Assembly (NCBI RefSeq): GCF_001536285.1
Contig: NZ_FAOZ01000007.1
Coordinates: 75,360 to 139,359 of the forward strand
Origin: Parafrankia irregularis
GTDB lineage: Bacteria; Actinomycetota; Actinomycetes; Frankiales; Frankiaceae
Direction of reading: 5' to 3'
DNA: 64,000 nt
Positions within the stretch are counted from its first letter, which is position 1; the number at the start of each line of letters is the position of its first letter. Below are positions 1 to 64,000 of the stretch, piece after piece. Under the pieces are notes generated by a model that was not told the origin of the DNA, ran no database searches, and saw only the letters and a program-made list of their open reading frames with translations. The position numbers were made by a program, and so were the translations under genes.

Positions 1-1
1 C

Positions 2-2956
2 GGGCTCGAGCAGCAGCCGGCCTTCGCCCGCCTGCTGCTGGTCACCGATGACCTCACCGCTCCCGGTGACCTGCTCCAGGCCGCCTACGACTGTGCGCAT
101 GCGGGCATCACCGTCGACGTGGTCGTCCTCGACGGATCGCCGCGTGCTGCCGAGCTGGCCGAAGTGATCGTCAAGGTCACCGGCGGAACCTGGGAGGCGG
201 CCCCGGGGGAGGAGGACCTCGGCCGCGCCATCTCCGCGGCCGGCCGCCGTGTCGCCCAGCAGTCGCTGCAGCGCGAAGCGGGCCCGGCCGGCGCGGTGCC
301 AGGGCAGGCGCTGCCCAGCCCCACCGCACGGGCGTCGCGCCCGGATGCCCAGGCGGCGGTGGTCCAGCCGGATCCGGATCCGCAGCCCGAACCGCCGCTG
401 GAACCACAGCCGAAGTCGGGTCCGCGGCCGGAGCTGGAGCTGGAGCCGGAACCGCAGCTGGAGCCGGAACCGCAGTCGCGGCCGGAGTCGGCTCCGGCCG
501 CCGGGGAGTTCGTCGTCCGGCAGCCTGCCGCTGTCTCGGTCACCGGCTGGTATCCGGTCCTGGTCACCGTGCCGCCGGCGGCCGACGGGATCGCGTCCGG
601 TACCTGGATCGAGATCGTTCCCAGCGCGTCCGGCCTGCGGTTCCGTCCCGCTCGCCGCGTTGTCGAGTGGGAGGGCACCGCGCAGACCGCGTCGTTCGAG
701 GTCGCCGCGACGGCGGGTGGTGACGCGCGGCAACGGCGTATCGGGCAGGTGGAGGTCAGCGTGGGCGGGCTGCCGATCGCGCAGCTTCCGCTGGATCTCA
801 CGGTCGAGGACAGCGAGGTGGCGGATTCCGCCGCGGCCGGCGAGCCGGCGGTGTCGTCGGGGCTGCCGCAGGTCGTCGTCCGGTCGGGCGCGATGTTCCG
901 TGAAGTGTACGGATCGTATGCGTCGAGTGATGCCGAGATCGTGCGCCGCTTCCGCGAGAACTATCAGAGCCTGGGTATCACGCTCTTCCTCGACGGGTTC
1001 GACACGCCTGGTCCCCGGGAATGGAAGCCCGAGCTCGAAGCCGCCATCGAACGTGCTGATCTGTTCGGGCTTTTCTGGTCGGAGGCCAGCGCGGTGTCCG
1101 GCTATGTGGAGACCGAATGGCGCCGCGCGCTGGAGGTCGCGGGCTCCCGGGGTTCCCTCGACGCCTTCGTCTGCCCGATGAGCTGGACCCCGTCGGTGCC
1201 CGCCCCGCCGCCGCCGCTGGCCGAGCTTCGGCTGCGCCGGATGGATCCCTGGTCGTCCGCGCTGGTGGCGCGCCAGGGCCTGCGGCGCGAGTCCGGCGAG
1301 GCGGTGAGCGGCGAGGGTGAGGCCGGGGAGTTCGGTGTGGCGACAGGGGTCGATCTCGCGGAGTTCGGAGTGGCCGCGGGTTCCGAGCCGGAGGAGTTCG
1401 GGATGGAGACCGGTCCCGAGCTGGGCGATCTCGGTGTGGCCGCGGGTTCCGAGCCGGCGCAGCCAGGCCGGCCCGTCGGGGCCTCGGAGCAGACCGAGGT
1501 GCCCACCGCGGCCGAACCCGCCGGTTCCGGTCCTGTTGCTGGCCTTGGTCCCGTTGCTGGTTCCGGTCCCGCTGCGGGTTTCGGTCCCATGGCCGGATCT
1601 GGGCCCGCCGCCGGTCCACCGCCGGTGGGGCCTCGGCGTGTCGACGTCACCTTCCCGGTCTTCACGCTGGTGCCGACGCTGGCGAACGGCAACGTGGAAC
1701 GGATCGGGGAGTCGCTGCGCACGATCGTCCCGTTCCTGGAGGACCTCACCGGCCTGCGGTACTACCCGCCGCCGACCTACGTCACGGATGACACGACGGC
1801 CACCCGCCTGCGCCGCACCTGTGAACCGGACGCGCGTTTCCTGGCGGAGGAACAGGCCGGCGAGGTCGCGCCCGGGGTCCTCGATGCCGGTGAGGAGGAG
1901 CTGGTCGAACGGGTCCGTGAGCTCCTGCTGACGTTCGGGGCCCATGTCGTCGACGTCGGCCCCGACACCGATCTCGTGCATGTGCGGCGGGAGGCGATGG
2001 GCGGGTTCGTCCGCAACATCCGTCGTGCGCTGGCGGGGCGCCCGACCCGGCTCGACGACGACTCGGCCGTGCCGCCCGGCTTCCCGGAGCCGCCCATGAT
2101 CTGGCGGCAGCGCTGCGCCGAGGACTTCCCCAGCTTCGCCGGCCTCTACTGCGAGCTGGTCATCCGGTACGTCGACCGGCACGTCCGCGCGCGGTCCCGC
2201 AACCGCATCGACCCGCAGGTGCGGGCGAGGCTGGTGGCGGAGCTGGGTCCGCGTGCCGCGGCGGCGATCGAGCGGTCGGTGGGCGGTGTCGTCGCCGAAC
2301 CGCCGGTCGACCTCGAGTTCCGGGCCGGGCTCGCCGAGGCCCTGGACGAGCTGCGTGCCCTGGTCGGCGCCCGGGAACAGGTCGTCTCCGACTATCTGAG
2401 CTCGGGCGCGAACACCTTCGGCGTGTTCCGGTTCTCCGGTGGCGCGGGGCGGTTCGGCCGGTCCGGCATGCTGGTGCCGACCTCCGCGCCGGCGGTGCTC
2501 ATCGGCGCCGGGGCGCTGACCAAGGTCGCGGCGGCGCTGCGGGGCGACGCGGTGCTCGACGAGCCGATCTGGGAGCGGGCCGCCGAGTTCTGCGAGCTCG
2601 CGCTGCTGCACGACCACGCCCATGCGGCGATCGCGACCGGCCTCGACGAACACGGCGCCCGTGCCGCCGCGGTCGGGACGTCGGTCTGGTCTACCGGCAC
2701 CGGCCTGAACGAGGCGATCGCGACCTGGGCGCAGCTGCACTTCTACCGGGACGATCCGCGGATGGCCCGCGAATGCGTCCACTACATCCGGTCCGGCCCG
2801 GCGCGCTCCTGGCCCTACCGCGGCGCGGACGTCCTGGAGGAGCGCTACCAGGCGGAGGGAATCGAGGCCGTGCGCGGCCTGGTCCGCCGGCTGCGTTCCT
2901 CGCCGGAGGAGGCGCAGGCCGAGTTCGACCTGCTCGCGGCACGTCACCACAGCTGA
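2..2956 (+). CDS. TIR domain protein with VWA-like start and metallopeptidase-like C-terminus (5' partial)
   Basis: The frame is open to the first bases of the window, so the gene begins upstream and the ATG at 119 is probably internal. The first 60 codons (strand pattern LLLVTDD, then a helix and VVVLDGS) look like the end of a VWA-type fold. A Pro/Glu-rich linker (about 360-500) follows. A TIR domain lies at about 893-1270 (SYASSD, LFLDGFD, ADLFGLFWS, YVETEWRRALE, the last at the position of the usual catalytic Glu segment). Then comes a Gly/Pro/Glu-rich repeat linker (1310-1620). The C-terminal domain carries HDHAH at 2609-2623 and NEAIATW about 30 residues later, spaced like the HExxH...E ligands of gluzincin metallopeptidases but with Asp replacing the Glu. 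TIR domains are known NADases or signalling modules. The fusion suggests a conflict or stress-response effector, which is inference. Confidence 0.7.
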   Translation, partial: GLEQQPAFARLLLVTDDLTAPGDLLQAAYDCAHAGITVDVVVLDGSPRAAELAEVIVKVTGGTWEAAPGEEDLGRAISAAGRRVAQQSLQREAGPAGAVPGQALPSPTARASRPDAQAAVVQPDPDPQPEPPLEPQPKSGPRPELELEPEPQLEPEPQSRPESAPAAGEFVVRQPAAVSVTGWYPVLVTVPPAADGIASGTWIEIVPSASGLRFRPARRVVEWEGTAQTASFEVAATAGGDARQRRIGQVEVSVGGLPIAQLPLDLTVEDSEVADSAAAGEPAVSSGLPQVVVRSGAMFREVYGSYASSDAEIVRRFRENYQSLGITLFLDGFDTPGPREWKPELEAAIERADLFGLFWSEASAVSGYVETEWRRALEVAGSRGSLDAFVCPMSWTPSVPAPPPPLAELRLRRMDPWSSALVARQGLRRESGEAVSGEGEAGEFGVATGVDLAEFGVAAGSEPEEFGMETGPELGDLGVAAGSEPAQPGRPVGASEQTEVPTAAEPAGSGPVAGLGPVAGSGPAAGFGPMAGSGPAAGPPPVGPRRVDVTFPVFTLVPTLANGNVERIGESLRTIVPFLEDLTGLRYYPPPTYVTDDTTATRLRRTCEPDARFLAEEQAGEVAPGVLDAGEEELVERVRELLLTFGAHVVDVGPDTDLVHVRREAMGGFVRNIRRALAGRPTRLDDDSAVPPGFPEPPMIWRQRCAEDFPSFAGLYCELVIRYVDRHVRARSRNRIDPQVRARLVAELGPRAAAAIERSVGGVVAEPPVDLEFRAGLAEALDELRALVGAREQVVSDYLSSGANTFGVFRFSGGAGRFGRSGMLVPTSAPAVLIGAGALTKVAAALRGDAVLDEPIWERAAEFCELALLHDHAHAAIATGLDEHGARAAAVGTSVWSTGTGLNEAIATWAQLHFYRDDPRMARECVHYIRSGPARSWPYRGADVLEERYQAEGIEAVRGLVRRLRSSPEEAQAEFDLLAARHHS

Positions 2957-2970
2957 GGCGCCGGCGTGCG

Positions 2971-3005
2971 GCCCGGCCCGGCCTGGCCTGGCCTGGCCTG
3001 GCCCG
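2971..3005. repeat. Short tandem repeat (gccYg)7
   Basis: Seven consecutive 5-base units of the form gcccg or gcctg fill the short gap between two convergent genes. It is simple-sequence DNA with no visible hairpin strong enough to call a terminator. Confidence 0.8.
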
Positions 3006-3008
3006 GGA

Positions 3009-3953
3009 TTACGGGGTGCCGGTGCCCAGCCGGGGCGATACTCCCCAGGAGCCGCCGAACGACTCGCCGGGTTCCAGCACCCGCAGCCCGTCCCCGCTGT
3101 TGAAGGCGTTCGCCGGGCAGGTCATCGGCTCGACGGCGATGCTGCGCCGCGCCTGCCCGGGGCCGAACGAGTCGCCGGTGAACAGCTGCAGGTAGGGCCA
3201 GGTCTCGTCCTGCCAGACGGTGAGCGCGCCGCCGGCCGCGGCGAGTGTGACGACGGCCCGGCCCTGGGCGTCGCGGGTCAGGTCGGTGAAGCAGGTGTCG
3301 AGCGCGAGGTCTCCGAGCGGGCGGGGTTCGCGCAGGTCGAACGGGCCTCCGGCGACCTTCTCGGTGCCGACGGGAAGGAGGCGTCCGTCGACGAGCAGGC
3401 GGGTCTCGGCGGGCACGGCGACCGTCAGGTCGTCGACCATCACCGGGGCCCCGTCCGCTCCGGGGAGGACGAAGTACGGGTGCGCGCCCAGGCCGACCGG
3501 CGCCGCCTGCGCACCCAGGTTCGTCGCGGTGACGGTGACGGTCAGCCCGTCGTCGGCCAGTCGGTAGAGCGCTGAGAACGCGACGGTGAACGGGTAGCCG
3601 GACTGGGCCCGCAGGATGACGTCGGCGCGGGCTGCGTTCACGTCGAGGCGTTCGAGGCCCCACCCGAGCCAGCGGGTCAGGCCGTGACTTGCGTTGTTCA
3701 GCGCGACCTCGTTCACGGGCAGCTGGTGCTCGGTCCCGCGGAAGGTGTAGCGGCCGCCGTCGACGCGGTTCGGCCAGGGCAGCAGCAGCTGGCCGCGCCC
3801 GCGGCTGGCCATGGCGTCGGCCCCGTACCCGTCGAGGACCGCGAACCCTCCGACGCGGTAGTCGCGCAGGCCCCCGCCCACCTCGGTGATCACCACCCGG
3901 CTGTCGCCGTGTTCCAGCTCAATCTGCCGCCCGGACGGTGCGGTCGTCTCCAT
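3009..3953 (-). CDS. Aldose 1-epimerase family protein
   Basis: Predicted cytosolic mutarotase interconverting alpha and beta anomers of aldoses such as galactose or glucose. The 314-residue length fits the family. Family motifs visible are LLPWPNR near residue 60, the NNASHGL segment near residue 88 with the conserved His, GAHPYF near residue 160 with the second active-site His, and a Glu in SIAVEPMTCPANAF near residue 275 at the place of the catalytic base. The ATG at 3953 follows GAGGA at a good distance. It converges on the TIR gene and stands alone, so no sugar pathway context is visible. Confidence 0.9.
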   Translation of the reverse strand: METTAPSGRQIELEHGDSRVVITEVGGGLRDYRVGGFAVLDGYGADAMASRGRGQLLLPWPNRVDGGRYTFRGTEHQLPVNEVALNNASHGLTRWLGWGLERLDVNAARADVILRAQSGYPFTVAFSALYRLADDGLTVTVTATNLGAQAAPVGLGAHPYFVLPGADGAPVMVDDLTVAVPAETRLLVDGRLLPVGTEKVAGGPFDLREPRPLGDLALDTCFTDLTRDAQGRAVVTLAAAGGALTVWQDETWPYLQLFTGDSFGPGQARRSIAVEPMTCPANAFNSGDGLRVLEPGESFGGSWGVSPRLGTGTP

Positions 3954-4475
3954 CGCGCGTCCTCGATTCTCGGTGCCGTCAGACCGTCGCCATCGTCAAA
4001 CCGTCGTCATCATCGCCGCCACGGCCGCCGTGGCGGTAGCCGGGTGGCCCTTACCCGGAATTCCGGCGTCCCCGCGATGACCGCGGCGGTGATGCGCCGG
4101 TGCGGTGGTGATGACGTGATGCGGGGTGATGCCGTGATGAGAGGTGGTGCAGTGGCACGACGCCGTCCGCGATGGCGCTGCGGTGGTGGGAAATCGTGCG
4201 GTCGGCGGCAGGTGGGGCGTATCACTGGCTGGTTCCGGATGGGCCTCTGGCGGGCTCGCGTCGCCGCCGATGCCCTGAGTGGGAATTACGGCGGCGACTC
4301 CGGACACCCCTCGCGACCGGCCATACGAAGAGCACCTTGGGGGAGTTTGACGGCGTTTCCGGTGTTGGTGCGATCTGGTCACCGGCAAAGGGTGAGAAAA
4401 GGTAGTACGCGGACCATTGCCGCCGCCCCCACCAAAGGCGGAAAGGGGGTCATTTTTCCGTTCTAGGGTGTTCGA
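3954..4475. other. Intergenic region, 522 bp, between divergent genes
   Basis: No convincing gene. Bases 4075-4160 are a degenerate run of GTGATG-like units. The last 60 bases before the MMPL start contain a short T-rich patch (catttttccgttctag) that may hold its promoter. The open frames here have no recognisable protein content. Confidence 0.5.
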
Positions 4476-6965
4476 ATGACCGACAGGCCCGAGAAACTTG
4501 CCGGGGTCGTGGGGATTCTCGCGCGTTCCTGCTCCCGTCATCGCTGGCTTGTCCTGGCGGCATGGCTGGTCGCGTTCGTGCCCGCCGTGCAGCACATCCG
4601 CGAGGGCGGCGCCCGGTATGCCCAGGAGGTCGCGCCCGTGGGCTCCGAGTCCGCGCGGGCGATGGACGGTGTCGCGCGGGCGTCGCCAGGCGGACAGCTG
4701 CCGGACGTCGAGACGATCGTGATCCGTGCGCGCCGCGGCACCGTCGACGCCGGGCGGGCCCGGGAACGGATCACCGCGCTGGTGGCGGAGATCGGGCGGC
4801 TTCGCGGCGTGACCCTGGTCGCGGACCCGGCCGGACCGCTCGGCGCGGCGACGGCCGGTGTGGACCCGGTCAGCGCGGACCGGCGCACGGCCCTGGTGTC
4901 CGTCCTGATGGCCGACGACGCGCTCACCCCGGACCTCGACGCGGTCCGCGCGGTGATCGCCGCCGCCCGGGCCTATGACGGCCCCGAGATCCAGGTCGAG
5001 ATGTCCGGCCCCGGTGCGACGATGATCGGTTCCGTCGACCTCTCGCCGGCACCGCTCGCCGTCGCCGCCTTCGCGATGATCGTCCTGCTGGGGGTGACCC
5101 TGCGGTCACGCCTGGGCGTCGTGGTCTGCCTGCTGCCCGCGGGGGTGTGCGCGGTGCAGGCCGTCGCGGTGACCGGCCGGCTGTCGCACACGGCGCAGCT
5201 GACCCCGTTCGCACCGGTGACCGCGGCTGTGCTCGCCTTCGGCACCTGCCTGGGCGGCACCGTGGTCGCCGTGCACCGGACCCAGTCGGCCCTGCTGCGC
5301 GGCCAGAACAGGGAGCAGGCCGCGGCGTCGGCGACGGCGGCCGCGGGGGCCGCGGTGGTCATCGGCGGCCTGGGGGTGAGCATCGCGCTGCTGGTCGTGG
5401 CGGGCCTGCTCCCGAACGAGTTCGGGGGCCTGGCCGTCGCCGCGGCCGCGGCCGTGATGATCGCCGTGCTGGCGCTGATCACGCTGCTGCCGGCCTTGCT
5501 CGCCACCGGCGGGGTCCGGCTGCTCGGCTGGGCCGAGCGGCACTACCTGGCCATGGCCGGCGCGGGCCTGGCCCGGCGGCCCGGCCTGCGGTCCTGGTGG
5601 GCGGCCCAGGTCGGGCGCTACCCGGCGCTGGTCGCGGTGGCCGTCGGTGTGGTCCTTATGGCCCTGGCCAACCAGACCGACGGGCTGCGTATCGGCGGCG
5701 GCGACGCGGGCACCGATCCGACGTCGATGACCACTCGCCGCGCCTACGATCTCGTGAGCGACGGCTTCTTCCCCGGCCTGAACGGCCCCGTCCTGGTGAC
5801 GGTCGACCGGGGCACGCCCGTCAACCCCGCCGACCGGATCGTGCAGCCGGCCCAGGTCGCGGCCGCGATCCGGGCGACCCCGGGGGTGCGGTCGGCCGGG
5901 ATCTCCCTGGACGACCCGACCCTCGGCCCGGCCGTCATCCGGATCCTGCCCGACGCCGGCCCGCGCACCACCGAGGCCAGCGACCTGGTCCGGCACCTGC
6001 GTGACGACGTGCTCCCCGGAACCCTCGGCGGCAGCATCACCGAGGCCGCGGTCGGCGGACCCACCGCGATGTTCGACGACTCGGCCGACGAGTTCCGTTC
6101 GACGCTGCCGCTGTTCCTGGCCGTGGTGCTGGTCGCCGTCGGTCTCATGGTGTTCGTCGCCTCCGGGCTGCCCGCACTCGCGGTTCTGCTGGGCGTGGCC
6201 GCGGTGCTCGCCGTGGTGGCCGCCGGCGGAATGCTCCGCCCCGTGTTCCAGGATGTCGACGCCGCCCGGCACCTCCATGTCATGACCAGCCCGGTCGAGC
6301 CGTTCGTCCTCATACCGGTGATGGTCTGCGTGTTCGGCCTGGCCCCGGTGATGAACCTGATCCTCTTCGCCCGCCTGCGCGAGGGCGGCGGTGGCGGCGC
6401 GGCGGAACCGTCGAAGGCAGGCGGGGGAGGCGGACTGCGGGGTGCGGCGCGGCTGCTCGCCCGCCGCCGTGACGGAGCACGCCCCGACCCGATCCGCGAC
6501 GGGCGCGACGCGATCCGGCGCGGCCACGCCGAACTCGGGCACGTGGTGCTCACGATGAACTTCGTGATGATGTTCATCTTCCTGTCCGTCGCCGCCCAGC
6601 CGCCCCGAACCCTCAAGATGCTCGGCGGGGGCCTGGCGATCGGGATCGCGGTGGACGCCCTTCTGGTGCGCGCCGCGATCCTGCCCGCCGCGGTGCACCT
6701 GGGGCAGCGCTGGCAGACCGACCGGGCGGCCCGCTCCCGGCAGTCCGCGGCCACCGGCAAGGAGTCCAAGGAGCCGAAGGATTCGAAGGAGTCCAAGGCC
6801 GCCTCGTCGGTGTCGTCGGCTTCGAGTGGTTCGGCCGCCGGTTCGGACACCGGGGGCGGCGGGAGTGCCGGGGGCGGCGGGAAGGCGTCGGGATCGGGGA
6901 CGTCGGGAGGCACCGGTAACGTCGGCGGCGAATTCCGGCAGTTCCTTCGCCGAGCCGGAATCTGA
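4476..6965 (+). CDS. MMPL/RND family transporter
   Basis: Large integral membrane protein of 829 residues resembling actinobacterial MMPL exporters, which move lipids or hydrophobic compounds by proton antiport. The order is a cytosolic N-terminus, a first membrane helix near residues 22-42, a large extracytoplasmic loop, a cluster of about five helices (residues 190-345), a further helix near 380, a second extracytoplasmic loop, and a second helix cluster from about 540 to 740. The C-terminal 90 residues are a low-complexity tail, first Lys/Ser/Glu-rich and then Gly/Ser-rich, which is unusual and probably cytosolic. ATG is preceded by an AGGGTG-like ribosome site. No accessory lipid biosynthesis genes are adjacent, so the substrate is unknown. 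Confidence 0.85.
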   Translation: MTDRPEKLAGVVGILARSCSRHRWLVLAAWLVAFVPAVQHIREGGARYAQEVAPVGSESARAMDGVARASPGGQLPDVETIVIRARRGTVDAGRARERITALVAEIGRLRGVTLVADPAGPLGAATAGVDPVSADRRTALVSVLMADDALTPDLDAVRAVIAAARAYDGPEIQVEMSGPGATMIGSVDLSPAPLAVAAFAMIVLLGVTLRSRLGVVVCLLPAGVCAVQAVAVTGRLSHTAQLTPFAPVTAAVLAFGTCLGGTVVAVHRTQSALLRGQNREQAAASATAAAGAAVVIGGLGVSIALLVVAGLLPNEFGGLAVAAAAAVMIAVLALITLLPALLATGGVRLLGWAERHYLAMAGAGLARRPGLRSWWAAQVGRYPALVAVAVGVVLMALANQTDGLRIGGGDAGTDPTSMTTRRAYDLVSDGFFPGLNGPVLVTVDRGTPVNPADRIVQPAQVAAAIRATPGVRSAGISLDDPTLGPAVIRILPDAGPRTTEASDLVRHLRDDVLPGTLGGSITEAAVGGPTAMFDDSADEFRSTLPLFLAVVLVAVGLMVFVASGLPALAVLLGVAAVLAVVAAGGMLRPVFQDVDAARHLHVMTSPVEPFVLIPVMVCVFGLAPVMNLILFARLREGGGGGAAEPSKAGGGGGLRGAARLLARRRDGARPDPIRDGRDAIRRGHAELGHVVLTMNFVMMFIFLSVAAQPPRTLKMLGGGLAIGIAVDALLVRAAILPAAVHLGQRWQTDRAARSRQSAATGKESKEPKDSKESKAASSVSSASSGSAAGSDTGGGGSAGGGGKASGSGTSGGTGNVGGEFRQFLRRAGI

Positions 6966-7085
6966 CCTATTTCCCTCGCCGGTGAATTTCGCCGTGACCG
7001 GGGCTGAACGGCTCGGCCCGGCGATCTCTCCGGTTCTCGGTGATACTCCTCGCGTACTCGTCGTCCTACCGAGGGGGATTCATCG

Positions 7086-8303
7086 ATGGCGGGCAAGGAT
7101 CTGGGGAAGATGAAGCAGGCGATGGGCCCGGTCGGGCTCGTCATCCCCGCCGACGCGCGCGCCGGTGTGGTGGCGCCGAAGCCCGACGCCGTCTGGAAGT
7201 TCCGGGACGGATCGGCTCGTGTCTGGTACGGAAAGGGCAACAACGGCATTGTCCGTCCCGTACTGCTGGCGGACGGTTTCAACATGGGGCCCACGGACTT
7301 CGACTGGCTCTGGGAGGGCCTCGACAGCGACCCCTACCGTTTCATCACGCAGCTGCGTGACCGCCAGCGGGACGTCGTGCTCATCGGATTCAACGAGCGC
7401 AGCGAATCCATTCTCGTCAACGCGGACGTCGTGAAAGAGACGATCATGCGCGCGATCGCCGAGCGCATGGGTGACGAGCGTCTGGTCGTCGGTGGCTTCA
7501 GCATGGGCGGGCTGGTCACCCGCCTCGCGCTGGCGCAGCTGGAGACACAGCGGATAGATCACCAGACCGGCGTGTACCTGTCGTTCGACAGCCCGCACCG
7601 CGGTGCGTCCGTCCCGATCGCGCTGCAGGCGATCGCGCATCACCTGGCTCCGGTCGACGACACCCTGGCCCGGCAGATCAACAGCCCGGCGTCGCGGGAG
7701 CTGCTCTGGCGGCACCTGGAGACCGTCGACGGCACGCCGCGAGTCGATCCGGCTCGCAAGAAGTTCCTGGAGGCCCTGGAGCGGGCCGGTGGCTGGCCCC
7801 GGATTCCGCGCCTGATCGGCGTCGCGAACGGGGTGGGCGACGGGCGGCACAACGGCATCGCCCCCGGCGTCGAGGCCCTGCGCAGCAGCGGCCCGTACCT
7901 GACGGACACCGTCCTCTACACCCAGGCGGGCGGGCGCGACCGCCTCGTCGCCGACCTGCGCGGCCTGCTCGGCGAGCGGAAGATCACCACGAACGACTTC
8001 CCCGACATCGACGGTGCTCCGGGCGGCACCCTCGACTCGTTCGGCATCCTCGCCGACGCGCTCAAGGAGATCGGGGAGGGCCTGGACGTGGCCCACCGCA
8101 CCGCGTGCTTCGTCCCGTCGGTCAGCGCTGTCTCGGTGCGCGGCGTCGAGACGAACGACGACCTCTACGTCGACATCAACGCGCTGCCGCCGGAGCAGTC
8201 CGACCTCGACGACTTCCTCTGTTCGTCCCGTCCGACCCCGCACACCGCCATGACCGAGGAGCTCGGTCAGTGGATCGTCGACCGCGTCGCCATGTCCAGA
8301 TGA
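7086..8303 (+). CDS. Alpha/beta hydrolase, lipase or esterase-like
   Basis: A 405-residue protein with a nucleophile-elbow motif GFSMGG near residue 138, a strand VVLIGFNE before it, and FDSPHRGASVP after it, which is typical of lipase or PGAP1-like alpha/beta hydrolases. The probable catalytic His is in the last 30 residues (TPHTAMTEE). There is no signal peptide, so a cytosolic role is likely. The start follows GAGGGGG by a few bases. It lies 120 bp after the MMPL transporter on the same strand, so co-transcription is possible. A strong hairpin follows at 8339. The substrate is not inferable. Confidence 0.75.
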   Translation: MAGKDLGKMKQAMGPVGLVIPADARAGVVAPKPDAVWKFRDGSARVWYGKGNNGIVRPVLLADGFNMGPTDFDWLWEGLDSDPYRFITQLRDRQRDVVLIGFNERSESILVNADVVKETIMRAIAERMGDERLVVGGFSMGGLVTRLALAQLETQRIDHQTGVYLSFDSPHRGASVPIALQAIAHHLAPVDDTLARQINSPASRELLWRHLETVDGTPRVDPARKKFLEALERAGGWPRIPRLIGVANGVGDGRHNGIAPGVEALRSSGPYLTDTVLYTQAGGRDRLVADLRGLLGERKITTNDFPDIDGAPGGTLDSFGILADALKEIGEGLDVAHRTACFVPSVSAVSVRGVETNDDLYVDINALPPEQSDLDDFLCSSRPTPHTAMTEELGQWIVDRVAMSR

Positions 8304-8306
8304 TCG

Positions 8307-8336
8307 ACTGACTGCCGATGAACTGACTGCCGATGA
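8307..8336. repeat. 15-bp direct duplication after the hydrolase stop
   Basis: The unit actgactgccgatga occurs twice in tandem right behind the hydrolase stop codon. It looks like a replication-slippage duplication. Confidence 0.8.
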
Positions 8337-8338
8337 AC

Positions 8339-8383
8339 GGTGCGTGGGCGGGACCGGGGTGCCACCCCGCCCGTCCACGCACC
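8339..8383. terminator. Strong hairpin, probable terminator
   Basis: Outer arms GGTGCGTGG and CCACGCACC pair perfectly, followed inward by CGGG/CCCG and CGGGGT/ACCCCG with small mismatches. There is no U-tract, as is common in actinomycetes. It separates the hydrolase gene from the nuclease operon. Confidence 0.6.
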
Positions 8384-8558
8384 GCCGTGCCCGCGATCCG
8401 TCCAGGCGGCGGTCCGGGGCCCGGTCCAGTCGGCTGCCAGGACAACTCTTTGACCGACATGCCGGCACAAGACTGGACGGACGTCCCCGTCGAAGGCATC
8501 GTTTGCCGCGGTTGCTCCGCGGCGAGAGCCGCCACGACGGGAGGGGCGCGGGAGGCCA

Positions 8559-9884
8559 GTGCAGAACCGGACCGAGGACCGGACCGAGCAACGCCTGGAC
8601 CGCCTCCGTGGCCGCGCCCCGCGACGGCGTCACGACGCCCGCACCATCGCCGCGCTGACCCGTAACCCCGGCTGTGCCCGCCGGGCCGTGCTGGACGCCG
8701 CCGGGATCGACAAGGAGCTCCTGGCCCGCCAGATCGGTTTCGCGGCCCCCTTCGGCCAGTCCCCGTTCGCGATCGTCCGCGGCAACGTGTTCGAGGCGCG
8801 GGTCACCGCGGACGAGTGCGCCGCGCTGCTCACCCTGCTCGCGGAGTGCCTCGACTCCGGCTCCGCCTCCGACGCGGGGGCCGGCGTAGACGAGGCGACG
8901 TCCGGCGATGTGATCTACCTGGATCTGGGTGCGTCCGGTGCCGGCTCCGACGCGGAGGGTCCCGCACGGCGGCTGGAGCGCACCGAGGCGGTGCTGCGGT
9001 CCGAGGCGGTGCTGCGCTCCGAGGCCGCGTCCGGCGCCGGTGCGGGGTCGCGTGCCGAGGCGCCGCGGACGGTGCTGCTGGCGCATCCGCTGCTGCGGCT
9101 CGCCGTCGGCGGGCAGGACGTGTACCTCGAGCCCGATCTGCTGGTGATCCGCCCGGACGGACGGGCGCACGTGGTGGAGATCAAGTCCTTCGCCGTCGTC
9201 GACGGTCAGGCGGACGGGGAGAAGGTCGCCGCCGCGGCGGTGCAGGCCGCCGTCTACGTGCTGGCGCTGCGCCGGATGCTCGGCACGCCGGGGGCGGTCT
9301 CCCACGACGTCGTCCTGGTCTGCCCGAAGGACTTCTCGAACGTGCCCATGGCGACCCGGGTCGACGTCCGGCGCCAGTTGCTCGCGCTCGACCATCAGCT
9401 GGCCCGGCTGACCACGGTGCGGACCCTGCTGGACGCACTGCCGCCCGAGCTGACCTTCGATCTCGCACCGGCCGCGGACGGTGCCCCGAGCAGGCCCGCC
9501 GGGGAGCTCACCGAGGCGCTCGAACAGCTGCCGGCCCGCTACGCGCCGGACTGCCTGTCCGTCTGCGAGCTGGCGTTCCGCTGCCGGCAGGAGGCCGCGG
9601 GCCGCACCGCCGCGCTGGGCGCGAGCGTGCGTGAGGAACTCGGCGGCATCGACACCGTCGCCGAGGTCCTCGACCTCGCCGGCGGCACCCGGACACCGAC
9701 CGAGAGCCAGGCCGAGGCCGCCGCCTACCTCATGATCACGGCGCGGATGTACGCGGAGGGCCTGGCGGCCGCGCCGGCCCCGGGCCCGGCTCCGTCGCCG
9801 GCCCCGCTTCTGGCCCCAGCCCCGGCTCCGTCGCCGGCCCCGGTTGCCGCTGCGGCATCCGCTTCCGGTGGTGAGCGCGGGTGA
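8559..9884 (+). CDS. Cas4/RecB-like PD-(D/E)XK nuclease with iron-sulfur cysteines
   Basis: Protein of 441 residues with a PD-(D/E)XK core: Asp193 in a hydrophobic strand (EPDLLV), then Glu207-Ile-Lys209 (VVEIKS). A lone Cys39 near the N-terminus and three C-terminal cysteines (Cys332, Cys336, Cys342; C-x3-C-x5-C) reproduce the split four-cysteine layout of the iron-sulfur clusters in Cas4, AddB and Dna2-type nucleases. A Pro/Ala repeat tail ends the protein. The GTG start has GGGAGG just upstream. Its stop overlaps the next start (GTGA), the same arrangement as between genes two and three, so the three are translationally coupled. The helicase partner supports a DNA end-processing complex. 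The four Cys and the D...ExK are seen; activity is inferred. Confidence 0.75.
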   Translation: MQNRTEDRTEQRLDRLRGRAPRRRHDARTIAALTRNPGCARRAVLDAAGIDKELLARQIGFAAPFGQSPFAIVRGNVFEARVTADECAALLTLLAECLDSGSASDAGAGVDEATSGDVIYLDLGASGAGSDAEGPARRLERTEAVLRSEAVLRSEAASGAGAGSRAEAPRTVLLAHPLLRLAVGGQDVYLEPDLLVIRPDGRAHVVEIKSFAVVDGQADGEKVAAAAVQAAVYVLALRRMLGTPGAVSHDVVLVCPKDFSNVPMATRVDVRRQLLALDHQLARLTTVRTLLDALPPELTFDLAPAADGAPSRPAGELTEALEQLPARYAPDCLSVCELAFRCRQEAAGRTAALGASVREELGGIDTVAEVLDLAGGTRTPTESQAEAAAYLMITARMYAEGLAAAPAPGPAPSPAPLLAPAPAPSPAPVAAAASASGGERG

Positions 9885-11422
9885 CGGCGATCAGTTCGTA
9901 CGCCCGGGCGCTCGCGGTGGCGACCGGGAACGCGGCGCCGACCGCGACCGTGCGCCATGCGCACCTGTCGGCGCGCCCGTTCGTCCTCGTGCCGCTGACG
10001 TTGGCCGGGGAGGCGAACGCCCCGCTCGCCGCGATGGTCGGCACCGCGCGGGACGAGGCCACGCTGCTCCTGGTGGCCCAGCCCCGGAACCGGGATCTGC
10101 GCTTCGCGTTCGCCGACCAGCTTGCCGAGATCATGCTGCCGCACGTCCTGGGCTTCGCGGCGGCGACCGAGGAGCTCACCAACGGGCCACGGTCCCTCGA
10201 CGCGCCGCAGCTCATCGTGCCCAACCCGGCCGGCGTCGAGTTCGTCCGGCTGTTCGCCCGGTCGACCCGCTTCCGCTCGACGGAAGGCGAGTACGCGGTC
10301 GCGCCGAGTGTGCCCGTGCTGGGTCGCTGGCTGACGTTCTTCGCCGAGCGGGCCGAGATCCCAGGGTCCTCGCTGATGCTCGCGGTCACCGACCTGCTCG
10401 GCCTGCACTGGGCTACCGGGCAGAGCGCGCTGGAGGACGCGAACCTCGCCGCGCTGCTGGGATGGATCGACCCACCGCCAGGCGTGCGCGGGGCCGCTGC
10501 CGCCCGGCTGGCCGAGGATCCCCGGCACTGCCCGCCGGCCGGGCCCACCACCGACCCCGGTTTCGACACCGAGCAGCTCGCGCCCGCGATCGCCGCCTAC
10601 GACACGGCCGTCGCGGCGACCGTGGCCGACCCCGCGGCGGCCGCCGCCGACCCGGCGGCGGGGCGGGCCGGCGTCGCGCGTGCGGTGACCCGCCTGGAGA
10701 ACCTGCTGCGTACCCAGCTCCAGCCGACCTGGGACCTCGTCTGGCGTGCCCTCGACCTGCTTGGCGGCCTGCCCGCCGGGGCCTCGGTACCGGCACGCTG
10801 GGAGACCGACCGCGCCCGCTACACCGGCTTCCATACCTACATGGTCGAAGAAGGGCTCCCGCAGGCCCGCCGGGACGGCGCGGTCACCGCCGCGCGCCGC
10901 CTGAACCGGATCGAGCAGGCACAGGCCGGCTACGACGCCGACCGTGCCTTCGACGACCCGCTGGTCATGGCGCAGCACCGGGTGACCGGCGAGGCTTTCA
11001 GCGGCATCGTCGTCGCCGTCGAACGGGACCGCCGTATCCCGAACGGGCGCGGCAAGGGCCGTCTGGTGACCCGTCCGCTGCTCACGGTGCGCACCGAGGA
11101 CCCGGTCCGGCTCACCGTCGGCGCCAAGGTCGTCGCGAGCAGCCGCCGCAGGCAGGAATGCGTCATCCAGGCGATCGACGTCCCACCCGCGGGCGGTGGC
11201 CTGCTGATCACCCTGGAGGCGCGCAGCGGCATGGGCCGGTCGGCGGCACCGGCGCCCGGCACGGTGGCGGAGGTCGGCGAGTCGCTCTGCTACAGCGCGG
11301 TCCTCGCGGACGGTGTGCGCTCCGCCCCGATGCCGGACACCGCCGACACTCCGTGGACCCACGGCGGCCCGCCCGAACCCTACGAACCGACCGAGAAGGA
11401 CACCGCGGAGGCCTGGGAGTGA
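9881..11422 (+). CDS. Unknown protein of the nuclease-helicase operon
   Basis: I do not recognise this 513-residue protein. It starts with GTG overlapping the nuclease stop and its stop overlaps the helicase start, so it is probably made in a fixed ratio with both. It has no membrane helices and no Walker or nuclease motif that I can see. The middle third is mainly helical and Ala-rich. Residues about 390-460 read like a small beta-barrel (GIVVAVERD, RPLLTVRT, VRLTVGAKVVASS), which could be an OB-like nucleic-acid-binding fold. It may be the structural or DNA-binding subunit of the complex; that is inference from position. Confidence 0.7.
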   Translation: MTAISSYARALAVATGNAAPTATVRHAHLSARPFVLVPLTLAGEANAPLAAMVGTARDEATLLLVAQPRNRDLRFAFADQLAEIMLPHVLGFAAATEELTNGPRSLDAPQLIVPNPAGVEFVRLFARSTRFRSTEGEYAVAPSVPVLGRWLTFFAERAEIPGSSLMLAVTDLLGLHWATGQSALEDANLAALLGWIDPPPGVRGAAAARLAEDPRHCPPAGPTTDPGFDTEQLAPAIAAYDTAVAATVADPAAAAADPAAGRAGVARAVTRLENLLRTQLQPTWDLVWRALDLLGGLPAGASVPARWETDRARYTGFHTYMVEEGLPQARRDGAVTAARRLNRIEQAQAGYDADRAFDDPLVMAQHRVTGEAFSGIVVAVERDRRIPNGRGKGRLVTRPLLTVRTEDPVRLTVGAKVVASSRRRQECVIQAIDVPPAGGGLLITLEARSGMGRSAAPAPGTVAEVGESLCYSAVLADGVRSAPMPDTADTPWTHGGPPEPYEPTEKDTAEAWE

Positions 11423-12914
11423 GCGCTGTCGGGGAGGTCGCCGGGCTCGCCGAGTCCGCCGGGCTCGTCGGGCTCGCCGGGTCCGCCGGGCTCGCCGGGT
11501 CCGCCGGGCTCTCGCCGGCGGCGCAGGCCGAGGCGGTCACCCTCGCCATCCTGGACGACCTGCGCGCCGGCCGGCATCGCGGTGTCATCGTCGACTCGCC
11601 GCCCGGAGCGGGGAAATCCACCCTGGTCGTGCGGACGGCGGCGGTCCTCGCCGCCTCCGGTGCCCCGCTGATGATCGTCGCCCAGACCAACGAACAGGTC
11701 GACGACCTGGTCGAACGGCTCTCGGCCCGGCTGGCCGACGAGCTGCCCGCCGCCCGCATCGGACGTCTCGGCCGCACCGGCTACCTTCCGTCTGCCCGCC
11801 TGGCCGGCCTGTCCAACGTCATCACCGCCAGCGACGTCGACAGCCTCGGCGAGCCCGAGGTGACGATCTCGACCGCGGCGAAATGGGCCTACGTCCGTGA
11901 GGGAACCTGGCCGTGGGCGATCGTCGACGAGGCCTACCAGATGCGCTCCGACACCCTGCTGGCCATCGCCGCACGCTTCGAGCGCGCCCTGTTCGTCGGC
12001 GACCCCGGTCAGCTCGACCCGTTCTCCACGGTCACGGGCGACCGCTGGCACGGGCTGGTCTGGAACCCGATGCAGAGCGCCGTGGCGGTGCTGCAGCGCA
12101 ACAACCCCGACCTGCCGGTGCATCGCCTGCCCGTGTCCTGGCGGCTGCCGCGCACGGCCCAGGACGTCGTCGCGGACGCCTTCTACCCCTTCACCGGCTT
12201 CCGGACCGGTACCGACCTCGATGAGCGTGGGCTGGTGGTGCCCGGACGCGCCGAAAGCCCCGTCGACGACCTCCTCGACGTCGCCGCCACGACCGGCTGG
12301 GGCCTGCTGGAGCTGCCGGCGCGCCACACCATGCGGACCGACGCGGAAGCCGTCGCGGCGGTCGCGCAGCTCACCCGACGGATCCTCGAGCGGGGCACCC
12401 TGGCGACGTCGGGCGGCGAAAGACGCGGATCACCCCGGGCCGGATCGCCGTCGGCGCCGCGCACCGGGACCAGGTGGTCGCCATCCGCGCCGCGCTCGGC
12501 GGCCTCGCCGCGACCGAAGGCGACCCGGACCAGCCCCCGCCCGGCTCCGGCTCGGGGCCGGGCTCTGCTGCGGCCGGCGGTGGGACCGGTTCGGCGGGCT
12601 GGGACGGCCAGGTCGTGGTGGACACGGCGAACCGGCTGCAGGGCCGGGAGTACGAGGTCACCGTGGTGCTGCACCCACTGTCCGGCCGGCGGGACGCCAC
12701 CGCCTTCCACCTGGAGGCGGGCCGGCTGTGCGTGCTGGCGTCCAGGCATCGGCAGGCCTGCCTCGTGGTCGCCCGCGCCGGCATCCGAGAACTGCTCGAC
12801 GCCCACCCGACCAGCGACCCGGTGCATCTCGGCGAGCCGGTCAGGTTCCCGGACGGCTGGGCCGCCAACCAGGCGATGCTCGCCCACCTGGCGGCCAGCC
12901 GGGTCCAGCTCTGA
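11419..12914 (+). CDS. SF1-type DNA helicase/ATPase, interrupted by a one-base frameshift
   Basis: Starts with GTG inside the previous stop. The N-terminus has a GLAGSAG tandem repeat. Helicase motifs visible are GAGKST (Walker A, residues 63-68), VDEAYQ (Walker B, Asp170-Glu171), GDPGQLDPF (motif III-like) and VSWRLP (motif IV-like). After about codon 333, near 12411-12422, the frame is lost. The next frame continues exactly where the family should, with ITPGRIAVGAAHRDQVVAIRAAL and later VDTANRLQGREYEVTVV (motif V/VI region), and ends at 12914. Joining the frames gives about 497 residues. One missing base in gggcggcgaaagacg would explain it. It may be a sequencing error, a pseudogene or recoding. 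The original frame stays open to 13038 without family-like content. Confidence 0.75.
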
Positions 12915-13022
12915 GCCAGCCGGCCGGTGGGCCAGCCGCCGGCCTGGCGGTGCGCGGACCCGTTGGCCTGGCGGTGACCCGGCCGCTGACCTGCCGGTCA
13001 GGCGGCCTGGCCGGCCAGTTGG

Positions 13023-13691
13023 TCAGGCGGCCAGGTAGCCGCGGCGGACGGCGTCCCCTACCAGCTGGTTTATGTACTCCCACAGGGCCAGCGAGCCCTC
13101 GGAGACGACCCGCTGGTGGGCGAGCACGTCCTGGGCGCGGACCCCGTGCGTCTGCCAGCTCCCACCGCCGGTCACGTAGTTGAGGATCAGCGGCTGCAGC
13201 CGGTCCAGCGCGCGGGCGAAACGCGCGTCGGGTGTGCGCCGCGCCTCGAACTCCTCCCAGAGCGAGCGCAGCTGGACGGCCTGGTCGCGGGGGAGCAGCG
13301 GGAAGAGCCGGTCGGCGGCGGCCTTCTCCCGGGCCTCCTGCTCGGCGATCGCGGTCTGATCGTAGATGAAGGTGTCGCCCGCGTAGATCTCCACGAGGTC
13401 GTGGACGAGCAGCATGCGCAGCACCCGGCCGGTGTCGACCTCCTCGTCGGCGTACTCGCCGAGCACCACGGCCATCATCGCCAGATGCCAGGAGTGCTCG
13501 GCATCGTTCTCCGCGCGCGAGTCGTCGGCCAGGCGGCTGCGGCGCAGCACGGACTTGAGCTTGTCGATCTCCAGAATGAACCCGAGCTGCCGGGCGAGCC
13601 GCGAGTCGGAGGTGGAGGGCAGCGCGGTGACCGGCTCACCCGGCCCGGCGGGAGACATCGAATCCTGTGGGGTCGGGGCCTGCGTCGACAC
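13023..13691 (-). CDS. HD-domain hydrolase (5'-deoxynucleotidase YfbR/HDDC2-like)
   Basis: A 222-residue HD-superfamily protein. The metal-binding His of NDAEHSWHLA, the His-Asp doublet of LLVHDLVEIYAGDT and a later Asp in FARALDRLQP are all present, the pattern of family members that dephosphorylate deoxynucleoside monophosphates. I chose the GTG at 13691 because AGGAGGAGG lies just upstream, whereas an ATG 12 codons earlier has no ribosome site. It converges on the helicase with 108 bp between. A role in nucleotide pools is likely, and a link to the nuclease-helicase operon is not shown. Confidence 0.85.
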   Translation of the reverse strand: MSTQAPTPQDSMSPAGPGEPVTALPSTSDSRLARQLGFILEIDKLKSVLRRSRLADDSRAENDAEHSWHLAMMAVVLGEYADEEVDTGRVLRMLLVHDLVEIYAGDTFIYDQTAIAEQEAREKAAADRLFPLLPRDQAVQLRSLWEEFEARRTPDARFARALDRLQPLILNYVTGGGSWQTHGVRAQDVLAHQRVVSEGSLALWEYINQLVGDAVRRGYLAA

Positions 13692-14508
13692 CTGTCCTCC
13701 TCCTGCTTCCTGCGGGTTCCTGCACATGCTGGCGTAACGGCACGCGGCACCGGTCGGACGTGACGGTTGCCGTCCAGCCGATCAGCATGTCCGCTGGCCG
13801 GCCGACCTGCCACTGATCTCGTCTGACCTGGGCAGACATGGTCTCGCCCGGCGTGACCGGATCGGACCGGGTCTGCTCCGGTGCGGTTTGGGTTCCTGGT
13901 CTGTGGTGCCCTGATCTGCTGTGCCCTGGCCTTGGCGATCGCGGGATGGCCCGTCAGGGGTGCTGCGTGCCCCCAGTGTGCGCGGATTCGCCGCCAGAGG
14001 CGTCGCCTTGCGATGTGAACAGAGTCCGATCATCCTTCGGGTTGACAAGATGACTACGGGCCATCAATATATCCGGTTTGGATAGTCTTTCTGTTGATGT
14101 ATCCGTCTTCCGTTGGTGATCTGGTCCGCCTCATCTCGGGTGCCCCCTCGTCGGCGCCGGGAGTGCCGCGGCGAACCTGTAGGCGCGTAGGCGTCCGACG
14201 GGGAGGGCGAAGCGGGCGATCGCGAGAAGGTCGCCGCGTGTGATCGGCGGGCGGGTCGACCGTGCGGGTCGAACCACATATTCACCATTCGCACACAACT
14301 CGTCGCGTGAACGCAGATCGACGACCTGGCGCAGACGTCTGGTCACCCAGCCGGCACGTCACCGGCCACGTCAGCCGGCATGCCGGTCGGCACGCTGGTA
14401 ACGAACGTGATGGTGCATGGTGTGCTCGGCGGTGAAGCGGATCCGCGCCCGCGCCACGAGGTGTCGGGGGAGCGAAGGCCGCCGACTGATCCAACCGGCG
14501 TCCGGGAG
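13692..14508. other. Gene-free region, 817 bp, with an AT-rich island
   Basis: No recognisable gene in either direction. Bases 14041-14125 are distinctly AT-richer than the surroundings. They hold a TTGACA at 14042-14047, an inverted pair CATCAA (14062-14067) / TTGATG (14094-14099), and inside it a small stem TATCC/GGATA (14070-14084). This could be a promoter or operator, but nothing obvious is transcribed from it. Confidence 0.4.
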
Positions 14509-15315
14509 TCAGAGAAGATCTTCAAGTCGGGCGGCGACCTGCCGGTAGCGGCTGACCGGCACGAGGTGCACACCGGCGAAGGCCCCGCTGTCGCGTAGCT
14601 GTAGCACCTGGTCGCAGGCCGCTTCGACCCCGGCCGCCCGGTCCCGTTCGACGGCTTGGACGAGGTCGTCGGGGATGTCGATGTCGGGGATCGTCGCGGC
14701 GAGGCGGCGGGCCATCCCGGCGCTCGCGAGCACCATCACGCCGGCGTAGACCGGCAGTTCGACCGGGTGGGCGTCGCGCCAGCGCAGCAGGGCGTCGACC
14801 GAGTAGCTGACCTGCACGAACAGGAAGTCGGCAGCCTGTTTCCAGGCGGGCAACGGCCGCAGGCCGGCCGCGGCTCCGACCCGGAACGCCGGCATGTCCG
14901 CGAAGACGGGATCCTCCCCGGCCGCGCGGGCCTCGTCGATCATCGCGCGCACCGTCAGGTCGCCCGTCCGGTTCCCGGCGCTGGGCTTGTCGCCGCGGAC
15001 GAACAGGAACTCCTCGACGCCGTAGGCCGCCGCGGTGAGCAGGTCGCGGCGCAGGCCCAGCAGGTTGCGGTCACGGGAGTTCACGCACGCGATGCTGCGC
15101 CCTCCCATCGTCTGCACCTCGTGGGCGACAGCGATGCTCGACACGGTCGCCCGCCCGATGTGGTTGTCGGGGATGAGGAAGGCGTCGGCGACGGGGCTCA
15201 GCACACCGATCTGATGGCGCGCGTGAGTCAGGTCCGGCCGGGTCGGCGGCTCGATCTCGCAGATCAGCTCGAAGCCGCGCGCTGGCTGTTCGTTGCTCGT
15301 CGTGGACTCCCGCAT
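14509..15315 (-). CDS. Methylenetetrahydrofolate reductase-like protein
   Basis: About 268 residues of the MTHFR (MetF) FAD-dependent TIM barrel type, which reduces 5,10-methylene-THF to 5-methyl-THF. Family hallmarks are the ICEIEPP start, VQTMGGRSIACVNSRDRN, the EEFLFVRGDKPS segment (family pattern R-G-D) and the helix around FLFVQVSYSVDALLRW. It is shorter and more divergent than E. coli MetF and may act on another folate or deliver methyl groups to a dedicated methyltransferase. I chose ATG 15315 over an ATG 20 codons upstream because conserved sequence begins shortly after it. Confidence 0.8.
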   Translation of the reverse strand: MRESTTSNEQPARGFELICEIEPPTRPDLTHARHQIGVLSPVADAFLIPDNHIGRATVSSIAVAHEVQTMGGRSIACVNSRDRNLLGLRRDLLTAAAYGVEEFLFVRGDKPSAGNRTGDLTVRAMIDEARAAGEDPVFADMPAFRVGAAAGLRPLPAWKQAADFLFVQVSYSVDALLRWRDAHPVELPVYAGVMVLASAGMARRLAATIPDIDIPDDLVQAVERDRAAGVEAACDQVLQLRDSGAFAGVHLVPVSRYRQVAARLEDLL

Positions 15316-15465
15316 CCGCACAGGATAGGACGACGGCGACCCGCGACCGCGGTGTGGCCACGCCACTGCGCCCACCGTGCTCCGTCGGCGGCCCGGACGG
15401 AGACAGGCCGGCGCCGCACCGCTTCCGGAGAGGGGTGGGCGGTGCCGGCCTGCGCCGGTGTCAGG

Positions 15466-15930
15466 TCAGGCCGGGGCGTCCTGCGTCGAGGTCGCGAACT
15501 CCTCGGGGCCCTTCTGCGCGGCGGCCGGATCCATCCACATGACCTGCCAGCCGTGGCCGTCGAGGTCGAAGAAGCTGCGTGAGCACATGAAGCCGTAGTC
15601 CTCCAGGCCGTCCGCCTCGACGCCACCCGCGGCCAGCGCGGCTTCGGCGACCGTGTCGACCTCCTCGCGGGACGAGACGCTGAAGCAGTACAGAGCCAGC
15701 GTGTGCGTGGCGGGATCGGCCATCGGCAGCTTCGAGAGCTCCGCGAACTTCGGATGGCTGACCAGCATCACGCTGGCCTGCTCGCCGACCAGCATGCAGG
15801 CGCCGGTCTCGTCGGTGAAGCTCGGGTTGAAGCCGAACCCGAGCTTCGCGAAGAACTCCTTGCTGCGTTCGAGGTCCGCGACGGGGATGCTTACGAACAG
15901 CATGCGGCCCGGGTGTGCGGGAGCGGTCAT
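15466..15930 (-). CDS. VOC (glyoxalase/bleomycin resistance) family protein
   Basis: A 154-residue, two-module VOC fold protein: LFVSIPVADLERSKEFFAKLGF at the start is the classic first beta-alpha-beta unit, and SFFDLDGHGWQVMWMDP is the C-terminal strand with the Asp-Gly-His turn. Many such proteins are annotated as lactoylglutathione-lyase-like but act as binding proteins or metal enzymes of unknown substrate. ATG 15930 follows GGAG. It is a single gene, with divergent methyltransferase 16047 upstream. Confidence 0.85.
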   Translation of the reverse strand: MTAPAHPGRMLFVSIPVADLERSKEFFAKLGFGFNPSFTDETGACMLVGEQASVMLVSHPKFAELSKLPMADPATHTLALYCFSVSSREEVDTVAEAALAAGGVEADGLEDYGFMCSRSFFDLDGHGWQVMWMDPAAAQKGPEEFATSTQDAPA

Positions 15931-16046
15931 GACGGGTCTCCAGGTCGATAGCGCGACGGGTACGTCCTGGTAGACCAGTCGGGCCGGTGGAACTCATCGG
16001 TGGCGGGTGGACTGCTCCGTCTGCTGGTCCAGAAGGGTGTGGCGCG

Positions 16047-16850
16047 ATGCGCGAGGGGCGGACCGGTATCGGGGAGACCACGGTGCACGGCCTCGTCGCG
16101 GATCTGGTGTCCGGCTGGAACGGCGGCGCTGTCGTCGACCTGGGAGCCGGAAGGGGCGACACGCTGGTCGAGATCGATGCTCGGTTCGCGGGAGCGGGGG
16201 TTTCCCTGACCGCCGTCGATGTCGACGAGGGCGCGCTGGCCGCGCTGTCCGCTCGACTACCAGCCGCCCGCGTCGTCCGACATGACCTCAGCAGGCCGCT
16301 GCCCTTCGCGGACGGTGCGTTCGACGTCGCCGTCTCGCACAACACGTTGGAATGCCTGGTCGAGCCGGCCGCGCTGCTCCGTGAGGTCGGCCGCATCCTG
16401 CGGCCGGGAGGGCGGGCGGTTGTCGCCCACACGGATTTCGAGACGATTGTGGTGGCGATCGAGAACCGTGATCTCGCCCGCCGTTTCCTGCTCACGTACG
16501 CGGAGCTGCCGGTTCTCTACGCCAACATGGCCGCTGCCGACCCCTGGATGGGGCGACGGCTGGCCGGGCTCGTCCGCAACAGCGGGCTGCACCTCGAATC
16601 GGTGCGTGCGGTCACCACCGTGCGCACCACATTGCCCGAGGCGACGGAACTGCGTCTCAGGGAGGTGACCGAAGCGGTTCGCCGTTGTGCGCAGGCGGGC
16701 AGGGGGCGCGTCGCCGTCGAGGAGATCGCCTCATGGTGGGAACAGCTACGCGCCGCCGAAGCCGCGGGGACCTTCTTCTTCAGTGAGACTGCCTTTGTCG
16801 TGATGGCGACAAGGCCAGGAAATCTGTCCGGTTTATCCAATGGATTCTGA
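16047..16850 (+). CDS. Class I SAM-dependent methyltransferase
   Basis: About 267 residues with the Rossmann-type methyltransferase signature: motif I VVDLGAGRGDT, acidic strand end LTAVDVDEGAL, motif II FDVAVSHNTLEC and motif III LLREVGRILRPGGRAVVAHTD. The frame is open further 5', but I place the start at ATG 16047 because AGAAGGG precedes it. The substrate is unknown. The closing residues FFFSETAFVVMATRP form the usual last strands of the fold. Confidence 0.85.
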   Translation: MREGRTGIGETTVHGLVADLVSGWNGGAVVDLGAGRGDTLVEIDARFAGAGVSLTAVDVDEGALAALSARLPAARVVRHDLSRPLPFADGAFDVAVSHNTLECLVEPAALLREVGRILRPGGRAVVAHTDFETIVVAIENRDLARRFLLTYAELPVLYANMAAADPWMGRRLAGLVRNSGLHLESVRAVTTVRTTLPEATELRLREVTEAVRRCAQAGRGRVAVEEIASWWEQLRAAEAAGTFFFSETAFVVMATRPGNLSGLSNGF

Positions 16851-16918
16851 AATGCGCCTGCAGCTGACGGGCGATGGCGTCCCGCCTGTCCGGCCCGTCG
16901 TGCTGGTGCCACGTCTGC

Positions 16919-16940
16919 CGGGGCACTGGCCGGTGCCCCG
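16919..16940. terminator. Hairpin between convergent methyltransferase genes
   Basis: CGGGGCAC and GTGCCCCG pair perfectly around a six-base loop, in the 111-bp gap between convergent genes. Likely a bidirectional terminator. Confidence 0.55.
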
Positions 16941-16961
16941 ACGCGGTGGTGCTGCCGTCGG

Positions 16962-17789
16962 CTAGCGGAGCGTGAGAACCGTCTGCAGGTAGGTCGACGG
17001 CAGGGCGACGGCACTCTCGGCGCCGCGGTACCGGTCCCAGCGTCGGGCCAGGTCGACCAGCTCGGCGGCGAGCTGGTCACGGCCGGCCTCGTCGAGCGCT
17101 TCGAACGCCTTCAGGGTCGGCCCGTACCAGCGGCGGAAGAACACGACGAAGTCCTCGGCGGAGGTGAAGCGGAACGTGCAGGTCCGCTCGACCGACTCGG
17201 CCTTTCCGATCGCGCCGCCGAAAAGGTCGTTCAGATGCTCGCGAGTGCCCCACAGCAGCGGGGACGCGACGCCCGCCGGCGGCGGTACGTGCGCGGAGAT
17301 GACCCGGAACATGTCGCCGATGAAGCCGTCGGGCGTCCAGGACGCGAGGCCGATGGTGCCCGCGGGGCGGGTGACCCGCACCATCTCGGCGGCGGTGCGG
17401 CGGTGGTCGGGGGCGAACATCGAGCCGAACACGCTCAGCGTGGCGTCGAAGCTGTCGTCCGCGAACGGCAGGTGCTGGGCGTCGGCGACCCGGAACTCGA
17501 CGTCGAGACCCTCCGCGCGGGCGCGGACGCCGGCCTCCCGCAGCAGCTCGGGAACGTAGTCCGTGCCGATGACCCGGGCACCCGACCGGGCCGCGGCGAT
17601 GGCCGCGTTTCCCGTTCCGGAGGCCACATCAAGGACATGCCAGCCCGCGCGGAGGTCGGCGGCGTCGGCCAGCAGCTCGCTGGAGAGCACGATGCGGGAG
17701 GCGATTTTCGCGAAGTTTCCGCTGGACCACGTCTTCTGCTGACGTGTCGTGATCGCGGCCAGGTCCGGTGAGGTCTGGGTGGTGGACAT
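16962..17789 (-). CDS. Class I SAM-dependent methyltransferase
   Basis: A 275-residue methyltransferase of the UbiE/Methyltransf_11 type: motif I HVLDVASGTGNAAIAAAR, GTDYVPELL, DAQHLPFADDSFDATLSVFG and the post-motif strand AEMVRVTRPAGTIGLASW. I chose ATG 17789, which follows GAGGGGAG at six bases; the longer open frame upstream lacks family content. It is divergent from an HxlR regulator 163 bp away, which probably controls it. Small-molecule or antibiotic-like methylation is plausible; the substrate is unknown. Confidence 0.85.
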   Translation of the reverse strand: MSTTQTSPDLAAITTRQQKTWSSGNFAKIASRIVLSSELLADAADLRAGWHVLDVASGTGNAAIAAARSGARVIGTDYVPELLREAGVRARAEGLDVEFRVADAQHLPFADDSFDATLSVFGSMFAPDHRRTAAEMVRVTRPAGTIGLASWTPDGFIGDMFRVISAHVPPPAGVASPLLWGTREHLNDLFGGAIGKAESVERTCTFRFTSAEDFVVFFRRWYGPTLKAFEALDEAGRDQLAAELVDLARRWDRYRGAESAVALPSTYLQTVLTLR

Positions 17790-17952
17790 GCTGTGCTCCC
17801 CTCGGATGGTCGCCATGCGTGCGGGCTGCGGCGACAGGGGTAAGCATGCGTCGCGGGGGAGTGGGTCGACGAGTATCGATCTCGTACTGGTGGCGCTGTC
17901 GGGAACTGGATCGACGTCCCCGTAGACGTCGTTGTAATGGGACCATCCGAGT

Positions 17953-18663
17953 ATGACTGGCCACGTTGAGTACTGCCCGATCGCGGTCGGAGTGGAGATC
18001 CTTGGTGACCGGTGGACGCCGCTGGTCATCCGTGAACTGAGCGTTGGTGCGACCGGATTCAACGAGATTGCCCGTGGCCTGCCCAGACTGAGCCGGACCC
18101 TGCTGTCCCAGCGGCTGCGCATGCTGGAGCGCCGCGGGCTGGTGTGGAAGGAACCGGCGCCGCGGGGTCAGCAGGTGCGGTACTCGCTGACCGCCTCGGG
18201 CGCGGCGTTGTCGTCCGTGGTGTGGTCCCTTGGTCAGTGGGCGGCCGAGTGGACGTTCGGCGATCCCACGGACGAGGAATGCGACGGGCTGACGCTCATG
18301 TGGCGGTTGCACCAGTGCGCGAACCCCGGGGCGCTGCCAGCCGAACGGACCGTGGTGCACCTGGTGCTCACCGGCCCCGGCGCGGCCCAGGGCTGGTTGG
18401 ACATCGCCGACGGCGGGGTCACCGTGTGCCAGGAGGAGCCCGCGCGTGAGCCCGACCTCGTGATCGAGGCGCCGACCTCGGCCATGCTCCGGTGGCTGAT
18501 GAGTGTCGCCACCTTCCGGGAGCTGCGGATGAGCGGGCAGGTGCGGCTGACCGGTCCGGCCGGTCTCGTCCGCCAGTTCCCGGACTGGTTCATCACGTCG
18601 ATGTTCGCGGAGAGCCTGGGACGGGCGAGGCGGCGCCAGGATCAGGAAGCCGTCCCGGCCTGA
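17953..18663 (+). CDS. HxlR-family winged-helix regulator with SCP2-like C-terminus
   Basis: The first 100 residues are an HxlR/MarR-type winged helix (YCPIAVGVEILGDRWTPLVIREL, then FNEIARGLPRLSRTLLSQRLRMLE). Residues about 130-225 form a second domain with the look of a sterol-carrier-protein-2-like ligand module (GAAQGWLDIADGGVTV, then MSGQVRLTGPAGLVRQF). Such two-domain HxlR proteins sense small ligands. It is divergent from methyltransferase 16962-17789 and is the probable regulator of that promoter. Its 3' end overlaps the end of the MFS gene by 22 bp on the other strand. Confidence 0.85.
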   Translation: MTGHVEYCPIAVGVEILGDRWTPLVIRELSVGATGFNEIARGLPRLSRTLLSQRLRMLERRGLVWKEPAPRGQQVRYSLTASGAALSSVVWSLGQWAAEWTFGDPTDEECDGLTLMWRLHQCANPGALPAERTVVHLVLTGPGAAQGWLDIADGGVTVCQEEPAREPDLVIEAPTSAMLRWLMSVATFRELRMSGQVRLTGPAGLVRQFPDWFITSMFAESLGRARRRQDQEAVPA

Positions 18664-20594
18664 GCCTGAGACCCGGTCCGGGCGTGGTCCGGGGCCTCGG
18701 CCTCGACCTCGTCCTGGGGTTCAGCCTCGTCCTGGGTTTCCGCCTCGACCTGGGTTTCCGCCTCGACCTGGGCGCCGGCCGGGGCGGGGTCGGTGGCGCT
18801 GACAGTGGCGTCGTCGGTGGCCGCCTCCAGCGGGTTGCCGGCGGCCGGCTCGGGGATCATGATCTCCACGCCGGCGGTGTCGGGGGCGGTGACGGGGGTG
18901 GCCGGAGTTGCCGCGTCGGCGGTAGCGGCATCGGCTCGGGCGGCCTCCAGGCCCGACATGGTGCGCAGCGGTACCTCGGGCAGGAACAGCGCGAGCAGCA
19001 CGCCGATCACCACGGTCGCGGCGCCGACCAGGAAGACCAGGTCCATCGCGTCGGAGAAGCCGACCATGAACGGGTGCGCGATGGCCTTCTCGATGTGCTG
19101 GAGGAAGCCGGAGTCGTCCAGTGAGCCGCTCGACGTCACCTGGCGAAGCTGGTCGGGGTGCGCGGTGGCCGCCGCGCCGAACGCGGTGGTGCCGGCGGCG
19201 GCCTGGTAGGCGTCGGTGATCCGCTCGGGCGCCGCGCCGAACAGGATCGACAGGAACACCGCGGTGCCCAGCGTTCCGCCGATCTGCCGGAAGAAGGTGG
19301 CCGACGAGGTCGCGACGCCGATGTCACGCGGGGCGACGCTGTTCTGCATCGCCACGACGAGGGTCTGCATGGTCTGGCCCAGCCCGAGGCCGAACAGCAG
19401 CATGGCGAGCTCCGTCCGCCACAGCGGCGTGTCCGCGCCGACGAACGACAGCAGGCCGAGTGCGGCGACCATGCACGAGAAGCCGACGAGCGGGTAGACG
19501 CGGTAGCGGCCGGTCCTCGCGATCAGGCGCCCGGAGGTCATCGACGCGATCATGACGCCGGCCATCATGGGCAGCAGCAGCAGGCCGGCTTCGGTGGGGG
19601 ACGCCCCCTTGACGATCTGCAGGTAGAGCGGGACGACGGCGAGCCCGCCGAACATGCCGATACCGACGATGATCGAGAGCACCGTGCCGACGGAGAACGT
19701 CCGGCCGCCGAACAGCCGCAGGGGGATCAGCGCGTCGTCACCCATGTACCGCTCGGCGACGACGAACCCGGCCAGGCCGATGGCGCCGATCACATAGCAG
19801 GTTACGGAGACGGCCGAGCCCCAGCCCCATTCCCGGCCCCGTTCGGCGACGAGCAGGAGGGGCACGACCGCCGCGATGATCGCGACGGTGCCCCACCAGT
19901 CGATGCGGGTGCTGCCCCGCTTCCCGCCCCCGCGCAGGACCCGGTTGACGACGACCAGCGCGATCAGGCCGATCGGGACGTTGATCCAGAAGATCCAGCG
20001 CCAGCCGGCCAGCCCGGCCACGCTGTCCTGACCGGCCAGGAACCCGCCGATGACCGGTCCGGCGACGCTGGACGTCGCGAACGTCGCCATGAAGTACGCC
20101 ATGTACTTCGGGCGCTGCTGCGGCGACAGGATGTCGGCCATGATCGACATCGCGAGCGAGAACAGGCCGCCGGCCCCGAGCCCCTGCAGGGCGCGGAACC
20201 CGGCCAGCACGTACATGCTCGACGCCATCCCGCACAGAACGGAGCCGACGACGAAGATCGAGATCGCGAGCAGGAACAGCGGCTTGCGGCCGTAGATGTC
20301 CGAGAGCTTGCCGTAGAGCGGCGTGGTGATCGTCGAGGTGATGAGGAACGCGGTGGTCACCCAGGCCTGGGCGGACAGGCCGTGCAGGTCGTCGCCGATG
20401 CTGCGGATGGCCGTCGAGACCACCGTCTGGTCGAGCGCGGCGAGGAACGTGCCCAGCAGCAGTGCCGTGACGATGGTCATGATCTGTCGATGGGTGAGCG
20501 CCCCCGGCGCCGGCGCGGCGGGCCCCCCTGGCCCGTTCGGCCCGCCTGGCGTGGCGGGCACGGCCGAGGTGGAGGTCGCGCCGGCTGAGCTCAT
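18642..20594 (-). CDS. MFS multidrug transporter, DHA2 (14-TM, EmrB/QacA) family
   Basis: A 650-residue efflux pump with 14 predicted membrane helices. First helix ILMTIVTALLLGTFLAALDQT-type sequence carries the conserved DQTVV of motif D1, LYGKLSDIYGRKP is motif A, and VAGPVIGGFLAG is the motif C antiporter signature. The last 100 residues are a soluble Ala/Thr/Glu-rich tail with short EAETQ repeats, longer than in typical DHA2 members. The start codon overlaps the MarR stop (ATGA), so the pump is translationally coupled to its likely repressor. Drug or metabolite export driven by protons is the expected role. Confidence 0.92.
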   Translation of the reverse strand: MSSAGATSTSAVPATPGGPNGPGGPAAPAPGALTHRQIMTIVTALLLGTFLAALDQTVVSTAIRSIGDDLHGLSAQAWVTTAFLITSTITTPLYGKLSDIYGRKPLFLLAISIFVVGSVLCGMASSMYVLAGFRALQGLGAGGLFSLAMSIMADILSPQQRPKYMAYFMATFATSSVAGPVIGGFLAGQDSVAGLAGWRWIFWINVPIGLIALVVVNRVLRGGGKRGSTRIDWWGTVAIIAAVVPLLLVAERGREWGWGSAVSVTCYVIGAIGLAGFVVAERYMGDDALIPLRLFGGRTFSVGTVLSIIVGIGMFGGLAVVPLYLQIVKGASPTEAGLLLLPMMAGVMIASMTSGRLIARTGRYRVYPLVGFSCMVAALGLLSFVGADTPLWRTELAMLLFGLGLGQTMQTLVVAMQNSVAPRDIGVATSSATFFRQIGGTLGTAVFLSILFGAAPERITDAYQAAAGTTAFGAAATAHPDQLRQVTSSGSLDDSGFLQHIEKAIAHPFMVGFSDAMDLVFLVGAATVVIGVLLALFLPEVPLRTMSGLEAARADAATADAATPATPVTAPDTAGVEIMIPEPAAGNPLEAATDDATVSATDPAPAGAQVEAETQVEAETQDEAEPQDEVEAEAPDHARTGSQAQAGTAS

Positions 20595-21217
20595 GATCGG
20601 TCGTCCTGTTCCTGGTCCGGTCTTGGCGAGGCGTCGGTGTCGGTGGCGGGGTCAGTGGCGGGGTCGGCCTGGTGTGGCCTGGCCGACCAGCTGGGCTGGT
20701 GGATCTCCATCGCGTCGCCGAAGCGGTGCAACAGGGCGGCGAAGGTGGCGAGGTCCTCGCTGCTCCAGGCAGCGAGCATCTCCTCGTAGCGCTCGTTGCG
20801 CACTCTGATGTGGTCCCGGTGGACCTGCCGGCCGGCCTCGGTGACATCCAGAACCACGGCCCGCCCGTCGGCCGGGTCGGCGCGTCGCTCCACGAAACCG
20901 TCCCGGACCAGGGCGGCGACCTGCCGGCTGACCGTGGACGGATCCGACTGCACGGCGGCGGCGAGGGCGCCGAGGCGCATCGGGCCACCGGCGGCCAGAT
21001 ACGAGATCAGGATCTGGGCCGCCCACTCCATGTCATCCCGTGCCCGGGCGAGGAACTGGCTGCGGGCGCGGGCGAGCCCGCGGATCAGCCGGGCGACGTC
21101 GTCGGCGAGCTGCGCGACCTGGTGCCCGCGGTCCGACGGGGTCTCCTGCGCCGTGGTCCTGATCGCGGGGGCTCGTCCGGTGTTCGCCGTGGGGGCCGCG
21201 GCTGTCTTTTCGTCCAT
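20591..21217 (-). CDS. MarR-family transcriptional regulator
   Basis: About 208 residues. The central winged helix reads WAAQILISYLAAGGPMRLGALAAAV, then QSDPSTVSRQVAALVRDGFVER and the wing RADPADGRAV, the MarR signature. N- and C-terminal extensions are low-complexity. ATG 21217 follows AGGAAG. It is the first gene of a two-gene operon with the DHA2 pump, a classic repressor-efflux arrangement in which a drug ligand releases repression. Confidence 0.9.
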   Translation of the reverse strand: MDEKTAAAPTANTGRAPAIRTTAQETPSDRGHQVAQLADDVARLIRGLARARSQFLARARDDMEWAAQILISYLAAGGPMRLGALAAAVQSDPSTVSRQVAALVRDGFVERRADPADGRAVVLDVTEAGRQVHRDHIRVRNERYEEMLAAWSSEDLATFAALLHRFGDAMEIHQPSWSARPHQADPATDPATDTDASPRPDQEQDDRS

Positions 21218-21280
21218 GGGGCGGTGCTCTTCCTGTGGTCGACTCGCGGGCCTGAAGCCCGGAGCCAGCAAGTTGGGTGC

Positions 21281-21303
21281 ATCATACAATTAGTCTTCTG
21301 TAT
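21281..21303 (-). promoter_or_regulatory. Candidate promoter/operator of the marR-MFS operon
   Basis: On the minus strand TATGAT (complement of 21281-21286) is a near-consensus -10, with a TCGACG-like -35 about 18 bp upstream. An imperfect inverted pair ATACA (21284-21288) / TGTAT (21299-21303) spans the spacer and could be the MarR site. It is the only AT-rich patch upstream of the gene. Confidence 0.45.
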
Positions 21304-21347
21304 TGCGTCGACCGAGGTCAGTGCGTGTCCCTGGTAGGGGAGCGGCG

Positions 21348-23084
21348 TTACGACGCGAGCGAGCGCAGCATCGTCTCCGCCTTCGCCGACAGCACCTCGG
21401 CCTGGGCCAGAAGCGCGTCCGCCCGCGCGTCGAGGGCGCGCTGGGACGCCGCCAGCTCGTGATCGCTGATCACGTCCGCATGGTCGCCGCCGTCGCCCTC
21501 GCGGTGCCCGTTGGCGCGGTGGTCCGATCCCGTCGGGTGGCCGGGAGTCGGCTGGCCGGGAGTGTGGTCCCTGGCATGTCCGTCCCCGTTGCGTGCCCGC
21601 GCGCGGGTCCGTTCGTCGCCGCCGCGCGCCCGCGAGCTGCCGGCCGGTGGCAGCGACGACACCGATCCGGCGGGCACCGGCGTTGGTACCGGACCGGTCC
21701 CGGTCCCGGCGCCGGGTGGTGGCACCGGGCCGAGGCCCGCTCCGGTGCCGTGCGGGACGCGGGTGGAGGGGCGGCCGGTCGTCGAGCGTCGGCCGGCCGT
21801 CGGGCGTCGGCTGGTCGTCGAGCGTGGGACCTGCCCGTTTGCTCCGTTCCGGGGCGAGGACGTCACCGAACGCAGCGCACCGGCCGCGGTGCCGCCGGCG
21901 GTGCTGCCCGGGGCGGTGCCGCCGGCGATGCGCGTGTCGGCGGCGGCCGTGGTCCCGGGGGCACGGCGACCGGCGCCGATACCGACACTGGCCGCCCGCA
22001 TCGTGTTGATGCGGGCATCGAGGTGGTCCCGGTCGTCGACCAGCCGGGCCAGCTCGCAGTGGATGCGGTCGAGGTCGTGGTGCAGGCGGCGGTACTGGCG
22101 ACGCTGGGCGCGGTCGGTGCTGGCACGCCGCCCGCGCGCCAGGTCGTCGCGCAGCACCTCCAGGTCGCGGTGCAGCAGATCCTCGAGCCGTGAGAGCTGG
22201 CCCTGAGACGTCCGCGCGCGCAGCCGGGACATCTGCCCGGTGACCAGCGGCGAGCTGGCCAGGACGCGGACGCCGACAATCATGCTGGCCAGACCCGCGA
22301 TCTCACCCACCACCGCGAGCGGGCTGACACGGAGCATGCCACCGAGCAGGAACACGCCGATGGCTACACCGCCGAGGGGCTCCAGCGTCACCGCCGCCGG
22401 CAGCGACGCCGGCAGCGGGGCCATCTCGTAGGCGCTCTGCAACAGCAGGCCACTGGTCAGCGCGACCACGACGACCGCGTACAGCTCCCAGGACCCGAAG
22501 ATCGAACCGACACCGGAGGTCTCCACGCGGCGGCCGACACCGCTCACGAGGGCGCTCTGCAGGGCGGACAGCAGGCCCGCACCGCCGGCCAGCAGGGTGG
22601 CACGGCGCGCCGGGTCCAGCCGGCGGGTGCCCAGCACCGCCCAGGTCGCGAGGCCACCGATCGACAGGCCGGTCAGCAGCCAGCCGACGGTGGTCGCGGC
22701 CTCCACCTCGCCCTGGTGTGGATCCCCGGCGAACAGGAAGGTGCCCAGCCCCAGCGCCGTGGCGATCGCGGCCGCCCAGTCCCGTCGCGGCACCCGCCGA
22801 CGGGCCCACACCGCCGCCAGGGGCAGCGCGAAGAGCAACTGGCAGACCTGCAGCGGCGCGACGAACGCGACCGTGGACCGGGCCAGCGCCGCGGCCGCCG
22901 CGAACGTCCCGACCGCGGACAGGAGCACACCGGCGTCCCACAGCGGACGTCGTACGAGCCACAGCAGCAGCCGAAGCCGCAGGACGTCCTCGGGAGGTGC
23001 GTGGAAGGCGACGCGCTGCTGGATGACCGCGGCGACTCCGAAGCAGACCGCGGAACCCAGGCCCAGCAGGTAGGTCATCAGCAT
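21348..23084 (-). CDS. DMT (EamA-like) membrane protein with long coiled-coil/disordered tail
   Basis: The first ~285 residues contain about nine or ten hydrophobic helices in the drug/metabolite transporter style (YLLGLGSAVCFGVAAVIQQRVAF at the start, internal SIGGLATWAVLGTRRL, ASLPAAVTLEPLGGVAIGVFLL near the end). Residues about 300-370 are a charged helical segment (LEDLLHRDLEVLRDDLARG, LHHDLDRIHCELARLVDDRD) likely to form a coiled coil. About 150 Gly/Pro/Thr-rich residues follow, then a short final helix (LDARADALLAQAEVLSAKAETML). The soluble half is not part of normal DMT proteins. Substrate unknown; it is a single gene. Confidence 0.7.
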   Translation of the reverse strand: MLMTYLLGLGSAVCFGVAAVIQQRVAFHAPPEDVLRLRLLLWLVRRPLWDAGVLLSAVGTFAAAAALARSTVAFVAPLQVCQLLFALPLAAVWARRRVPRRDWAAAIATALGLGTFLFAGDPHQGEVEAATTVGWLLTGLSIGGLATWAVLGTRRLDPARRATLLAGGAGLLSALQSALVSGVGRRVETSGVGSIFGSWELYAVVVVALTSGLLLQSAYEMAPLPASLPAAVTLEPLGGVAIGVFLLGGMLRVSPLAVVGEIAGLASMIVGVRVLASSPLVTGQMSRLRARTSQGQLSRLEDLLHRDLEVLRDDLARGRRASTDRAQRRQYRRLHHDLDRIHCELARLVDDRDHLDARINTMRAASVGIGAGRRAPGTTAAADTRIAGGTAPGSTAGGTAAGALRSVTSSPRNGANGQVPRSTTSRRPTAGRRSTTGRPSTRVPHGTGAGLGPVPPPGAGTGTGPVPTPVPAGSVSSLPPAGSSRARGGDERTRARARNGDGHARDHTPGQPTPGHPTGSDHRANGHREGDGGDHADVISDHELAASQRALDARADALLAQAEVLSAKAETMLRSLAS

Positions 23085-23429
23085 TTGTGGTCACGTCCCG
23101 CGCCGATCGGCACTGTCTGTGACCATCCTGCCCGATCACGGATCCGCACCGGCACCGTCCCAGAATGATGCGTCGGGGGGTTGTCGCCACCCGCGCCGTG
23201 TTGGTTGAGGCGTGTTTGTGCCGTGATCATCCACGATGTCGGTTCGCGCCTCCTCGCCGGGGTGCGGCAACCCGATGCGCTGACCCGCGCGCCGACCACG
23301 GCACGGACCGGTCCGTGGCCCGGTGTGCTGGTGTCGACTGCGGTGGCCATCGACTCGGAGCATGCCCCACGGCGGAGGCCGCCGCCCGGGCGATGCACGC
23401 GTGGCGGCACCGGTGGGCCGGGTTCGGGG
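23085..23429. other. Intergenic region, 345 bp
   Basis: No gene recognised. An inverted pair TGGTCAC (23088-23094) / GTGACCA (23119-23125) lies just upstream of the DMT start and might be an operator. The remainder is GC-rich without clear signals. Confidence 0.35.
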
Positions 23430-24425
23430 TCAGCCGGCGGGGCGAACCGGGCCATCCGCGGCCGAACCCGAACCGGGCCCCGAACCCGAACCCGAACCGG
23501 GACCCGGAGCTGAACCGTGCCCCGGACCTGAGCGCTCGCCGGCCAGCAGGCGCTCCTGGGCGGCGACGACGCCCGCCAGGCGGCCCGGGTGCGCATCGCC
23601 GTTCCGGGTGGCCACGGTGATCGCGCGGACCGCGGACGACAGCAGCGTGACCTGGTCGAGTGCGGCCTGGTGGGGCGTGCGGCCGTCGGTGCGCCGGCCC
23701 AGGGTCGCGTAGAGGCGGGGCAGGGCGAGGTACTCGTCGAGCACCCGCGGTAGATGATCGAGAACGACGCGCTCGACGGTTCGGCTCGCGCGGGTGCGGT
23801 GCGGGCCGGGCCGACGGTCCGGTTCCGGCAGATCGAGGAAGGCTTCGACAGCGTCCGCGAGAACGCGGACCGCGTAGATCAGGTCCGCTTCGACGGGAAC
23901 GGCCTGCGCGGACATCGCCGCGATCCGCTCGCCCAGGACCACCCGCAGGTGGGCCGGGTGGGCCGGGTCGCCGGCACCGAGCGGCCCCGCCGGCGACGGG
24001 TTCGGTTCGGACGTGGCGTTCCGTTCGGGTGGGGTGTGTGCTCCTGTCGCGGTGTGCATTTCCGGGGCCGTGTGCGTTTCGGGCGCGCTGTGGACCTCTG
24101 CGGTGAGCGGTTCTGACGTGGTTAGCGGTTCTGACGTGGCTAGCAGTTCTGATGTGGTGAACGGTTCTTGCGTGGTGAGCGCACCGGGCGCCGGGTGTGT
24201 CTCGGACGTGGAATGCGCTTCGGGTGGCGGCTGTGGACGTCCGCGGGTGGGGATCGCCAGGGCGCCGGCGACGTAGAGGGCGGCGGTCGCGAGCGGCCAC
24301 AGCCCGGCGGGCAGCACGCCGGTGGCGCCGAGCGTGACGCCGCCCAGCGCCGCCACGCAGCCGACGGTGTTGCGGGTCGAGCCGAGCCAGGCCAGTGCCC
24401 GCCTACCGAGCCTTTTCCGTCTCAC
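23430..24425 (-). CDS. Membrane-anchored protein of unknown function, repeat-rich
   Basis: A 331-residue protein. After a basic N-terminus two closely spaced hydrophobic helices (about residues 18-40 and 42-58) anchor it. Residues 65-145 are a Thr/Ser/Glu/Pro low-complexity stretch with TSEPLTT-type repeats. Residues 150-290 are a compact helical domain (VEADLIYAVRVLADAVEAFLDLP, VVLDHLPRVLDEYLALPRLYATLG), and the tail is Gly/Ser/Pro. It starts 49 bp after the stop of the VWA lipoprotein gene on the same strand and is probably the last gene of that operon. No family recognised. Confidence 0.65.
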   Translation of the reverse strand: MRRKRLGRRALAWLGSTRNTVGCVAALGGVTLGATGVLPAGLWPLATAALYVAGALAIPTRGRPQPPPEAHSTSETHPAPGALTTQEPFTTSELLATSEPLTTSEPLTAEVHSAPETHTAPEMHTATGAHTPPERNATSEPNPSPAGPLGAGDPAHPAHLRVVLGERIAAMSAQAVPVEADLIYAVRVLADAVEAFLDLPEPDRRPGPHRTRASRTVERVVLDHLPRVLDEYLALPRLYATLGRRTDGRTPHQAALDQVTLLSSAVRAITVATRNGDAHPGRLAGVVAAQERLLAGERSGPGHGSAPGPGSGSGSGPGSGSAADGPVRPAG

Positions 24426-24473
24426 GGGGCGTCGCCGGGGTTGCGGCAGGTTCGAGCCGACGATGGAACAGGC

Positions 24474-26174
24474 TCACTGATAGCCACGTATTTCCCGAAA
24501 TGCCTCGGAGAGTGAGGACGTCCGCGCGTCGAACATCGCGCCGCCGGTCCAGTCCGCGATGGTCCGCATCTCGTCGACGCGGGCGTCCCCGAAGACCACG
24601 GTGAAGGTCCGCACCGAACGGGCGGCATCCGGCAGGGCCAGATAGGAGGAGTGGAAGGCGTCGGCCGTGGTGCCCTGGTTGTTCTCCCCGTCGGTCATCA
24701 ACACGATCGAGGTGAGGGGGGCCACGCCGTCGGCCGGGGCGGCCGCGCTGTCCGCGACGTAGCGGTAGGCGGCCTCCAGCGCCGAGTAGATCGCGGTGCC
24801 CGAGCCCAGCGTCAGGCCGTCGGCGGCGGCGGAGATGGCGGCGAGGTCGGCCGATCCGGGTTGCGGGTCGTTGACGGTGAACTCCAGGGTGGCGTGCACC
24901 GTCCCGCTGAAGGTGATCAGGGTGACCCGCTCACGTTCGCGGAAGCGGGCGAACCGCTGCTCCAGGGTGTCGTCGGTGCCGGTTCCGGAGCCCGTTCCGG
25001 TTCCGGCGAGCTCGCGCAGGGTGGAGCGCAGCAGCTCCAGCCGCTCGCCCCGCATGGAGGGGGAGACGTCCAGGACGAAGATCGCGTGGGTGGGGCGGCG
25101 GTACTCGTCCTGGTACGCGGCGAGCAGATGGTCGGCGATCTCGCTGGTGGCGGGGAACGGCAGCTGGGCAGGCAGCTCGGGGGCCGGCCAGGGCGCCGGG
25201 TCGAGGCGCACACCGGGAGCCGCCGGGCGCCGGTAGGTCGTGGTGGCGATCCGGCGCTGGACGTCGGGTGCGCGCAGCCAGCTGACCAGCCGGTCGTAGG
25301 CGCCGCGGTGGGCGGCGTCACCGTGCAGGAGCTGCAGCGGGTAGTCCGCGGTGATGACGCCGTCGCGGGGATAGACGATCGTGAGCGGGTCGTCGCGCAG
25401 CGCCCCGGCGTTCAGCGCGAGGATCTCCGACTCGTAGTTGATCATCCCGCCGATCGGGGTCGCCGAGCGGACGAACGCGTCGGTCAGCCATCCGGAGCTT
25501 CCGGCGGTGAGCACCTGGCCGGCGAAGAACGACGTCAGCGCGACCGGGTGGATGTCGTCCAGGGTCAGCGCGTCGGACGTGCCGGCGAGCGCGGCGGCGA
25601 CGCCGACGAGGGCGGAGAACCCCGAGTTGGACGACGACGGGCTGGTCATCGCATAGGTGAACTCGCCCGCGGCGACCTTCCGCGCGACGTCCGCCCAGGT
25701 CACCGCCTTGTTGTCGACCCAGCCGAAGCGGCGCGCGAGCTCGCTGCGGACCCCGAGCACCACCGGGGACATCATCGTGGTCGCACGGTCGACGATGGTG
25801 CCGCTCCGGTCCGGGGCATCCCCGAGGGCCAGGCGCAGGTAGCGGTCGGAGGCGAGCCAGGCGGCGTCGGCGTCCGTCGTCCCGGCGGTGATGCGGTCAA
25901 CGGCGTCGAGGGTGCCGGTGTACTCCAGGGTGACCTCGATGCCCGTCTGGCGGCGGAAGTCGTCCAGTAGCCCGTCGAGGTCACGCAGCTCGGAGCCGGC
26001 GAGGATGCGCAGCGTGCCGCCGCGAAGGTCGGGATCATCGCCGTCCTTGTCGGCGGAGCCCGAGCAGGCGCCGAGCGCGGCGGCCGCGGTGGTGAGGATG
26101 ACCATCAGCAGGGCGAGCGTGCCGCGCGGCCGGCGGCGGCTCAGACGGTGCCGGATCATGCGGGGCCGCTTCAT
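24474..26174 (-). CDS. Substrate-binding and VWA domain lipoprotein
   Basis: A 566-residue exported lipoprotein: basic N-terminus, hydrophobic stretch and lipobox LGAC with Cys37. Residues ~50-330 resemble an extracellular solute-binding protein (GGTLRILAGSELRDLDGLLDDF, TTMMSPVVLGVRSELA, YPRDGVITADYPL). Residues ~360-560 are a VWA domain with a complete MIDAS: DVSPS near residue 368 and the later LMTDGENN. Fused binding and VWA proteins are a known actinobacterial type, often near tellurite-resistance-like genes. Its ATG overlaps the stop of the upstream binding-like gene (ATGA), so the two are probably made together and may form one surface complex. Confidence 0.88.
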   Translation of the reverse strand: MKRPRMIRHRLSRRRPRGTLALLMVILTTAAAALGACSGSADKDGDDPDLRGGTLRILAGSELRDLDGLLDDFRRQTGIEVTLEYTGTLDAVDRITAGTTDADAAWLASDRYLRLALGDAPDRSGTIVDRATTMMSPVVLGVRSELARRFGWVDNKAVTWADVARKVAAGEFTYAMTSPSSSNSGFSALVGVAAALAGTSDALTLDDIHPVALTSFFAGQVLTAGSSGWLTDAFVRSATPIGGMINYESEILALNAGALRDDPLTIVYPRDGVITADYPLQLLHGDAAHRGAYDRLVSWLRAPDVQRRIATTTYRRPAAPGVRLDPAPWPAPELPAQLPFPATSEIADHLLAAYQDEYRRPTHAIFVLDVSPSMRGERLELLRSTLRELAGTGTGSGTGTDDTLEQRFARFRERERVTLITFSGTVHATLEFTVNDPQPGSADLAAISAAADGLTLGSGTAIYSALEAAYRYVADSAAAPADGVAPLTSIVLMTDGENNQGTTADAFHSSYLALPDAARSVRTFTVVFGDARVDEMRTIADWTGGAMFDARTSSLSEAFREIRGYQ

Positions 26175-27310
26175 CCGGTGCCGGTCCGGTAGGCGTCCGC
26201 GATGAGCTCGATCATCAGGTCGGAGATCTCCTGGCTGGGTGGTTCGGCGGTGTTCACCAGCTCGGGCGGCGCCGAGGCCGCGTTCGCGGCGCCCTGCCCG
26301 CGCGCCTGCGCGGCGGCTGCCGGGTCACTGGGGCGGAACCCGTGGCGGACGGCCAGCCGGACCAGGTCCGGACTGGTGGAGAGGAGCTTCCCGACCGCGT
26401 CACCGGTGTCGGTCAGCGGGACGACGGTGTGCCGGGCGAAGATGGTCGGCTCGGGGTAGAGCAGCAGCATGTCGGGGCGGATCGAGCCGTCGGCGGCCCG
26501 GACCCGTTCCAGGAACTGCGCTTCGTAGATCATCACCATCGGCGCCTTCCCCATGCCCATGGCGAGGAACTCGTCGAACGGCTCGGCGGTCGAGTTGTCG
26601 AGGTAGCCCTGGCGTTCGAACAGGCCCGCCGCGAACTCGGCCTGCCGCTCGGCGGCGGCGCGGTCGGTGACCACCTCGTCGCCGTTCGCCACGTAGCTGA
26701 CGAGGGCCAGGTAGAGCGCCGCCGAGTTCGAGGTGCGGACGTCCGTCGAGGCGATCAGCACCGAGCGGTCCGTGGGGTACACGGCGTCGGCTCCCGGCAG
26801 GTCGGACCACCGGGTGTGGTCGCGGACCAGCTTCAGGTAGGCGTGCATGTCGAAGGTGGCCACCGGGCCGTCGGTGTGGACCACGCCGGCGCGGGCGAGC
26901 AGGTCGGCGATCGGGCGGAAGGTCGCGATCGCCATGGGCGAGTAGAACGGCGAGTACGACCGGGTCAGGCCCCGGGCCTGCTTGATGCGGTCGGCCTGCG
27001 GGGTGTTCGCCGGGAACACGAGGTCGTAGGCGTCGAGGTCGGTCCGGGTCGTGATCTCCCGGCTGCCGGCGGTGTCGATGACCAGCCGGTAGCCGGCCCT
27101 GGCCAGCACCGAGACCACCTCGGGGTCGGTCAGGAACGACCGCTTCTCCGACCCGACCAGCGCGTGGACGGTCACGAGCTTGTCGTCGCCGGCCGGGCGA
27201 AGCCGCGGCACGATCGCGAGCGCGGCGACACCCGCCAGCAGCAGGACCGCCAGCGCGGGTCCGATCACACGGGTCACGCGGGTCAGGCGCACCGCGTGAT
27301 CGTGATACAT
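26171..27310 (-). CDS. Membrane-anchored solute-binding-like protein
   Basis: About 379 residues, with one N-terminal membrane helix (residues ~15-38: VIGPALAVLLLAGVAALAI) and an extracytoplasmic domain. VVSVLARAGYRLVIDTAG, TDLDAYDLVFPANTPQA and FSPMAIATFRP-like segments, with KAPMVMIYEAQFL later, resemble the two lobes of a periplasmic binding protein related to the binding half of the next gene. I start at ATG 27310, skipping a 12-codon N-terminal extension. It overlaps the VWA lipoprotein start by four bases and heads this operon. Ligand unknown. Confidence 0.75.
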   Translation of the reverse strand: MYHDHAVRLTRVTRVIGPALAVLLLAGVAALAIVPRLRPAGDDKLVTVHALVGSEKRSFLTDPEVVSVLARAGYRLVIDTAGSREITTRTDLDAYDLVFPANTPQADRIKQARGLTRSYSPFYSPMAIATFRPIADLLARAGVVHTDGPVATFDMHAYLKLVRDHTRWSDLPGADAVYPTDRSVLIASTDVRTSNSAALYLALVSYVANGDEVVTDRAAAERQAEFAAGLFERQGYLDNSTAEPFDEFLAMGMGKAPMVMIYEAQFLERVRAADGSIRPDMLLLYPEPTIFARHTVVPLTDTGDAVGKLLSTSPDLVRLAVRHGFRPSDPAAAAQARGQGAANAASAPPELVNTAEPPSQEISDLMIELIADAYRTGTG

Positions 27311-27551
27311 CGGGCGAAGCTCTCGATGTCGGCCCCGCGACAGCACGCCGGGTGTTCACCGGAACGTCGCCTGATCATTGCTTTCCGGGCGCCCCGGGTT
27401 AGCGCGTTGTCCGTGCGTCGGCATCGGTTAGCGCACTGGACGTCCGCCCGACCACGAAAAGAAACGTCTGATCCGTTCCCCCGTCTTCCCTGATTGCTTC
27501 GCTGGGTGGCGCGCCGCCGGCGACGGACGCCGGTGCCGCGTTGGAGGATTT

Positions 27552-28757
27552 GTGGAGCCTCGCGGGCTGGATGCTGCCGGCACGGACGGGTCCGGCGAGC
27601 CGTCGGTGGAACCCCGGCGTGGCGTGGGCCGTCGTGGCCTCATCGCCGGTCTCGCCGCCGCGCCGCTGGTCGTGGCCTCGGCGTCGGCCGCCTCGGCCGG
27701 GTCCTCCGGGTCGGGTGGCGGTTCGTCGTCGGGCGGGCAGTCGCCGAGCCGGAACCGGATCCTGGTGATCGGGCACCGCGGTGCGTCGGGCTACCGGCCG
27801 GAGCACACGCTGGCCTCCTACGAGCTCGCCGCGCGGATGGGCGCCGACTTCGTCGAGCCCGACCTGGTGCCGACCAAGGACGGTCACCTGGTCTGCCGGC
27901 ACGAGCCGGAGATCGGCGGCACCACGAACGTCGCGGACCACCCCGAGTTCGCCTCCCGGCGCGTGACGAAGCTGCTGGACGGCGTCTCCGTCACCGGGTG
28001 GTTCACCGAGGACTTCACCCTCGCCGAGCTCAAGACGCTGCGCGCGAAGGAGCGCCTGCCAGCGATCCGGCAGGAGAACACGATGTACGACGGGCGCTTC
28101 GAGATCCCGACCCTCGCCGAGGTCATCGAGCTGCGCAGGCGCCTGTCCGCGGAGCTGCACCGGGAGATCGGCATCTACCCGGAGACCAAGCACCCGACCT
28201 ACTTCCAGAAGGCCGGGCTGCCCCTGGAGCAGCGGCTGCTGGACCTGCTCAGCCGCAACGGCCTGAACTCGCGCACCGCGCCGGTGTTCGTCCAGTCCTT
28301 CGAGACGACGAACCTGCAGGAGCTGCGCCGCAAGGGGCTGCGGACGAACGCCGTGCAGCTGCTGAGCGCCAGCGGTGCCCCCTACGACCTGGTCGCCGCC
28401 GGTGACCCGCGCACCTACGCGGACCTGATCACCCCGGACGGCCTCAAGGCGATCGCGGGTTACGCGGGCGGGATCGGGCCGGAGAAATCCATGGTCATCC
28501 CGGTCGTGGACGGGAAGCTCGGCACCCCGACCGCGCTCGTGAAGAACGCGCACGCCGTCGGGCTGCTGCTGCACCCGTACACCTTCCGGGCCGAGAACTC
28601 CTTCCTGCCGGCCGAGCTGCGCTCGGGCACCGTCGTGAGCGACTTCGGCCGCGGCATCGACGAGCAGGTGGCCTACCTGAAGGCCGGCATCGACGGGCTG
28701 TTCACCGACCAGTCCGACGTCGGTGTGCTGGCCCGCGCCGAGGCCGCCAAGGCCTGA
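27552..28757 (+). CDS. glpQ: Secreted glycerophosphodiester phosphodiesterase
   Basis: Hydrolyses glycerophosphodiesters to glycerol 3-phosphate and alcohol. GTG 27552 is preceded by GGAGGA. The N-terminus has a twin-arginine-like signal (RRGLIAG plus a hydrophobic AAAPLVVASASA stretch), so export by Tat is likely. The catalytic core begins with IGHRGASGYRPEHTLASYELA, where the first His and the Glu are active-site residues, followed by VEPDLVPTKDG and a second His in CRHEPEIGG. The 401-residue length and the insertion between strands fit the bacterial periplasmic GlpQ type. It probably scavenges phosphate or glycerol from phospholipids. It is divergent from the binding-protein operon. Confidence 0.9.
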   Translation: MEPRGLDAAGTDGSGEPSVEPRRGVGRRGLIAGLAAAPLVVASASAASAGSSGSGGGSSSGGQSPSRNRILVIGHRGASGYRPEHTLASYELAARMGADFVEPDLVPTKDGHLVCRHEPEIGGTTNVADHPEFASRRVTKLLDGVSVTGWFTEDFTLAELKTLRAKERLPAIRQENTMYDGRFEIPTLAEVIELRRRLSAELHREIGIYPETKHPTYFQKAGLPLEQRLLDLLSRNGLNSRTAPVFVQSFETTNLQELRRKGLRTNAVQLLSASGAPYDLVAAGDPRTYADLITPDGLKAIAGYAGGIGPEKSMVIPVVDGKLGTPTALVKNAHAVGLLLHPYTFRAENSFLPAELRSGTVVSDFGRGIDEQVAYLKAGIDGLFTDQSDVGVLARAEAAKA

Positions 28758-28775
28758 TCGGGTTCGCAGGTGTGA

Positions 28776-28811
28776 GCCGGCGGCGGGGCCGGGACCGGTC
28801 CGCCCGCCGGC
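28776..28811. terminator. Hairpin between convergent glpQ-like and NDH-2 genes
   Basis: GCCGGCGG (28776-28783) pairs perfectly with CCGCCGGC (28804-28811). It sits 19 bp after the phosphodiesterase stop and faces the end of the NDH-2 gene, so it can serve both strands. Confidence 0.45.
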
Positions 28812-28860
28812 ATCCTGCGCCTGCCACCCGTCATCCCGGCCCGCGGTCCGGCCGACATGC

Positions 28861-28898
28861 GTCCGGTCAGGCCTGGTACGTCCGGTCAGGCCTGGTAC
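28861..28898. repeat. 19-bp tandem duplication at the NDH-2 3' end
   Basis: gtccggtcaggcctggtac occurs twice head to tail. The second copy contains the NDH-2 stop codon and its last residues, so the duplication did not change the protein. Confidence 0.85.
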
Positions 28899-30337
28899 AG
28901 CTCGGTCTGCTCGACCTGGGCGATCGTCGCGTGCGGCGGCGGCAGGAAACCGAGCTGCACCGTCCGCGGTTTCATCAGGGCACCGAGGATCCAGTCCGCG
29001 GCGACGTAGGCTCGGTTGGTGCCCGCCTTCAGCGCGAGCAGATGGTAGGCGCGGGTGACCACCGCCGCCGGCACGCCCGAAAGGCGCAGGCCCAGCGGGT
29101 TGGCGACGGCGTCGGCCCCGCCGAGGTCGACGACGAATCCCAGGTCACGGTGATGGTAGGGGCGCATCGCCCCGTAGCCCAGTGACGCCGCGATGTTGCG
29201 GCCCGCCGCCGTGCCCTGCCGCACGGCGTTCTGCGCGGTCTGTCCCGCGGGGACACCGCCCCGGGTCGAGTCGGGTACGGCCGCCGCGTCGCCCAGGGCG
29301 AACACTCCGGCGTGGCCCGGCACCCGGAACCGTTCGTCGACGACCAGCCGCCCCCGCACGGTCTCCGCGCCGAACGAGCTCACCAGCGGGTTCGGGGTCA
29401 CACCCGCGCACCAGACCAGGGTGTGGGTCGGGATGATCTCGCCGCTGGTGAGCGTGACGGAGTCGGGGCGCACCTGCTGGACCGACGTCTTCAGCCGGAC
29501 CTCCACCCCCCGCTCCCGCAGCACCCGGGACGCCCCGATACCGAGGTGTTCGTCCAGCTCGGGCAGCACCTTCGGGGCGAGGTCGAGCAACAGCCAGCGG
29601 ACCTGGTCGGACCGCAGCCGCGGGAACTGCGCCAGCGCCTTCATGGTGAACCGCCGCATCTGCGCCGCCAGCTCCGTGCCGGTGTACCCGGCGCCGACGA
29701 CGACGAAGGTGCAGTGCGCCCGGCGTTCGGCCTCGTGCACGGCCGCGTCGGCGTAGGCCATCTGGCGCAGCACGTGGTCACGAAGGAAGACCGCCTCCGC
29801 GAGGTTCTTCATCCCCAGGCCGAACTCGGCCAGGCCGGGGATGTCGAACGTCCGCGTGTGCGCCCCGGGCGCGAGGACCAGCCTGTCCCAGGCCAGGGTG
29901 AACGGGACGCCGGCTCGGCTCAGGACGGTGACGTTGCGCGCGGTGGGATCGATCTCGGTCACATGCCCCAGATGCGACACGGTGCGGCGCAACGTCCCGC
30001 GGACGGAGACCGCGAGGTGGCGTGGCTCGATGTCGCCGGCGGCCACCTGCGGAAGCAGCGACGTGTAGAGCAGATGATCCACGGGGGAGACGAGCGCGAG
30101 GTCCGCGGCGTGGGCCGGCAGCCGCGCCTCCAGGTACTGCAGCACGCCGAGCCCGGCGTAGCCGCTGCCGACCACGATCACCTTGGGCCGTCGCCGTCCG
30201 TCCCCGATCAGATCGGCCGACGTCAACGCCCTCGGCCGCAGCACCGGCGCCTCCTTGGGCGGCGCGTTCTCGGGACCGGCGTGGCGCCACTGCTCGGTCC
30301 GGCGGACGAGGCGGGCGATGGTCGGCGAGTTCTTCAT
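28886..30337 (-). CDS. Type II NADH dehydrogenase / NAD(P)/FAD-dependent oxidoreductase
   Basis: A 483-residue single-subunit NADH:quinone oxidoreductase that feeds electrons to menaquinone without pumping protons. Two dinucleotide folds are visible: VVGSGYAGLGVL near residue 55 for FAD and VVGAGYTGTELAAQM near residue 215 for NADH. The C-terminal FAD motif is FALGDAAAVP, and the quinone-side AGQTAQNAVRQG follows. The tail (RAYHLLALKAG, then LGALM) is the usual membrane-binding amphipathic region. The start ATG 30337 has AGGAG seven bases upstream; the frame upstream is open but not conserved-looking. Single gene, divergent from the RiPP-like peptide. Confidence 0.88.
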   Translation of the reverse strand: MKNSPTIARLVRRTEQWRHAGPENAPPKEAPVLRPRALTSADLIGDGRRRPKVIVVGSGYAGLGVLQYLEARLPAHAADLALVSPVDHLLYTSLLPQVAAGDIEPRHLAVSVRGTLRRTVSHLGHVTEIDPTARNVTVLSRAGVPFTLAWDRLVLAPGAHTRTFDIPGLAEFGLGMKNLAEAVFLRDHVLRQMAYADAAVHEAERRAHCTFVVVGAGYTGTELAAQMRRFTMKALAQFPRLRSDQVRWLLLDLAPKVLPELDEHLGIGASRVLRERGVEVRLKTSVQQVRPDSVTLTSGEIIPTHTLVWCAGVTPNPLVSSFGAETVRGRLVVDERFRVPGHAGVFALGDAAAVPDSTRGGVPAGQTAQNAVRQGTAAGRNIAASLGYGAMRPYHHRDLGFVVDLGGADAVANPLGLRLSGVPAAVVTRAYHLLALKAGTNRAYVAADWILGALMKPRTVQLGFLPPPHATIAQVEQTELYQA

Positions 30338-30691
30338 CTGCGTACTCCTGACCCCGCGGCCACCGCAGCGGCGCCGACGCGGGCATGGCAAGGGCACGGG
30401 TCGTGTAGTCCGGCGTACCGCTGCGCGGTCCCTCCCAACCGGGCCGCGGCGGACGTGTGGTGAGCGCATGGTGGCTGAACCGTCACTGAACCGGTGCGGG
30501 GCACGATGAAGCTCGGACGGGTGCTCCCATCTGCCTGACGCCGATGGGCCAGGCGGATGGACGGATTGTCCGGCAGATCCGCGCCGGACGAGGCGCGCTC
30601 GGACAGCCGGACCAGGCCGGCAGCCGGATCGACTCGGCAGCCGGACCAACAGGAGCCGGACGCACGAGAGCTCGGACGGAAGGGGTAGGTC
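30338..30691. other. Intergenic region, 354 bp, leader of the RiPP-like gene
   Basis: GC-rich region between divergent genes. Bases 30600-30665 contain degenerate repeats of a cagccgga unit. No consensus promoter can be read with confidence. Confidence 0.35.
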
Positions 30692-30883
30692 ATGAAGGCC
30701 AGGTACGAAGCGCCCGCGATTGCACCTCAGGGCTCGTTCCGGGACGTCACCCGGGGAGTCTTCGTGTTCGTCGGTGGCGGCGGTGGTTGGGGCTGGGGCC
30801 GCAGCTGGGGTTGGGGCTGGGGCGGTGGCTGGGGTTGGGGCTGGGGTGGCGGCTGGGGCTGGGGCGGTGGCTGGGGCTGGTGA
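30692..30883 (+). CDS. RiPP precursor-like peptide: lasso-type leader with Trp/Gly-repeat core
   Basis: A 63-residue peptide, ATG preceded by GGAAGGGG at a good distance. The leader matches the lasso-peptide recognition pattern Y-x2-P-x-(L/I)-x3-G-x-F-x3-T at every position: Tyr5, Pro8, Ile10, Gly14, Phe16, Thr20. In lasso precursors the conserved Thr is second to last in the leader, which would put cleavage after Arg21 and Gly22 first in the core. The 42-residue core begins GVFVFVGGGGG and then alternates Trp and Gly (12 Trp, with a single Arg-Ser break). It has no Asp or Glu at core positions 7-9, or anywhere, so the usual lasso macrolactam cannot form. No B/C lasso enzymes lie nearby. An FAD hydroxylase follows on the same strand. 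Confidence 0.75.
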   Translation: MKARYEAPAIAPQGSFRDVTRGVFVFVGGGGGWGWGRSWGWGWGGGWGWGWGGGWGWGGGWGW

Positions 30884-30935
30884 GCTCCGAATCCGCAACC
30901 GTGACCGCCACTCGCCCGAGGAAGTGAGTGAGTCC

Positions 30936-30953
30936 CGGGGCCACTGAGCCCCG
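30936..30953 (+). terminator. Hairpin after the RiPP-like gene
   Basis: CGGGGC and GCCCCG pair perfectly around a six-base loop 53 bp past the peptide stop. It may be a terminator or attenuator separating the peptide from the downstream monooxygenase. Confidence 0.4.
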
Positions 30954-30984
30954 CGGCGGGTCCCAGCCCGGGTAACCCGCTCCT

Positions 30985-31025
30985 GGTCGTGCAGGTCGGT
31001 GGACCTTCCTCCGAGCTGCACGACC
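30985..31025 (+). promoter_or_regulatory. Long RNA-type hairpin in the leader of the monooxygenase gene
   Basis: GGTCGTGCAG (30985-30994) pairs perfectly with CTGCACGACC (31016-31025). After one G-G mismatch, TCGG/CCGA (30996-30999 / 31011-31014) extends the stem, leaving an 11-base loop. It is too well paired to be chance in a non-coding stretch. It could be an attenuator, a processing site or a protein-binding site. Confidence 0.5.
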
Positions 31026-31028
31026 CTT

Positions 31029-31074
31029 GTCGTTCCCGGGGCAGTCGTCGTTCCCGGGGCATCTCGTTCCGGGA
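31029..31074. repeat. 18-bp-spaced tandem repeats in the same leader
   Basis: gtcgttcccggggca occurs at 31029-31043 and 31047-31061, with a shortened third copy (ctcgttccggga) at 31063-31074. The repeats lie directly behind the long hairpin and 42 bp before the monooxygenase start. Confidence 0.75.
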
Positions 31075-31115
31075 CAGCTGCGGGAAGTCGTCCACGTCTA
31101 GGGCAGGGGGACCGT

Positions 31116-32678
31116 GTGAGGATCGTCTGTGTGGGTGCGGGGCCGGCCGGGCTTTACTTCGCGATCTCCGCGAAACGCCGCGACGCCGGCCACGAGATCA
31201 CCGTCATCGACCGGGACCCGCCGGGCGCCACCTACGGCTGGGGGGTCGTCTACTGGGACAACCTGCTCGACGTCCTGTTCCGCAACGACCCGGTGAGCGC
31301 GCGGGAGATCCGCGCGGCGTCGACCCTGTGGCAGGAGCAGGACATCAGCCTGGGGCCCGGCCGGGTCGCGCACTTCGCCGGGTACGGGTTCAGCGTGCAG
31401 CGCGCGGCCCTGCTCGACATCCTCACCCGGCGGGCGATCGAGCTGGGGATCCGTGTCGAGCATGGCCGTGACGTCAGCGACCTGGCCGACCTGGCGGCGC
31501 TGGGCTGGCGCGGTGGAGCTGGCACTCGACCCGGGGACGAGGCGCGTCCCACCCCGGATCTCGTCGTCGGCGCGGACGGTGCGAACAGCCGGGTGCGATC
31601 GATGTTCGACGGCCAGTTCGGCACCTCGACGGACGTCGGGGGCAACCAGTACATCTGGCTTGGCACGCGCCGACACTTCGACCGGTTCACGTTCGCGTTC
31701 GAACGCACCCCGTCCGGCTGGGTGTGGTTCCACGCCTACCCCTCCGGCGCGGACGTGAGCACCTGCATCGTCGAGTGCTCGCCGAAGACCTGGGAACGGC
31801 TCGGTTTCGCCATCTCGTCGGGCCCGGAGATGCTGCGGACCCTGAGCGACATCTTCGCGGTGCCGCTCGGCGGGCACGGCCTGACCGACAACCCGCGCCG
31901 GCCGGCACGCTGGCAGCGGTTCACGCAGGTCAGGAACCAGCACTGGTCGGTGGGCAACACGGTGCTCCTCGGCGATGCCGCGCACACGACGCATTTCACC
32001 CTCGGCTCGGGCACGACGCTGGCGATGATCGACGGGGTCATGCTCGCGCAGATGCTCCACGAGCACGGCGAGGTCGCCCCGGCGCTCGCGCAGTTCGACC
32101 ACGAGGGCCACGCGGCCCTCGAACCGCTGCAGGCCAGGGCGCGGACCAGCATGTCCTGGTTCGAACGGGTGGACGCACTGCTCGACCGGGAGGCGGTGGG
32201 TGCGACGGGGGCCGACCCGGTCGAGTTCGCGTACGCGATGGCGACCCGCCAGAGCGACCAGCCGCCGTGGAGCTACCAGGCGCATCGGGCGATGCAGGTC
32301 CCGGCGCTGCGACGGGCCCGCCGCGTGCTCGACACGTCGTTGCGGTGGTACCTGGCCCGCCGCCGCGGTGAGCCGGCCCGCCTCGCCGCGGGGCCCTTCG
32401 GCCCGGCCGCCATCCCTGCCGATTCCGCTACCCGTGCCGACTCCGCTACCCGTGCGGACTCGGCCACCCGTGCGGACTCGGCCGCCCGCGCCGAGGCCCC
32501 CGCCGTCACCCGCACGAACACCGACGCGGGGCGTGGTCCCGGGGGCGAGCCGGCGCCGGCCGGGTCAGCGGCCGGCAGCGCTGGCGGGGACGGCGGAAGC
32601 GGCGGAAGCCGCGGCTTCGAAAAGGTCAGTCAGCCTGCCAGAACAGGGGGACCTGGCGCCCGCTCTGCGGGGTCGTGA
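31116..32678 (+). CDS. FAD-dependent monooxygenase (aromatic/tryptophan hydroxylase type)
   Basis: A 520-residue group A flavoprotein hydroxylase. FAD motif VGAGPAGLYFAI at residues 6-17, the GVVYWDNLL signature of the salicylyl-CoA/tryptophan hydroxylase branch, DG motif VVGADGANSRVRS, and GDAAHTTHFTLGSGTTLAMID for FAD ribityl binding. The GTG at 31116 follows a GGGGG ribosome site; the longer open frame upstream runs through the hairpin and repeats. The last 70 residues are low-complexity, including four copies of an 18-bp repeat, and overlap the convergent HAF gene by 53 bp. Relatives hydroxylate indole, tryptophan or aryl-CoA rings, so action on the Trp-rich peptide next door is an attractive but unproven idea. 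Confidence 0.85.
   Translation: MRIVCVGAGPAGLYFAISAKRRDAGHEITVIDRDPPGATYGWGVVYWDNLLDVLFRNDPVSAREIRAASTLWQEQDISLGPGRVAHFAGYGFSVQRAALLDILTRRAIELGIRVEHGRDVSDLADLAALGWRGGAGTRPGDEARPTPDLVVGADGANSRVRSMFDGQFGTSTDVGGNQYIWLGTRRHFDRFTFAFERTPSGWVWFHAYPSGADVSTCIVECSPKTWERLGFAISSGPEMLRTLSDIFAVPLGGHGLTDNPRRPARWQRFTQVRNQHWSVGNTVLLGDAAHTTHFTLGSGTTLAMIDGVMLAQMLHEHGEVAPALAQFDHEGHAALEPLQARARTSMSWFERVDALLDREAVGATGADPVEFAYAMATRQSDQPPWSYQAHRAMQVPALRRARRVLDTSLRWYLARRRGEPARLAAGPFGPAAIPADSATRADSATRADSATRADSAARAEAPAVTRTNTDAGRGPGGEPAPAGSAAGSAGGDGGSGGSRGFEKVSQPARTGGPGARSAGS
32421..32492. repeat. Four in-frame 18-bp tandem repeats
   Basis: Four copies of a gactccgctacccgtgcc-like unit encode (ADSATR)n near the C-terminus of the monooxygenase. 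They do not interrupt the frame. Confidence 0.85.
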
Positions 32679-33870
32679 AGCCGACGAGCTGACCCAGCCG
32701 GTTGCGGCTGCTGACGACGCCCGACGCCAGCGTCCCCGGACCGCCGATGTCGCGCGCGACCCCGTCGGACCACAGGTAGGGCCGCGCGACGCCGTCCGGG
32801 GTGGTGGCCGAGCCGATGACGGCGCCGTCCTCGTTGATCTCGAGGGGCGAGATCGTGTCACCACCAAAACCGGTGAGGTACTGGCGCTGCCCGGCCGTCC
32901 ACACGTACGCCGACGGCGTGTTCGCCGGGAGCGCCGGGGCCTGGCTGTCCACGCCGGTGCCCGCCGTCCCGTAGTTCTCCACGAGCACCTGGCCGCGGTC
33001 GTTCAGGCCGATCGCCGCGCTGTCGCCGAAGCCGGGTGCCACGCCGAGATCGATGATCTGCCCGTCCGCCCAGAGAACCGCGTGACCGTGCCCGTCGGGG
33101 GTGTCGCTCATGCCGACGACCTGGCCGCGGTTGTTGATCGCGATCGGGTAGCTGTACTGCCCGCCGAGGGTGCCGAGGTCACGCAGGCCCCCGGGCGCGG
33201 AGAGGAAGGCGTGCTGATCGCCGGTCGCCGTGGCGCTGACCCCGGCGACCTGGCCGCGGTCGTTGATCAGGTCCGCGCTGCTCCACGTGCCGCCCAGGGT
33301 GCCCAGGTCCGTCGCCACGCCGTCGTACCAGACCGTCGCCCGGGTGTTCGGGCCCGGTATCTCCGACCCCGCCAGGTCCGAGCCGCTCACACCGATCGCG
33401 GTCCCGTCCGGGGCCAGGGCGCTGACCGTGCTGAACCGGCCGGGGCCGGGCGAGGTCGGTGCCAGGGTGGTGAGCTGCCCGTTCGCCCACAGGAAGCCCC
33501 GGCTGGGCGCGTCCGACGGGAACTGGTTTCCCGCGACCTGGCCGGCGTCGTTGACGGTGACGGGCAGGCTGTCCGGGATCACGACGGGCACCCGGTCGCG
33601 CCAGACGACGCCCTGCGGGCTCCCGTTGTCGGCCCAGGCGAGCCCGACGATCAGGCCGTCGTTGTTCACCACGCTGGCGTTGCCGGCGGAGAGTCCGGCG
33701 GGCAGCGCCAGCGCCACCAGCTCGAAATGGTCCCCGAAGTAGCTCGCGCCCGGATCGGCCCGCGCCACGGCGAGCGGATCGAGCGCGCTGAGGGAACAGA
33801 ACGCGGCGAGCACGCCGAACCCCGTCGTCCGCAGGCGCGTGCGCGCCCGCGCTCTTGCCGTGACCTCCAC
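32626..33870 (-). CDS. Secreted HAF-repeat protein
   Basis: A 414-residue protein with an N-terminal signal peptide (basic start, hydrophobic core GFGVLAAFCSLSAL, cleavage near ARA-DP). The rest is a series of ~45-residue beta-rich repeats, each with an Asn-Asp/Asn-Arg-Gly turn (INDRGQVAGVS, INNRGQVVGMS, LNDRGQVLVE, INEDGAVIGS) and, in some, DLGTLGG. This is the HAF-repeat pattern, expected to form a beta-propeller-like extracellular domain of unknown function. Its 3' end overlaps the monooxygenase end. Probably exported and surface or medium located. Confidence 0.8.
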   Translation of the reverse strand: MEVTARARARTRLRTTGFGVLAAFCSLSALDPLAVARADPGASYFGDHFELVALALPAGLSAGNASVVNNDGLIVGLAWADNGSPQGVVWRDRVPVVIPDSLPVTVNDAGQVAGNQFPSDAPSRGFLWANGQLTTLAPTSPGPGRFSTVSALAPDGTAIGVSGSDLAGSEIPGPNTRATVWYDGVATDLGTLGGTWSSADLINDRGQVAGVSATATGDQHAFLSAPGGLRDLGTLGGQYSYPIAINNRGQVVGMSDTPDGHGHAVLWADGQIIDLGVAPGFGDSAAIGLNDRGQVLVENYGTAGTGVDSQAPALPANTPSAYVWTAGQRQYLTGFGGDTISPLEINEDGAVIGSATTPDGVARPYLWSDGVARDIGGPGTLASGVVSSRNRLGQLVGFTTPQSGRQVPLFWQAD

Positions 33871-33893
33871 CAGATCCTCCCCGAATATGGATG

Positions 33894-33908
33894 ACTACTA
33901 TCAGTAGT
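33894..33908 (-). promoter_or_regulatory. Inverted repeat upstream of the HAF-repeat gene
   Basis: ACTACT and AGTAGT are perfect inverted arms around ATC, 24 bp upstream of the HAF start, in an AT-rich patch. A T-run follows on the plus strand, but no plus-strand gene ends nearby, so an operator fits better than a terminator. Confidence 0.35.
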
Positions 33909-34046
33909 TTTTCTCGGATGGTAGGCGGTGCCGGGACCAGCGCCGTTCAGTGCCGTCCAGCGCCGCCTGTCAGATGGGTGACGGCCGCCGGCCGGGCCGC
34001 CAACCTGGCATGCTGTGGCGAACTGGCACGTGACGGGAGCTGATGG

Positions 34047-34757
34047 ATGGGCGACGGGTCCGAGCCGCGGGCGCGGGTTCGGGTGCTGTTCGTGGACGAC
34101 GAGCCGCAACTGCTGCGGGCCATGCGGATCACGTTGCGTGCCAAGGGGTACGACGTCCGCACGGCCGTCGGCGGCGAGGACGCTCTCGGTGAGGCCGCGG
34201 CCCATCCGCCGGACATCATCGTTCTCGACCTCGGCCTGCCGGACCTGGACGGTCTCGACGTGATCCGCGGCCTGCGCAGCTGGACCAGGGTGCCGATCAT
34301 CGTCCTGTCCGGCCGGACGTCCGGGCCGGAGAAGATCGCGGCCCTGGACGCCGGGGCCGACGACTACATCACCAAGCCGTTCTCCGTCGAGGAACTGCTT
34401 GCCCGCATGCGAGCCGTGGCGCGGCGCGCCTCGACGAGCGACGCCGGGCCGGCGGTGGACGTCGGCCACTACCGGGTCGACCTCGCGGCCAGGTCCGTCA
34501 CCGCCCGGGAGGACGGAGTGCCGCCGGTGCACCTGACGCCGACCGAATGGCGGCTGCTCGAGGCGCTGGTACGCGACGCGGGCAAGCTCGTCAGCAGCCG
34601 CGCGCTCGTCAGCGGGGTCTGGGGCCCGACCTACTCCGACGACACGTCGTCGCTGCGGCTCTACATCAACCGGCTGCGTCGCAAACTCGAGCCGGATCCG
34701 ACGCGCCCCCGCCATCTGACCACCGAGCCGGGCATGGGCTACCGCTTCCAGCCCTGA
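34047..34757 (+). CDS. OmpR/KdpE-family response regulator (orphan)
   Basis: A 236-residue two-domain response regulator. The receiver has the acidic pair VDDE near residue 18, phosphorylation site Asp61 (VLDLGLPD), Ser88 and Lys110 (YITKPF). The C-terminal winged helix (HLTPTEWRLLEALVRDAGKLVSSRALVSGVWG, then TSSLRLYINRLRRKLE) resembles KdpE most. There is no kdpD-type kinase and no kdpFABC pump in the window, so it is an orphan here. It could be driven by a distant kinase. Confidence 0.88.
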   Translation: MGDGSEPRARVRVLFVDDEPQLLRAMRITLRAKGYDVRTAVGGEDALGEAAAHPPDIIVLDLGLPDLDGLDVIRGLRSWTRVPIIVLSGRTSGPEKIAALDAGADDYITKPFSVEELLARMRAVARRASTSDAGPAVDVGHYRVDLAARSVTAREDGVPPVHLTPTEWRLLEALVRDAGKLVSSRALVSGVWGPTYSDDTSSLRLYINRLRRKLEPDPTRPRHLTTEPGMGYRFQP

Positions 34758-34835
34758 TCACGGGCGCTCCACCAGCAGATTCGGCCCGGAAGAGCCGCTG
34801 CGGGAGAGGTACCCCAGCTGGATTTCTGACTGTCG

Positions 34836-34855
34836 TGTCTACCTTCTGGTAGACA
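34836..34855. promoter_or_regulatory. Perfect 8-bp inverted repeat upstream of the LLM oxidoreductase
   Basis: TGTCTACC and GGTAGACA flank a TTCT centre, 40 bp before the LLM start and 79 bp after the KdpE-like stop. It may be an operator for the catabolic genes or a small terminator hairpin for the regulator. Confidence 0.45.
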
Positions 34856-34895
34856 GGTTTGAGACACCGGCCCAGGTCCGGCCCGCGCGGGACGC

Positions 34896-35822
34896 ATGAA
34901 CAGGGTGACGACAACGATGCGCTTCATCTTTCATTACCCGGAGACGTCAGGTACCGACGGCGACATGCTCGATCCCGGGCCGCTGCGGGACGTCGCCCAG
35001 GCCGCCGAGCGAGCCGGCTTCGACGCGCTCTCCCTCACCGAGCACCCGGTTCCCGGTGCCCGCTGGCTGGAGAACGGCGGCCACCAGAGCCTCGACCCGT
35101 TCGTCGGCCTCGGCTATGTCGCCGCCGCGACCGAACGGCTGCGGCTGCTCACCCACCTGTCGGTCGCGCCCTACCGCAATCCGTTCCTGCTCGCCAAGGC
35201 CGCGGCCACCGTCGACAAGATCTCCGACGGCCGTTTCACCCTGGGTATCGGTGCCGGGTACCAGAAGTCCGAGTTCTACGCCCTCGGCGTGAACTTCGAG
35301 GAGCGCAACGCGCTGTTCGACGAAATCCTGGACGTCCTGCCGCTGCACTGGAAGGGCGAGCCGTTCAGCTACCAGGGCCTGCATTTCGACGCCCGCAACG
35401 TCATCGCCCGCCCGCGGCCGGTCCAGGACCCGATTCCGGTCTGGATCGGCGGGAACTCGAAGCTGAGCCGGCGTCGCGTCGCGGCCCGCGCCCAGGGCTG
35501 GATGGCGATGTCCGGTGGGCCGGAGCTGTCGACGACCGCCCGGACGGTGTCCATCGGCTCCCTCGACAACCTCGCCGGCATGATCCGCGAGATACGCGAC
35601 ACCGCCGCGGCGAACGGCCGGACCGACCTGATCGACGTCTCGTACTCCTACTCCGGGGTGCCGTCCGAAACCAGCGTCACCGCCGAGGCCGACCGGCACC
35701 GCGAGGCCCTCGCCGAGATCGAGAAGGCCGGCGTGACCTGGGTCGTGATCTCCTCCCACACCCGGTCGGCGGCCGAGACCATCAGCTTCATCGAGACCTT
35801 CGGCGAGACCCTGATCCCCTGA
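34896..35822 (+). CDS. LLM-class, probably F420-dependent oxidoreductase
   Basis: A 308-residue TIM-barrel oxidoreductase of the luciferase-like monooxygenase superfamily. Visible are RFIFHYPE, AAERAGFDALSLTEHP, the ATERLRLLTHLSVAPYRNPFLLAKAAATVDKISDGR-type core, LGIGAGYQKSEF and RPVQDPIPVWIGGNS. The segment after IGAG is typical of F420-binding members in actinomycetes. ATG 34896 is used, but ATG 34917 (RFIFHYPE next) is an alternative. The SDR gene starts 50 bp later on the same strand, so the two probably form an operon. Likely redox chemistry on the island's substrate. Confidence 0.85.
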   Translation: MNRVTTTMRFIFHYPETSGTDGDMLDPGPLRDVAQAAERAGFDALSLTEHPVPGARWLENGGHQSLDPFVGLGYVAAATERLRLLTHLSVAPYRNPFLLAKAAATVDKISDGRFTLGIGAGYQKSEFYALGVNFEERNALFDEILDVLPLHWKGEPFSYQGLHFDARNVIARPRPVQDPIPVWIGGNSKLSRRRVAARAQGWMAMSGGPELSTTARTVSIGSLDNLAGMIREIRDTAAANGRTDLIDVSYSYSGVPSETSVTAEADRHREALAEIEKAGVTWVVISSHTRSAAETISFIETFGETLIP

Positions 35823-35872
35823 ACCACCCGGCAGGTGTCGAGATCCAGAATCCGAACGGAGGCGAACCCGGC

Positions 35873-36760
35873 GTGGGCTGGTTCGAGGAACGCAGTGGTC
35901 TGGCGGGCAGTGTCGCCGTCATCAGCGGTGGGGCGGGCGGCCTCGGCGGTGCCATCACCGCCGACCTGGCCGCCAACGGGGTGCGGGTAGCGGTGCTGGA
36001 CATCGACCCGGCCGGGGTCGAGGCCCTGCGCGACTCCCTCGCCGCCCAGGGCGCCGACGCGATCGTCCACCATGGCGACTCCCGCGACCCCGCCGAGCTC
36101 GACAGGCTGTTCGCCGCCGTCGACGAGACCTGGGGCCGGGTGGACACCCTGGTCAACGTCGTCGGCGGCACGTTCCGCGCCCCGTTCGTCGAGACCCGGG
36201 CCAAGGGCTGGGACGCCCTGCTGCGGCTGAACCTCATGCACGTCCTGCACGCCTGCTCGCTGGCCGTCCCTCGGATGCAGGCCGGCGGTCGCGGTGGCAG
36301 CATCGTGAACCTGACGACCATCGAGGCGCACCGTGCCGCCCCGGGTTTCGCGGTCTACTCGGCGGCGAAGGCGGCCGTCGAGCAGTTCGGCCGCACCCTC
36401 GCCGTGGAGGTCGCCCCGGACGGCATCCGGGTCAACAACGTCGCCCCGGACTTCACCCCGACCCCGAACATGCGCCGGATGGTCGGCGGCGACGGCGCCT
36501 ACTCAACACCCACCGGCCTGCAGGTGGGCATCCCGATGGGCCGCGCCGGCGTGCCGACCGACGTCTCCGGGTGCGTCGTGTTCCTCGCCTCGGGCCTGTC
36601 GTCCTACCTCACCGGCACGACCCTGCACCCCGACGGCGGCACCTACGCCTCCTCCGGCTGGCTGAACTGGCCCGGCACCGGCTGGGCGAACCACGCCCCG
36701 TCCCCGGTCCTGGCCTCCCTGCAACAGCCCGCCACCGCCCCCACCGATCCGGCCCCATAG
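35873..36760 (+). CDS. Short-chain dehydrogenase/reductase with Thr in the catalytic Ser position
   Basis: A 295-residue SDR. Cofactor loop SGGAGGLGGA, acidic strand end LDIDPAG (Asp favours NAD(H)), NVVGG in place of NNAG, catalytic Tyr-x3-Lys in YSAAK and the VNNVAPDF segment. The residue 13 before the Tyr, normally Ser, is Thr (VNLTTIEAH), so the triad is Thr-Tyr-Lys. The start is GTG 35873 with CGGAGG upstream; no ATG lies before the conserved region. The C-terminus carries a Trp/Pro-rich extension. Oxidises or reduces a hydroxyl or keto group of the island's substrate. Confidence 0.85.
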   Translation: MGWFEERSGLAGSVAVISGGAGGLGGAITADLAANGVRVAVLDIDPAGVEALRDSLAAQGADAIVHHGDSRDPAELDRLFAAVDETWGRVDTLVNVVGGTFRAPFVETRAKGWDALLRLNLMHVLHACSLAVPRMQAGGRGGSIVNLTTIEAHRAAPGFAVYSAAKAAVEQFGRTLAVEVAPDGIRVNNVAPDFTPTPNMRRMVGGDGAYSTPTGLQVGIPMGRAGVPTDVSGCVVFLASGLSSYLTGTTLHPDGGTYASSGWLNWPGTGWANHAPSPVLASLQQPATAPTDPAP

Positions 36761-36764
36761 GTTC

Positions 36765-36823
36765 GCGATCCGTAGTCAGCCGGTCGTGGCCGACGGCGCC
36801 GAAGCCGACGGCCACGGGATCGC
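36765..36823. terminator. Strong hairpin between convergent genes
   Basis: CGTGGCCGACGGC (36785-36797) pairs with GCCGACGGCCACG (36804-36816) apart from one A-A mismatch, over a six-base loop. GCGATCC/GGATCGC (36765-36771 / 36817-36823) pair further out. It lies between the convergent SDR and NTF2-like genes, and bidirectional termination is likely. Confidence 0.65.
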
Positions 36824-36896
36824 GCCCAGAGGACGCGTCCGAAAACACAGCACCATCCGTACACGGTCGGAAGGTTGGGCCAGCGTCCTCAGCCTG

Positions 36897-37502
36897 TCAG
36901 TGGTTCTTGAGCGGCGCCATCGGATCGACCTCGGCCCGGCCGCCGTAGGTCCACTGCACCCGCTGTTCCTCGGGGGGGAGCGGATTGAGGGGACCGTTGA
37001 GGTCGGCCAGCGTGGTGGCGAACGCGCTGTCACCGGTCGTCTTGTAGATCTTCCATCCGCCGTCGGTCCTGCGAAGGTAGTTGACCCGTCGCGAGAGACT
37101 AAGCATCGGCGCAGCCCCGCGGGACTGGAAGATCCCGAGCTGGTTCGAGTACTGCACCGCGGTATCGCCGTGGACCTCGATGCGCTGGTCGAGGCTGGTC
37201 TGGAACACGTACGGCAGCGGACCGGCGTCGCCGAAGTAGAAGTCCCAGTACTTGGTGTACTCCTCGCGACCCTTCGGGCCCTTCCCTGATTCATGCAGGG
37301 CCTGGATCTCGATCGTCGCGTCATCGGTGAGAACTTCCAGGGCTTCCATACGTCCCGCCTGGATGCCATTGAACCCACCTGTACATGCATGGTGCCAGCG
37401 GCGGAACACCTCGTTGATCTCCCGCACGTCCTCAAGCTCCCGCAGCCGAGCCTCGAGGTCCGCGATCCGCTTCTCATAGCCTTCGACGCTGGACTCGGAC
37501 AT
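36897..37502 (-). CDS. NTF2-like (SnoaL) family protein
   Basis: About 201 residues of the nuclear transport factor 2-like fold, as in ketosteroid isomerase, SnoaL and the steroid dehydratase BaiE. An N-terminal coiled segment (YEKRIADLEARLRELEDV) precedes the cone-shaped domain (INEVFRRWHHACTGG, LTDDATIEIQ, QTSLDQRIEVHGDTAV, WKIYKTTGD). ATG 37502 follows GGGAGG. It is the last gene of the minus-strand operon-like series from 40754. Such proteins often catalyse isomerisation or dehydration in catabolic pathways. Confidence 0.8.
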   Translation of the reverse strand: MSESSVEGYEKRIADLEARLRELEDVREINEVFRRWHHACTGGFNGIQAGRMEALEVLTDDATIEIQALHESGKGPKGREEYTKYWDFYFGDAGPLPYVFQTSLDQRIEVHGDTAVQYSNQLGIFQSRGAAPMLSLSRRVNYLRRTDGGWKIYKTTGDSAFATTLADLNGPLNPLPPEEQRVQWTYGGRAEVDPMAPLKNH

Positions 37503-37726
37503 GCCAAAACCTCCCTGTCGACCTTCCAAAGGCCGAACATGAACAACCGAGTGTTTCTCGAAATGCAACAATGCATCTGGCAGCTGTTGGAGCAGGATGC
37601 CCGCACAAAGCCGCAGGGATCGCCTATTGGTTGCGCCGAAGACAGGACATTTCCGGGAACATGAAATCGAGCGTTCTCGTGTCGTTCGGCCACATTGAAC
37701 AAGGTCGATGGGGTCGGAGCCGATGT

Positions 37727-38266
37727 TCAGCCTGCCGATCGGCCCTGCCGGGCTCTGGCACGCTGGACGGCGTCCGCCTCCTGGTACACGTCGTCCAGCG
37801 CCGAGGCGATCAGGGCCTCGTCCAGCAACGGGACAAGGTAACCACCGCCAGCTTCAATGAGCATCGGAGCCAAGCGCGTCCTGATCCTTTCAAGGGCCCA
37901 AGGAAGCATGCTACCGCCCGCGACCGTGTCGAACTCAACGACCCGGTTGGAGACCTCCGACCCTTCGGCCTCCCGACGGATATAGTGGTAGTGCGGCTTG
38001 TCGTCGAACAGGTCGAAGCGCAGGTATTCATAGCCGTCGTCCGTACCACACACATGGATGGACACACCCTCATCGGTGAATCCGCCGTCCGGCGATGCCT
38101 CCCGAAGCTCCGTGAGGAGGGCCTCGTTGTCGGCGTAGGTCTCCTCGAGAGCCGCCGGGTCGACATTGCGATACTCGACGCCGATCGTGAGTGCCCCGGC
38201 CGGATGCAGGTGCGTGTTCTCGGTGACAGGTGGTTGTGGCGGAAGGCTGTATATCATGCCGACCAC
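37727..38266 (-). CDS. Unknown-family protein, paralogue of 38984-39481
   Basis: About 179 residues, not recognised. The centre holds GVSIHVCGTDDGYEYLRFD followed by KPHYHYI, with a His/Tyr-rich core that could bind metal. It shares this block and its N-terminal PPVTENT...TIGVEYR segment with the gene at 38984-39481, so the two are paralogues. AAGGAGG lies six bases before GTG 38266, preferred over the ATG nine bases downstream. Located among VOC, amidohydrolase and NTF2-like genes of the catabolic island, so a pathway-specific binding or accessory role is likely. Confidence 0.65.
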   Translation of the reverse strand: MVGMIYSLPPQPPVTENTHLHPAGALTIGVEYRNVDPAALEETYADNEALLTELREASPDGGFTDEGVSIHVCGTDDGYEYLRFDLFDDKPHYHYIRREAEGSEVSNRVVEFDTVAGGSMLPWALERIRTRLAPMLIEAGGGYLVPLLDEALIASALDDVYQEADAVQRARARQGRSAG

Positions 38267-38397
38267 GAGCGTCCTCCTTCGTCGCACGGCAATGTCTGAA
38301 ATCTGTTGAAGACGGTGGATGCAGTGCCACCGCAGGGCGCCCGCTCGAAGATCCAGGCCTGAGCTGGGTTCGCCGAAAGCGTCGCCGACGGCCGAGC

Positions 38398-38796
38398 TCA
38401 GTCGTCGAGCCCGGAGATCCCGGGCCAGCCATGGGTCGAGAAGTCAAAGTAGACGCCGTCCGGCGTCCGCATCTTCATCTCCCAGGTGACGCCAGCATGA
38501 TCAGCCTCCGGATCTACGAGCATCTCCACTCCGAGGCTCTTCGCTCGCCGGACCGCGGCGTCCATGTCGGAGACGACCAGGCCGATGTGGTTGAGACCCT
38601 CGGGCTTGCCGTTTACATAGTCAGCATCGACCTTGATGAGCGCGACGTTGACCGTGCCGTCACTCAGATAGACGGCGCCCGACTTGTCGACATCGCCGGC
38701 GCGGCCCACCTCCTCCATCTCGAACAAAGCGGAGTAGAACTTCGAAGCCCAGTGCAGATCGTCGCATTTGATCGCGACGTGTCGAAGCCTGGCCAT
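38398..38796 (-). CDS. VOC family protein
   Basis: A 132-residue vicinal oxygen chelate protein. RLRHVAIKCDDLHWASKFYSALFEM forms the first module with a metal-ligand-type His, LNHIGLVVSDMDAAVRRAKSLG the second, and the end (TPDGVYFDFSTHGWPG) supplies the last strand, though the usual terminal Glu of extradiol dioxygenases is replaced. ATG 38796 follows GGAG eight bases upstream. It could be a ring-cleaving dioxygenase-like or isomerase-like member of the pathway. Confidence 0.8.
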   Translation of the reverse strand: MARLRHVAIKCDDLHWASKFYSALFEMEEVGRAGDVDKSGAVYLSDGTVNVALIKVDADYVNGKPEGLNHIGLVVSDMDAAVRRAKSLGVEMLVDPEADHAGVTWEMKMRTPDGVYFDFSTHGWPGISGLDD

Positions 38797-38824
38797 CTGC
38801 AATCTCCGATCTCGACTAACTCCA

Positions 38825-38842
38825 GAACAGTCCCGAACAGTC
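38825..38842 (-). promoter_or_regulatory. Direct repeat GAACAGTC, 10-bp phasing
   Basis: GAACAGTC occurs at 38825-38832 and 38835-38842, ten bases apart, which is one helical turn, 29 bp upstream of the VOC start. Candidate activator site. Confidence 0.35.
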
Positions 38843-38983
38843 TTTCAACTGGTGCAAGCAAGCGGGTTCACCGGCAGCGGGTCAACCATCTAAGTACGTT
38901 GGCTACTTCCATATCTCGCGGATGACAGTCCTGTGGCCCAAAGGAAAGATCTGAACTGCCATCCACGCCATCACGCAGGCCAC

Positions 38984-39481
38984 TCATGCGGCTACTTCCG
39001 GTCTCACCTTCGCGTTGTTCAGGGAGCGAGCGAGTCGCGCAACGGCCGCGCATGTCTCGCCCAGTCGTGTCAGATCAACGAAATCTGCAAGGTATGATCC
39101 GCCGGAGCACCTGAGCATTTCCTGCGTGCGGTTCGCCAGGCAGTCGAGAGCCCAGTCCAGCATCGGGCCGTTTGGCCCCTCGTCGAAGGGCACCCAGACC
39201 TGAAAGTCATCCGTCGGGTGAATGTAGTGATAGTGAGGCTCGTCCTCGAAACAGTCAAACCGAAGATATTCGCTTCCGGAAACGGAACCGCAGACGTGGA
39301 TCGAGATTCCCCAGTCATCCACGTGAACGTCCGAAGGGCCATTCCCGTACGCCCGCCGAAGCACCTCGTCATCGAGATGGCGGCTCTCGACGCCGATTCG
39401 CAGTGGTTCCGCGTCAAACCAGGTTGTGTTCGCCTCTACCGGCGGGATCGGACGGCGGCGGACACGATACCCGACGCTCGT
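38984..39481 (-). CDS. Paralogue of the unknown protein at 37727-38266, start codon unclear
   Basis: Shares SIHVCGSVSGSEYLRFD and PHYHYI with the neighbouring unknown protein. A GTG at 39364 gives 126 residues, but reading upstream in frame shows PIPPVEANTTW and PLRIGVESRHLDDEVLRRAYG, which align with PPVTENT and TIGVEYRNVDPAALEETYA of the paralogue. Conserved sequence therefore runs to about 39460, yet no ATG, GTG or TTG occurs in frame before the stop at 39497-39499. AAGGAG (39491-39496 region) sits just upstream, overlapping the amidohydrolase stop, and ACG at 39481 is at a usable distance. It uses a rare start, lost its start, or carries a base error. Position 39481 is a proposed limit. 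Confidence 0.55.
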   Translation of the reverse strand, partial: TSVGYRVRRRPIPPVEANTTWFDAEPLRIGVESRHLDDEVLRRAYGNGPSDVHVDDWGISIHVCGSVSGSEYLRFDCFEDEPHYHYIHPTDDFQVWVPFDEGPNGPMLDWALDCLANRTQEMLRCSGGSYLADFVDLTRLGETCAAVARLARSLNNAKVRPEVAA

Positions 39482-39485
39482 GGCG

Positions 39486-40754
39486 CTAATGCTCCTTCAC
39501 CTGGGCATCCGCGAGGTGGGGCTCGATTTGCAACATCTCAATCGCGTTGCCACGGACGATCTTGAAGATCTCCGTCGCGTTCAGGCCTGCGAGCACTTTC
39601 TCTGCGTAGGCCTTCGTGTTCGGCCAGCTGGAATCCTGATGCGGGTAGTCGCACTCGAACGTGATCATGTCGATGCCGATGTCCTGCCTGGCCTTGATCC
39701 CGAACGCGTCCTCGAAGAAGCATCCCCAGATGTGGCCGGGAACGTAGCTGCTGGGCGGCTGGGTGATCAGCGGGCTCCAGTCGTCATGATAGTTCTTCTT
39801 GTGCCAGAGGTTGTCGAGGCGCTCCCAGAGGAACGGCATCCAGCCAAGCTGGCTCTCCGAGAAGGCGATCCTGAGCTTGGGGAACCTGACGAGGTTGCCC
39901 GACAACAGCCAGTCGGCCATGGCAAACTGCGACGCCGTGGTCGTCAGCGCGATCGGCACGCACAACGGGGCATCGTCGGAGGTCATCTGCCCCTGTCCGG
40001 ACGATCCGATGTGGATGCAGATCACCGTCTCGGTCTCGTTGCACGCGGTGAAGAACGGATCCCAGTATCCGTTGGCGTCGTGGATGCTCGGCAGGCCCTG
40101 GGCCGACGGAAGTTCGGTGAATACGACCGCACGGACGCCGCGCTGCGCGTTCCGCCTTACCTCCAGCGCGGCCAGCTCCGCGTCCCACAGCGGCACGATG
40201 CACAGCGGGATGAGCCGACCGCCGCTGTCCCCGCACCATTCATCGACCATCCAGTCGTTGTAAGCGCGGACACAGGCCAGGCCGAGGTCCTTGTCCTTGG
40301 CGTCGAGGAAGCGCTGCCCGGCGAACCGCGAGTAGGTCGGGAAACACATCGACCGCTCTATGTGGTTGACGCTCATGTCCTCGAGGCGTTCCTTGACCGA
40401 GTAGAACCCGGGCCTCATCCGGTCGTAGCCGATCGGTCCCGGAACGACCTCCTCCGACGGCAGACCTGCCGCGGCGTTGCCGAGCAGGGTCGCCGAAACG
40501 TCGCCCTCGAAGAGCCACCAGTCTGTCTCCGGCCCCGTCGCAGCCGGCCGGAACGCGCTCCAGCCCGATCGCGCCGCTCGAGAGATCTCGCCCGCCGGGA
40601 CCATCTCGTACGGCCCTCGGACGAGCTTTGGACCTGCGTCCCGCCAACGGGCCGGCAGCCACCTCTGCCACAGATCCCGGGGCTCGACGACATGGTCATC
40701 AACCGAGATGATCGGCGGAATCTCGACTGCTGCGGAATTCGTTGATTCAGCCAT
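39486..40754 (-). CDS. Amidohydrolase_2 family protein (ACMSD/decarboxylase-like)
   Basis: A 422-residue TIM-barrel metal hydrolase of the amidohydrolase_2 group, which contains ACMSD and resorcylate decarboxylases. ISVDDHVVEPRDLW is the N-terminal metal-site strand, in the S-x-D-x-H form common in this branch. A central CIHIGSSGQG and the C-terminal ITFECDYPHQDSSWPNT contain further putative ligands (His; Asp in the FECDYPH block). ATG 40754 follows AAGGAG. First gene of the minus-strand series running to 36897 and divergent from the IclR regulator, which probably controls it. Hydrolysis or decarboxylation of the pathway substrate is expected. Confidence 0.85.
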   Translation of the reverse strand: MAESTNSAAVEIPPIISVDDHVVEPRDLWQRWLPARWRDAGPKLVRGPYEMVPAGEISRAARSGWSAFRPAATGPETDWWLFEGDVSATLLGNAAAGLPSEEVVPGPIGYDRMRPGFYSVKERLEDMSVNHIERSMCFPTYSRFAGQRFLDAKDKDLGLACVRAYNDWMVDEWCGDSGGRLIPLCIVPLWDAELAALEVRRNAQRGVRAVVFTELPSAQGLPSIHDANGYWDPFFTACNETETVICIHIGSSGQGQMTSDDAPLCVPIALTTTASQFAMADWLLSGNLVRFPKLRIAFSESQLGWMPFLWERLDNLWHKKNYHDDWSPLITQPPSSYVPGHIWGCFFEDAFGIKARQDIGIDMITFECDYPHQDSSWPNTKAYAEKVLAGLNATEIFKIVRGNAIEMLQIEPHLADAQVKEH

Positions 40755-41027
40755 CCGTCGTCGTCTCCTTGCTGTTGACCGCCGGGATCCCCTGCCTGGC
40801 AGCGGGACCACAAGGGCATGCGAACTGTTGTTCTTGGTGCCGCGCGGCGGACAGACCGAAGCGGATCATCGTCAATGCCCGTTCCGTTTTCGGCGCGGCC
40901 TTCGTCCACTTTTTTAGCGAGTTCGAGAAGGAGGTTTCCCGCGTCGTCCGCCCAGCTGGCAGGCTCTGGTTTGTTAGCTTGCTGCCAGCTTGCCCAGGAG
41001 TCAACGTCTGAAGTAGAATTTCATATT

Positions 41028-41897
41028 ATGACAATCTTATCGGCCCACCCGGAACTCGCCGAACCCCTGGCGGCGGTTGTCGATCCCAGCTCTCTGGCCA
41101 GCCGGGGCGCGGCTACGACGATCCAGTCGGCCCGACGCGCGACGCGGCTGCTGGTCGCCGTTGCGATAAACGGAGAGCTGTCAGCTCGTGACGCTGCGGC
41201 GCGGTTCTCGCTCTCGCTCCCGACCGCGTACCACCTGCTCAACTCGCTGGCTGTCGAGGGAATCCTCACGAAAGAAGGATCGCGGTACGTACTTGGTCCA
41301 ATGGCTGGGATCGTTGCCGACGGCATCAGTCGCGGAGCCCGCGGACCGGACCGGTACATAGCAGCGATGCGCGAGCTGGCGGAGTCAACCGGCGAGACCA
41401 CGTATCTGAGTGCCTGGCAGGAGGGCGAGGTACGGATCCTGGAGGTAGCCGAAGGAAGCCATGCCGTGCGCGTCTCAGGGCTCGTCGTGGGCTACTCGCA
41501 GAATCTGCACGCGCGCACGAGTGCTCGACTCCTGCTTGCCTTCGCGGATCCGCAGGTACGGGATCAGCGGCTCGACGGTCTGAAGCTGCGTCGGTTGACG
41601 CGGGCGACAATCACGAGCCGGTCCGAGTTGAACCGTGACCTCGAACGGATCCGGCGGGACCGGGTCTCGGTGGGCAGGGACGAATATGTCGTCGGTCTGA
41701 CCTGCGCCAGCGCGCCAATTCTGGAAAATGACGGAGTGGTCGCCGCGATGACGTTGGCTGTACCCTCTTCGCGGTTCCAGGAAAATGGGTCCAAGTTGGT
41801 GGCGGCGCTGCGGGTTGCCGCCGCTGACGCCAGCGGCGGCAACCCGGTCCGAGCCACTCCTGGCCGGAACACACCTACGCAGGCAGTTCCTGGATAA
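41028..41897 (+). CDS. IclR-family transcriptional regulator
   Basis: About 289 residues. The N-terminal helix-turn-helix (ATRLLVAVAINGELSARDAAARFSLSLPTAYHLLNSLAVEGILTKEG-type region) is followed by the IclR ligand domain (RELAESTGETTYLSAWQEGEVRILEV, VVGYSQNLHARTSARLLLAFAD, SVGRDEYVVGLTCASAPI). These regulators respond to aromatic or carboxylic pathway compounds. The ATG at 41028 is in an AT-rich patch (gaatttcatatt) with a poor ribosome site. Divergent from the amidohydrolase with 273 bp between, so it probably regulates that operon and itself. Confidence 0.88.
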   Translation: MTILSAHPELAEPLAAVVDPSSLASRGAATTIQSARRATRLLVAVAINGELSARDAAARFSLSLPTAYHLLNSLAVEGILTKEGSRYVLGPMAGIVADGISRGARGPDRYIAAMRELAESTGETTYLSAWQEGEVRILEVAEGSHAVRVSGLVVGYSQNLHARTSARLLLAFADPQVRDQRLDGLKLRRLTRATITSRSELNRDLERIRRDRVSVGRDEYVVGLTCASAPILENDGVVAAMTLAVPSSRFQENGSKLVAALRVAAADASGGNPVRATPGRNTPTQAVPG

Positions 41898-42204
41898 GTG
41901 CTGAAATGGGCCTGAAAAACCGGCTCCGCACAGTTCAACTGGAAACCGTGTCGGTGCGCCTACAGATCATGACGCGCCGTGGTGACTGGGTGTCGCTCCC
42001 GTGGGCCGGGAATGTCCCGCCGGGCCGCGGGACGATCGGCCGTCTACGCGGGGACTGGCTCGTCCCGGTCAGTCGGATCGCTGCAACGCTGGGGATTGCC
42101 TGGCACGGCGCACGAGGTGTTCCTCCGTCTCGGTGCAGCCCCGGCCACACCCCCGCCCGCGACCACTGCTGAAACCGCCGATGGGCGTGGTGCGGGACGA
42201 TCGC
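41898..42204. other. Intergenic region, 307 bp, between convergent genes
   Basis: No gene recognised. Contains the hairpin at 42156-42196. Confidence 0.5.
42156..42196. terminator. Hairpin between convergent IclR and acyl-CoA dehydrogenase genes
   Basis: CCCGCGACCAC pairs with GTGGTGCGGG with a single bulged G, over a 20-base loop. It is just past the acyl-CoA dehydrogenase stop and may terminate both strands. Confidence 0.4.
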
Positions 42205-43332
42205 TCAACGCCGGGCGTCTGCTCGGGGCATCCCCAGTACCCGCTGGGCGAGCAGGTTGCGCTGGATCTGCGCGGACCCCCCGTAGATGCTCGTAGGTCG
42301 TGAGTGGAAGTACTCCCGGACCGCTCGGTCCGACTCGGCGCCGGTGACTGCCAGACCCCCCAGTGCGTCCAGCCAGGCGTGCCCGACCGCCTGCGCGGCG
42401 CGTGCCCACAGCAGCTTGGCTGCGGGCCCGGAGGGTCCCTCAGCCCGATCGGCCGCGCGAAGCGAGACCTGTCGAATGGAGTACAGGTGGAGAATCTGTA
42501 CATCTATGTAGGCCCGCGAGAGCGTACGCCGGATCCGCTCGTGCCGGTCCAGCCCACTCGACGTGACGATCCGTTCGAGGTCCTCAAGACTGTTGAGCAG
42601 GTTGGGAACCACGCCGAGGTCGGCGGGACCACGCTCGAGTTGCAGCGCCCACATGGCGATGGGCCAACCGTCGCCCTGACTGCCCAGCAGGCAGTCGGCC
42701 GGTACCACGACGTCGTCCCAGAAGGTCTCGCAGGTGTCGGCTTCGCCATCGGCGGTCATGATCGGACGGACGGACACCCCGGGGCTCGTCATGTCGATGA
42801 GAAACGCGGAGATGCCCTGGTGCTTCGGGGCATCGGGCTCGGACCGGGCGAGCAGCAGGCACCAGTCGGCATCGCTCGCCCCGCTGGTCCACAGTTTTTG
42901 CCCGTTGACGATCCACGCGTCGCCGTTCCAGCGGCCAGAGGTGGTGAGGGCCGCGAGATCCGACCCCGCGCCCGGCTCGCTGAAGCCCTGGCACCACTGG
43001 ATGTCGCCGCGCAGCGTGGGTAGGAGAAAGCGGTCCCGCTGCTGCTCTGTACCGAACTCGAGAATCGCGCGGCACAGATAGTTGACGTTGGGCGGTATGG
43101 CCTGGGCGCCGGCCCGGGCCACCTCCTCGTTGAGGATCACGTCGTAGACCGGCGAGAGAGCCTTGCCGCCCTGTTCCTCGGGCCAGGTCTGCGCTATGTA
43201 TCCCGCCTCGTACAGCGCATGCTGCCATTCACGGCTGCTCGGTGCCGCGTCGTGGTTCGCGACGAAGGTGCGCAGCCAGTCGGCCAAGGCCCGCCGGTAC
43301 TCCGCTTCGGCCGGCGTGTCACGGAAGTCCAC
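42205..43332 (-). CDS. Acyl-CoA dehydrogenase, subunit-like A
   Basis: A 375-residue FAD acyl-CoA dehydrogenase. CQGFSEPGAGSDLAAL is the FAD/substrate signature, followed by NGQKLWTSGASDADWCLLLARS, and the C-terminus has YGGSAQIQRNLLAQRVLGMPR. GTG 43332 is the last base of the neighbouring gene's stop codon (TAGTG), so translation is coupled to the second dehydrogenase. Adjacent paired dehydrogenases of this type often form alpha2beta2 enzymes acting on bulky CoA esters, as in actinobacterial steroid side-chain breakdown. The substrate here is unknown. Confidence 0.9.
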   Translation of the reverse strand: MDFRDTPAEAEYRRALADWLRTFVANHDAAPSSREWQHALYEAGYIAQTWPEEQGGKALSPVYDVILNEEVARAGAQAIPPNVNYLCRAILEFGTEQQRDRFLLPTLRGDIQWCQGFSEPGAGSDLAALTTSGRWNGDAWIVNGQKLWTSGASDADWCLLLARSEPDAPKHQGISAFLIDMTSPGVSVRPIMTADGEADTCETFWDDVVVPADCLLGSQGDGWPIAMWALQLERGPADLGVVPNLLNSLEDLERIVTSSGLDRHERIRRTLSRAYIDVQILHLYSIRQVSLRAADRAEGPSGPAAKLLWARAAQAVGHAWLDALGGLAVTGAESDRAVREYFHSRPTSIYGGSAQIQRNLLAQRVLGMPRADARR

Positions 43333-44351
43333 TAGTACTGCCTCACCCTCGCGTCGTAGACGTGGTCGAGGTGGCCATCGGCGTCGCCCAGCAGGGAGCT
43401 TCCGGCGATCACACGCCGCGTGTACAGGTGGGCCGGGTGCTCCCAGGTCTGGCCGACGCCGCCGAAAACCTGCATGACGATCTCTGTCACCTCTCGACCC
43501 GTGTATCCGAGCCACGCCTTGGCGGTCGACGCGGCCAGTCGCGCGTCCGGGGCGTCGAGTTCGTCGGCGGCCCAGGCGGCGTAGCTGATCGCGGCATCGG
43601 CCGCCTCGCAGACGACCACCGCGTCAGCGCACATGTGCTGTATGGCCTGGAAGGAACCGATGGGCACGCCGAACGCGACCCGTGTCTTTGAGTATTCGAT
43701 CGCTCCGTCGACCGCCGCGCGCATCGAACCGAGGGCGTCGGCGCAGACCAGGGAGATGGCCAGCGACATCCAACGGTCGTGGTCCGAGGCGTCGATGCGC
43801 CCGCTCCGCTCGACCGCTCCTTCGGGGGGCAGCGAGTCGAGAGGGAAAAGCATGTCACCGGTCGAACCGTGGCGCTCGATCGGTGACAATGCGACTCTTG
43901 CCAAAGTCCCGGGCGAACCGATGCACAGCCCGACCTCCCCGTCTCCCCAGCGGACCGCGCCGTCGAGGTCGTCGGCAGTCGCCAGGCCGCCGAGGTCGCG
44001 GCGCAGCAGTACGGCTGCTGTCATGTCACCGGCGGCGACCGCTTCGGCGAGCTCGCCTGCTTCACCACCCAGCAACAGCAGTTCGGTCGCCAGAAGCGCC
44101 GGGACGAACGGAGCGGGGCACAGCATCTCGCCCAGGCCACGGGCGACGATCATCGCGTCCACCCCGCTGCCCAGCGGTGCGTCGTCCGAGCGGAGGCGCA
44201 GGCCGAGCAGTCCCGCCTCCACCAGCGAGTCCCAGGCACGCCGGTGGTCGAAGTCGTCGAGATCTCTTGGCCCCGACACTCCGACGACGGAGCGCATGGA
44301 CCTGATGGTCATGGCGAGCAGCTCCTGCTCCTCGCTAAGCAGCGCAAGCAC
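43332..44351 (-). CDS. Acyl-CoA dehydrogenase, subunit-like B
   Basis: A 339-residue divergent acyl-CoA dehydrogenase. The C-terminal half is typical: SKTRVAFGVPIGSFQAIQHMCAD and QVFGGVGQTWEHPAHLYTRR. The N-terminal and middle parts are weakly conserved, and the E-P-x-A-G-S-D motif of its partner is missing. This fits a heteromeric pair sharing motifs. I use GTG 44351 because AAAGGTGG lies seven bases upstream; an ATG seven codons earlier overlaps the ribosome site. Coupled to subunit A through TAGTG. Confidence 0.82.
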   Translation of the reverse strand: MLALLSEEQELLAMTIRSMRSVVGVSGPRDLDDFDHRRAWDSLVEAGLLGLRLRSDDAPLGSGVDAMIVARGLGEMLCPAPFVPALLATELLLLGGEAGELAEAVAAGDMTAAVLLRRDLGGLATADDLDGAVRWGDGEVGLCIGSPGTLARVALSPIERHGSTGDMLFPLDSLPPEGAVERSGRIDASDHDRWMSLAISLVCADALGSMRAAVDGAIEYSKTRVAFGVPIGSFQAIQHMCADAVVVCEAADAAISYAAWAADELDAPDARLAASTAKAWLGYTGREVTEIVMQVFGGVGQTWEHPAHLYTRRVIAGSSLLGDADGHLDHVYDARVRQY

Positions 44352-44372
44352 CGGACAACCACCTTTCTCCAT

Positions 44373-44389
44373 ACTGAACGAAATTCAGT
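44373..44389 (-). promoter_or_regulatory. Inverted repeat upstream of the acyl-CoA dehydrogenase operon
   Basis: ACTGAA and TTCAGT are perfect inverted arms around CGAAA, immediately upstream of the ribosome site of subunit B. Candidate operator; its sequence differs from the CCGAAC sites near the TetR gene. Confidence 0.45.
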
Positions 44390-44601
44390 CTCATCTCCGC
44401 CGCCGCCCAAAGCGGCGGACCCGCATCAACACCGCGGCCCGTCGCAAGGACGTCTACAAGCGCGCCGGTCCGAAGACCGCCCAGCCACCGGCGTATCGAG
44501 CGCGCCATGGACATGCCGGGCGGGCGGTCCGGCGTGGCACTGTCCGGCCGACACGGCCGCGGTGACAGGCAGGCCGCTCGCGGACGGTCGCCAACCACCT
44601 T

Positions 44602-45243
44602 CTACAGGAGCGCCAGCATGCCGGAGAACAGCTTCAGCGCGTCGTCTATCAGGCGCTTGCCTTCTGCGTCACCGCGGCAGTGAGGGAATTCGAGGCAGAG
44701 CGATTTAAGCGCGCCGGCCAACATCACCGTGGCGGCGTTCACCAACCGGGGATCGTACTCCGACAACAGCGCCCGGTTCTGCCGAGCCCACTGACGGTCG
44801 GCCTCGGCCAGGATCTCGTCGAAGCCGGGAGGTGCGTCGGTACCGAGCACCACCATCGGTTCGAAGTCCCGCGCCAGCCACGCGCCCTGAAGGTAGGACT
44901 CGACTCCCGCCAGGAGCAGTTCCTTGCCGGTAGAATTGGCCCTGCGCGCCGCGGCCACCGCCGATCGCGTATGTTCTTCCTGGGCGCGCTGGTATTCATC
45001 CCACAGTGCGAGGAAGATCTTCTTCTTGCTCCCGAAGTGATGATAGAGGCCGCCGACGCTGATGCCGGAGCGCTCGGCGATGTCGATGATGGACGTCGCC
45101 GCGTATCCTTTTTCGGCGAACAACTGGCGCGCCGAATCGAGCATCGCCTGCTTCGACTGGGCGCTCCGCTCCTCGTTCGTCCGACCCTTCGCCTTCCCTT
45201 CTTGTCTTGGTGGCCGCGAGGAACGTTGGGCTCCGCGGGACAC
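44602..45243 (-). CDS. TetR/AcrR-family transcriptional regulator
   Basis: About 213 residues. After a Lys/Arg-rich start (RPPRQEGKAKGRTNEERSAQ) comes the TetR helix-turn-helix (AMLDSARQLFAEKGYAATSIIDIAERSGISVGGLYHHFGSKKKIF region) and an all-helical ligand domain. GTG 45243 has AAAGGCGG eight bases upstream; the longer open frame runs through both palindromes and is non-coding. Divergent from the RraA-like gene. Two CCGAAC-N3-GTTCGG palindromes in the shared upstream region are its likely operators, giving autoregulation and control of the plus-strand genes. Confidence 0.88.
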   Translation of the reverse strand: MSRGAQRSSRPPRQEGKAKGRTNEERSAQSKQAMLDSARQLFAEKGYAATSIIDIAERSGISVGGLYHHFGSKKKIFLALWDEYQRAQEEHTRSAVAAARRANSTGKELLLAGVESYLQGAWLARDFEPMVVLGTDAPPGFDEILAEADRQWARQNRALLSEYDPRLVNAATVMLAGALKSLCLEFPHCRGDAEGKRLIDDALKLFSGMLALL

Positions 45244-45325
45244 AGATAGGTCCGCCTTTCTTCCGGGGGGAGCTCCACGGGGAGAGGTCCACCGGTCGGA
45301 GCGCGGCGAGACCGGCCCGCCAAGA

Positions 45326-45346
45326 CTACCGAACGCGGTTCGGTAG
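45326..45346. promoter_or_regulatory. Palindromic operator 1, CTACCGAAC-N3-GTTCGGTAG
   Basis: Nine-base arms pair perfectly around GCG, 83 bp upstream of the TetR start. Its core is the same CCGAAC-N3-GTTCGG as the second site. Confidence 0.65.
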
Positions 45347-45420
45347 CGCCAGGAGTAGGTGCTCGTCGTCCCGTCTGAGCAGCGGCGCCCCTTGACGGCT
45401 GCCACTCGCGGCGCTACCTT

Positions 45421-45435
45421 CCGAACCGCGTTCGG
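45421..45435. promoter_or_regulatory. Palindromic operator 2, CCGAAC-N3-GTTCGG
   Basis: Six-base arms pair perfectly around CGC, with centres 92 bp from operator 1 and closer to the divergent RraA-like gene. The shared core argues for one regulator, most likely the adjacent TetR protein. Confidence 0.65.
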
Positions 45436-45579
45436 TTTTTGGAGCCGCCTGCCCGGATCGGAAACGGATGGCGGCGGGGTTCGGTCGTAGTCCATGCTCG
45501 CGATCTACGATCAGGTGTTCTTCACAGCCGGAGACAACGACGAGTCAGGATCCACCGTGCACACATCGGAACGGCTGAC

Positions 45580-46290
45580 ATGACTGCGGGAATTCCAGAC
45601 CGAGAGGCCGTCGAGGCACTGCTGGCGTTTAGCACGCCGTCCGTGCTGAACGGACTCAAGCGACTGGGCAAGCACCCGTCCGAGCTGGAGAGCCTCGACC
45701 GAAACGTGGTCCGCTGCATCTCGCCGGGGCTCGGCCGACGTGTCGGTTTCGCTGCCACCCGGAAGGTATGGACCGGCCGAGACAACCCCGAGTCGAGCGG
45801 CCTGACGGCCTTGGATAATCCTGGGGCCCACGACGATCACATCCTCGCGGTACCTGGGCCGCGTATCCTCGTCGCCGAAAACGTCGGTGACTGGCGGGGC
45901 CGTGTCTGTATCTGGGGAGAAGTCGCAGCCAATCTCTACAAGGCGCTCGACTGTACCGCGGGCATCACTAACGGCCCTGTGCGTGACATCGACGAAATGC
46001 AGGAGGTAGGGTTCCAGACCTACGCCAGCGGCGTCGACGTCGGCGGAGGCTTCGTGAAAGTCCTCGAGACCGGGCAACCCGTCGAGATCGGCGGTGTCGC
46101 TGTCGCCACCGGAGACCTGCTGCACGGTGACGGCCACGGCGTCGTGAAGGTCCCACTGGAACTGGTCGAGGCGCTGCCTGACGCGATACGCGCACATGAG
46201 GCGAAAGAGCGCAAGGTGATCGACTTTTGTCGCTCGTCCGCCTTCTCGCTGCCCGGCTACGCCGCGGCATGGACCGCGAAGTCATATTGA
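45580..46290 (+). CDS. RraA-family protein (HMG/CHA aldolase-like)
   Basis: A 236-residue member of the RraA/4-hydroxy-4-methyl-2-oxoglutarate aldolase fold. LLAFSTPSVLNGLKRLG is the usual start, GDWRGRVCIWGEVAANLYKALDCTAGITNGPVRDIDEM carries the conserved G-x-x-A...G-x-R-D segment with metal-site Asp, and the C-terminus matches PLELVEALPDAIRAHEAKE. Members cleave 4-hydroxy-2-oxo acids from meta-cleavage aromatic pathways, or act as RNase E inhibitors in Proteobacteria. The catabolic context favours the aldolase. Start ATG 45580; the upstream ribosome site is weak. Probably TetR-controlled. Confidence 0.82.
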   Translation: MTAGIPDREAVEALLAFSTPSVLNGLKRLGKHPSELESLDRNVVRCISPGLGRRVGFAATRKVWTGRDNPESSGLTALDNPGAHDDHILAVPGPRILVAENVGDWRGRVCIWGEVAANLYKALDCTAGITNGPVRDIDEMQEVGFQTYASGVDVGGGFVKVLETGQPVEIGGVAVATGDLLHGDGHGVVKVPLELVEALPDAIRAHEAKERKVIDFCRSSAFSLPGYAAAWTAKSY

Positions 46291-46589
46291 ACCGATCTGA
46301 ACCAGGGAACCGACGGCGACGGCTTGTATCGGCGCGCCTGGTCGAACGTGTCGGTTTCGGTGCAACAGCCCCCACCCGCCACTTGGCGGGTGATTGAGCC
46401 GGAGCCGGCTAGATGCCGGTGCCAACCGCTCGACCCAGCCTGATCGGGCGCCGGGAACGAGTGCAGCCAGGCAGGACCGTGCTGCGACCGCCGGCCGGCA
46501 CCACACGGCGCGGGCAGGACCGCCTGCGGGCAGTCGGCGCGCCCCGCTCAACGATCTACCACACGTCGAGGAACCAGGAGTTGACTTCC
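46291..46589. other. Intergenic region, 299 bp
   Basis: Apart from the hairpin at 46373, nothing is recognised here. A promoter for the transporter operon is expected but not readable. Confidence 0.4.
46373..46392 (+). terminator. Hairpin after the RraA-like gene
   Basis: CACCCGCC and GGCGGGTG pair perfectly around ACTT, 83 bp past the stop. Without a U-tract it is a candidate terminator or attenuator before the transporter operon. Confidence 0.5.
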
Positions 46590-47858
46590 ATGCCCCAAGA
46601 CCGCCGCGCCACCACGGACTCCGCGCGCCCCTGGCCGCGGGCGGGCCGTGCCCGCCTTGGCCTTCCCTTACTCGCGGCTGCCGTGTTGGCGGTGTCCTGC
46701 TCGTCCTCCGGCGGCTCGTCGACCGGAGGGTCGGCGGGATCGGAGACGCCGTTCGTCATCGGCAACATCACGTCCGCGACCGGCACCTACGCGAGCTCGA
46801 TCGGCGGCGCGGCCCCCCTCGTCGACGCGTGGGTGCAGTGGACCAACGCTCATGGCGGCATCAACGGCCACCCCGTGAAGATCATTGCCAAGGACGATGG
46901 CGGCATCCCGTCGAAGGGCATAGCGGCCGCCAAGGCGCTCATGTCCGCCAAGGTGACAGCGATCGTCGGCCCGGTCAGCAATACCGTGGCCAGCTGGCAC
47001 AAGATCGTGACCGCCGCCGGGATCCCGGTGATCGGCGGGCAGACGAACGGCGCGGGCCTGTACCAGACCGAGCCGCTGCTGTTCCCGACCGGCGCGACCG
47101 ACCCGGCCGGCGTTGTGAGCCTCGCGGCCTCCCAGGGCAGCAAGAAGTTCGGCGTCATGTACTGCACCGAGGCTCCGGCCTGCGCCTCCCAGACGGAGGT
47201 ACTGACCAAGGCGACCGCGAAGTACTCGGCGGCGCTGAACGGGATCTCCATCGCGTACACCGGAACGGTGGCGTCCTCCGCGCCGAACTACACCGCGCAG
47301 TGCCTCGCGGCAAAGCAGGCCGGGGTCGACGCCCTCTACGTCGCGAACTCCGCGTCGGTGACCGTTCGCATTCTGAAGGACTGCGCAAGCCAGGGATTCA
47401 AGCCAACGGTCGTCGGCTACGGGCCGTCCGCGGACGACAGCTGGCTGACCGAGCCGGCCCTGGACGGCGCCCTCGTCGAAGAGCAGAACTTCCCCTGGTT
47501 CGGCACGGAGACCGAGGTCGAGAAAACCCTCCAGGCCGCCATCGCCCAGTACGCCCCGGACCTGTCGAAGTCCCACACCTTCAACGCCAACATCTCCCAG
47601 ACCTGGGCCTCGCTCGAGGTGTACAAGGCGATCGTCGAGCAGGGCAAGCTGACGCCGAGCTCCACCGCCGAAAATCTGGTCGACGCGATCCACGCACTGC
47701 CCAAGGGCTGGAAAGTCGACGGTGTGACCCCGCCGCTGACGTTCGGCGCCGCCGGCAGCCCCAACCCGGCGATCAGCTGCTACTACACGGCCAAGGTCGA
47801 GAACGGCGCGTGGGTCGAGCCGACACCCGGCAAGTACGACTGCCTGCCCACCGGCTGA
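46590..47858 (+). CDS. Liv-type ABC transporter substrate-binding lipoprotein
   Basis: A 422-residue binding protein of the LivK/branched-chain amino acid type, whose relatives also bind aromatic acids and other organic compounds. Signal peptide with lipobox AVSC (Cys37) and a Ser/Gly-rich linker, then FVIGNITSATGTYASSIGGAAPLVDAWVQW, IIAKDDGGIPSKGIAAAKALM and IVGPVSNTVASWHKIVTAAGIPVIGGQ, the hallmark first lobe. ATG 46590 follows AGGAG. It heads the transporter operon with the fused permease and two ATPases. Island context suggests its ligand is the catabolic substrate, not an amino acid. Confidence 0.9.
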   Translation: MPQDRRATTDSARPWPRAGRARLGLPLLAAAVLAVSCSSSGGSSTGGSAGSETPFVIGNITSATGTYASSIGGAAPLVDAWVQWTNAHGGINGHPVKIIAKDDGGIPSKGIAAAKALMSAKVTAIVGPVSNTVASWHKIVTAAGIPVIGGQTNGAGLYQTEPLLFPTGATDPAGVVSLAASQGSKKFGVMYCTEAPACASQTEVLTKATAKYSAALNGISIAYTGTVASSAPNYTAQCLAAKQAGVDALYVANSASVTVRILKDCASQGFKPTVVGYGPSADDSWLTEPALDGALVEEQNFPWFGTETEVEKTLQAAIAQYAPDLSKSHTFNANISQTWASLEVYKAIVEQGKLTPSSTAENLVDAIHALPKGWKVDGVTPPLTFGAAGSPNPAISCYYTAKVENGAWVEPTPGKYDCLPTG

Positions 47859-47933
47859 CCACCAGGGGCGGCCTGGTCATCCCAGGCCGCCCTCCGCCGC
47901 TTTTCCCGTCCACAGCCGTAGTTGGGGGTCCGC

Positions 47934-50717
47934 ATGCGCGACCTGCTGCCATTTATCATCCTTGGCCTGACGAGCGGGTCGGCCTACGGCCTCGCGGGCG
48001 TCGGGTTGGTTCTCACCTACAAGACCTCGGGTGTGTTCAACTTCGCCTTCGGGGCGCTGGGCACGCTCGCGGCCTACGTCTTCTACAGCCTCAACGTCTC
48101 ACACGGCCTGCCCTGGCCCGTGGCGGCGCTGCTGTCGACCGTCGTGCTGGGCGCCGTGCTCGGCTACGTGTTCGAACTGTTCGCGCGGCACCTCTCACAT
48201 GCCGCGCTGGCGGTACGGATCGTCGCGATGCTGGGCATCGTGCTCGTCATCGAAGGCGCCTTCCTGCTGGCCCACGGCACCGAGTCGCAGACCTTCCCGA
48301 CTTTCCTGCCGGACAACCGCTTCAAGGTTTTCGACGCGTACGTCAGCGCAAGCCAGTTGATCATCATGGGCCTTGCGCTGGTCCTGACGCTGGGGCTCTA
48401 CGTCTTCCTCCACCGCACTCGGCTGGGCATGGCCATGCGGGCGGTCGTCGACGACCCGGCCCTGCTCGACCTGGCCGGAACCCGTCCCGCGACGGTCCGC
48501 CGGATCGCCTGGATGATCGGCACCGTCTGCGCGCTCATGTCAGGGATCCTGCTCGCGCAGAGCACCAACCTCGACCCGGTGACGCTGACCGCGCTGGTCG
48601 CGCAGGCCTTCGCCGCCGCGGCCCTCGGCGCGTTCGCCAGCCTCCCGGCGGCCTACGCCGGCGGGCTCGCCATCGGTGTCCTGTCGGCGATCCTGACCAG
48701 GTACGCCTCGTCCAGCGAATACCTCGCCGGCCTGCCGGCCAGCCTGCCGTTCGTGGTGCTGTTCGGCGTCCTGGTGGTGCTTCCGCGGCGGCGGCTCGCC
48801 ACCCGCCTGCAAAGCATCCCGCTGCCGCGCGCGGCCTGGACCGCCCCGCTGCGCACGCAGATCTTCTTCTGCCTGGCCGCCCTGGCCGCCCTGGCGTTCG
48901 TGCCGCAGTTCAGCGGCGACCACATCGGCCAGTGGGCTGGCTTCCTCGCGGTCGCGATCATGTTCCTGTCGCTCGGGTTGCTGGTCAGAACGTCCGGGCA
49001 GGTCTCCCTGTGCCACGCGGGATTCGGGGCGATCGGGGCGGTCGCCTTCTCGAAGCTGGCGACCGACGCCCACCTGCCGTGGTTGCTGGCGCTACTCGTC
49101 GCAGGGCTCGTCGTGGTCCCCATTGGCGCCGTCATCGCCATCCCGGCGATTCGTCTGTCCGGCCTGTACCTGGCGCTCGCCACCTTCGGCTTCGGCCTGC
49201 TGCTGCAGAACATGTTCTACAACACCAGTCTGATGTTCGGCCTCAACGGCTACGGGGTGCCCATGCCCCGGCCGCATCTGTCCTGGCTGGACCTGGAGTC
49301 CGATACCGGCTTCTACTACGTGGTCCTGGCGGTCCTCGCCGCCGCCACGGCCACTGTCATCGCGCTCACCCGCACCCGGCTCGGCCGGCTGCTGCGCGCG
49401 CTCAGTGACTCGCCGAGAGCACTGTCCATGGGCGGGACCAGCGTGCCCACCACCCAGGTACTCGTCTTCTGTGTCTCGGCGTTCCTCGCCGGCATCTCGG
49501 GGGCGCTGCTCGGCGTCAGCCTGATCCAGGTCGACCCGACCTCCTTCAACCCGACGCTGTCCCTGACCTACCTCGCGCTGATCGTGCTGGCCGTCGGCGG
49601 GCCGCCCTGGTATGCGCTCGTGCAGGCGGCGGGCCTCATGCTGATCCCCGCCTACGTCACCTCGGGGTCCGTCGGCTACTGGCTGCAGATCGTCTTCGGC
49701 CTGTTCGCCGTCCTGCTCATCTTCTCGCCGCAGACGCGGCAGGTGCCGCGATGGGTGCGGCTCAGCTCGGCGGGCATCGCCCGGCTTCTCGGCGAGCGCG
49801 ACACAGGGCCGGTGCCCGCGGCGCCCGACGCCGCGCCGGATCCGGGTGAGGCGGGTCTTCCCAGCCCTTCCGGCGCTGCGGAGCGCCCGGCCGGCGAGGG
49901 ACTACGCGTCGACAGCCTCCGGGTGCGGTTCGGCGGGCTGGTCGCCGTGGACCATCTCGCCCTGGCCGCACCCGCCGGTGAGATCACCGGCCTGATCGGG
50001 CCCAACGGCGCGGGCAAGACCAGCACCTTCGACGCCATCTGTGGGCTGAATCCCGCGGCCCAGGGCCGGGTCCAGCTACACGGCCGGGACATCTCCCGCT
50101 CCTCCCCGCCGGCGCGGGCGGCGGCCGGCCTGGGCAGGACGTTCCAGCAGATGCAGCTCTACGATTCGCTCACCGTCCTGGAGAACGTCCAGCTCGGACG
50201 CGAGGCAGCGCTCGCCGGCCGGGGACCGCTGAACCAGATCTTCGCCGGCCGCGGCCGGCACGTCATCGACCGGGCCGCGCGGGAGGCGCTGCACCTGTGC
50301 GGCATCGCTGATCTCAGCGATCGCGTGGTGGGCAGTCTGTCCACCGGACAACGCCGTCTCACCGAGCTGGCCCGCTGCCTCGCCGGACCGTTCGACCTGC
50401 TGCTGCTCGACGAGCCGTCCTCTGGCCTGGATGCCCACGAGACGGAGGCATTCGGCGCGCTCCTGCGGCGTGTCGTCGCCACCCGCGGCGTCGGCATCCT
50501 GCTCGTGGAGCACGACATGTCGCTGGTGATGGATCTTTGCGACCACATCTTCGTCCTCGACTTCGGCAAGCCGCTGTTCGCGGGAAGCCCGGCCGAGGTC
50601 ACCGCGTCGGACCTGGTCAGGTCCGCCTATCTCGGGACAGGGGGACCGATGGCCGGCACCGACCGGGTTGACGCCTCGTCCGGTAACGACAGCCACGTCA
50701 GGGTCGAGGCACAGTGA
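47934..50717 (+). CDS. Fused Liv permease-permease-ATPase (LivH-LivM-LivG type)
   Basis: A 927-residue fusion of three usually separate subunits. Residues ~1-290 are LivH-like (ILGLTSGSAYGLAGVGLVLTYKTSGVFNFAFGA). Residues ~300-610 are LivM-like (GLLVRTSGQVSLCHAGFGAIGA, IRLSGLYLALATFGFG). After a Pro/Ala linker, residues ~650-900 are a LivG-like ATPase with Walker A GPNGAGKT at 689-696, signature STGQ at 803-806 (LSGGQ in most), Walker B LLLLDEP with Asp826-Glu827, and VEHDM. ATG 47934 with GGGGG upstream is preferred over an in-frame TTG. The ATPase stop overlaps the LivF start (GTGA). Confidence 0.9.
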   Translation: MRDLLPFIILGLTSGSAYGLAGVGLVLTYKTSGVFNFAFGALGTLAAYVFYSLNVSHGLPWPVAALLSTVVLGAVLGYVFELFARHLSHAALAVRIVAMLGIVLVIEGAFLLAHGTESQTFPTFLPDNRFKVFDAYVSASQLIIMGLALVLTLGLYVFLHRTRLGMAMRAVVDDPALLDLAGTRPATVRRIAWMIGTVCALMSGILLAQSTNLDPVTLTALVAQAFAAAALGAFASLPAAYAGGLAIGVLSAILTRYASSSEYLAGLPASLPFVVLFGVLVVLPRRRLATRLQSIPLPRAAWTAPLRTQIFFCLAALAALAFVPQFSGDHIGQWAGFLAVAIMFLSLGLLVRTSGQVSLCHAGFGAIGAVAFSKLATDAHLPWLLALLVAGLVVVPIGAVIAIPAIRLSGLYLALATFGFGLLLQNMFYNTSLMFGLNGYGVPMPRPHLSWLDLESDTGFYYVVLAVLAAATATVIALTRTRLGRLLRALSDSPRALSMGGTSVPTTQVLVFCVSAFLAGISGALLGVSLIQVDPTSFNPTLSLTYLALIVLAVGGPPWYALVQAAGLMLIPAYVTSGSVGYWLQIVFGLFAVLLIFSPQTRQVPRWVRLSSAGIARLLGERDTGPVPAAPDAAPDPGEAGLPSPSGAAERPAGEGLRVDSLRVRFGGLVAVDHLALAAPAGEITGLIGPNGAGKTSTFDAICGLNPAAQGRVQLHGRDISRSSPPARAAAGLGRTFQQMQLYDSLTVLENVQLGREAALAGRGPLNQIFAGRGRHVIDRAAREALHLCGIADLSDRVVGSLSTGQRRLTELARCLAGPFDLLLLDEPSSGLDAHETEAFGALLRRVVATRGVGILLVEHDMSLVMDLCDHIFVLDFGKPLFAGSPAEVTASDLVRSAYLGTGGPMAGTDRVDASSGNDSHVRVEAQ

Positions 50718-51502
50718 CCGCCGCTCCCGCTCCTGTGAACGAGCCCGCGCGGCCGGCCCTGACCGTCCGTGGCCTGACCGCGGGCTACGGGGGCGTCACC
50801 GTGCTGCGTGGGGTGGACCTCGTCGTGCGGCGGGGCGAGGTCGTCGCCCTGGTCGGGGCGAACGGCGCGGGCAAGACCACGCTGCTACGCGCGATCAGCG
50901 GAACGGTCCCGGCGACCGGCGGGACGATCCACCTCGGTGAGGACGACGTCACCCGGCTGTCGCCCGCCGAGCGCGCCCGGCGTGGGCTGTGCCTGATCCC
51001 CGAAGGGCGCGGCATTTTCCGCGCGCTCACCGTCGAGGAGAACCTGCGGCTGAGCACTCCACCCTGGATCCGGCCCGCCTGCCCCGACGCTGCCTACGAG
51101 GCGTTCCCGCTGCTCGCCGACCGACGGCGACAGGTCGCCGGCACCATGTCCGGCGGCCAGCAGCAGATGCTGGCCCTGTCCCGGGCGATCCTCTCGCAGG
51201 CGTCGGTGGTGCTGCTCGACGAGGTGTCGATGGGGCTGGCGCCGCTGATCGTGGATGTCATCTTCGCCGCGCTCGCCGCGCTGGCCGCCGAGGGCCGGTC
51301 CCTGCTTATCGTCGAGCAGTACGTGCAGCGCGCACTCGCGATGGCTGACTCAGTCCACCTGATGCGCAAGGGCACCGTCACACATGCCGGCCATCCCTCG
51401 ACGTTGGACGAGACGCGGCTGGTCGCGGAGTACCTCGGCCAGGGCATGCATTCTGACCAGCCAGTCGACGAACGTGCCGGCCAAGCCGCCGTCGGCGAAT
51501 AG
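50714..51502 (+). CDS. livF: Liv-type ABC transporter ATPase (LivF)
   Basis: A 262-residue ABC ATPase: Walker A GANGAGKTT, the LivF-type PEGRGIFRALTVEENL, signature MSGGQQQML, Walker B VVLLDEVSMGLAP and the H-loop position occupied by VEQYV, where LivF proteins normally carry Gln. GTG 50714 lies inside the previous stop (GTGA), giving equal production with the fused subunit, whose own ATPase domain would pair with this one as the LivG/LivF heterodimer. Confidence 0.93.
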   Translation: MTAAPAPVNEPARPALTVRGLTAGYGGVTVLRGVDLVVRRGEVVALVGANGAGKTTLLRAISGTVPATGGTIHLGEDDVTRLSPAERARRGLCLIPEGRGIFRALTVEENLRLSTPPWIRPACPDAAYEAFPLLADRRRQVAGTMSGGQQQMLALSRAILSQASVVLLDEVSMGLAPLIVDVIFAALAALAAEGRSLLIVEQYVQRALAMADSVHLMRKGTVTHAGHPSTLDETRLVAEYLGQGMHSDQPVDERAGQAAVGE

Positions 51503-51671
51503 GCGCTGTCACCAGCCCGTACCTGTAGACCACACCAACACATCGGCAAGATCAGGGGCGGACCACGGCCAGTACACATCACCAAGATTCAGGACAGGTT
51601 CTCGGACGTGATGATCGGTGGGATCGCCTCGGTTCCGACGGTCCCACGGAAGCCTGAGACCAGCCGAAGCG

Positions 51672-51685
51672 GCTTTATTTAAAGC
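51672..51685 (+). promoter_or_regulatory. Inverted repeat upstream of the alcohol dehydrogenase
   Basis: GCTTTA and TAAAGC are perfect inverted arms around TT, 41 bp before the ADH start in the most AT-rich stretch of the neighbourhood. Candidate operator or promoter element. Confidence 0.4.
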
Positions 51686-51726
51686 AATAAGTCAGGTTAT
51701 GGCGACAGCGGAGGTGAGGGGTTCGT

Positions 51727-52842
51727 ATGCAGACACAGGCAGCGGTTCTCTGGGGCGTCGGTGAGCCGTGGAAGATCGAAGATGTGACGCTGGATGAGCC
51801 GCGACGCGGCGAGATCCGTGTCCGCCTCGCCGCCAGCGGTCTTTGCCACACCGATGAGCATCTCGTGACCGGCGACATTCCCGGTGTTCCGTATCCGATC
51901 ATCGGCGGCCACGAGGGTGCAGGCGTCGTCGACGCAGTCGGGCCCGGAGTCGACCATCTGGCGGAAGGGGATCATGTCGTCCTGACATTCATCCCGGCCT
52001 GTGGCGTCTGCGCGTTCTGTGTGTCAGGACACCAGAATCTGTGCGACAACGGCGCACATATCATGACGGGCCGGGCGCTGTCCGACGGCGGATACCGGGT
52101 CCATGTCGGGGACCAGGACGTGTCGACGTACACCTCGTTGGGGACGTTCAGTCCGTACGTCGTAGTCAACCAGCTTGCGGCGATCAGGATCGACGATGAT
52201 ATCCCGCTGGACAAGGCCGCTTTAGTCGGCTGCGGCGTGACAACTGGATGGGGAACCGCCGTTAACGCCGCGGACGTCCGCCTCGGACAGACGGTGGTCG
52301 TGATCGGTTGCGGCGGTCTCGGCATATCGGCCGTCCAAGGCGCTCGCGCGGCCGGTGCCACCGAAATCGTGGCGATTGACCCAGTCGAGTTCAAGCGGAC
52401 CCAGGCACTGCGGTTCGGCGCGACCCACGCGGCCGAGAACATCGCGAATGCCGCGGCCTATCTCGTCGACAGGACGAGAGGAGTCATGGCCGATGCCGTC
52501 ATGATCACATCCTCCCTTGCCGCGGGCGAGATGATCGGTCCGGCGATGGGCCTCGCCGCGAAACGGGGTCGGGTCGTCGTGACGTCAACCGCCCCGCGCG
52601 GGCAGGAGACCGTGACAGTGAGCCTCGCGGAACTCACCTTCTGGGAAAAGCAGGTTCGGGGGTGCCTGTGGGGGTCGGCCAACCCCCGAACAGCGATCCC
52701 GGAGCTCCTCGACCTCTATCGACGCGGCGTCCTCAAGCTCGACGAGATGATCACTCGTACGTACCGGCTCGACCAGATCAATGACGGATACGACGACTTG
52801 CGCAACGGCCGCAACATCCGCGGAGTCGTCCTTTTCGACTGA
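51727..52842 (+). CDS. Zinc-dependent alcohol dehydrogenase, probably NDMA-dependent type
   Basis: A 371-residue medium-chain dehydrogenase. Catalytic zinc ligands Cys40 (SGLCHTDEH) and His62-Glu63 (GGHEGAG) are present. The structural zinc loop CGVCAFCVSGHQNLC has four cysteines, and GCGGLGISAVQGARAAG binds the nucleotide. Segments such as MTGRALSDGGYRVHV and TSLGTFSPYVVVNQ are typical of actinobacterial alcohol dehydrogenases with tightly bound nicotinamide cofactor (NDMA-dependent). The start has GGAGGTGAGG upstream. The next gene, an aldehyde dehydrogenase, follows by 74 bp, so together they would take a primary alcohol to a carboxylate. Confidence 0.9.
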   Translation: MQTQAAVLWGVGEPWKIEDVTLDEPRRGEIRVRLAASGLCHTDEHLVTGDIPGVPYPIIGGHEGAGVVDAVGPGVDHLAEGDHVVLTFIPACGVCAFCVSGHQNLCDNGAHIMTGRALSDGGYRVHVGDQDVSTYTSLGTFSPYVVVNQLAAIRIDDDIPLDKAALVGCGVTTGWGTAVNAADVRLGQTVVVIGCGGLGISAVQGARAAGATEIVAIDPVEFKRTQALRFGATHAAENIANAAAYLVDRTRGVMADAVMITSSLAAGEMIGPAMGLAAKRGRVVVTSTAPRGQETVTVSLAELTFWEKQVRGCLWGSANPRTAIPELLDLYRRGVLKLDEMITRTYRLDQINDGYDDLRNGRNIRGVVLFD

Positions 52843-52916
52843 CCGTGCTCCAACACCTCGGAACGGCTCCGGCCCGCAGGAGAACGACCGATCAACAGTC
52901 AGACAGGGAGAGTCAG

Positions 52917-54407
52917 ATGGCCGTGCAGCAACGGACCAAAGTGCTCAAGATCTTGCCCGAGCCCGCCCTGATCATCGGCGGCGAGCACGTCACGACTGCG
53001 AGCGGTGGGGTCATGGCGCGCCGTGACCCGACAACGGGTGAGGTACTTGCCGAGTTCCCGATCGCCGGCGCTGCCGAGGTCGACGCGGCCGCGCGCGCTG
53101 CGGCGGCCGCCGCACGTGCATGGCGGCACACTCCCGCCGACCGGCGGCGCGGCCTGTTGTGGCGAGTGGCCGAGCTGCTCCGTCGCGACGCGGACGAACT
53201 GCGCATCGTGACCGCGCTGGAAACGGGCACACCAGTATCGGCCAGCCCGCTGGACATGGCGATTGACAACTTCGAATTCTATGCCGGGTACAGCGACAAG
53301 TTTGCCGGCGAGCTGGTGTCGAGCTATCCGGCCCGCGCGCTGGATTACGTTCAGTACGTTCCGTACGGAGTCGTGGCGACGCTGGTGTCGTGGAACGGAC
53401 CGGTCATCAACGCATCGATGAAGATCGCGGCCGCGCTGGCAGCCGGCAACTGCGTCCTCATCAAGAGCCCCGAGCGAGGCCCGTTTGCGCTTATTCGGTT
53501 CGTCGAGCTGCTTCACGAAGCCGGCATTCCCGAAGGCGTGGTGAACCTGCTGTCTGGCGACGCATCGACGGCGGAGCACATCATCCGACACGAGCTGGTG
53601 CGTAAGGTGTCGTTGACCGGTGGTCCCGCTGTGGCCCGAAAGGTCATGGCAGTGGCCGCGGAATCGTTGACGCCGGTCGTCCTCGAACTTGGCGGCAAGT
53701 CAGCCAACATCATCTTTGCCGATGCCGATCTCGACAGCGCGACGACGATGTCGGCGATGATGGGAGCGGTCATGGCCGCTGGTCAGGGCTGTCTGTTCCC
53801 GACGCGCCTTCTCGTTCAGGGCAGTGTCTACGAGGAGGTCGTTGACCGGGTCACCGCGATCACCGAGTCACCGAAGATCGGCGATCCGCTGGACCCTGAA
53901 GTGCTGATGGGGCCAGTCATCGACGAGGCTGCGGTCAGCCGGATTCTCGACTATGTCGATGAAGCCCGCTCAGCAGCTCGCCTGGTCGTCGGCGGTGAGC
54001 GGCTGCTCGGGGACCTGGAGAACGGCTGCTTCATTCGCCCAACGGTCTTCGCTGACGTCGACAACCGCAGCCGCCTCGCCCGCGAAGAGGTGTTCGGCCC
54101 CGTTCTCGCCATCACGCCGTTCTCCGACGAACGGGACGCGATTGACAAGGCTAATGACTCGGACTTTGGGCTCGCCGCATATGTGCACACCAACAGCGTC
54201 GGTCGCGCTCACCGCGTCGCAGAGGAGCTCGAGGCGGGCTACGTGTCGATCAACGCATTCCCGCAGATGACGGCGTCCGCACCGTTCGGCGGAACCAAGC
54301 ATAGCGGCTTCGGCAGGGAAGGTGGCCGAGCGGGCATCGAAGAGTTCGTGCATCACAAGAACGTCTTTCTGCCACTCACGACAGCGGACGAAACAGCCGC
54401 ATCGTAG
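52917..54407 (+). CDS. NAD(P)-dependent aldehyde dehydrogenase
   Basis: A 496-residue ALDH superfamily enzyme. General base Glu257 (LELGGKSANI) and nucleophile Cys292 (AGQGC) are in place. The Rossmann segment VSWNGPVINASMKIAAALAAGN, the SLTGGPAVARKVM loop, EEVFGPVLAITPF and the C-terminal PFGGTKHSGFGREGG are all standard. ATG 52917 follows GGGAGAG; the open frame upstream lacks conservation. It should oxidise the aldehyde made by the preceding alcohol dehydrogenase. Confidence 0.93.
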   Translation: MAVQQRTKVLKILPEPALIIGGEHVTTASGGVMARRDPTTGEVLAEFPIAGAAEVDAAARAAAAAARAWRHTPADRRRGLLWRVAELLRRDADELRIVTALETGTPVSASPLDMAIDNFEFYAGYSDKFAGELVSSYPARALDYVQYVPYGVVATLVSWNGPVINASMKIAAALAAGNCVLIKSPERGPFALIRFVELLHEAGIPEGVVNLLSGDASTAEHIIRHELVRKVSLTGGPAVARKVMAVAAESLTPVVLELGGKSANIIFADADLDSATTMSAMMGAVMAAGQGCLFPTRLLVQGSVYEEVVDRVTAITESPKIGDPLDPEVLMGPVIDEAAVSRILDYVDEARSAARLVVGGERLLGDLENGCFIRPTVFADVDNRSRLAREEVFGPVLAITPFSDERDAIDKANDSDFGLAAYVHTNSVGRAHRVAEELEAGYVSINAFPQMTASAPFGGTKHSGFGREGGRAGIEEFVHHKNVFLPLTTADETAAS

Positions 54408-54618
54408 GCGCCGGGGCGACCTCGTGCGATTCCTCTCCTAATTCCCGGGCAGGTGGATGCGGCCCGACCGGTCTCACCACGACATAGTCGGCCCCAGGTT
54501 CCTGACGCTAGGCAGCAAGTTCGGCAGGTTCGCCGTCTCGCCCGAGATCAGCGATAGCCGGCACTTGCCCGTTGATGCGCGGGGCGAGGACTCGGCGTTG
54601 ACCTATCCCCGCGACGCG
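54408..54618. other. Non-coding stretch after the ALDH gene
   Basis: About 210 bp with no convincing gene. An open frame continues upstream of 54619 without recognisable content. Confidence 0.35.
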
Positions 54619-54816
54619 ATGCCCTCCGACGACGACATCAGCATGCTGCGGCAGCTCATCCGCCGCGTCGAGGACGACCTGCACACCCTCGCTGTCGGCG
54701 ACCGCGCCCAGATCGAGGAAGCGATGCAGGTCGTCCGGCGCACCCGCCGTAGCGTCCGCCTCGGCATGCCGACCATCGCCCCGCCGGCCACCCACTCGAA
54801 CTGGGCAAGCTCCTGA
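54619..54816 (+). pseudogene. Small coding fragment of unknown origin
   Basis: From ATG 54619 the frame has strong G/C third-position bias and reads as a helical charged segment (DDISMLRQLIRRVEDDLHTL, then DRAQIEEAMQVVRRTRRSVRLGM). It ends abruptly at 54816. A different frame shortly after (around 54850-54930) reads CQDELVAARTANRDLITTLNRP and then stops. The two pieces may be the remains of one decayed gene. Not recognised. Confidence 0.4.
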
Positions 54817-55540
54817 TGGGCAGCGAAGCGGCAGAGCCACTCGCCGCGGCCCGCCGCGCAGGACTGCCAGGACGAACTCGTCGCCGCGCGCACTGCCAAC
54901 CGAGACCTGATCACCACACTCAACCGACCAGCGCCACGCCCAACCCCGTGAACAACACCTGCTGCGCACACAGCACAAGCCCCTGACCGTGGGGAAACAG
55001 AAGCCTCAGTCAAGATCATCCCAAAGAACTGCTGACCAGGGCGGGTCAGATCGGCTTCGTCAGGGCTGTTCCCACCCTCCCCGGCACCACCCCATACCGG
55101 GCTGCCCTCGGCTACCTCGACCTGCCGCAACAGTCCAAGGGCGAAGGTCTCCCACCTCCACTCGAAACACGGCGCCTCGTGGCGCAAACCAATCTTGAAG
55201 CAGTCCCGATGCGCCGCAGCCTCACCTGCATTCGAGTCAGCATTTAGTGCGAAATCGGGCACCCTTGCGTAACCCGCAGGTCAGAACATTTCGGATCTTG
55301 TTAAGTAAATCGGCGTCAGCGAAGTCTAGTACAAGTTGGTCATAAAGGCAGCCATTGTCAGATTTTTGATCTCAAATGACTGAAGGGCGGTCATTGGCGC
55401 ACGCGCCGGGTCGACGGCGATCTCCCCGGTAGTGGTCGCGACGCGAGGCGCGCGGTTGCGCAAGCCGAGAGAGGGAAGAGGCCTGTGGGTGAGGGGCGGT
55501 TAACTGGATCAATGGTAGTCCACGCGGCTTCCCGAGAAGA
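54817..55540. other. Gene-poor region, 724 bp, with AT-rich leader of the GGDEF gene
   Basis: Bases 55025-55245 contain a coding-like stretch on the plus strand (LTRAGQIGFVRAVP, AALGYLDLPQQSKG) without a start, probably another remnant. Bases 55285-55400 are notably AT-rich (cttgttaagtaaatcgg, cagatttttgatctcaaatgac) and probably hold the promoter of the GGDEF gene. Confidence 0.4.
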
Positions 55541-57184
55541 GTGAGGACGGTGGAGTCTCAGAACAATCTCAGTGGGCCGTACGGGCGGCTTGGCCCGGCC
55601 GGCTGGGCCCGGTCCGGTGACCGATGCAGTTCGGCTGCCTCCTGTGGCGCGGACTTTTCCCGGATCTTAGCCTCTGCCGGTCGCATGGGGTCGCTCATTG
55701 CCGAGAAGGATTGGTCGGCCACCTCCCTCGGCCCGATCGCGGACTGGAGCCCCAGCCTTCGGACGGCTATGGCGATCTGCCTGGAGTCCCGTTTCCCAAT
55801 GGTCGTCCACTGGGGACCGGACTACATCTACTTGTACAACGATGCCGTAATTCCACTGCTGGGGCAACGTCATCCGCACGTTCTTGGGCTTCCGTACAGA
55901 GAGGCCTGGCCGGATATCTGGGAGACTATACACCCCATACTGGCCCGAGTGGTTTCCGGGGGTAGCGCTACCTGGACGGAGAACTGGCAATTAACCGTCG
56001 AGCGCTATGGATATCCCGAGGCATGCTTTGCGACGATTTCCTTCAGCCCGATTCGCGATACTGCCGCCGGGGGTACTGTTGTCGGAATCCTAGCGACATT
56101 CCTTGAGACGACTCCCGGGGTCCTGGCTGCAAGGCGTCTCGCGTGTCTGCGCGAGATCGGCGCAGCAATGTCGGGCAGGCGAGGTCGGCGGGCGGTCTGC
56201 CGGGCTGCCGCGACCGTACTCGATCACTTCCGCGACGACCTGCCCTTCGGTGCAATACTCATCCAGGAGCCTCAGAAGCGACGGCCACTTCGCGCCATGG
56301 CCACGTGGGGCCTGGAGGACGCACACGATGCCCTCGGTATGCTGGGCGTGTTCGATCCCAGCCCGCCGCACGATCTCGCGGCGGCGCTGGCTTCTGGCCG
56401 GGCACGCGTCGTCGAGCGGCTCCCTGAGTCGCTTCTTGGCGGGCTATGCGCGTCACCATCGCCGCGAGGGATGGTCATCTGGCCGTTCGTCAGTCATCGC
56501 TCGAAACCCCCGGTCGGACTCCTCATCGCTGGGGTCGGTCGATGCCTCGGTACCGACCTCGAGCGTGGCGACTTCGTTGAACTGGTGGCTAACCAGATTT
56601 CGACGGCGGTGGTCAGGGCGGGTCTGGACGATGCGCAATGGATCGCGACGGCAGAGGCCCGTCGAAGTGCCCGGCACGACGGCCTCACTGGCTTGCCGAA
56701 TCGGGAGGTACTGCTCGACAGGCTTCGCCGAGCCATGTGCGGTATCGGCCAGGATGGGGATCGGGTCTGCCTCCTGTTCATGGATCTCGACGGCTTCAAG
56801 GCCGTCAACGACACACTGGGCCACCAGGCAGGCGACGACGTGCTCTGCGAAGTGGCATTGACACTCACCCAGACTGTCTCTCGCGGCGACACCGTGGCCC
56901 GCATAGCGGGCGACGAGTTCGCTATCCTCCGCCCGGTCGTCGCTGGAATGGCCCCGGTCCGAGCTCTCGCCGACTCCTTGGTTCGTGCGGTCAACCTCAC
57001 CAAATCGGGATACGGGCAGGTCATCTCCGTCACCGCCAGCATCGGTGTCGCGCTGTCCGGCGAGGCGCTGAGTGACTCCGGGCGACTCATGATGGCCGCT
57101 GACACGGCGATGTATGAGGCAAAGCGTAGCGGAGGTGGTCGTTACGCTATTTTCGACGAGCTGTCGCCAGAACTGCGCTCTTAA
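55541..57184 (+). CDS. PAS/GAF-GGDEF diguanylate cyclase-like protein
   Basis: A 547-residue soluble signalling protein. Residues ~45-195 are a PAS-like module (LGPIADWSPSLRTAMAICLES, YIYLYNDAVIPLLGQRHPHVLG). Residues ~200-365 look like a GAF domain. Residues ~375-540 are a GGDEF domain beginning SARHDGLTGLPNREVLLDRL with FMDLDGFKAVNDTLGHQAGDDVL. The active-site loop is AGDEF, not GGDEF. Ala at the first position is tolerated in some active cyclases. The RxxD inhibitory site before it is absent (SRGD). GTG 55541 is taken as the start; GTG three codons later is an alternative. Role: c-di-GMP synthesis under a sensed cue, inferred. Confidence 0.88.
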   Translation: MRTVESQNNLSGPYGRLGPAGWARSGDRCSSAASCGADFSRILASAGRMGSLIAEKDWSATSLGPIADWSPSLRTAMAICLESRFPMVVHWGPDYIYLYNDAVIPLLGQRHPHVLGLPYREAWPDIWETIHPILARVVSGGSATWTENWQLTVERYGYPEACFATISFSPIRDTAAGGTVVGILATFLETTPGVLAARRLACLREIGAAMSGRRGRRAVCRAAATVLDHFRDDLPFGAILIQEPQKRRPLRAMATWGLEDAHDALGMLGVFDPSPPHDLAAALASGRARVVERLPESLLGGLCASPSPRGMVIWPFVSHRSKPPVGLLIAGVGRCLGTDLERGDFVELVANQISTAVVRAGLDDAQWIATAEARRSARHDGLTGLPNREVLLDRLRRAMCGIGQDGDRVCLLFMDLDGFKAVNDTLGHQAGDDVLCEVALTLTQTVSRGDTVARIAGDEFAILRPVVAGMAPVRALADSLVRAVNLTKSGYGQVISVTASIGVALSGEALSDSGRLMMAADTAMYEAKRSGGGRYAIFDELSPELRS

Positions 57185-57250
57185 TCGCGTGTTCGGCGTT
57201 CGCGTCGCCGGGTAACCCGGGGGAATCTCGCCCCTGGACACCCGTCGGCC

Positions 57251-57269
57251 GCGGTCGCACAGCGACCGC
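57251..57269. terminator. Perfect hairpin between convergent GGDEF and sulfotransferase genes
   Basis: GCGGTCGC and GCGACCGC pair perfectly around ACA, 67 bp after the GGDEF stop. A compact, probably bidirectional terminator. Confidence 0.55.
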
Positions 57270-57403
57270 ACCAGTAGGAACTCCATCGGCCGTCGCGATC
57301 CCGCCACCGTACGCGCCGCTGGTGCGGACATGGTGAGGACGAACCGTTTTGCGGGGGATTGTGGCGGCTACCGTCTCAGCCGCTGCCTGGCGATCCGCCA
57401 GTT

Positions 57404-58582
57404 CTATAGGAACCTGGCGAAGCGGTGGGTGTAGTCGGCCACCAGGGGGACCAGTTTCTCGTGTGTCAGACCGAACTGTTCCAGCGAGTAGTGGTGCCTG
57501 CCGTATTTGTCCCGGGGGCGGTTCCGCAGGTATCCAAGCATCGCGCTGCGCGCCTGTCCGGTGAGTTCGACTCCGAAGTGTTCGTGGATGCCGGCGAGGG
57601 TGGCGGCTGGGTCGGCCATGAACTCCTTGAACGAGACGTCGCGGCATCGCACGTCGAAGTCGGGGTGGTCGTTCCGGTAGTCGACCGCGCGTTGGATGCC
57701 CTCGACAGTGTAGGCGACGTCGGCCGCCGCCTGGCCCTGGGTGTCGGTCCGGTCGGATCGCGCCTGCCGCAGCGTGGCGTAGAGGCTACACATCGAGGCC
57801 AGCACGGTTGTCGGGTCACGATGCGTCTGAACGATCATGGCGTCCGGGTAGGTCTGTGCCAGCGTGTCGATGTACAGCGAGTGCATCGGGGCCTTGAGGA
57901 CCCAGCGGGCACGCGGCTTGCCCGCCTGGAGGAAGCGCAGCGCTCGCTGGTGCCACTGGTAGGCACTGCGAGGGTCGACGGACACGAGGAACTCGCGGTA
58001 CGTCGGCGCCCAGGCGATCGTCGCGAACTGTATGGACACCAGGTCGAGTGCGGTCAGCGCGACGCACTCCATCGGGACGTGGGCGTCGCTGTGGTGGATG
58101 GCGGCGTACCCCGGCACCCTGTCGTTGGCGCGGGCGATGTCGGCGTCGAGCCTCCTGATCCGCTCGTCGGAGGCCGCGTCCGTCACCGCGTGCACCAGGG
58201 AGAAGTCGCGGACCTCCCAGGTTCGGGGCGCACGTCGCCCGGGCGCCGCGGACAACGTCTCATGCAGGATCGACGAGCCGGTGCGACCGAGGCCGAGGAC
58301 GACCAGAGGAGCATCGACCGGTGCCGACGCCGGTCCAGGGTTGGCCTTCTCCCAGGCCACCAGCGTCAGCCGGTTGGCCAGCGCGTCAACGATCCGACCC
58401 CACACCTCACGCCGACCGGCGTCGGTGAGCGCAGCCTCGTGCTCGATGGAGTAGAGCAAGGGTGCTAGCGCGGCCGTGTAGCTGTCCGAGCCGTAGTCGC
58501 TGCGGCCGGACTTGCGTTCGGCGGCCTCACGGAGCGCGTCCGGTGCGAAGTTCGGGCCTGGTGCGTCAGCGATGGTCGGCAT
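57404..58582 (-). CDS. Sulfotransferase family protein
   Basis: A 392-residue PAPS-dependent sulfotransferase of the bacterial type. The 5'-phosphosulfate loop is LVVLGLGRTGSSILHETLS near residue 90, and the 3'-phosphate-binding region is MIVQTHRDPTTVLASMCSLY, with RWVLKAPMHSLYIDTL before it. The end (RNRPRDKYGRHHYSLEQFGL) is conserved in actinobacterial members. I chose ATG 58582, which has AGGAG eight bases upstream, over an ATG 13 codons earlier. It follows the DUF1254 gene by 35 bp, so the two are probably one operon. The acceptor is unknown. Confidence 0.88.
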   Translation of the reverse strand: MPTIADAPGPNFAPDALREAAERKSGRSDYGSDSYTAALAPLLYSIEHEAALTDAGRREVWGRIVDALANRLTLVAWEKANPGPASAPVDAPLVVLGLGRTGSSILHETLSAAPGRRAPRTWEVRDFSLVHAVTDAASDERIRRLDADIARANDRVPGYAAIHHSDAHVPMECVALTALDLVSIQFATIAWAPTYREFLVSVDPRSAYQWHQRALRFLQAGKPRARWVLKAPMHSLYIDTLAQTYPDAMIVQTHRDPTTVLASMCSLYATLRQARSDRTDTQGQAAADVAYTVEGIQRAVDYRNDHPDFDVRCRDVSFKEFMADPAATLAGIHEHFGVELTGQARSAMLGYLRNRPRDKYGRHHYSLEQFGLTHEKLVPLVADYTHRFARFL

Positions 58583-58617
58583 CAGATCGTCTCCTGGTGG
58601 TCGCGACGTGGACAGCG

Positions 58618-59943
58618 TCACCCGACGACGTCGAGCGGCGCGGGAGCGTATGTTCCGTCCAGAAGGGGCTGCCTGGGCTGGTAGGTCCGGAAGACCAGCT
58701 GGAACTGGTCTCGGGGGGCCGGCAGCCAGTTTGTGTCAGGCACGTCGGGCGGGTCGGCCTGGATGAGGATCTCCAGCGAGCCGTCCGGCCCGTAGTGCAG
58801 GCGTTCGCTGTGGCTCGTGACGCCGTATCGGTCGATCGGATTGTCGACGAGGAAGTACTTGCCGTCGTAGAGGGTGAGCGACCAGAACGCGTCGACCGGT
58901 GGGAGTTGGCCGGCGGTGAAGCGGAGGCGGTATCGGCGGGCGCCGCTCAGGGGGCTGCCATCGGTGCCCAGGCGCATGTTGAAGAAGACCGACTCCTCGG
59001 CGACCTGCGTGCCGGGGCCGTAGATGTTGTTGGCGGCGCGCTGCACCGGGTCTTCGATGAAGGGAGCCACGTTCTCCCGTCGGGACCAGCCGTTGTCTGA
59101 CCGGGTCCGCAGAGCGCCCCGTACAACGGCCAGACCAGCGGGAACTGCCGAGGAGAGGCCCGCCGCGAGAGCGGGACCGCGGCGCGCCGCCTCCGGCGTG
59201 CCGATGCCGAGCGGCGCGAAGCGGGCCAGGGACGAGAGGTCTCGGGCTGCCGGAGGGTATGTGCGAACCAGGCGGTCGAGTTCGTCGAAGTAGGCGGGGC
59301 CCGCGGCGGCGACGTCCTCGAGCGGGACGGACCGGCCGGTGCGCCGGCTGGCTGGCTGGAAGCCGTCCAGCGCGTTCGCGCGGACGACTGCCTCATGTCG
59401 GCTGTCCGGGAAGGCCGACAGTGGGCCCAGGCTGAATGACGAGTTGAGCGCCCGGACGCGGGCGAGGTCCGCCCGCCCCAGCACGAGGGTGCGGACAAAG
59501 GCGAGCACCCTGCTGGTCGGGGCCTTGATCTCGGTGACGCCTACCGGCAGCGTTCCGGTGAAGCCCGGCGGGGTGATGGCGAAGGCGCCGGCCGAGGTGC
59601 CGGTCGTCCGCCTGCCGATGTAGGCGAACGAGTTCATGTACATGTCCTGCAGCTGGATCGAGTAGTAGCGGTCACCCATGTCCGGCACGCCGATGACCTG
59701 CGGTCCTACCGTGAGGTCGAGCCACGCGAGGCCGTTGAGCGTGTCGATGTTCGGCCCCACCGAGCGGGACCGCGGCGTGGCGATCTCGGTGCTCATGAGG
59801 AACCTGTTGAACGGGACGCCGTTGTCGGTGGCGGCGTCGAGATAGCGGCCGAACAGCACCAGCGGCAGGCCCCAGATGACCGCGTCCCGCGCCAGCGCGG
59901 TCACATCACTGGCGGTGGCTCGTGGCTCGCCCTCGCTCGTCAT
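58618..59943 (-). CDS. DUF1254/DUF1214 domain protein
   Basis: A 441-residue protein. The N-terminal half is DUF1254 (ALARDAVIWGLPLVLFGRY, NIDTLNGLAWLDLTVGPQVIGVPDMGDRYYSIQLQDMY region). The C-terminal part (YRLRFTAGQLPPVDAFWSLTLYDGKYFLVDNPIDRYGV, then GSLEILIQADPP) is DUF1214. The family is widespread in actinomycetes with no settled function. ATG 59943 follows GGGAG. First gene of an operon with the sulfotransferase, read from the symmetric promoter region shared with the TetR regulator. Confidence 0.88.
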   Translation of the reverse strand: MTSEGEPRATASDVTALARDAVIWGLPLVLFGRYLDAATDNGVPFNRFLMSTEIATPRSRSVGPNIDTLNGLAWLDLTVGPQVIGVPDMGDRYYSIQLQDMYMNSFAYIGRRTTGTSAGAFAITPPGFTGTLPVGVTEIKAPTSRVLAFVRTLVLGRADLARVRALNSSFSLGPLSAFPDSRHEAVVRANALDGFQPASRRTGRSVPLEDVAAAGPAYFDELDRLVRTYPPAARDLSSLARFAPLGIGTPEAARRGPALAAGLSSAVPAGLAVVRGALRTRSDNGWSRRENVAPFIEDPVQRAANNIYGPGTQVAEESVFFNMRLGTDGSPLSGARRYRLRFTAGQLPPVDAFWSLTLYDGKYFLVDNPIDRYGVTSHSERLHYGPDGSLEILIQADPPDVPDTNWLPAPRDQFQLVFRTYQPRQPLLDGTYAPAPLDVVG

Positions 59944-60158
59944 CGTGCTCAGCTCCCATCGAGACGCATCGTGCCTGTCGCCTGTCGTTCGGTTCCCGAG
60001 CGGGTTCGACGCCACGGGACACCGGCACTGCGGAGAGCCCGGCTGGCCGCGCGGGTTCGAGACGCGAGTCGCGCAGGTCGAGCAGTAGTTGTCCGGCCTC
60101 GTGGGCTATGTCTGCCGCGATCAGGTGGTCCACAGATCCGTACCCTCCAGGGGAGGAA

Positions 60159-60188
60159 ATCATACAAGATCCTTTTTTAGTGTATGAT
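60159..60188. promoter_or_regulatory. Symmetric operator/promoter: ATCATACA-N14-TGTATGAT
   Basis: Perfect 8-base inverted arms separated by 14 bp. Each arm contains TATGAT reading outward (60183-60188 on plus; complement of 60159-60164 on minus), a near-consensus -10 for each of the two divergent transcripts. A repressor bound here would block both the TetR gene and the DUF1254-sulfotransferase operon. Confidence 0.6.
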
Positions 60189-60221
60189 GTACTACCATTG
60201 ACTCATGCGCAAGAGGTGGAT

Positions 60222-60866
60222 GTGAGCCGGCGGGGGTGGGGCGGAGCTCCACCGAACGACGACGAGGAGGCCCGCGCGCGGGTACTTGAGGCCGCGGTCC
60301 GCTGCCTGGAGCGTCGCGGTCCGCAGGAGATGAGTCTTTCCGACGTGGCGACCGAGCTAGGTGTGACGCGTCAGACCATCTACCGCTACTTCCCAAGCAC
60401 TGCGCAACTGTTCGCCGCCGTTGCCAGCGCTGCGAACGAGCGCCTCATGCTCGGCATCAGGGCCGCGGTCGCCGGAATCACCGACCCCGCCGAGTTCGTC
60501 GTCGAGTCGATGGCCTACGTCATCGAACGTCTGCCGATGGAACCCCATCTGACCCTTTTTATCGACGCCGGCAGCCCTGAGCGGTTCAGCCGCGGCACGG
60601 TGAACCGTGCCGTGCTGGACCGCAACATCGCCCTGTACTTCGGCGCCTCCGCCATCGACTGGGCGAGCTATGGCTATGACGAGCAGAAGCTGCGGGAGTT
60701 GCTGGAGCTCATCCACCGGCTCGTCCACTCGATGGCCAGCATCCCCGCCGACCCGCCTCGTCGGGGCGACGAGCTCAGGGCATACCTGCGCCGCTGGGTG
60801 GGGACCACCGTCCCCGCGCACACAGACCCGCTCCGTCCTTCCGGGGCGCCTGGACGCCCGTCATAG
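60222..60866 (+). CDS. TetR/AcrR-family transcriptional regulator
   Basis: About 214 residues. DNA-binding part: ARARVLEAAVRCLERRG, then MSLSDVATELGVTRQTIYRYFPSTAQLFAAV, the canonical TetR sequence. The remainder is a helical ligand domain. GTG 60222 follows GAGG; GTG 60216 is another possibility. Divergent from the DUF1254 gene and separated from it by the symmetric operator at 60159-60188, which it probably binds. Confidence 0.88.
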   Translation: MSRRGWGGAPPNDDEEARARVLEAAVRCLERRGPQEMSLSDVATELGVTRQTIYRYFPSTAQLFAAVASAANERLMLGIRAAVAGITDPAEFVVESMAYVIERLPMEPHLTLFIDAGSPERFSRGTVNRAVLDRNIALYFGASAIDWASYGYDEQKLRELLELIHRLVHSMASIPADPPRRGDELRAYLRRWVGTTVPAHTDPLRPSGAPGRPS

Positions 60867-60878
60867 TGACTGGTCGAA

Positions 60879-61684
60879 GTGCGTGCAGGTGGGCGCGCCG
60901 GAGGCGGGAACCGGCCGGGCGGCGCGGCTGGCTCATCCGAGCCTCATCCCGTTCGTCCTCGAGACGCGGCCGTGGCCAAGCTGGCGACGTACGACTTCGA
61001 CGTGATCAGGAACGAGGTGCTGCGCCCGTGGGCCGACGACGGGGGTGCCCGCTCCCGGCAGACGGCCGCGTGGGCGCTGGAGGCGCTTGCGCTGCTCGAC
61101 GACCGTCGGTACGCGGCCCGGGTGCGGGCGCTGGTCCGCGGCTGGTCCAGGGAGAACAACGTCCCGCGCCAGGCCGCCGGCATCGTCGCCTACGGCACCT
61201 ACCTCGGCTCCGACTACGCGGATGAGGCCCTTGCCTGCATGCGCCGGGCGGCCGGCGGCCGGGTGCGCCGGTCCGACAGCCGCCGGGACGGGGTCGAGCA
61301 GACGGAGCAGGTGCTCGCGAAGATCGTCGAGCAGTCGATCGTGGACGTCTTCGTCGCCGGCGCGCAGGAGACGGTCGTGGCGGAGCTGGCTGAGTGGACC
61401 AGGATGCCGGTCTGGCGCTGCCGGCAGTGCTGTTGAGCGAACTCGCTTCCGGTGACGCGCAGGTAGACCGGGACAGGCGGCGCCGGCTTCGCACCTCACT
61501 GCAGAAGAAACTCGCCAACAACTCCTCCCGCGACAGCAACGACGCGAGGAAGTTCGCCGCCTGCCTGACCGCCAGGCTGCGGACCGCCTTCGTGGCCGCT
61601 CCCGACGCGCCGGAACCGACCCGTTGCGCACGCTCGCCGACGCCCCCGAGCAGCTCGCTGGGAAGAGCGGGCAGCAGCGCATAG
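60879..61684 (+). pseudogene. Decayed gene, helical-repeat protein fragment with frameshift
   Basis: From about 60972 the frame reads as protein (KLATYDFDVIRNEVLRPWADD, ALLDDRRYAARVRALVRGW, NNVPRQAAGIVAYGTYLGSDYADEALACMRRAAGG), an Ala/Arg-rich helical-repeat style. It runs through VAELAEWT and then into a stop at 61434. Near 61395 another frame continues naturally (DAGLALPAVLLSELASGDAQ, SSRDSNDARKFAACLTARLRTAF) before it too breaks down. One indel near 61395 explains it. No start-proximal domain is present, so this is a truncated internal or C-terminal fragment of a larger unknown protein. Confidence 0.6.
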
Positions 61685-61848
61685 TCCTCGCGACCGACGG
61701 TCTGAGCAACATCGGCTGCAGCGATCTCAGAGCCGCCTCGATCGGAGACAGGTCGGCGATCGCGAAGATCGTGCAGTCGTGCGGCCCGGAGATCCCGGAG
61801 TTGCCGAAGGGCGTCCACGTCGAGATCGTCGGCTGGAGTTGCGGGTAA
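61606..61848 (+). pseudogene. Fragment of a VWA-like protein
   Basis: In a third frame the sequence reads RTLADAPEQLAGKSGQQRIVLATDGLSNIGCSDLRAA and ends with GVHVEIVGWSCG. The QRIVLATDGLSN segment is the strand-loop of a VWA domain. The rest of that domain and the start are missing. It abuts the previous fragment without a spacer, suggesting deletions fused the remains of two genes. Confidence 0.5.
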
Positions 61849-61892
61849 GGGCGGGCACTGTGGGGCGTGCCGCCGAGGAGGCGGATGTCGCC

Positions 61893-62251
61893 GGCGCGAG
61901 CGCCGCGGCGAGCCGTCGCCGCCCACGGTGGCTCAGTATGTCAAGGTCGGCGGCCAAGAGCGCGAGTTCGACGCGGCCATCACCGAGCGACTGCCCGACA
62001 AGCGGGTCGCCTGGGAAAGCACCAACGGTCCCACCCACGCCGGAGTCGTCGCCTTCCACCGCCTCAACTCCGACGAGACCCGGGTGACGGTTCAGCTCGA
62101 CTGGCAGCCCGACGGTGTCGCCGAGAAGATCGGCTCGGCCGTGAGTGCAGACGACCGACGCGTCAAGGCCGACCTGAAGCGCTTCAAGACGTTCATGGAG
62201 GGACGCGGAACCGAAACCGGCGCGTGGCGCGGCCACGTCGGCAGGCCCTGA
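61893..62251 (+). pseudogene. 5'-truncated SRPBCC (polyketide cyclase/dehydrase-like) protein
   Basis: From GTG 61928 the frame encodes VKVGGQEREFDAAITERLPDKRVAWESTNG, VVAFHRLNSDETRVTVQLDW, and RVKADLKRFKTFMEGRGTETGAWRGHV, which is the C-terminal two-thirds of a small SRPBCC-fold protein common in actinomycetes. The first ~40 residues of the fold are absent and the upstream sequence does not supply them. Probably a remnant; a short functional form cannot be excluded. Confidence 0.55.
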
Positions 62252-62302
62252 CCGAGAACGCCGGTCGAGGCACAACCGCGGTCCCACGGCTGTCGGACAT
62301 GC

Positions 62303-62339
62303 GTCGTGCCGGCCCGCCGAAGCGGCGGGCCGGCACGAC
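62303..62339. terminator. Perfect 17-bp hairpin
   Basis: GTCGTGCCGGCCCGCCG and its exact complement flank a three-base loop (AAG), between the SRPBCC fragment and the convergent GlsB-like gene. The strongest terminator-like structure in the window. Confidence 0.75.
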
Positions 62340-62407
62340 ATCGAGCTAAACGCATGGGATGGTGGGGTGCGAAGGAAGCAGGTGAGCCCCACGAGAATTC
62401 CGCGAAT

Positions 62408-62686
62408 TCAGTGCCGGACCGAGGTGCGGCCGTGCACCGCCCGCCAGACGAGAAGAGCGATGATTGCCCCGATAATGGACCCGATTATCCCGGACGGCTG
62501 CAGTGCGCCCTCGCTGAGATCATGCCCGAATAGCACGTAGCCGAGCAGTCCACCGATGAAGGAGCCGACGACGCCGAGCAGTATTGTCCCCGGGATTCCC
62601 ATGGGATCTTGGCCGGGGACCACCAGTCGAGCCACGGCACCCGCGATGAGACCGAGGATAATCATGCTGACAATGAACCAGAGCAT
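62408..62686 (-). CDS. GlsB/YeaQ/YmgE-family small membrane protein
   Basis: A 92-residue protein with three hydrophobic helices (WFIVSMIILGLIAGAVARLVV, GTILLGVVGSFIGGLLGYVLF, GIIGSIIGAIIALLVW) and the Gly-rich pattern of the transglycosylase-associated/YeaQ family. Members are induced under stress and sit in the inner membrane; the molecular role is unsettled. ATG 62686 follows GAGGGG; the long open frame upstream is not coding-like. Single gene. Confidence 0.88.
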   Translation of the reverse strand: MLWFIVSMIILGLIAGAVARLVVPGQDPMGIPGTILLGVVGSFIGGLLGYVLFGHDLSEGALQPSGIIGSIIGAIIALLVWRAVHGRTSVRH

Positions 62687-63471
62687 CGAAGTCACCCCTC
62701 GCTGTGAATACGTCAGCCGGGCCCGAACACCACGGACCTCATATCGCCAGAACGGAAATATCGCCTTTTTCTGATCGTTCCGTTTCCCGGCGGCGCTCAG
62801 CGGAGTACCCGGTCCCACAGGGCCCAAACCCTGCAGTTGGCCGAGGTCCCTGCCTAACCGGGCGGACGACGAATCTGACGACGGCACAGTGGACCACGAG
62901 TATCGCTGCGCCGACGGTCACTGACATCCGCACGCGGTCGGGTCCACAGCATGGGCCTTGCGATACCGACAGCGGACCGGCCGGGCCGCAGGTGACATCC
63001 GCGCCATCCGCACGCGCACCCGGAGCGAGTGACCCGCAGGGCCGCGCTGCGTCGAGGCCGGGCGCCCGCCCGGACGTGGTTGCCGGGCGGGCCGGTCTCG
63101 CCCGTGGAGCGACCGCGCCGGACGCGTCGAGGCGAATCCTCGCCCGGCGCCGTCCCGTCCTGGGGCGACCGCAAGCGGATATCGAGGCGCCGCGGGAACT
63201 GGCCTCTCGTGAGGCGAGCATTCACGGCCGGCCGGCGCCGAAGCGCTGGCGGCGGCTTGCTAATCGCCGTTCGACTCCGCCTGGCACGGCTGCGGCGAGG
63301 GTCACACCTGTCGCGTCTGCGGACAGGTGTGTTCCCGCCGACCGAGGGAAGATCGGGTGGAGCACGCCGGCGGCGGCGATCGGACTCAGGAAGGCGAAGA
63401 AGCCGGCCCTTCCGATCCGCTGACGATCGACCACAAGGTAGCGTCCGCAATGCTTGGGAGGCACGACACCG
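62687..63471. other. Gene-free region, 785 bp
   Basis: Several open frames cross this GC-rich stretch on both strands, but none has recognisable protein content, a ribosome site or a consistent codon bias. I see no convincing feature. Confidence 0.4.
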
Positions 63472-63759
63472 ATGACGAAATGGGCCGCGGCGGTCGCGGA
63501 CAAGGTGACGACGGTGACCGTTCCAGTGATCCATGGTACTGAGCACGCCGCCGTGGCGGTACAGGAGAAGGCCGCCGAGGCCACAGCACCGGCGCGGCGG
63601 CACACCAGCAAACTCTTCAGCCGACTGGAGAAGGGCGCCAGCGGTGTGGTGAAGGGCAACGGCAGGGGACGATCGTCGGTAGGCCTCGTCGCGATCGTCA
63701 GCGTCCTCGCGACCGCCGGGGCGGTGCTCTTGGTCGTCGTAGGCAGGAGGCGAGGGTGA
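63472..63759 (+). CDS. Small membrane protein, hypothetical
   Basis: A 95-residue protein with a soluble Ala/Lys/Glu-rich N-terminal part (WAAAVADKVTTVTVPVIHGTEHAAVAVQEKAAEA) and one C-terminal membrane helix (LVAIVSVLATAGAVLLVVVG) ending in Arg residues. GGGAGG lies ten bases before ATG 63472. The layout resembles tail-anchored stress-type small proteins, but no family is recognised. It does not overlap other genes. Confidence 0.6.
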   Translation: MTKWAAAVADKVTTVTVPVIHGTEHAAVAVQEKAAEATAPARRHTSKLFSRLEKGASGVVKGNGRGRSSVGLVAIVSVLATAGAVLLVVVGRRRG

Positions 63760-64000
63760 GCATAGCGAAGAAGCCTCGCGCGTCGGGCCTTCGATACCGA
63801 ATGTGGCTGGTCCCATGCGCCACCGTCTGCGACGAGTGCCGCCTTCACCAGGGTGTGTTCCGAATACCGGGCGGCCGGGCCTCAGCCAGTCTTGAGACTC
63901 GAACACGCTGACCGCGAGCACTCCGGAGGTGACCGAGTAGTCCTGCTGGGGATGGCCTGCTGGACGAGATCACCCATCGTGACGTGGATCATGAGCTGGA
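63760..64000. other. Window end, 241 bp, nothing firm
   Basis: An open frame on the minus strand enters from the right edge (LAVSVFESQDWLRPG) and could be the end of a gene outside the window, but there is too little to judge. Confidence 0.3.

Follow-up and report, generated by a model that had tools for sequence, protein, structure and literature searches.

A probable DNA2-type helicase-nuclease split over three genes in Parafrankia irregularis, with relatives across the Actinomycetia

Three overlapping genes of Parafrankia irregularis, in a 64,000-nucleotide stretch of contig NZ_FAOZ01000007.1 (the window, meaning the whole stretch analysed), pose the question of whether a nuclease, a protein without a recognizable family and a helicase serve DNA repair or defence against foreign DNA. 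A reading made earlier from the sequence alone had proposed a DNA-processing or a defence system. We consider it probable that the operon encodes a DNA2-type helicase-nuclease split over three chains, that its chromosomal copies most likely act in repair, and that accessory copies found with SbcCD probably destroy DNA ends. The features of the locus are as follows.

8450..8528, + strand: upstream block, starting TTGACCGACATGCCGGCACAAGACTGG, a likely promoter or leader region (alignment of six Parafrankia upstream regions).
8559..9884, + strand: gene 1, PD-(D/E)XK nuclease by its motifs and a profile-profile match, 441 aa.
9881..11422, + strand: gene 2, middle subunit without a sequence family, 513 aa (AlphaFold2 model).
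9971..10798, + strand: gene 2 residues 31-306, DEDD-exonuclease-like, probably inactive (VIA-align).
10871..11347, + strand: gene 2 residues 331-489, predicted stalk and 1B beta-barrel, IGHMBP2/SETX/Sen1-like (VIA-align).
11419..12430, + strand: gene 3, first part, predicted SF1B helicase from motif I to about residue 335 (AAA_11; DNA2).
12430..12914, + strand: gene 3, second part, in another frame (DNA alignment against three congeners; weak AAA_12 match).

The GTGA overlaps that had suggested three coupled genes are present on the + strand at 9881 and 11419. The order nuclease, middle protein, helicase recurs in 25 of 26 homologous loci, so the arrangement is not due to chance, and across 80 named loci the nuclease and middle genes overlap by 4 nt in 36 and lie no more than 100 nt apart in 72. 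Tight coupling of the trio is not obligatory, since 36 kb separate the helicase gene of a Micromonospora-type genome from the other two. Other genes are sometimes found between the middle and helicase genes: a TnpB-type OrfB_IS605/Cas12f-like gene in one Parafrankia (G002; L048, 11808-12995), and a GmrSD_N gene (PADLOC HEC-05) in two Micromonospora (L090, 9579-11915; L108, 9577-11919).

The window has all three genes, the third of the expected SF1 type, but here the helicase is not one open frame. DNA alignment against three congeners shows one base absent near 12430 (12420-12440), so that the C-terminal third of the helicase, to 12914, reads in another frame; relatives of P. irregularis have the frame intact. 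That deletion is what favors regarding the operon of this genome as a decaying pseudogene cluster with a broken helicase frame, an interpretation we find rather doubtful: the nuclease and middle genes are intact, so is the sister genome (middle protein 95-97% identical), and single-base errors, an alternative cause, are common in draft assemblies such as this one of 82 contigs.

The strong hairpin said to isolate the trio did not hold up. The structure at 12912-13030 has a z of -1.84 (11 of 200 shuffles fold equally well), is unremarkable for the local base composition and sits between convergent genes, which leaves a terminator or hairpin isolating the trio unsupported at the window locus. 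The nearby TIR gene is real (119-2956, 945 aa, TIR_2 at E 4.9e-11), but it lies in the same place throughout the genus and is separated from the trio by genes for an aldose epimerase, an MMPL transporter and an alpha/beta hydrolase; because of these three genes, and because the block is conserved in the genus, the TIR gene is no evidence of a defence island.

Gene 1 was recognized by its motifs together with a weak profile match, not by its fold. The RecB-family residues R74-G-x2-F-E79, D193, E207-x-K209 and Q229-x3-Y233 (motif boxes RGxxFE, LEPD, EIK and QxxxY) are kept in all or nearly all of 107 homologues, as is a set of four cysteines (C39 in 105 of 107, the other two being unread; C332-x3-C336-x5-C342 in 107 of 107), so that the Cas4/AddB/Dna2-style four-cysteine nuclease originally proposed is confirmed at the level of motifs, with its cysteines in at least 105 of 107 homologues. 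This cysteine pattern, the iron staple, has been described for AddB, DNA2, Cas4 and Bad (PMC7430649). Compared profile to profile with 32 actinobacterial RecB-family sequences, the nuclease scores E 5.7e-5 with the RG box, E-x-K and Q-x3-Y in register. Judged by these residues, gene 1 is a RecB/Cas4-family nuclease of the iron-staple type, with a predicted iron-sulphur cluster. No Pfam model matches the window nuclease, and its relatives match weakly only; when the nuclease and the middle protein were compared by single-sequence profiles to one RecB nuclease or to a TM0106 protein, the signal was weak or absent, and PDB sequence searches with the profiles of these two proteins gave chance matches only. 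As for a CRISPR Cas4, the PADLOC Cas4 model scores only E 0.016 here, and the Pfam Cas4 match in this genome belongs to another locus.

The helicase is more readily placed. Gene 3 in the window matches Pfam AAA_11 at E 1.3e-12 (and AAA_12 weakly in the second frame), and the helicase profile finds DNA2 as its best match in the PDB (E 1.2e-13, profile positions 46-379), followed by IGHMBP2, SETX and UPF1-type proteins. A UvrD-type (SF1A) motor was considered and rejected, UvrD models reaching only E >=0.06 where AAA_11/AAA_12 and DNA2/UPF1-type matches appear instead. The alignment to IGHMBP2 begins only at residue 204, past the stalk/1B region. By these matches, gene 3 is an SF1B (DNA2/UPF1-type) helicase core predicted to have no 1B domain of its own.

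The middle protein remains as difficult to assign by sequence as first stated, since profile searches find no family for it in Pfam, NCBIfam or PADLOC. Its AlphaFold2 model is confident (pLDDT 90.8, pTM 0.88) but has no Foldseek match in the PDB at E<0.001. By VIA-align, residues 331-489 match the stalk/1B region of SETX, IGHMBP2 and Sen1 (Z 8.8-9.1, the best being IGHMBP2 residues 5-159 at Z 9.1), and residues ~31-306 match DEDD exonucleases such as RNase T and the exonuclease domains of family-B polymerases (Z 8-8.9). Z values of 8-9 are barely above the usual background, so confidence in the two domains comes from how well they agree with the neighboring helicase gene: IGHMBP2 appears divided across two genes, its residues 5-159 corresponding to the middle protein and those from 204 onward to the helicase profile. 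The two assignments cohere because 1B is just the domain absent from the helicase gene, and because nuclease, DEDD, 1B and SF1 motor follow one another as they do in a helicase-fused TM0106 protein. The middle protein thus seems, on its model, to carry the 1B/stalk domain that the helicase is missing. Its DEDD-like domain is probably inactive, since in the homologue alignment the ExoI DxE position reads P-L-x, the ExoII acid is variable, and only the ExoIII-like D186 is kept.

Several known systems resemble this combination. Bad of Geobacillus stearothermophilus has a RecB-family iron-staple nuclease, a conserved domain without homologues and an SF1B helicase in the same order (PMC7430649), but it is one chain, described as rare and sporadic, whereas here there are three chains, in many loci four, in a system that is widespread and belongs to the Streptomyces core; the central domain of Bad and the middle protein are likened by position in the order alone. 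The helicase-fused form of TM0106 (TIGR03491) shows at fold level the order nuclease, DEDD/RNase_H_2, SF1 helicase (RNase_H_2 at 317-499, motor from ~745), again in one chain where the trio has three. Its motor matches the trio helicase at E 3e-17 profile to profile, with a weak sequence match where 1B sits. No trio protein matches TIGR03491 at E<=1, and no TIGR03491 protein was found in the Parafrankia (this genome included), Pseudofrankia, Streptomyces and Micromonospora-type genomes checked. Eukaryotic DNA2 shares with the trio its helicase (the best solved match), cysteine layout and RecB motifs, but the trio is spread over three genes and has a DEDD-like domain added. AddAB, RecBCD and AdnAB likewise bring a helicase and a RecB-family nuclease to DNA ends, but with UvrD-type SF1A motors rather than a DNA2/UPF1-type motor. 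A fusion of nuclease and helicase in one polypeptide occurs neither in the window nor in the 80 named loci, and since the two are on separate genes the trio is a split variant and not a member of the DNA2/Bad group. The trio is not Bad or TM0106 by membership, but appears to work like them. The Dna2-like DNA processing first suggested is well supported by a DNA2-type helicase, by iron-staple-type motifs, and by a middle protein apparently carrying 1B/stalk.

The middle protein, used as a marker, occurs in 6 of 6 genomes of the genus Parafrankia, in 8 of 8 of the neighboring genus that holds Pseudofrankia asymbiotica, and in 112 of 118 (95%) good-quality Streptomyces genomes (their assignment to Streptomyces being inferred), and altogether in at least 490 Actinomycetia loci (Micromonospora, Actinomadura, Streptosporangium, Nonomuraea, Amycolatopsis, Nocardia and others). 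Another Frankiaceae genus has it in 1 of 13 genomes, in an accessory-type copy. In the family holding Nocardia, the matches of the middle-protein profile are confined to a single genus, which leaves no sign of a fused Bad-type central domain there. Flanking genes are shared within Parafrankia, and also among 8 of 8 Streptomyces core loci. Present throughout its genus and with shared flanking genes, the window trio is a core, vertically inherited locus. The sequence-only reading had named a core, vertically inherited locus with a known repair function as the finding that would tell against it; core and vertical it is, and no assigned function for the trio, in repair or otherwise, was found in the literature searched. 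Earlier work (PMC7430649) presented the DNA2-like enzymes of bacteria as rare and sporadic, and could neither explain their central domain nor assign them a role. Against that described rarity, the split DNA2-like form seen here belongs to the core genome of Streptomyces and recurs widely in Actinomycetia, and its middle subunit gains a structural reading, as a putative pseudo-DEDD protein supplying the motor's 1B domain in trans.

In many loci a fourth gene precedes the trio. U1, a conserved protein of ~260 aa, is encoded directly upstream of the nuclease gene in about 60 of 80 named loci, with a 4-nt overlap at the junction in 35 of 62. It belongs to no Pfam family, and in its moderately confident model only an N-terminal helical hairpin is matched, the remainder being uncertain. 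A search without a positive control gave no match to U1 in the Parafrankia, Pseudofrankia, Streptomyces (core type) and Micromonospora-type genomes.

The upstream region of the Streptomyces core loci points to DNA damage. The consensus of the RecA-NDp/PafBC promoter is reportedly TTGTCRGTG-N8-TANNNT, as given by Gamulin et al. in 2004. Immediately before the nuclease gene, 8 of 8 Streptomyces core loci carry this motif, as do 39 of 40 further genomes (47 of 48), nearly always with the same single mismatch in the -10 element, as against about 1 of 107 and 0 in shuffled upstream controls. Across 320 kb of the eight loci, both strands counted, there are 7 occurrences at no more than one mismatch, every one of them upstream of the trio. 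A LexA box is found upstream in 3 of 107, within the shuffled range. RecA-NDp promoters drive DNA-damage genes in Actinobacteria, a UV-inducible S. coelicolor gene among them (PMC5087735; PMC8223512), but control by PafBC is unproven in Streptomyces (PMC9380542). No PafBC motif at one mismatch or fewer was found in the window; Parafrankia has instead the block of about 80 nt at ~8450-8528, nearly identical across the six upstream regions. This block contains CAAGACT, which is also the end of the promoter motif in some Streptomyces.

Core status in Streptomyces, with its linear chromosomes, might also suit an accessory factor of replication or recombination, acting on 5' flaps, at stalled forks or in keeping up the ends of the linear Streptomyces chromosomes, and not in break repair, the more so as some second copies lie near chromosome ends. 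The trio, however, is equally found in Parafrankia, Micromonospora, Nocardia and Actinomadura, whose chromosomes are mostly circular, which counts against such a role, and placement near the ends is typical of Streptomyces accessory genes in general. The preference of DNA2 and Bad for 5' flaps and overhangs (PMC7430649) is in its favor, and we rate a role of this kind as quite improbable.

The accessory copies have different company. Fourteen such loci were collected (Streptomyces second copies, some at chromosome ends, two Streptomyces plasmids, and one Frankiaceae genome), and in 11 of the 14 SbcCD lies divergently beside the U1-nuclease-middle-helicase genes; in two it is broken or partial. 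Wadjet (JetABCD), of types I and II, has no sequence relation to the trio but is a neighbor in six of them, Wadjet I following in three and Wadjet II genes lying near in three; most genomes seen carry the trio without Wadjet. Three Amycolatopsis loci have sbcD and sbcC behind the helicase gene in the same orientation, apparently as one operon; in two of the three only a few nt separate the helicase stop from the start of sbcD. Chance is an unlikely reason for SbcCD to lie alongside in several differing arrangements. Eukaryotic DNA2 acts with Mre11-Rad50 in end resection, and SbcCD, with which the accessory copies pair, is the bacterial Mre11-Rad50; no RPA or RecQ partner of the trio was identified. 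A contig from a viral collection (L260, 1345-8952) reads integrase, U1, nuclease, middle protein, helicase, C5 methyltransferase; the profiles of U1, the nuclease and the middle protein match there at E 2e-12, 1.7e-18 and 8e-16. Three Streptomyces second copies (L070, L176, L178) are without SbcCD, and in L178 the next gene encodes a 1058-aa SNF2/Helicase_C protein.

With such neighbors, the family could be primarily an anti-phage or anti-plasmid defence, a complex that recognizes and shreds foreign DNA ends, with the chromosomal copies being old domesticated defence loci. Such a role would fit the copies that Streptomyces carries next to Wadjet and SbcCD, on plasmids and at chromosome ends, and likewise the integrase-linked four-gene copy beside a C5 methyltransferase, the GmrSD-like gene within two Micromonospora loci, and the fact that some Bad members, including that of Geobacillus, adjoin DNA methyltransferases (PMC7430649). 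We nevertheless regard defence as the primary role as unlikely. The trio is core and syntenic in Parafrankia and Streptomyces, has a damage-type promoter in the latter, and in the window is flanked by housekeeping genes; none of 50,697 phage records matches it, and no PADLOC defence-system model claims it (the best generic helicase match being MkoA at 2.9e-8 over ~60 residues). For the window locus the defence half of the original proposal is thus not upheld, and support for it is indirect, from the accessory copies; recruitment of the mobile copies to defence is plausible.

For the DNA2-type reading that we prefer, we infer that the three chains assemble, with an iron-sulphur nuclease, a pseudo-DEDD/1B structural subunit and an SF1B core. 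Like DNA2 and Bad (PMC7430649), the complex would engage a DNA end or a 5' flap, translocate in the 5'-to-3' direction and cleave single-stranded DNA at the motor. Chromosomal copies would process DNA ends in repair, in Streptomyces under the damage-type promoter, and copies at chromosome ends, on plasmids and in mobile DNA would destroy DNA ends together with SbcCD, including DNA cut by a neighboring Wadjet. Such disposal is suggested by two pairings, one with SbcCD, which is an end-recognizing nuclease, and one with Wadjet, by which linear DNA is spared (PMC10586767). More tentatively still, and as something we would not expect to hold in full, a four-subunit system (helical U1, iron-sulphur nuclease, pseudo-exonuclease/1B, SF1B motor) together with SbcCD might be the bacterial equivalent of Mre11-Rad50/DNA2 end resection, and its mobile form the DNA-disposal partner of Wadjet, degrading linear DNA after Wadjet cuts circular plasmids. 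Because SbcCD, Wadjet and a damage-type promoter are repeatedly linked to the operon, its role can be tested directly in laboratory Streptomyces; if true, bacteria would offer a pathway of the Mre11-Rad50/DNA2 kind that is open to genetics, and a step so far missing from plasmid defence might be filled in. A core repair-type operon with mobile copies beside genes that attack foreign DNA would link bacterial DNA repair and defence.

Related genes also occur in a different setting. Plasmids of Mycolicibacterium and Rhodococcus (L168, L169) and of Euzebya (L170) carry a relative of the middle protein (profile E 2.4e-9) with a related helicase and no evident nuclease, and these operons possibly represent a separate uncharacterized system. 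The first two follow genes for a MoxR ATPase and a VWA protein, and that of Euzebya follows one for a C5 methyltransferase.

Follow-up and report, generated by a model that had tools for sequence, protein, structure and literature searches.

The DNA analysed here, referred to as the window, is a stretch of 64,000 nucleotides of Parafrankia irregularis, a soil bacterium of the Frankia group, located on contig C7 of the host genome. It contains a short gene coding for a Trp/Gly-rich (WG) peptide, which is followed on the same strand by the gene of a FAD monooxygenase (F1). The features of the region are these:

28886 to 30337, minus strand: divergent gene of an NAD(P)H-dehydrogenase-like flavoprotein (Pyr_redox_2), a flank of the Parafrankia loci only
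30678 to 30685, plus strand: Shine-Dalgarno-like GGAAGGGG, upstream of the precursor ATG
30692 to 30883, plus strand: WG precursor gene, 63 aa, translated as MKARYEAPAIAPQGSFRDVTRGVFVFVGGGGGWGWGRSWGWGWGGGWGWGWGGGWGWGGGWGW and a stop codon
30692 to 30754, plus strand: lasso-type leader, residues 1-21 (Y5, P8, I10, G14, F16, T20), from the motif and curated models
30755 to 30880, plus strand: core, residues 22-63, with 12 Trp and no Asp or Glu, from the translation
30985 to 31025, plus strand: hairpin GGTCGTGCAG...CTGCACGACC separating the precursor from F1, conserved among the Parafrankia orthologues
31116 to 32678, plus strand: F1, a FAD monooxygenase of the VioD/salicylyl-CoA-5-hydroxylase type, the partner of the precursor

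A first, sequence-only reading had described this open reading frame as a perfect lasso leader fused to a core unable to form a ring. The fit of six leader positions to the lasso pattern was confirmed, with Ile10 occupying the Leu position, and the leader passed the cut-offs of both NCBIfam NF033521 (lasso_leader_L3; 23.7 bits, cut-off 19) and Pfam DUF5972 (24.6 bits, cut-off 22.6). The core beginning at Gly22, with 12 Trp in 42 residues and neither Asp nor Glu, was likewise borne out by translation. The strict six-position pattern occurred once in the six frames of the 64-kb window, whereas 60 simulated sequences of 64 kb did not contain it, which argues against a chance match. Between the window and four more distant Parafrankia the leader has diverged mainly by synonymous changes (pS 0.53-0.75 versus pN 0.12-0.15), and the 23 Gly codons of the core are GGC, GGT or GGA, without a single GGG. 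The prevalence of synonymous changes and the avoidance of GGG mark 30692-30883 as a real gene, to judge by its sequence a RiPP-type precursor. Most WG orthologues have GGAGGA at the position of the Shine-Dalgarno-like element. Since the lasso rule puts Thr at -2, the leader peptidase (B2) is predicted to cut after Arg21. The divergent flavoprotein gene is probably no part of the system. Its mechanical ORF (28886-31021, minus strand, likely start at 30337) runs antisense across the precursor, and automatic annotation may therefore hide the small gene.

The distribution of the family was examined in 395 genomes of the class, 35 from Frankiaceae and 360 from elsewhere. The homologues with a conserved leader that were searched for do exist: the union of two profile searches placed the family in 24 of the 35 Frankiaceae genomes (the WG profile search matched 23 of these 35). 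A wider profile matched 23 of the 395 genomes, every one of them Frankiaceae, with no member in the 360 others; given a non-Frankiaceae sample of that size, rare members outside the family are possible. WG genes were found in three genera, g1 (Parafrankia), g2 and g7, and in all six Parafrankia genomes, several of which carry a second copy. The second precursor of the host genome is MKDRYAAPSIRAQGYFRDVTGTFFWGWRHGWGGWGWRHGWGGWGGWGRHGGWGW (L188, G000:C19:143734-143895), and it has no adjoining F1. In the six Parafrankia genomes, all the leaders above the NF033521 cut-off belong to WG precursors. Across 22 aligned members Tyr5, Pro8, Gly14, Phe16 and Thr20 are invariant and the leader consensus is YEAPALQxQGSFRxxTG. 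The cores of the family contain on average 26% Trp and 56% Gly.

The core in the window is a simple repeat, the lengths vary among species and the copies are scattered through the genomes, features that would suit a relic leader, the gene now encoding a non-RiPP glycine-rich protein or a decoy for the lasso leader peptidase. We regard this as improbable. The constraint falls on the leader and not on the core, the invariant Thr20 is close to the cut site, and B2 is kept in all 24 genomes with WG precursors.

Lasso B2 genes occur twice in the host genome, on contigs C18 and C33 and not in the window, which agrees with what had been stated. At C18 the order is SARP/BTAD regulator - B1 - B2 - ABC exporter. 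B1 is an RRE (PqqD-like) scoring 111 bits against NF033530 (cut-off 70), with TfuB1 (6jx3) as its nearest solved structure, so that the RRE-type protein searched for in the genome was found. B2 is a transglutaminase-like leader peptidase with 108 bits against NF033537 (cut-off 33). No lasso precursor pattern was found at the C18 locus of the host genome. The arrangement is kept in the six Parafrankia genomes (the ABC gene is uncompared in G004, where the contig ends after B2), and at this locus the cyclase is absent from all six. A tblastn search with the sister-genus cyclase had no match anywhere in these genomes; a divergent cyclase belonging to the C33 cluster could have escaped it. Of the lasso B1, B2 and C genes sought elsewhere in the genome, the first two were therefore located and the sister-genus type of cyclase was not. 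The need for an RRE and a protease acting in trans is supported by this cyclase-less B1-B2-ABC operon. Purifying selection acts on B1, B2 and the ABC exporter in Parafrankia: in comparisons of the more distant species, B2 has a pS of 0.33-0.42 and a pN of 0.06-0.11. All 26 genomes in the comparison retain the Cys and His motifs of B2, GC[LVI]PR and HAWVE. C33 holds a separate lasso-type cluster (L015, G000:C33) with an ABC transporter, B1, B2, an HPr-kinase-like gene and a short leader-bearing ORF of its own, reading ...RRPYERPSMTDYGSLARRTADIGPLLIFDLIVFADQVS. The B1/B2 of this cluster could act on the WG precursor in place of the C18 pair.

A way to understand the incomplete operon is to look at the orthologous locus in g2 and g7, where the lasso cluster is complete, in the order regulator - A - C - B1 - B2 - ABC. 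The precursors inside these clusters read leader-GRWGWGRDWLWRSF or close to it, with cores of the type GRWGWGRD..., and all 10 have Asp at core position 8. A long Gly-rich C-terminal extension, e.g., PRYYGGGGGAIIIVGGGG, is seen in several of them (L133, L135, L136, L137, L139, L142), beginning after a lasso core of 14-15 residues. The WG precursors have both the WGWG motif of the lasso ring and the aliphatic-plus-Gly5 stretch of the lasso tail, in keeping with an origin by duplication of a lasso precursor; we infer such an origin from these shared segments. B1-B2 have been kept without the cyclase in Parafrankia, in g7 genomes G029 and G032 and in g6 genomes G024 and G026. G029 and G032 are without both A and C and still have B1-B2 and WG precursors. 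By this genomic comparison, Parafrankia has lost the lasso precursor and the cyclase from an otherwise complete cluster, and a gene hidden by draft assembly is unlikely because six genomes agree. The sequence-only reading, correct as to the leader and the missing ring, had missed both this loss in the host lineage and the Frankiaceae-wide multigene family. The g6 genomes (L127, L129, L130, L131) have leader-bearing precursors with Tyr/Arg-rich cores adjoining B1-B2. Acid and cyclase are both missing in G026; G022 has a cyclase and no acid at 7-9, and G024 acids and no cyclase.

If the gene encoded a genuine lasso precursor whose ring closes in an unusual way, the fit of the leader and of Gly1 would be explained, and the in-cluster lasso cores of the sister genera share GxWGWG with it. 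Such a precursor is nevertheless very improbable: none of 33 WG members has Asp or Glu at core position 7-9 and the cyclase of the cluster is missing from the Parafrankia genomes. With the ring acid and this cyclase both missing, we rejected a lasso peptide as the WG product. The earlier statements that a classical macrolactam is impossible and that the leader is reused for another product class gain support accordingly.

The gene directly downstream of the precursor had gone unnoticed in that reading, right as it was in outline, in spite of lying within the window and being genetically coupled to the precursor. F1 starts 232 bp past the precursor stop codon. Its family is the commonest neighbour of the fetched WG loci (15 loci), always downstream and on the same strand. 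A class-wide search found F1 in 23 Frankiaceae genomes, and a precursor lay directly upstream of it, on the same strand, in all 18 readable loci of the three genera. In G007, G009 and G034 the contig ends at the precursor site, and in G033 the upstream region is a garbled G-tract ending in codons for GWGGGW and a stop. Within the WG-linked F1 clade g1, g2 and g7 are each monophyletic. G019 has a divergent homologue that branches outside this clade and no WG gene, and seven homologues from outside the family are also without one; a tie of the F1 superfamily as a whole to WG genes was thus rejected. So was the presence of F1 beside every WG gene, several copies, including that on C19, having no adjoining F1. 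These copies either stay unmodified or are acted on by F1 in trans.

The surroundings of the pair change from genus to genus. In Parafrankia it is flanked by NDH-2, response regulator and luciferase-like genes, in g2 by genes of the aminotransferase and OYE types, and in g7 by a PSP1-type gene set and regulator genes. At L172, L174 and L177 of g2 the pair is convergent to a large OYE/NADH:flavin oxidoreductase-type ORF, near a PLP aminotransferase. A gene pair retained amid changing surroundings is the usual mark of a common pathway, and the constancy of WG-F1 between varying flanks is therefore a sign that the two share one. The hairpin at 30985-31025 shows a paired change to GGCC/GGCC in G002 and no T-run after it. 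Its role may be in attenuation or mRNA processing; an Rfam search of the precursor-F1 region gave no family match.

F1 was assigned to the FAD_binding_3 monooxygenases, and its best solved relatives are the VioD indole hydroxylases (E 6.5e-35). It is well under the cut-offs of the NCBIfam models, with 159 bits against the VioD model NF053547 (cut-off 620) and 320 bits against its best model, NF006101 (salicylyl-CoA 5-hydroxylase/oxidoreductase; cut-off 1078), the latter match covering only profile positions 1-361 of 768. Since the N-terminal half of salicylyl-CoA 5-hydroxylase gives F1 a better score than VioD does, the substrate of F1 could be a thioester. The AlphaFold prediction for F1, built on five close sequences, was too poor for use (pLDDT 32).

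This resemblance to salicylyl-CoA 5-hydroxylase speaks for a further explanation, in which WG is a plain secreted peptide, structural or antimicrobial, from which B1/B2 do no more than take off the leader; the ABC transporter would export it and F1 would be a neighbour with a metabolic role of its own. The several WG genes lacking F1 alongside agree with it, as do the luciferase-like monooxygenase and SDR genes downstream of F1 in Parafrankia, reminiscent of a catabolic cluster. However, g2 and g7 are without these neighbours, and the constant element is the WG-F1 pair, present in 18 of 18 readable loci. We consider this explanation unlikely, though less so than the other two.

The explanation that we prefer, at a probability of roughly 0.6, is that the WG gene encodes the precursor of a lasso-derived but linear RiPP, handled by B1/B2 in trans, oxidised at Trp by F1 and exported by the ABC transporter. 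B1 would bind the YxxPxI leader in trans and present the precursor; F1 would then hydroxylate the indole rings of the core Trp residues, perhaps while the precursor is bound to B1, as CanE does with CanB1; B2 would cleave after Thr20-Arg21; and the transporter would release a linear, oxidised Trp/Gly-rich peptide. There are precedents for several of these steps. The actinobacterial RRE FusB1 binds non-cognate YxxP leaders (PMC13381572), CanB1 boosts the tailoring hydroxylase CanE on the canucin precursor (PMC9266682), the LPPs of Bacillota are cyclase-less linear RiPPs with lasso-like leaders (PMC13381572), and RES-701-4 bears 7-hydroxy-Trp, the responsible enzyme being unproven (PMC7280977; PMC9266682). 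The preferred model is favoured by the membership of the leader in its family, by WG genes in every Parafrankia genome with B2 in all WG genomes, by the conserved cyclase-less locus under purifying selection and the similar state of G029 and G032, and by the pairing with F1 despite differing flanks, with VioD as best solved relative. It is weakened by the F1 scores far below both NCBIfam cut-offs, by WG genes without F1 and F1 homologues without WG, and by the B1/B2 of C33. Gene anatomy, conservation, linkage and losses are read directly from the genomes, and on them the earlier guess of a hydroxylated Trp-rich peptide gains support, the chemistry and bioactivity of the product being our deduction. 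Once secreted, the product might act on membranes, or form a hydroxyindole polymer that is adhesive or resembles a pigment.

Compared with known systems, the WG precursor has the leader motif, the Thr at -2 and the Gly as first core residue of lasso peptides, the RRE, leader peptidase and ABC exporter of the host are of lasso type, and sister genera have a full lasso cluster at the orthologous locus. The WG system differs in lacking the ring-forming acid, in the absence of the cluster's cyclase from the genome, in the distance of the precursor from B1/B2, in its long Trp/Gly repeat core and in its FAD monooxygenase partner. With the LPPs it shares a probably linear product, a YxxP lasso-like leader, a discrete RRE, an MsbA-like exporter and the absence of a cyclase, whereas the LPPs have a signal-peptidase-I-like leader peptidase and an HprK-like kinase (PMC13381572) and the WG system keeps a lasso B2 and has a FAD monooxygenase, F1 being the only neighbour of WG genes found to recur; the WG consensus does not match the LPP leader motif YxxPxVLxHQxIxFETxxS (PMC13381572). 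Canucin A and RES-701-4 also derive from hydroxylated lasso-type precursors, at Trp in RES-701-4, but both are cyclised lassos in which one residue alone is modified, and CanE is an iron/2-oxoglutarate enzyme and ResE, proposed for RES-701-4, is described as a hypothetical protein, while F1 is of the FAD type. F1 aligns with VioD and salicylyl-CoA 5-hydroxylase along the catalytic domain of their common FAD monooxygenase superfamily, differing from both in its low NCBIfam scores and its pairing with a peptide gene, and from the latter in having no C-terminal half.

We class the system as a variant of lasso-type RiPPs and not as a lasso peptide; the product seems to be a linear modified peptide of a kind not yet described. 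We see an even chance that the system forms a separate RiPP class, in which a VioD-like flavin monooxygenase and trans-acting lasso B1/B2 yield linear Trp/Gly peptides with several hydroxylated indoles, after repeated loss of the cyclase. Titles and opening abstracts of the literature on Frankia and lasso peptides contained no link to the WG family, nor did the literature found on the DUF5972 leader family, on VioD and RRE or on Trp hydroxylation mention it. Should the core be the substrate of F1, this enzyme would be a flavin monooxygenase hydroxylating Trp repeatedly in a ribosomal peptide, of which the literature searched held no example. The Frankiaceae offer a natural test of one RiPP class turning into another: within one family, intact lasso clusters can be set against others that have lost cyclase and precursor, and against scattered precursors with the same leader and no ring acid. 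The model predicts products of nitrogen-fixing plant symbionts that cluster-based mining would miss, because the precursor is far from B1 and B2.
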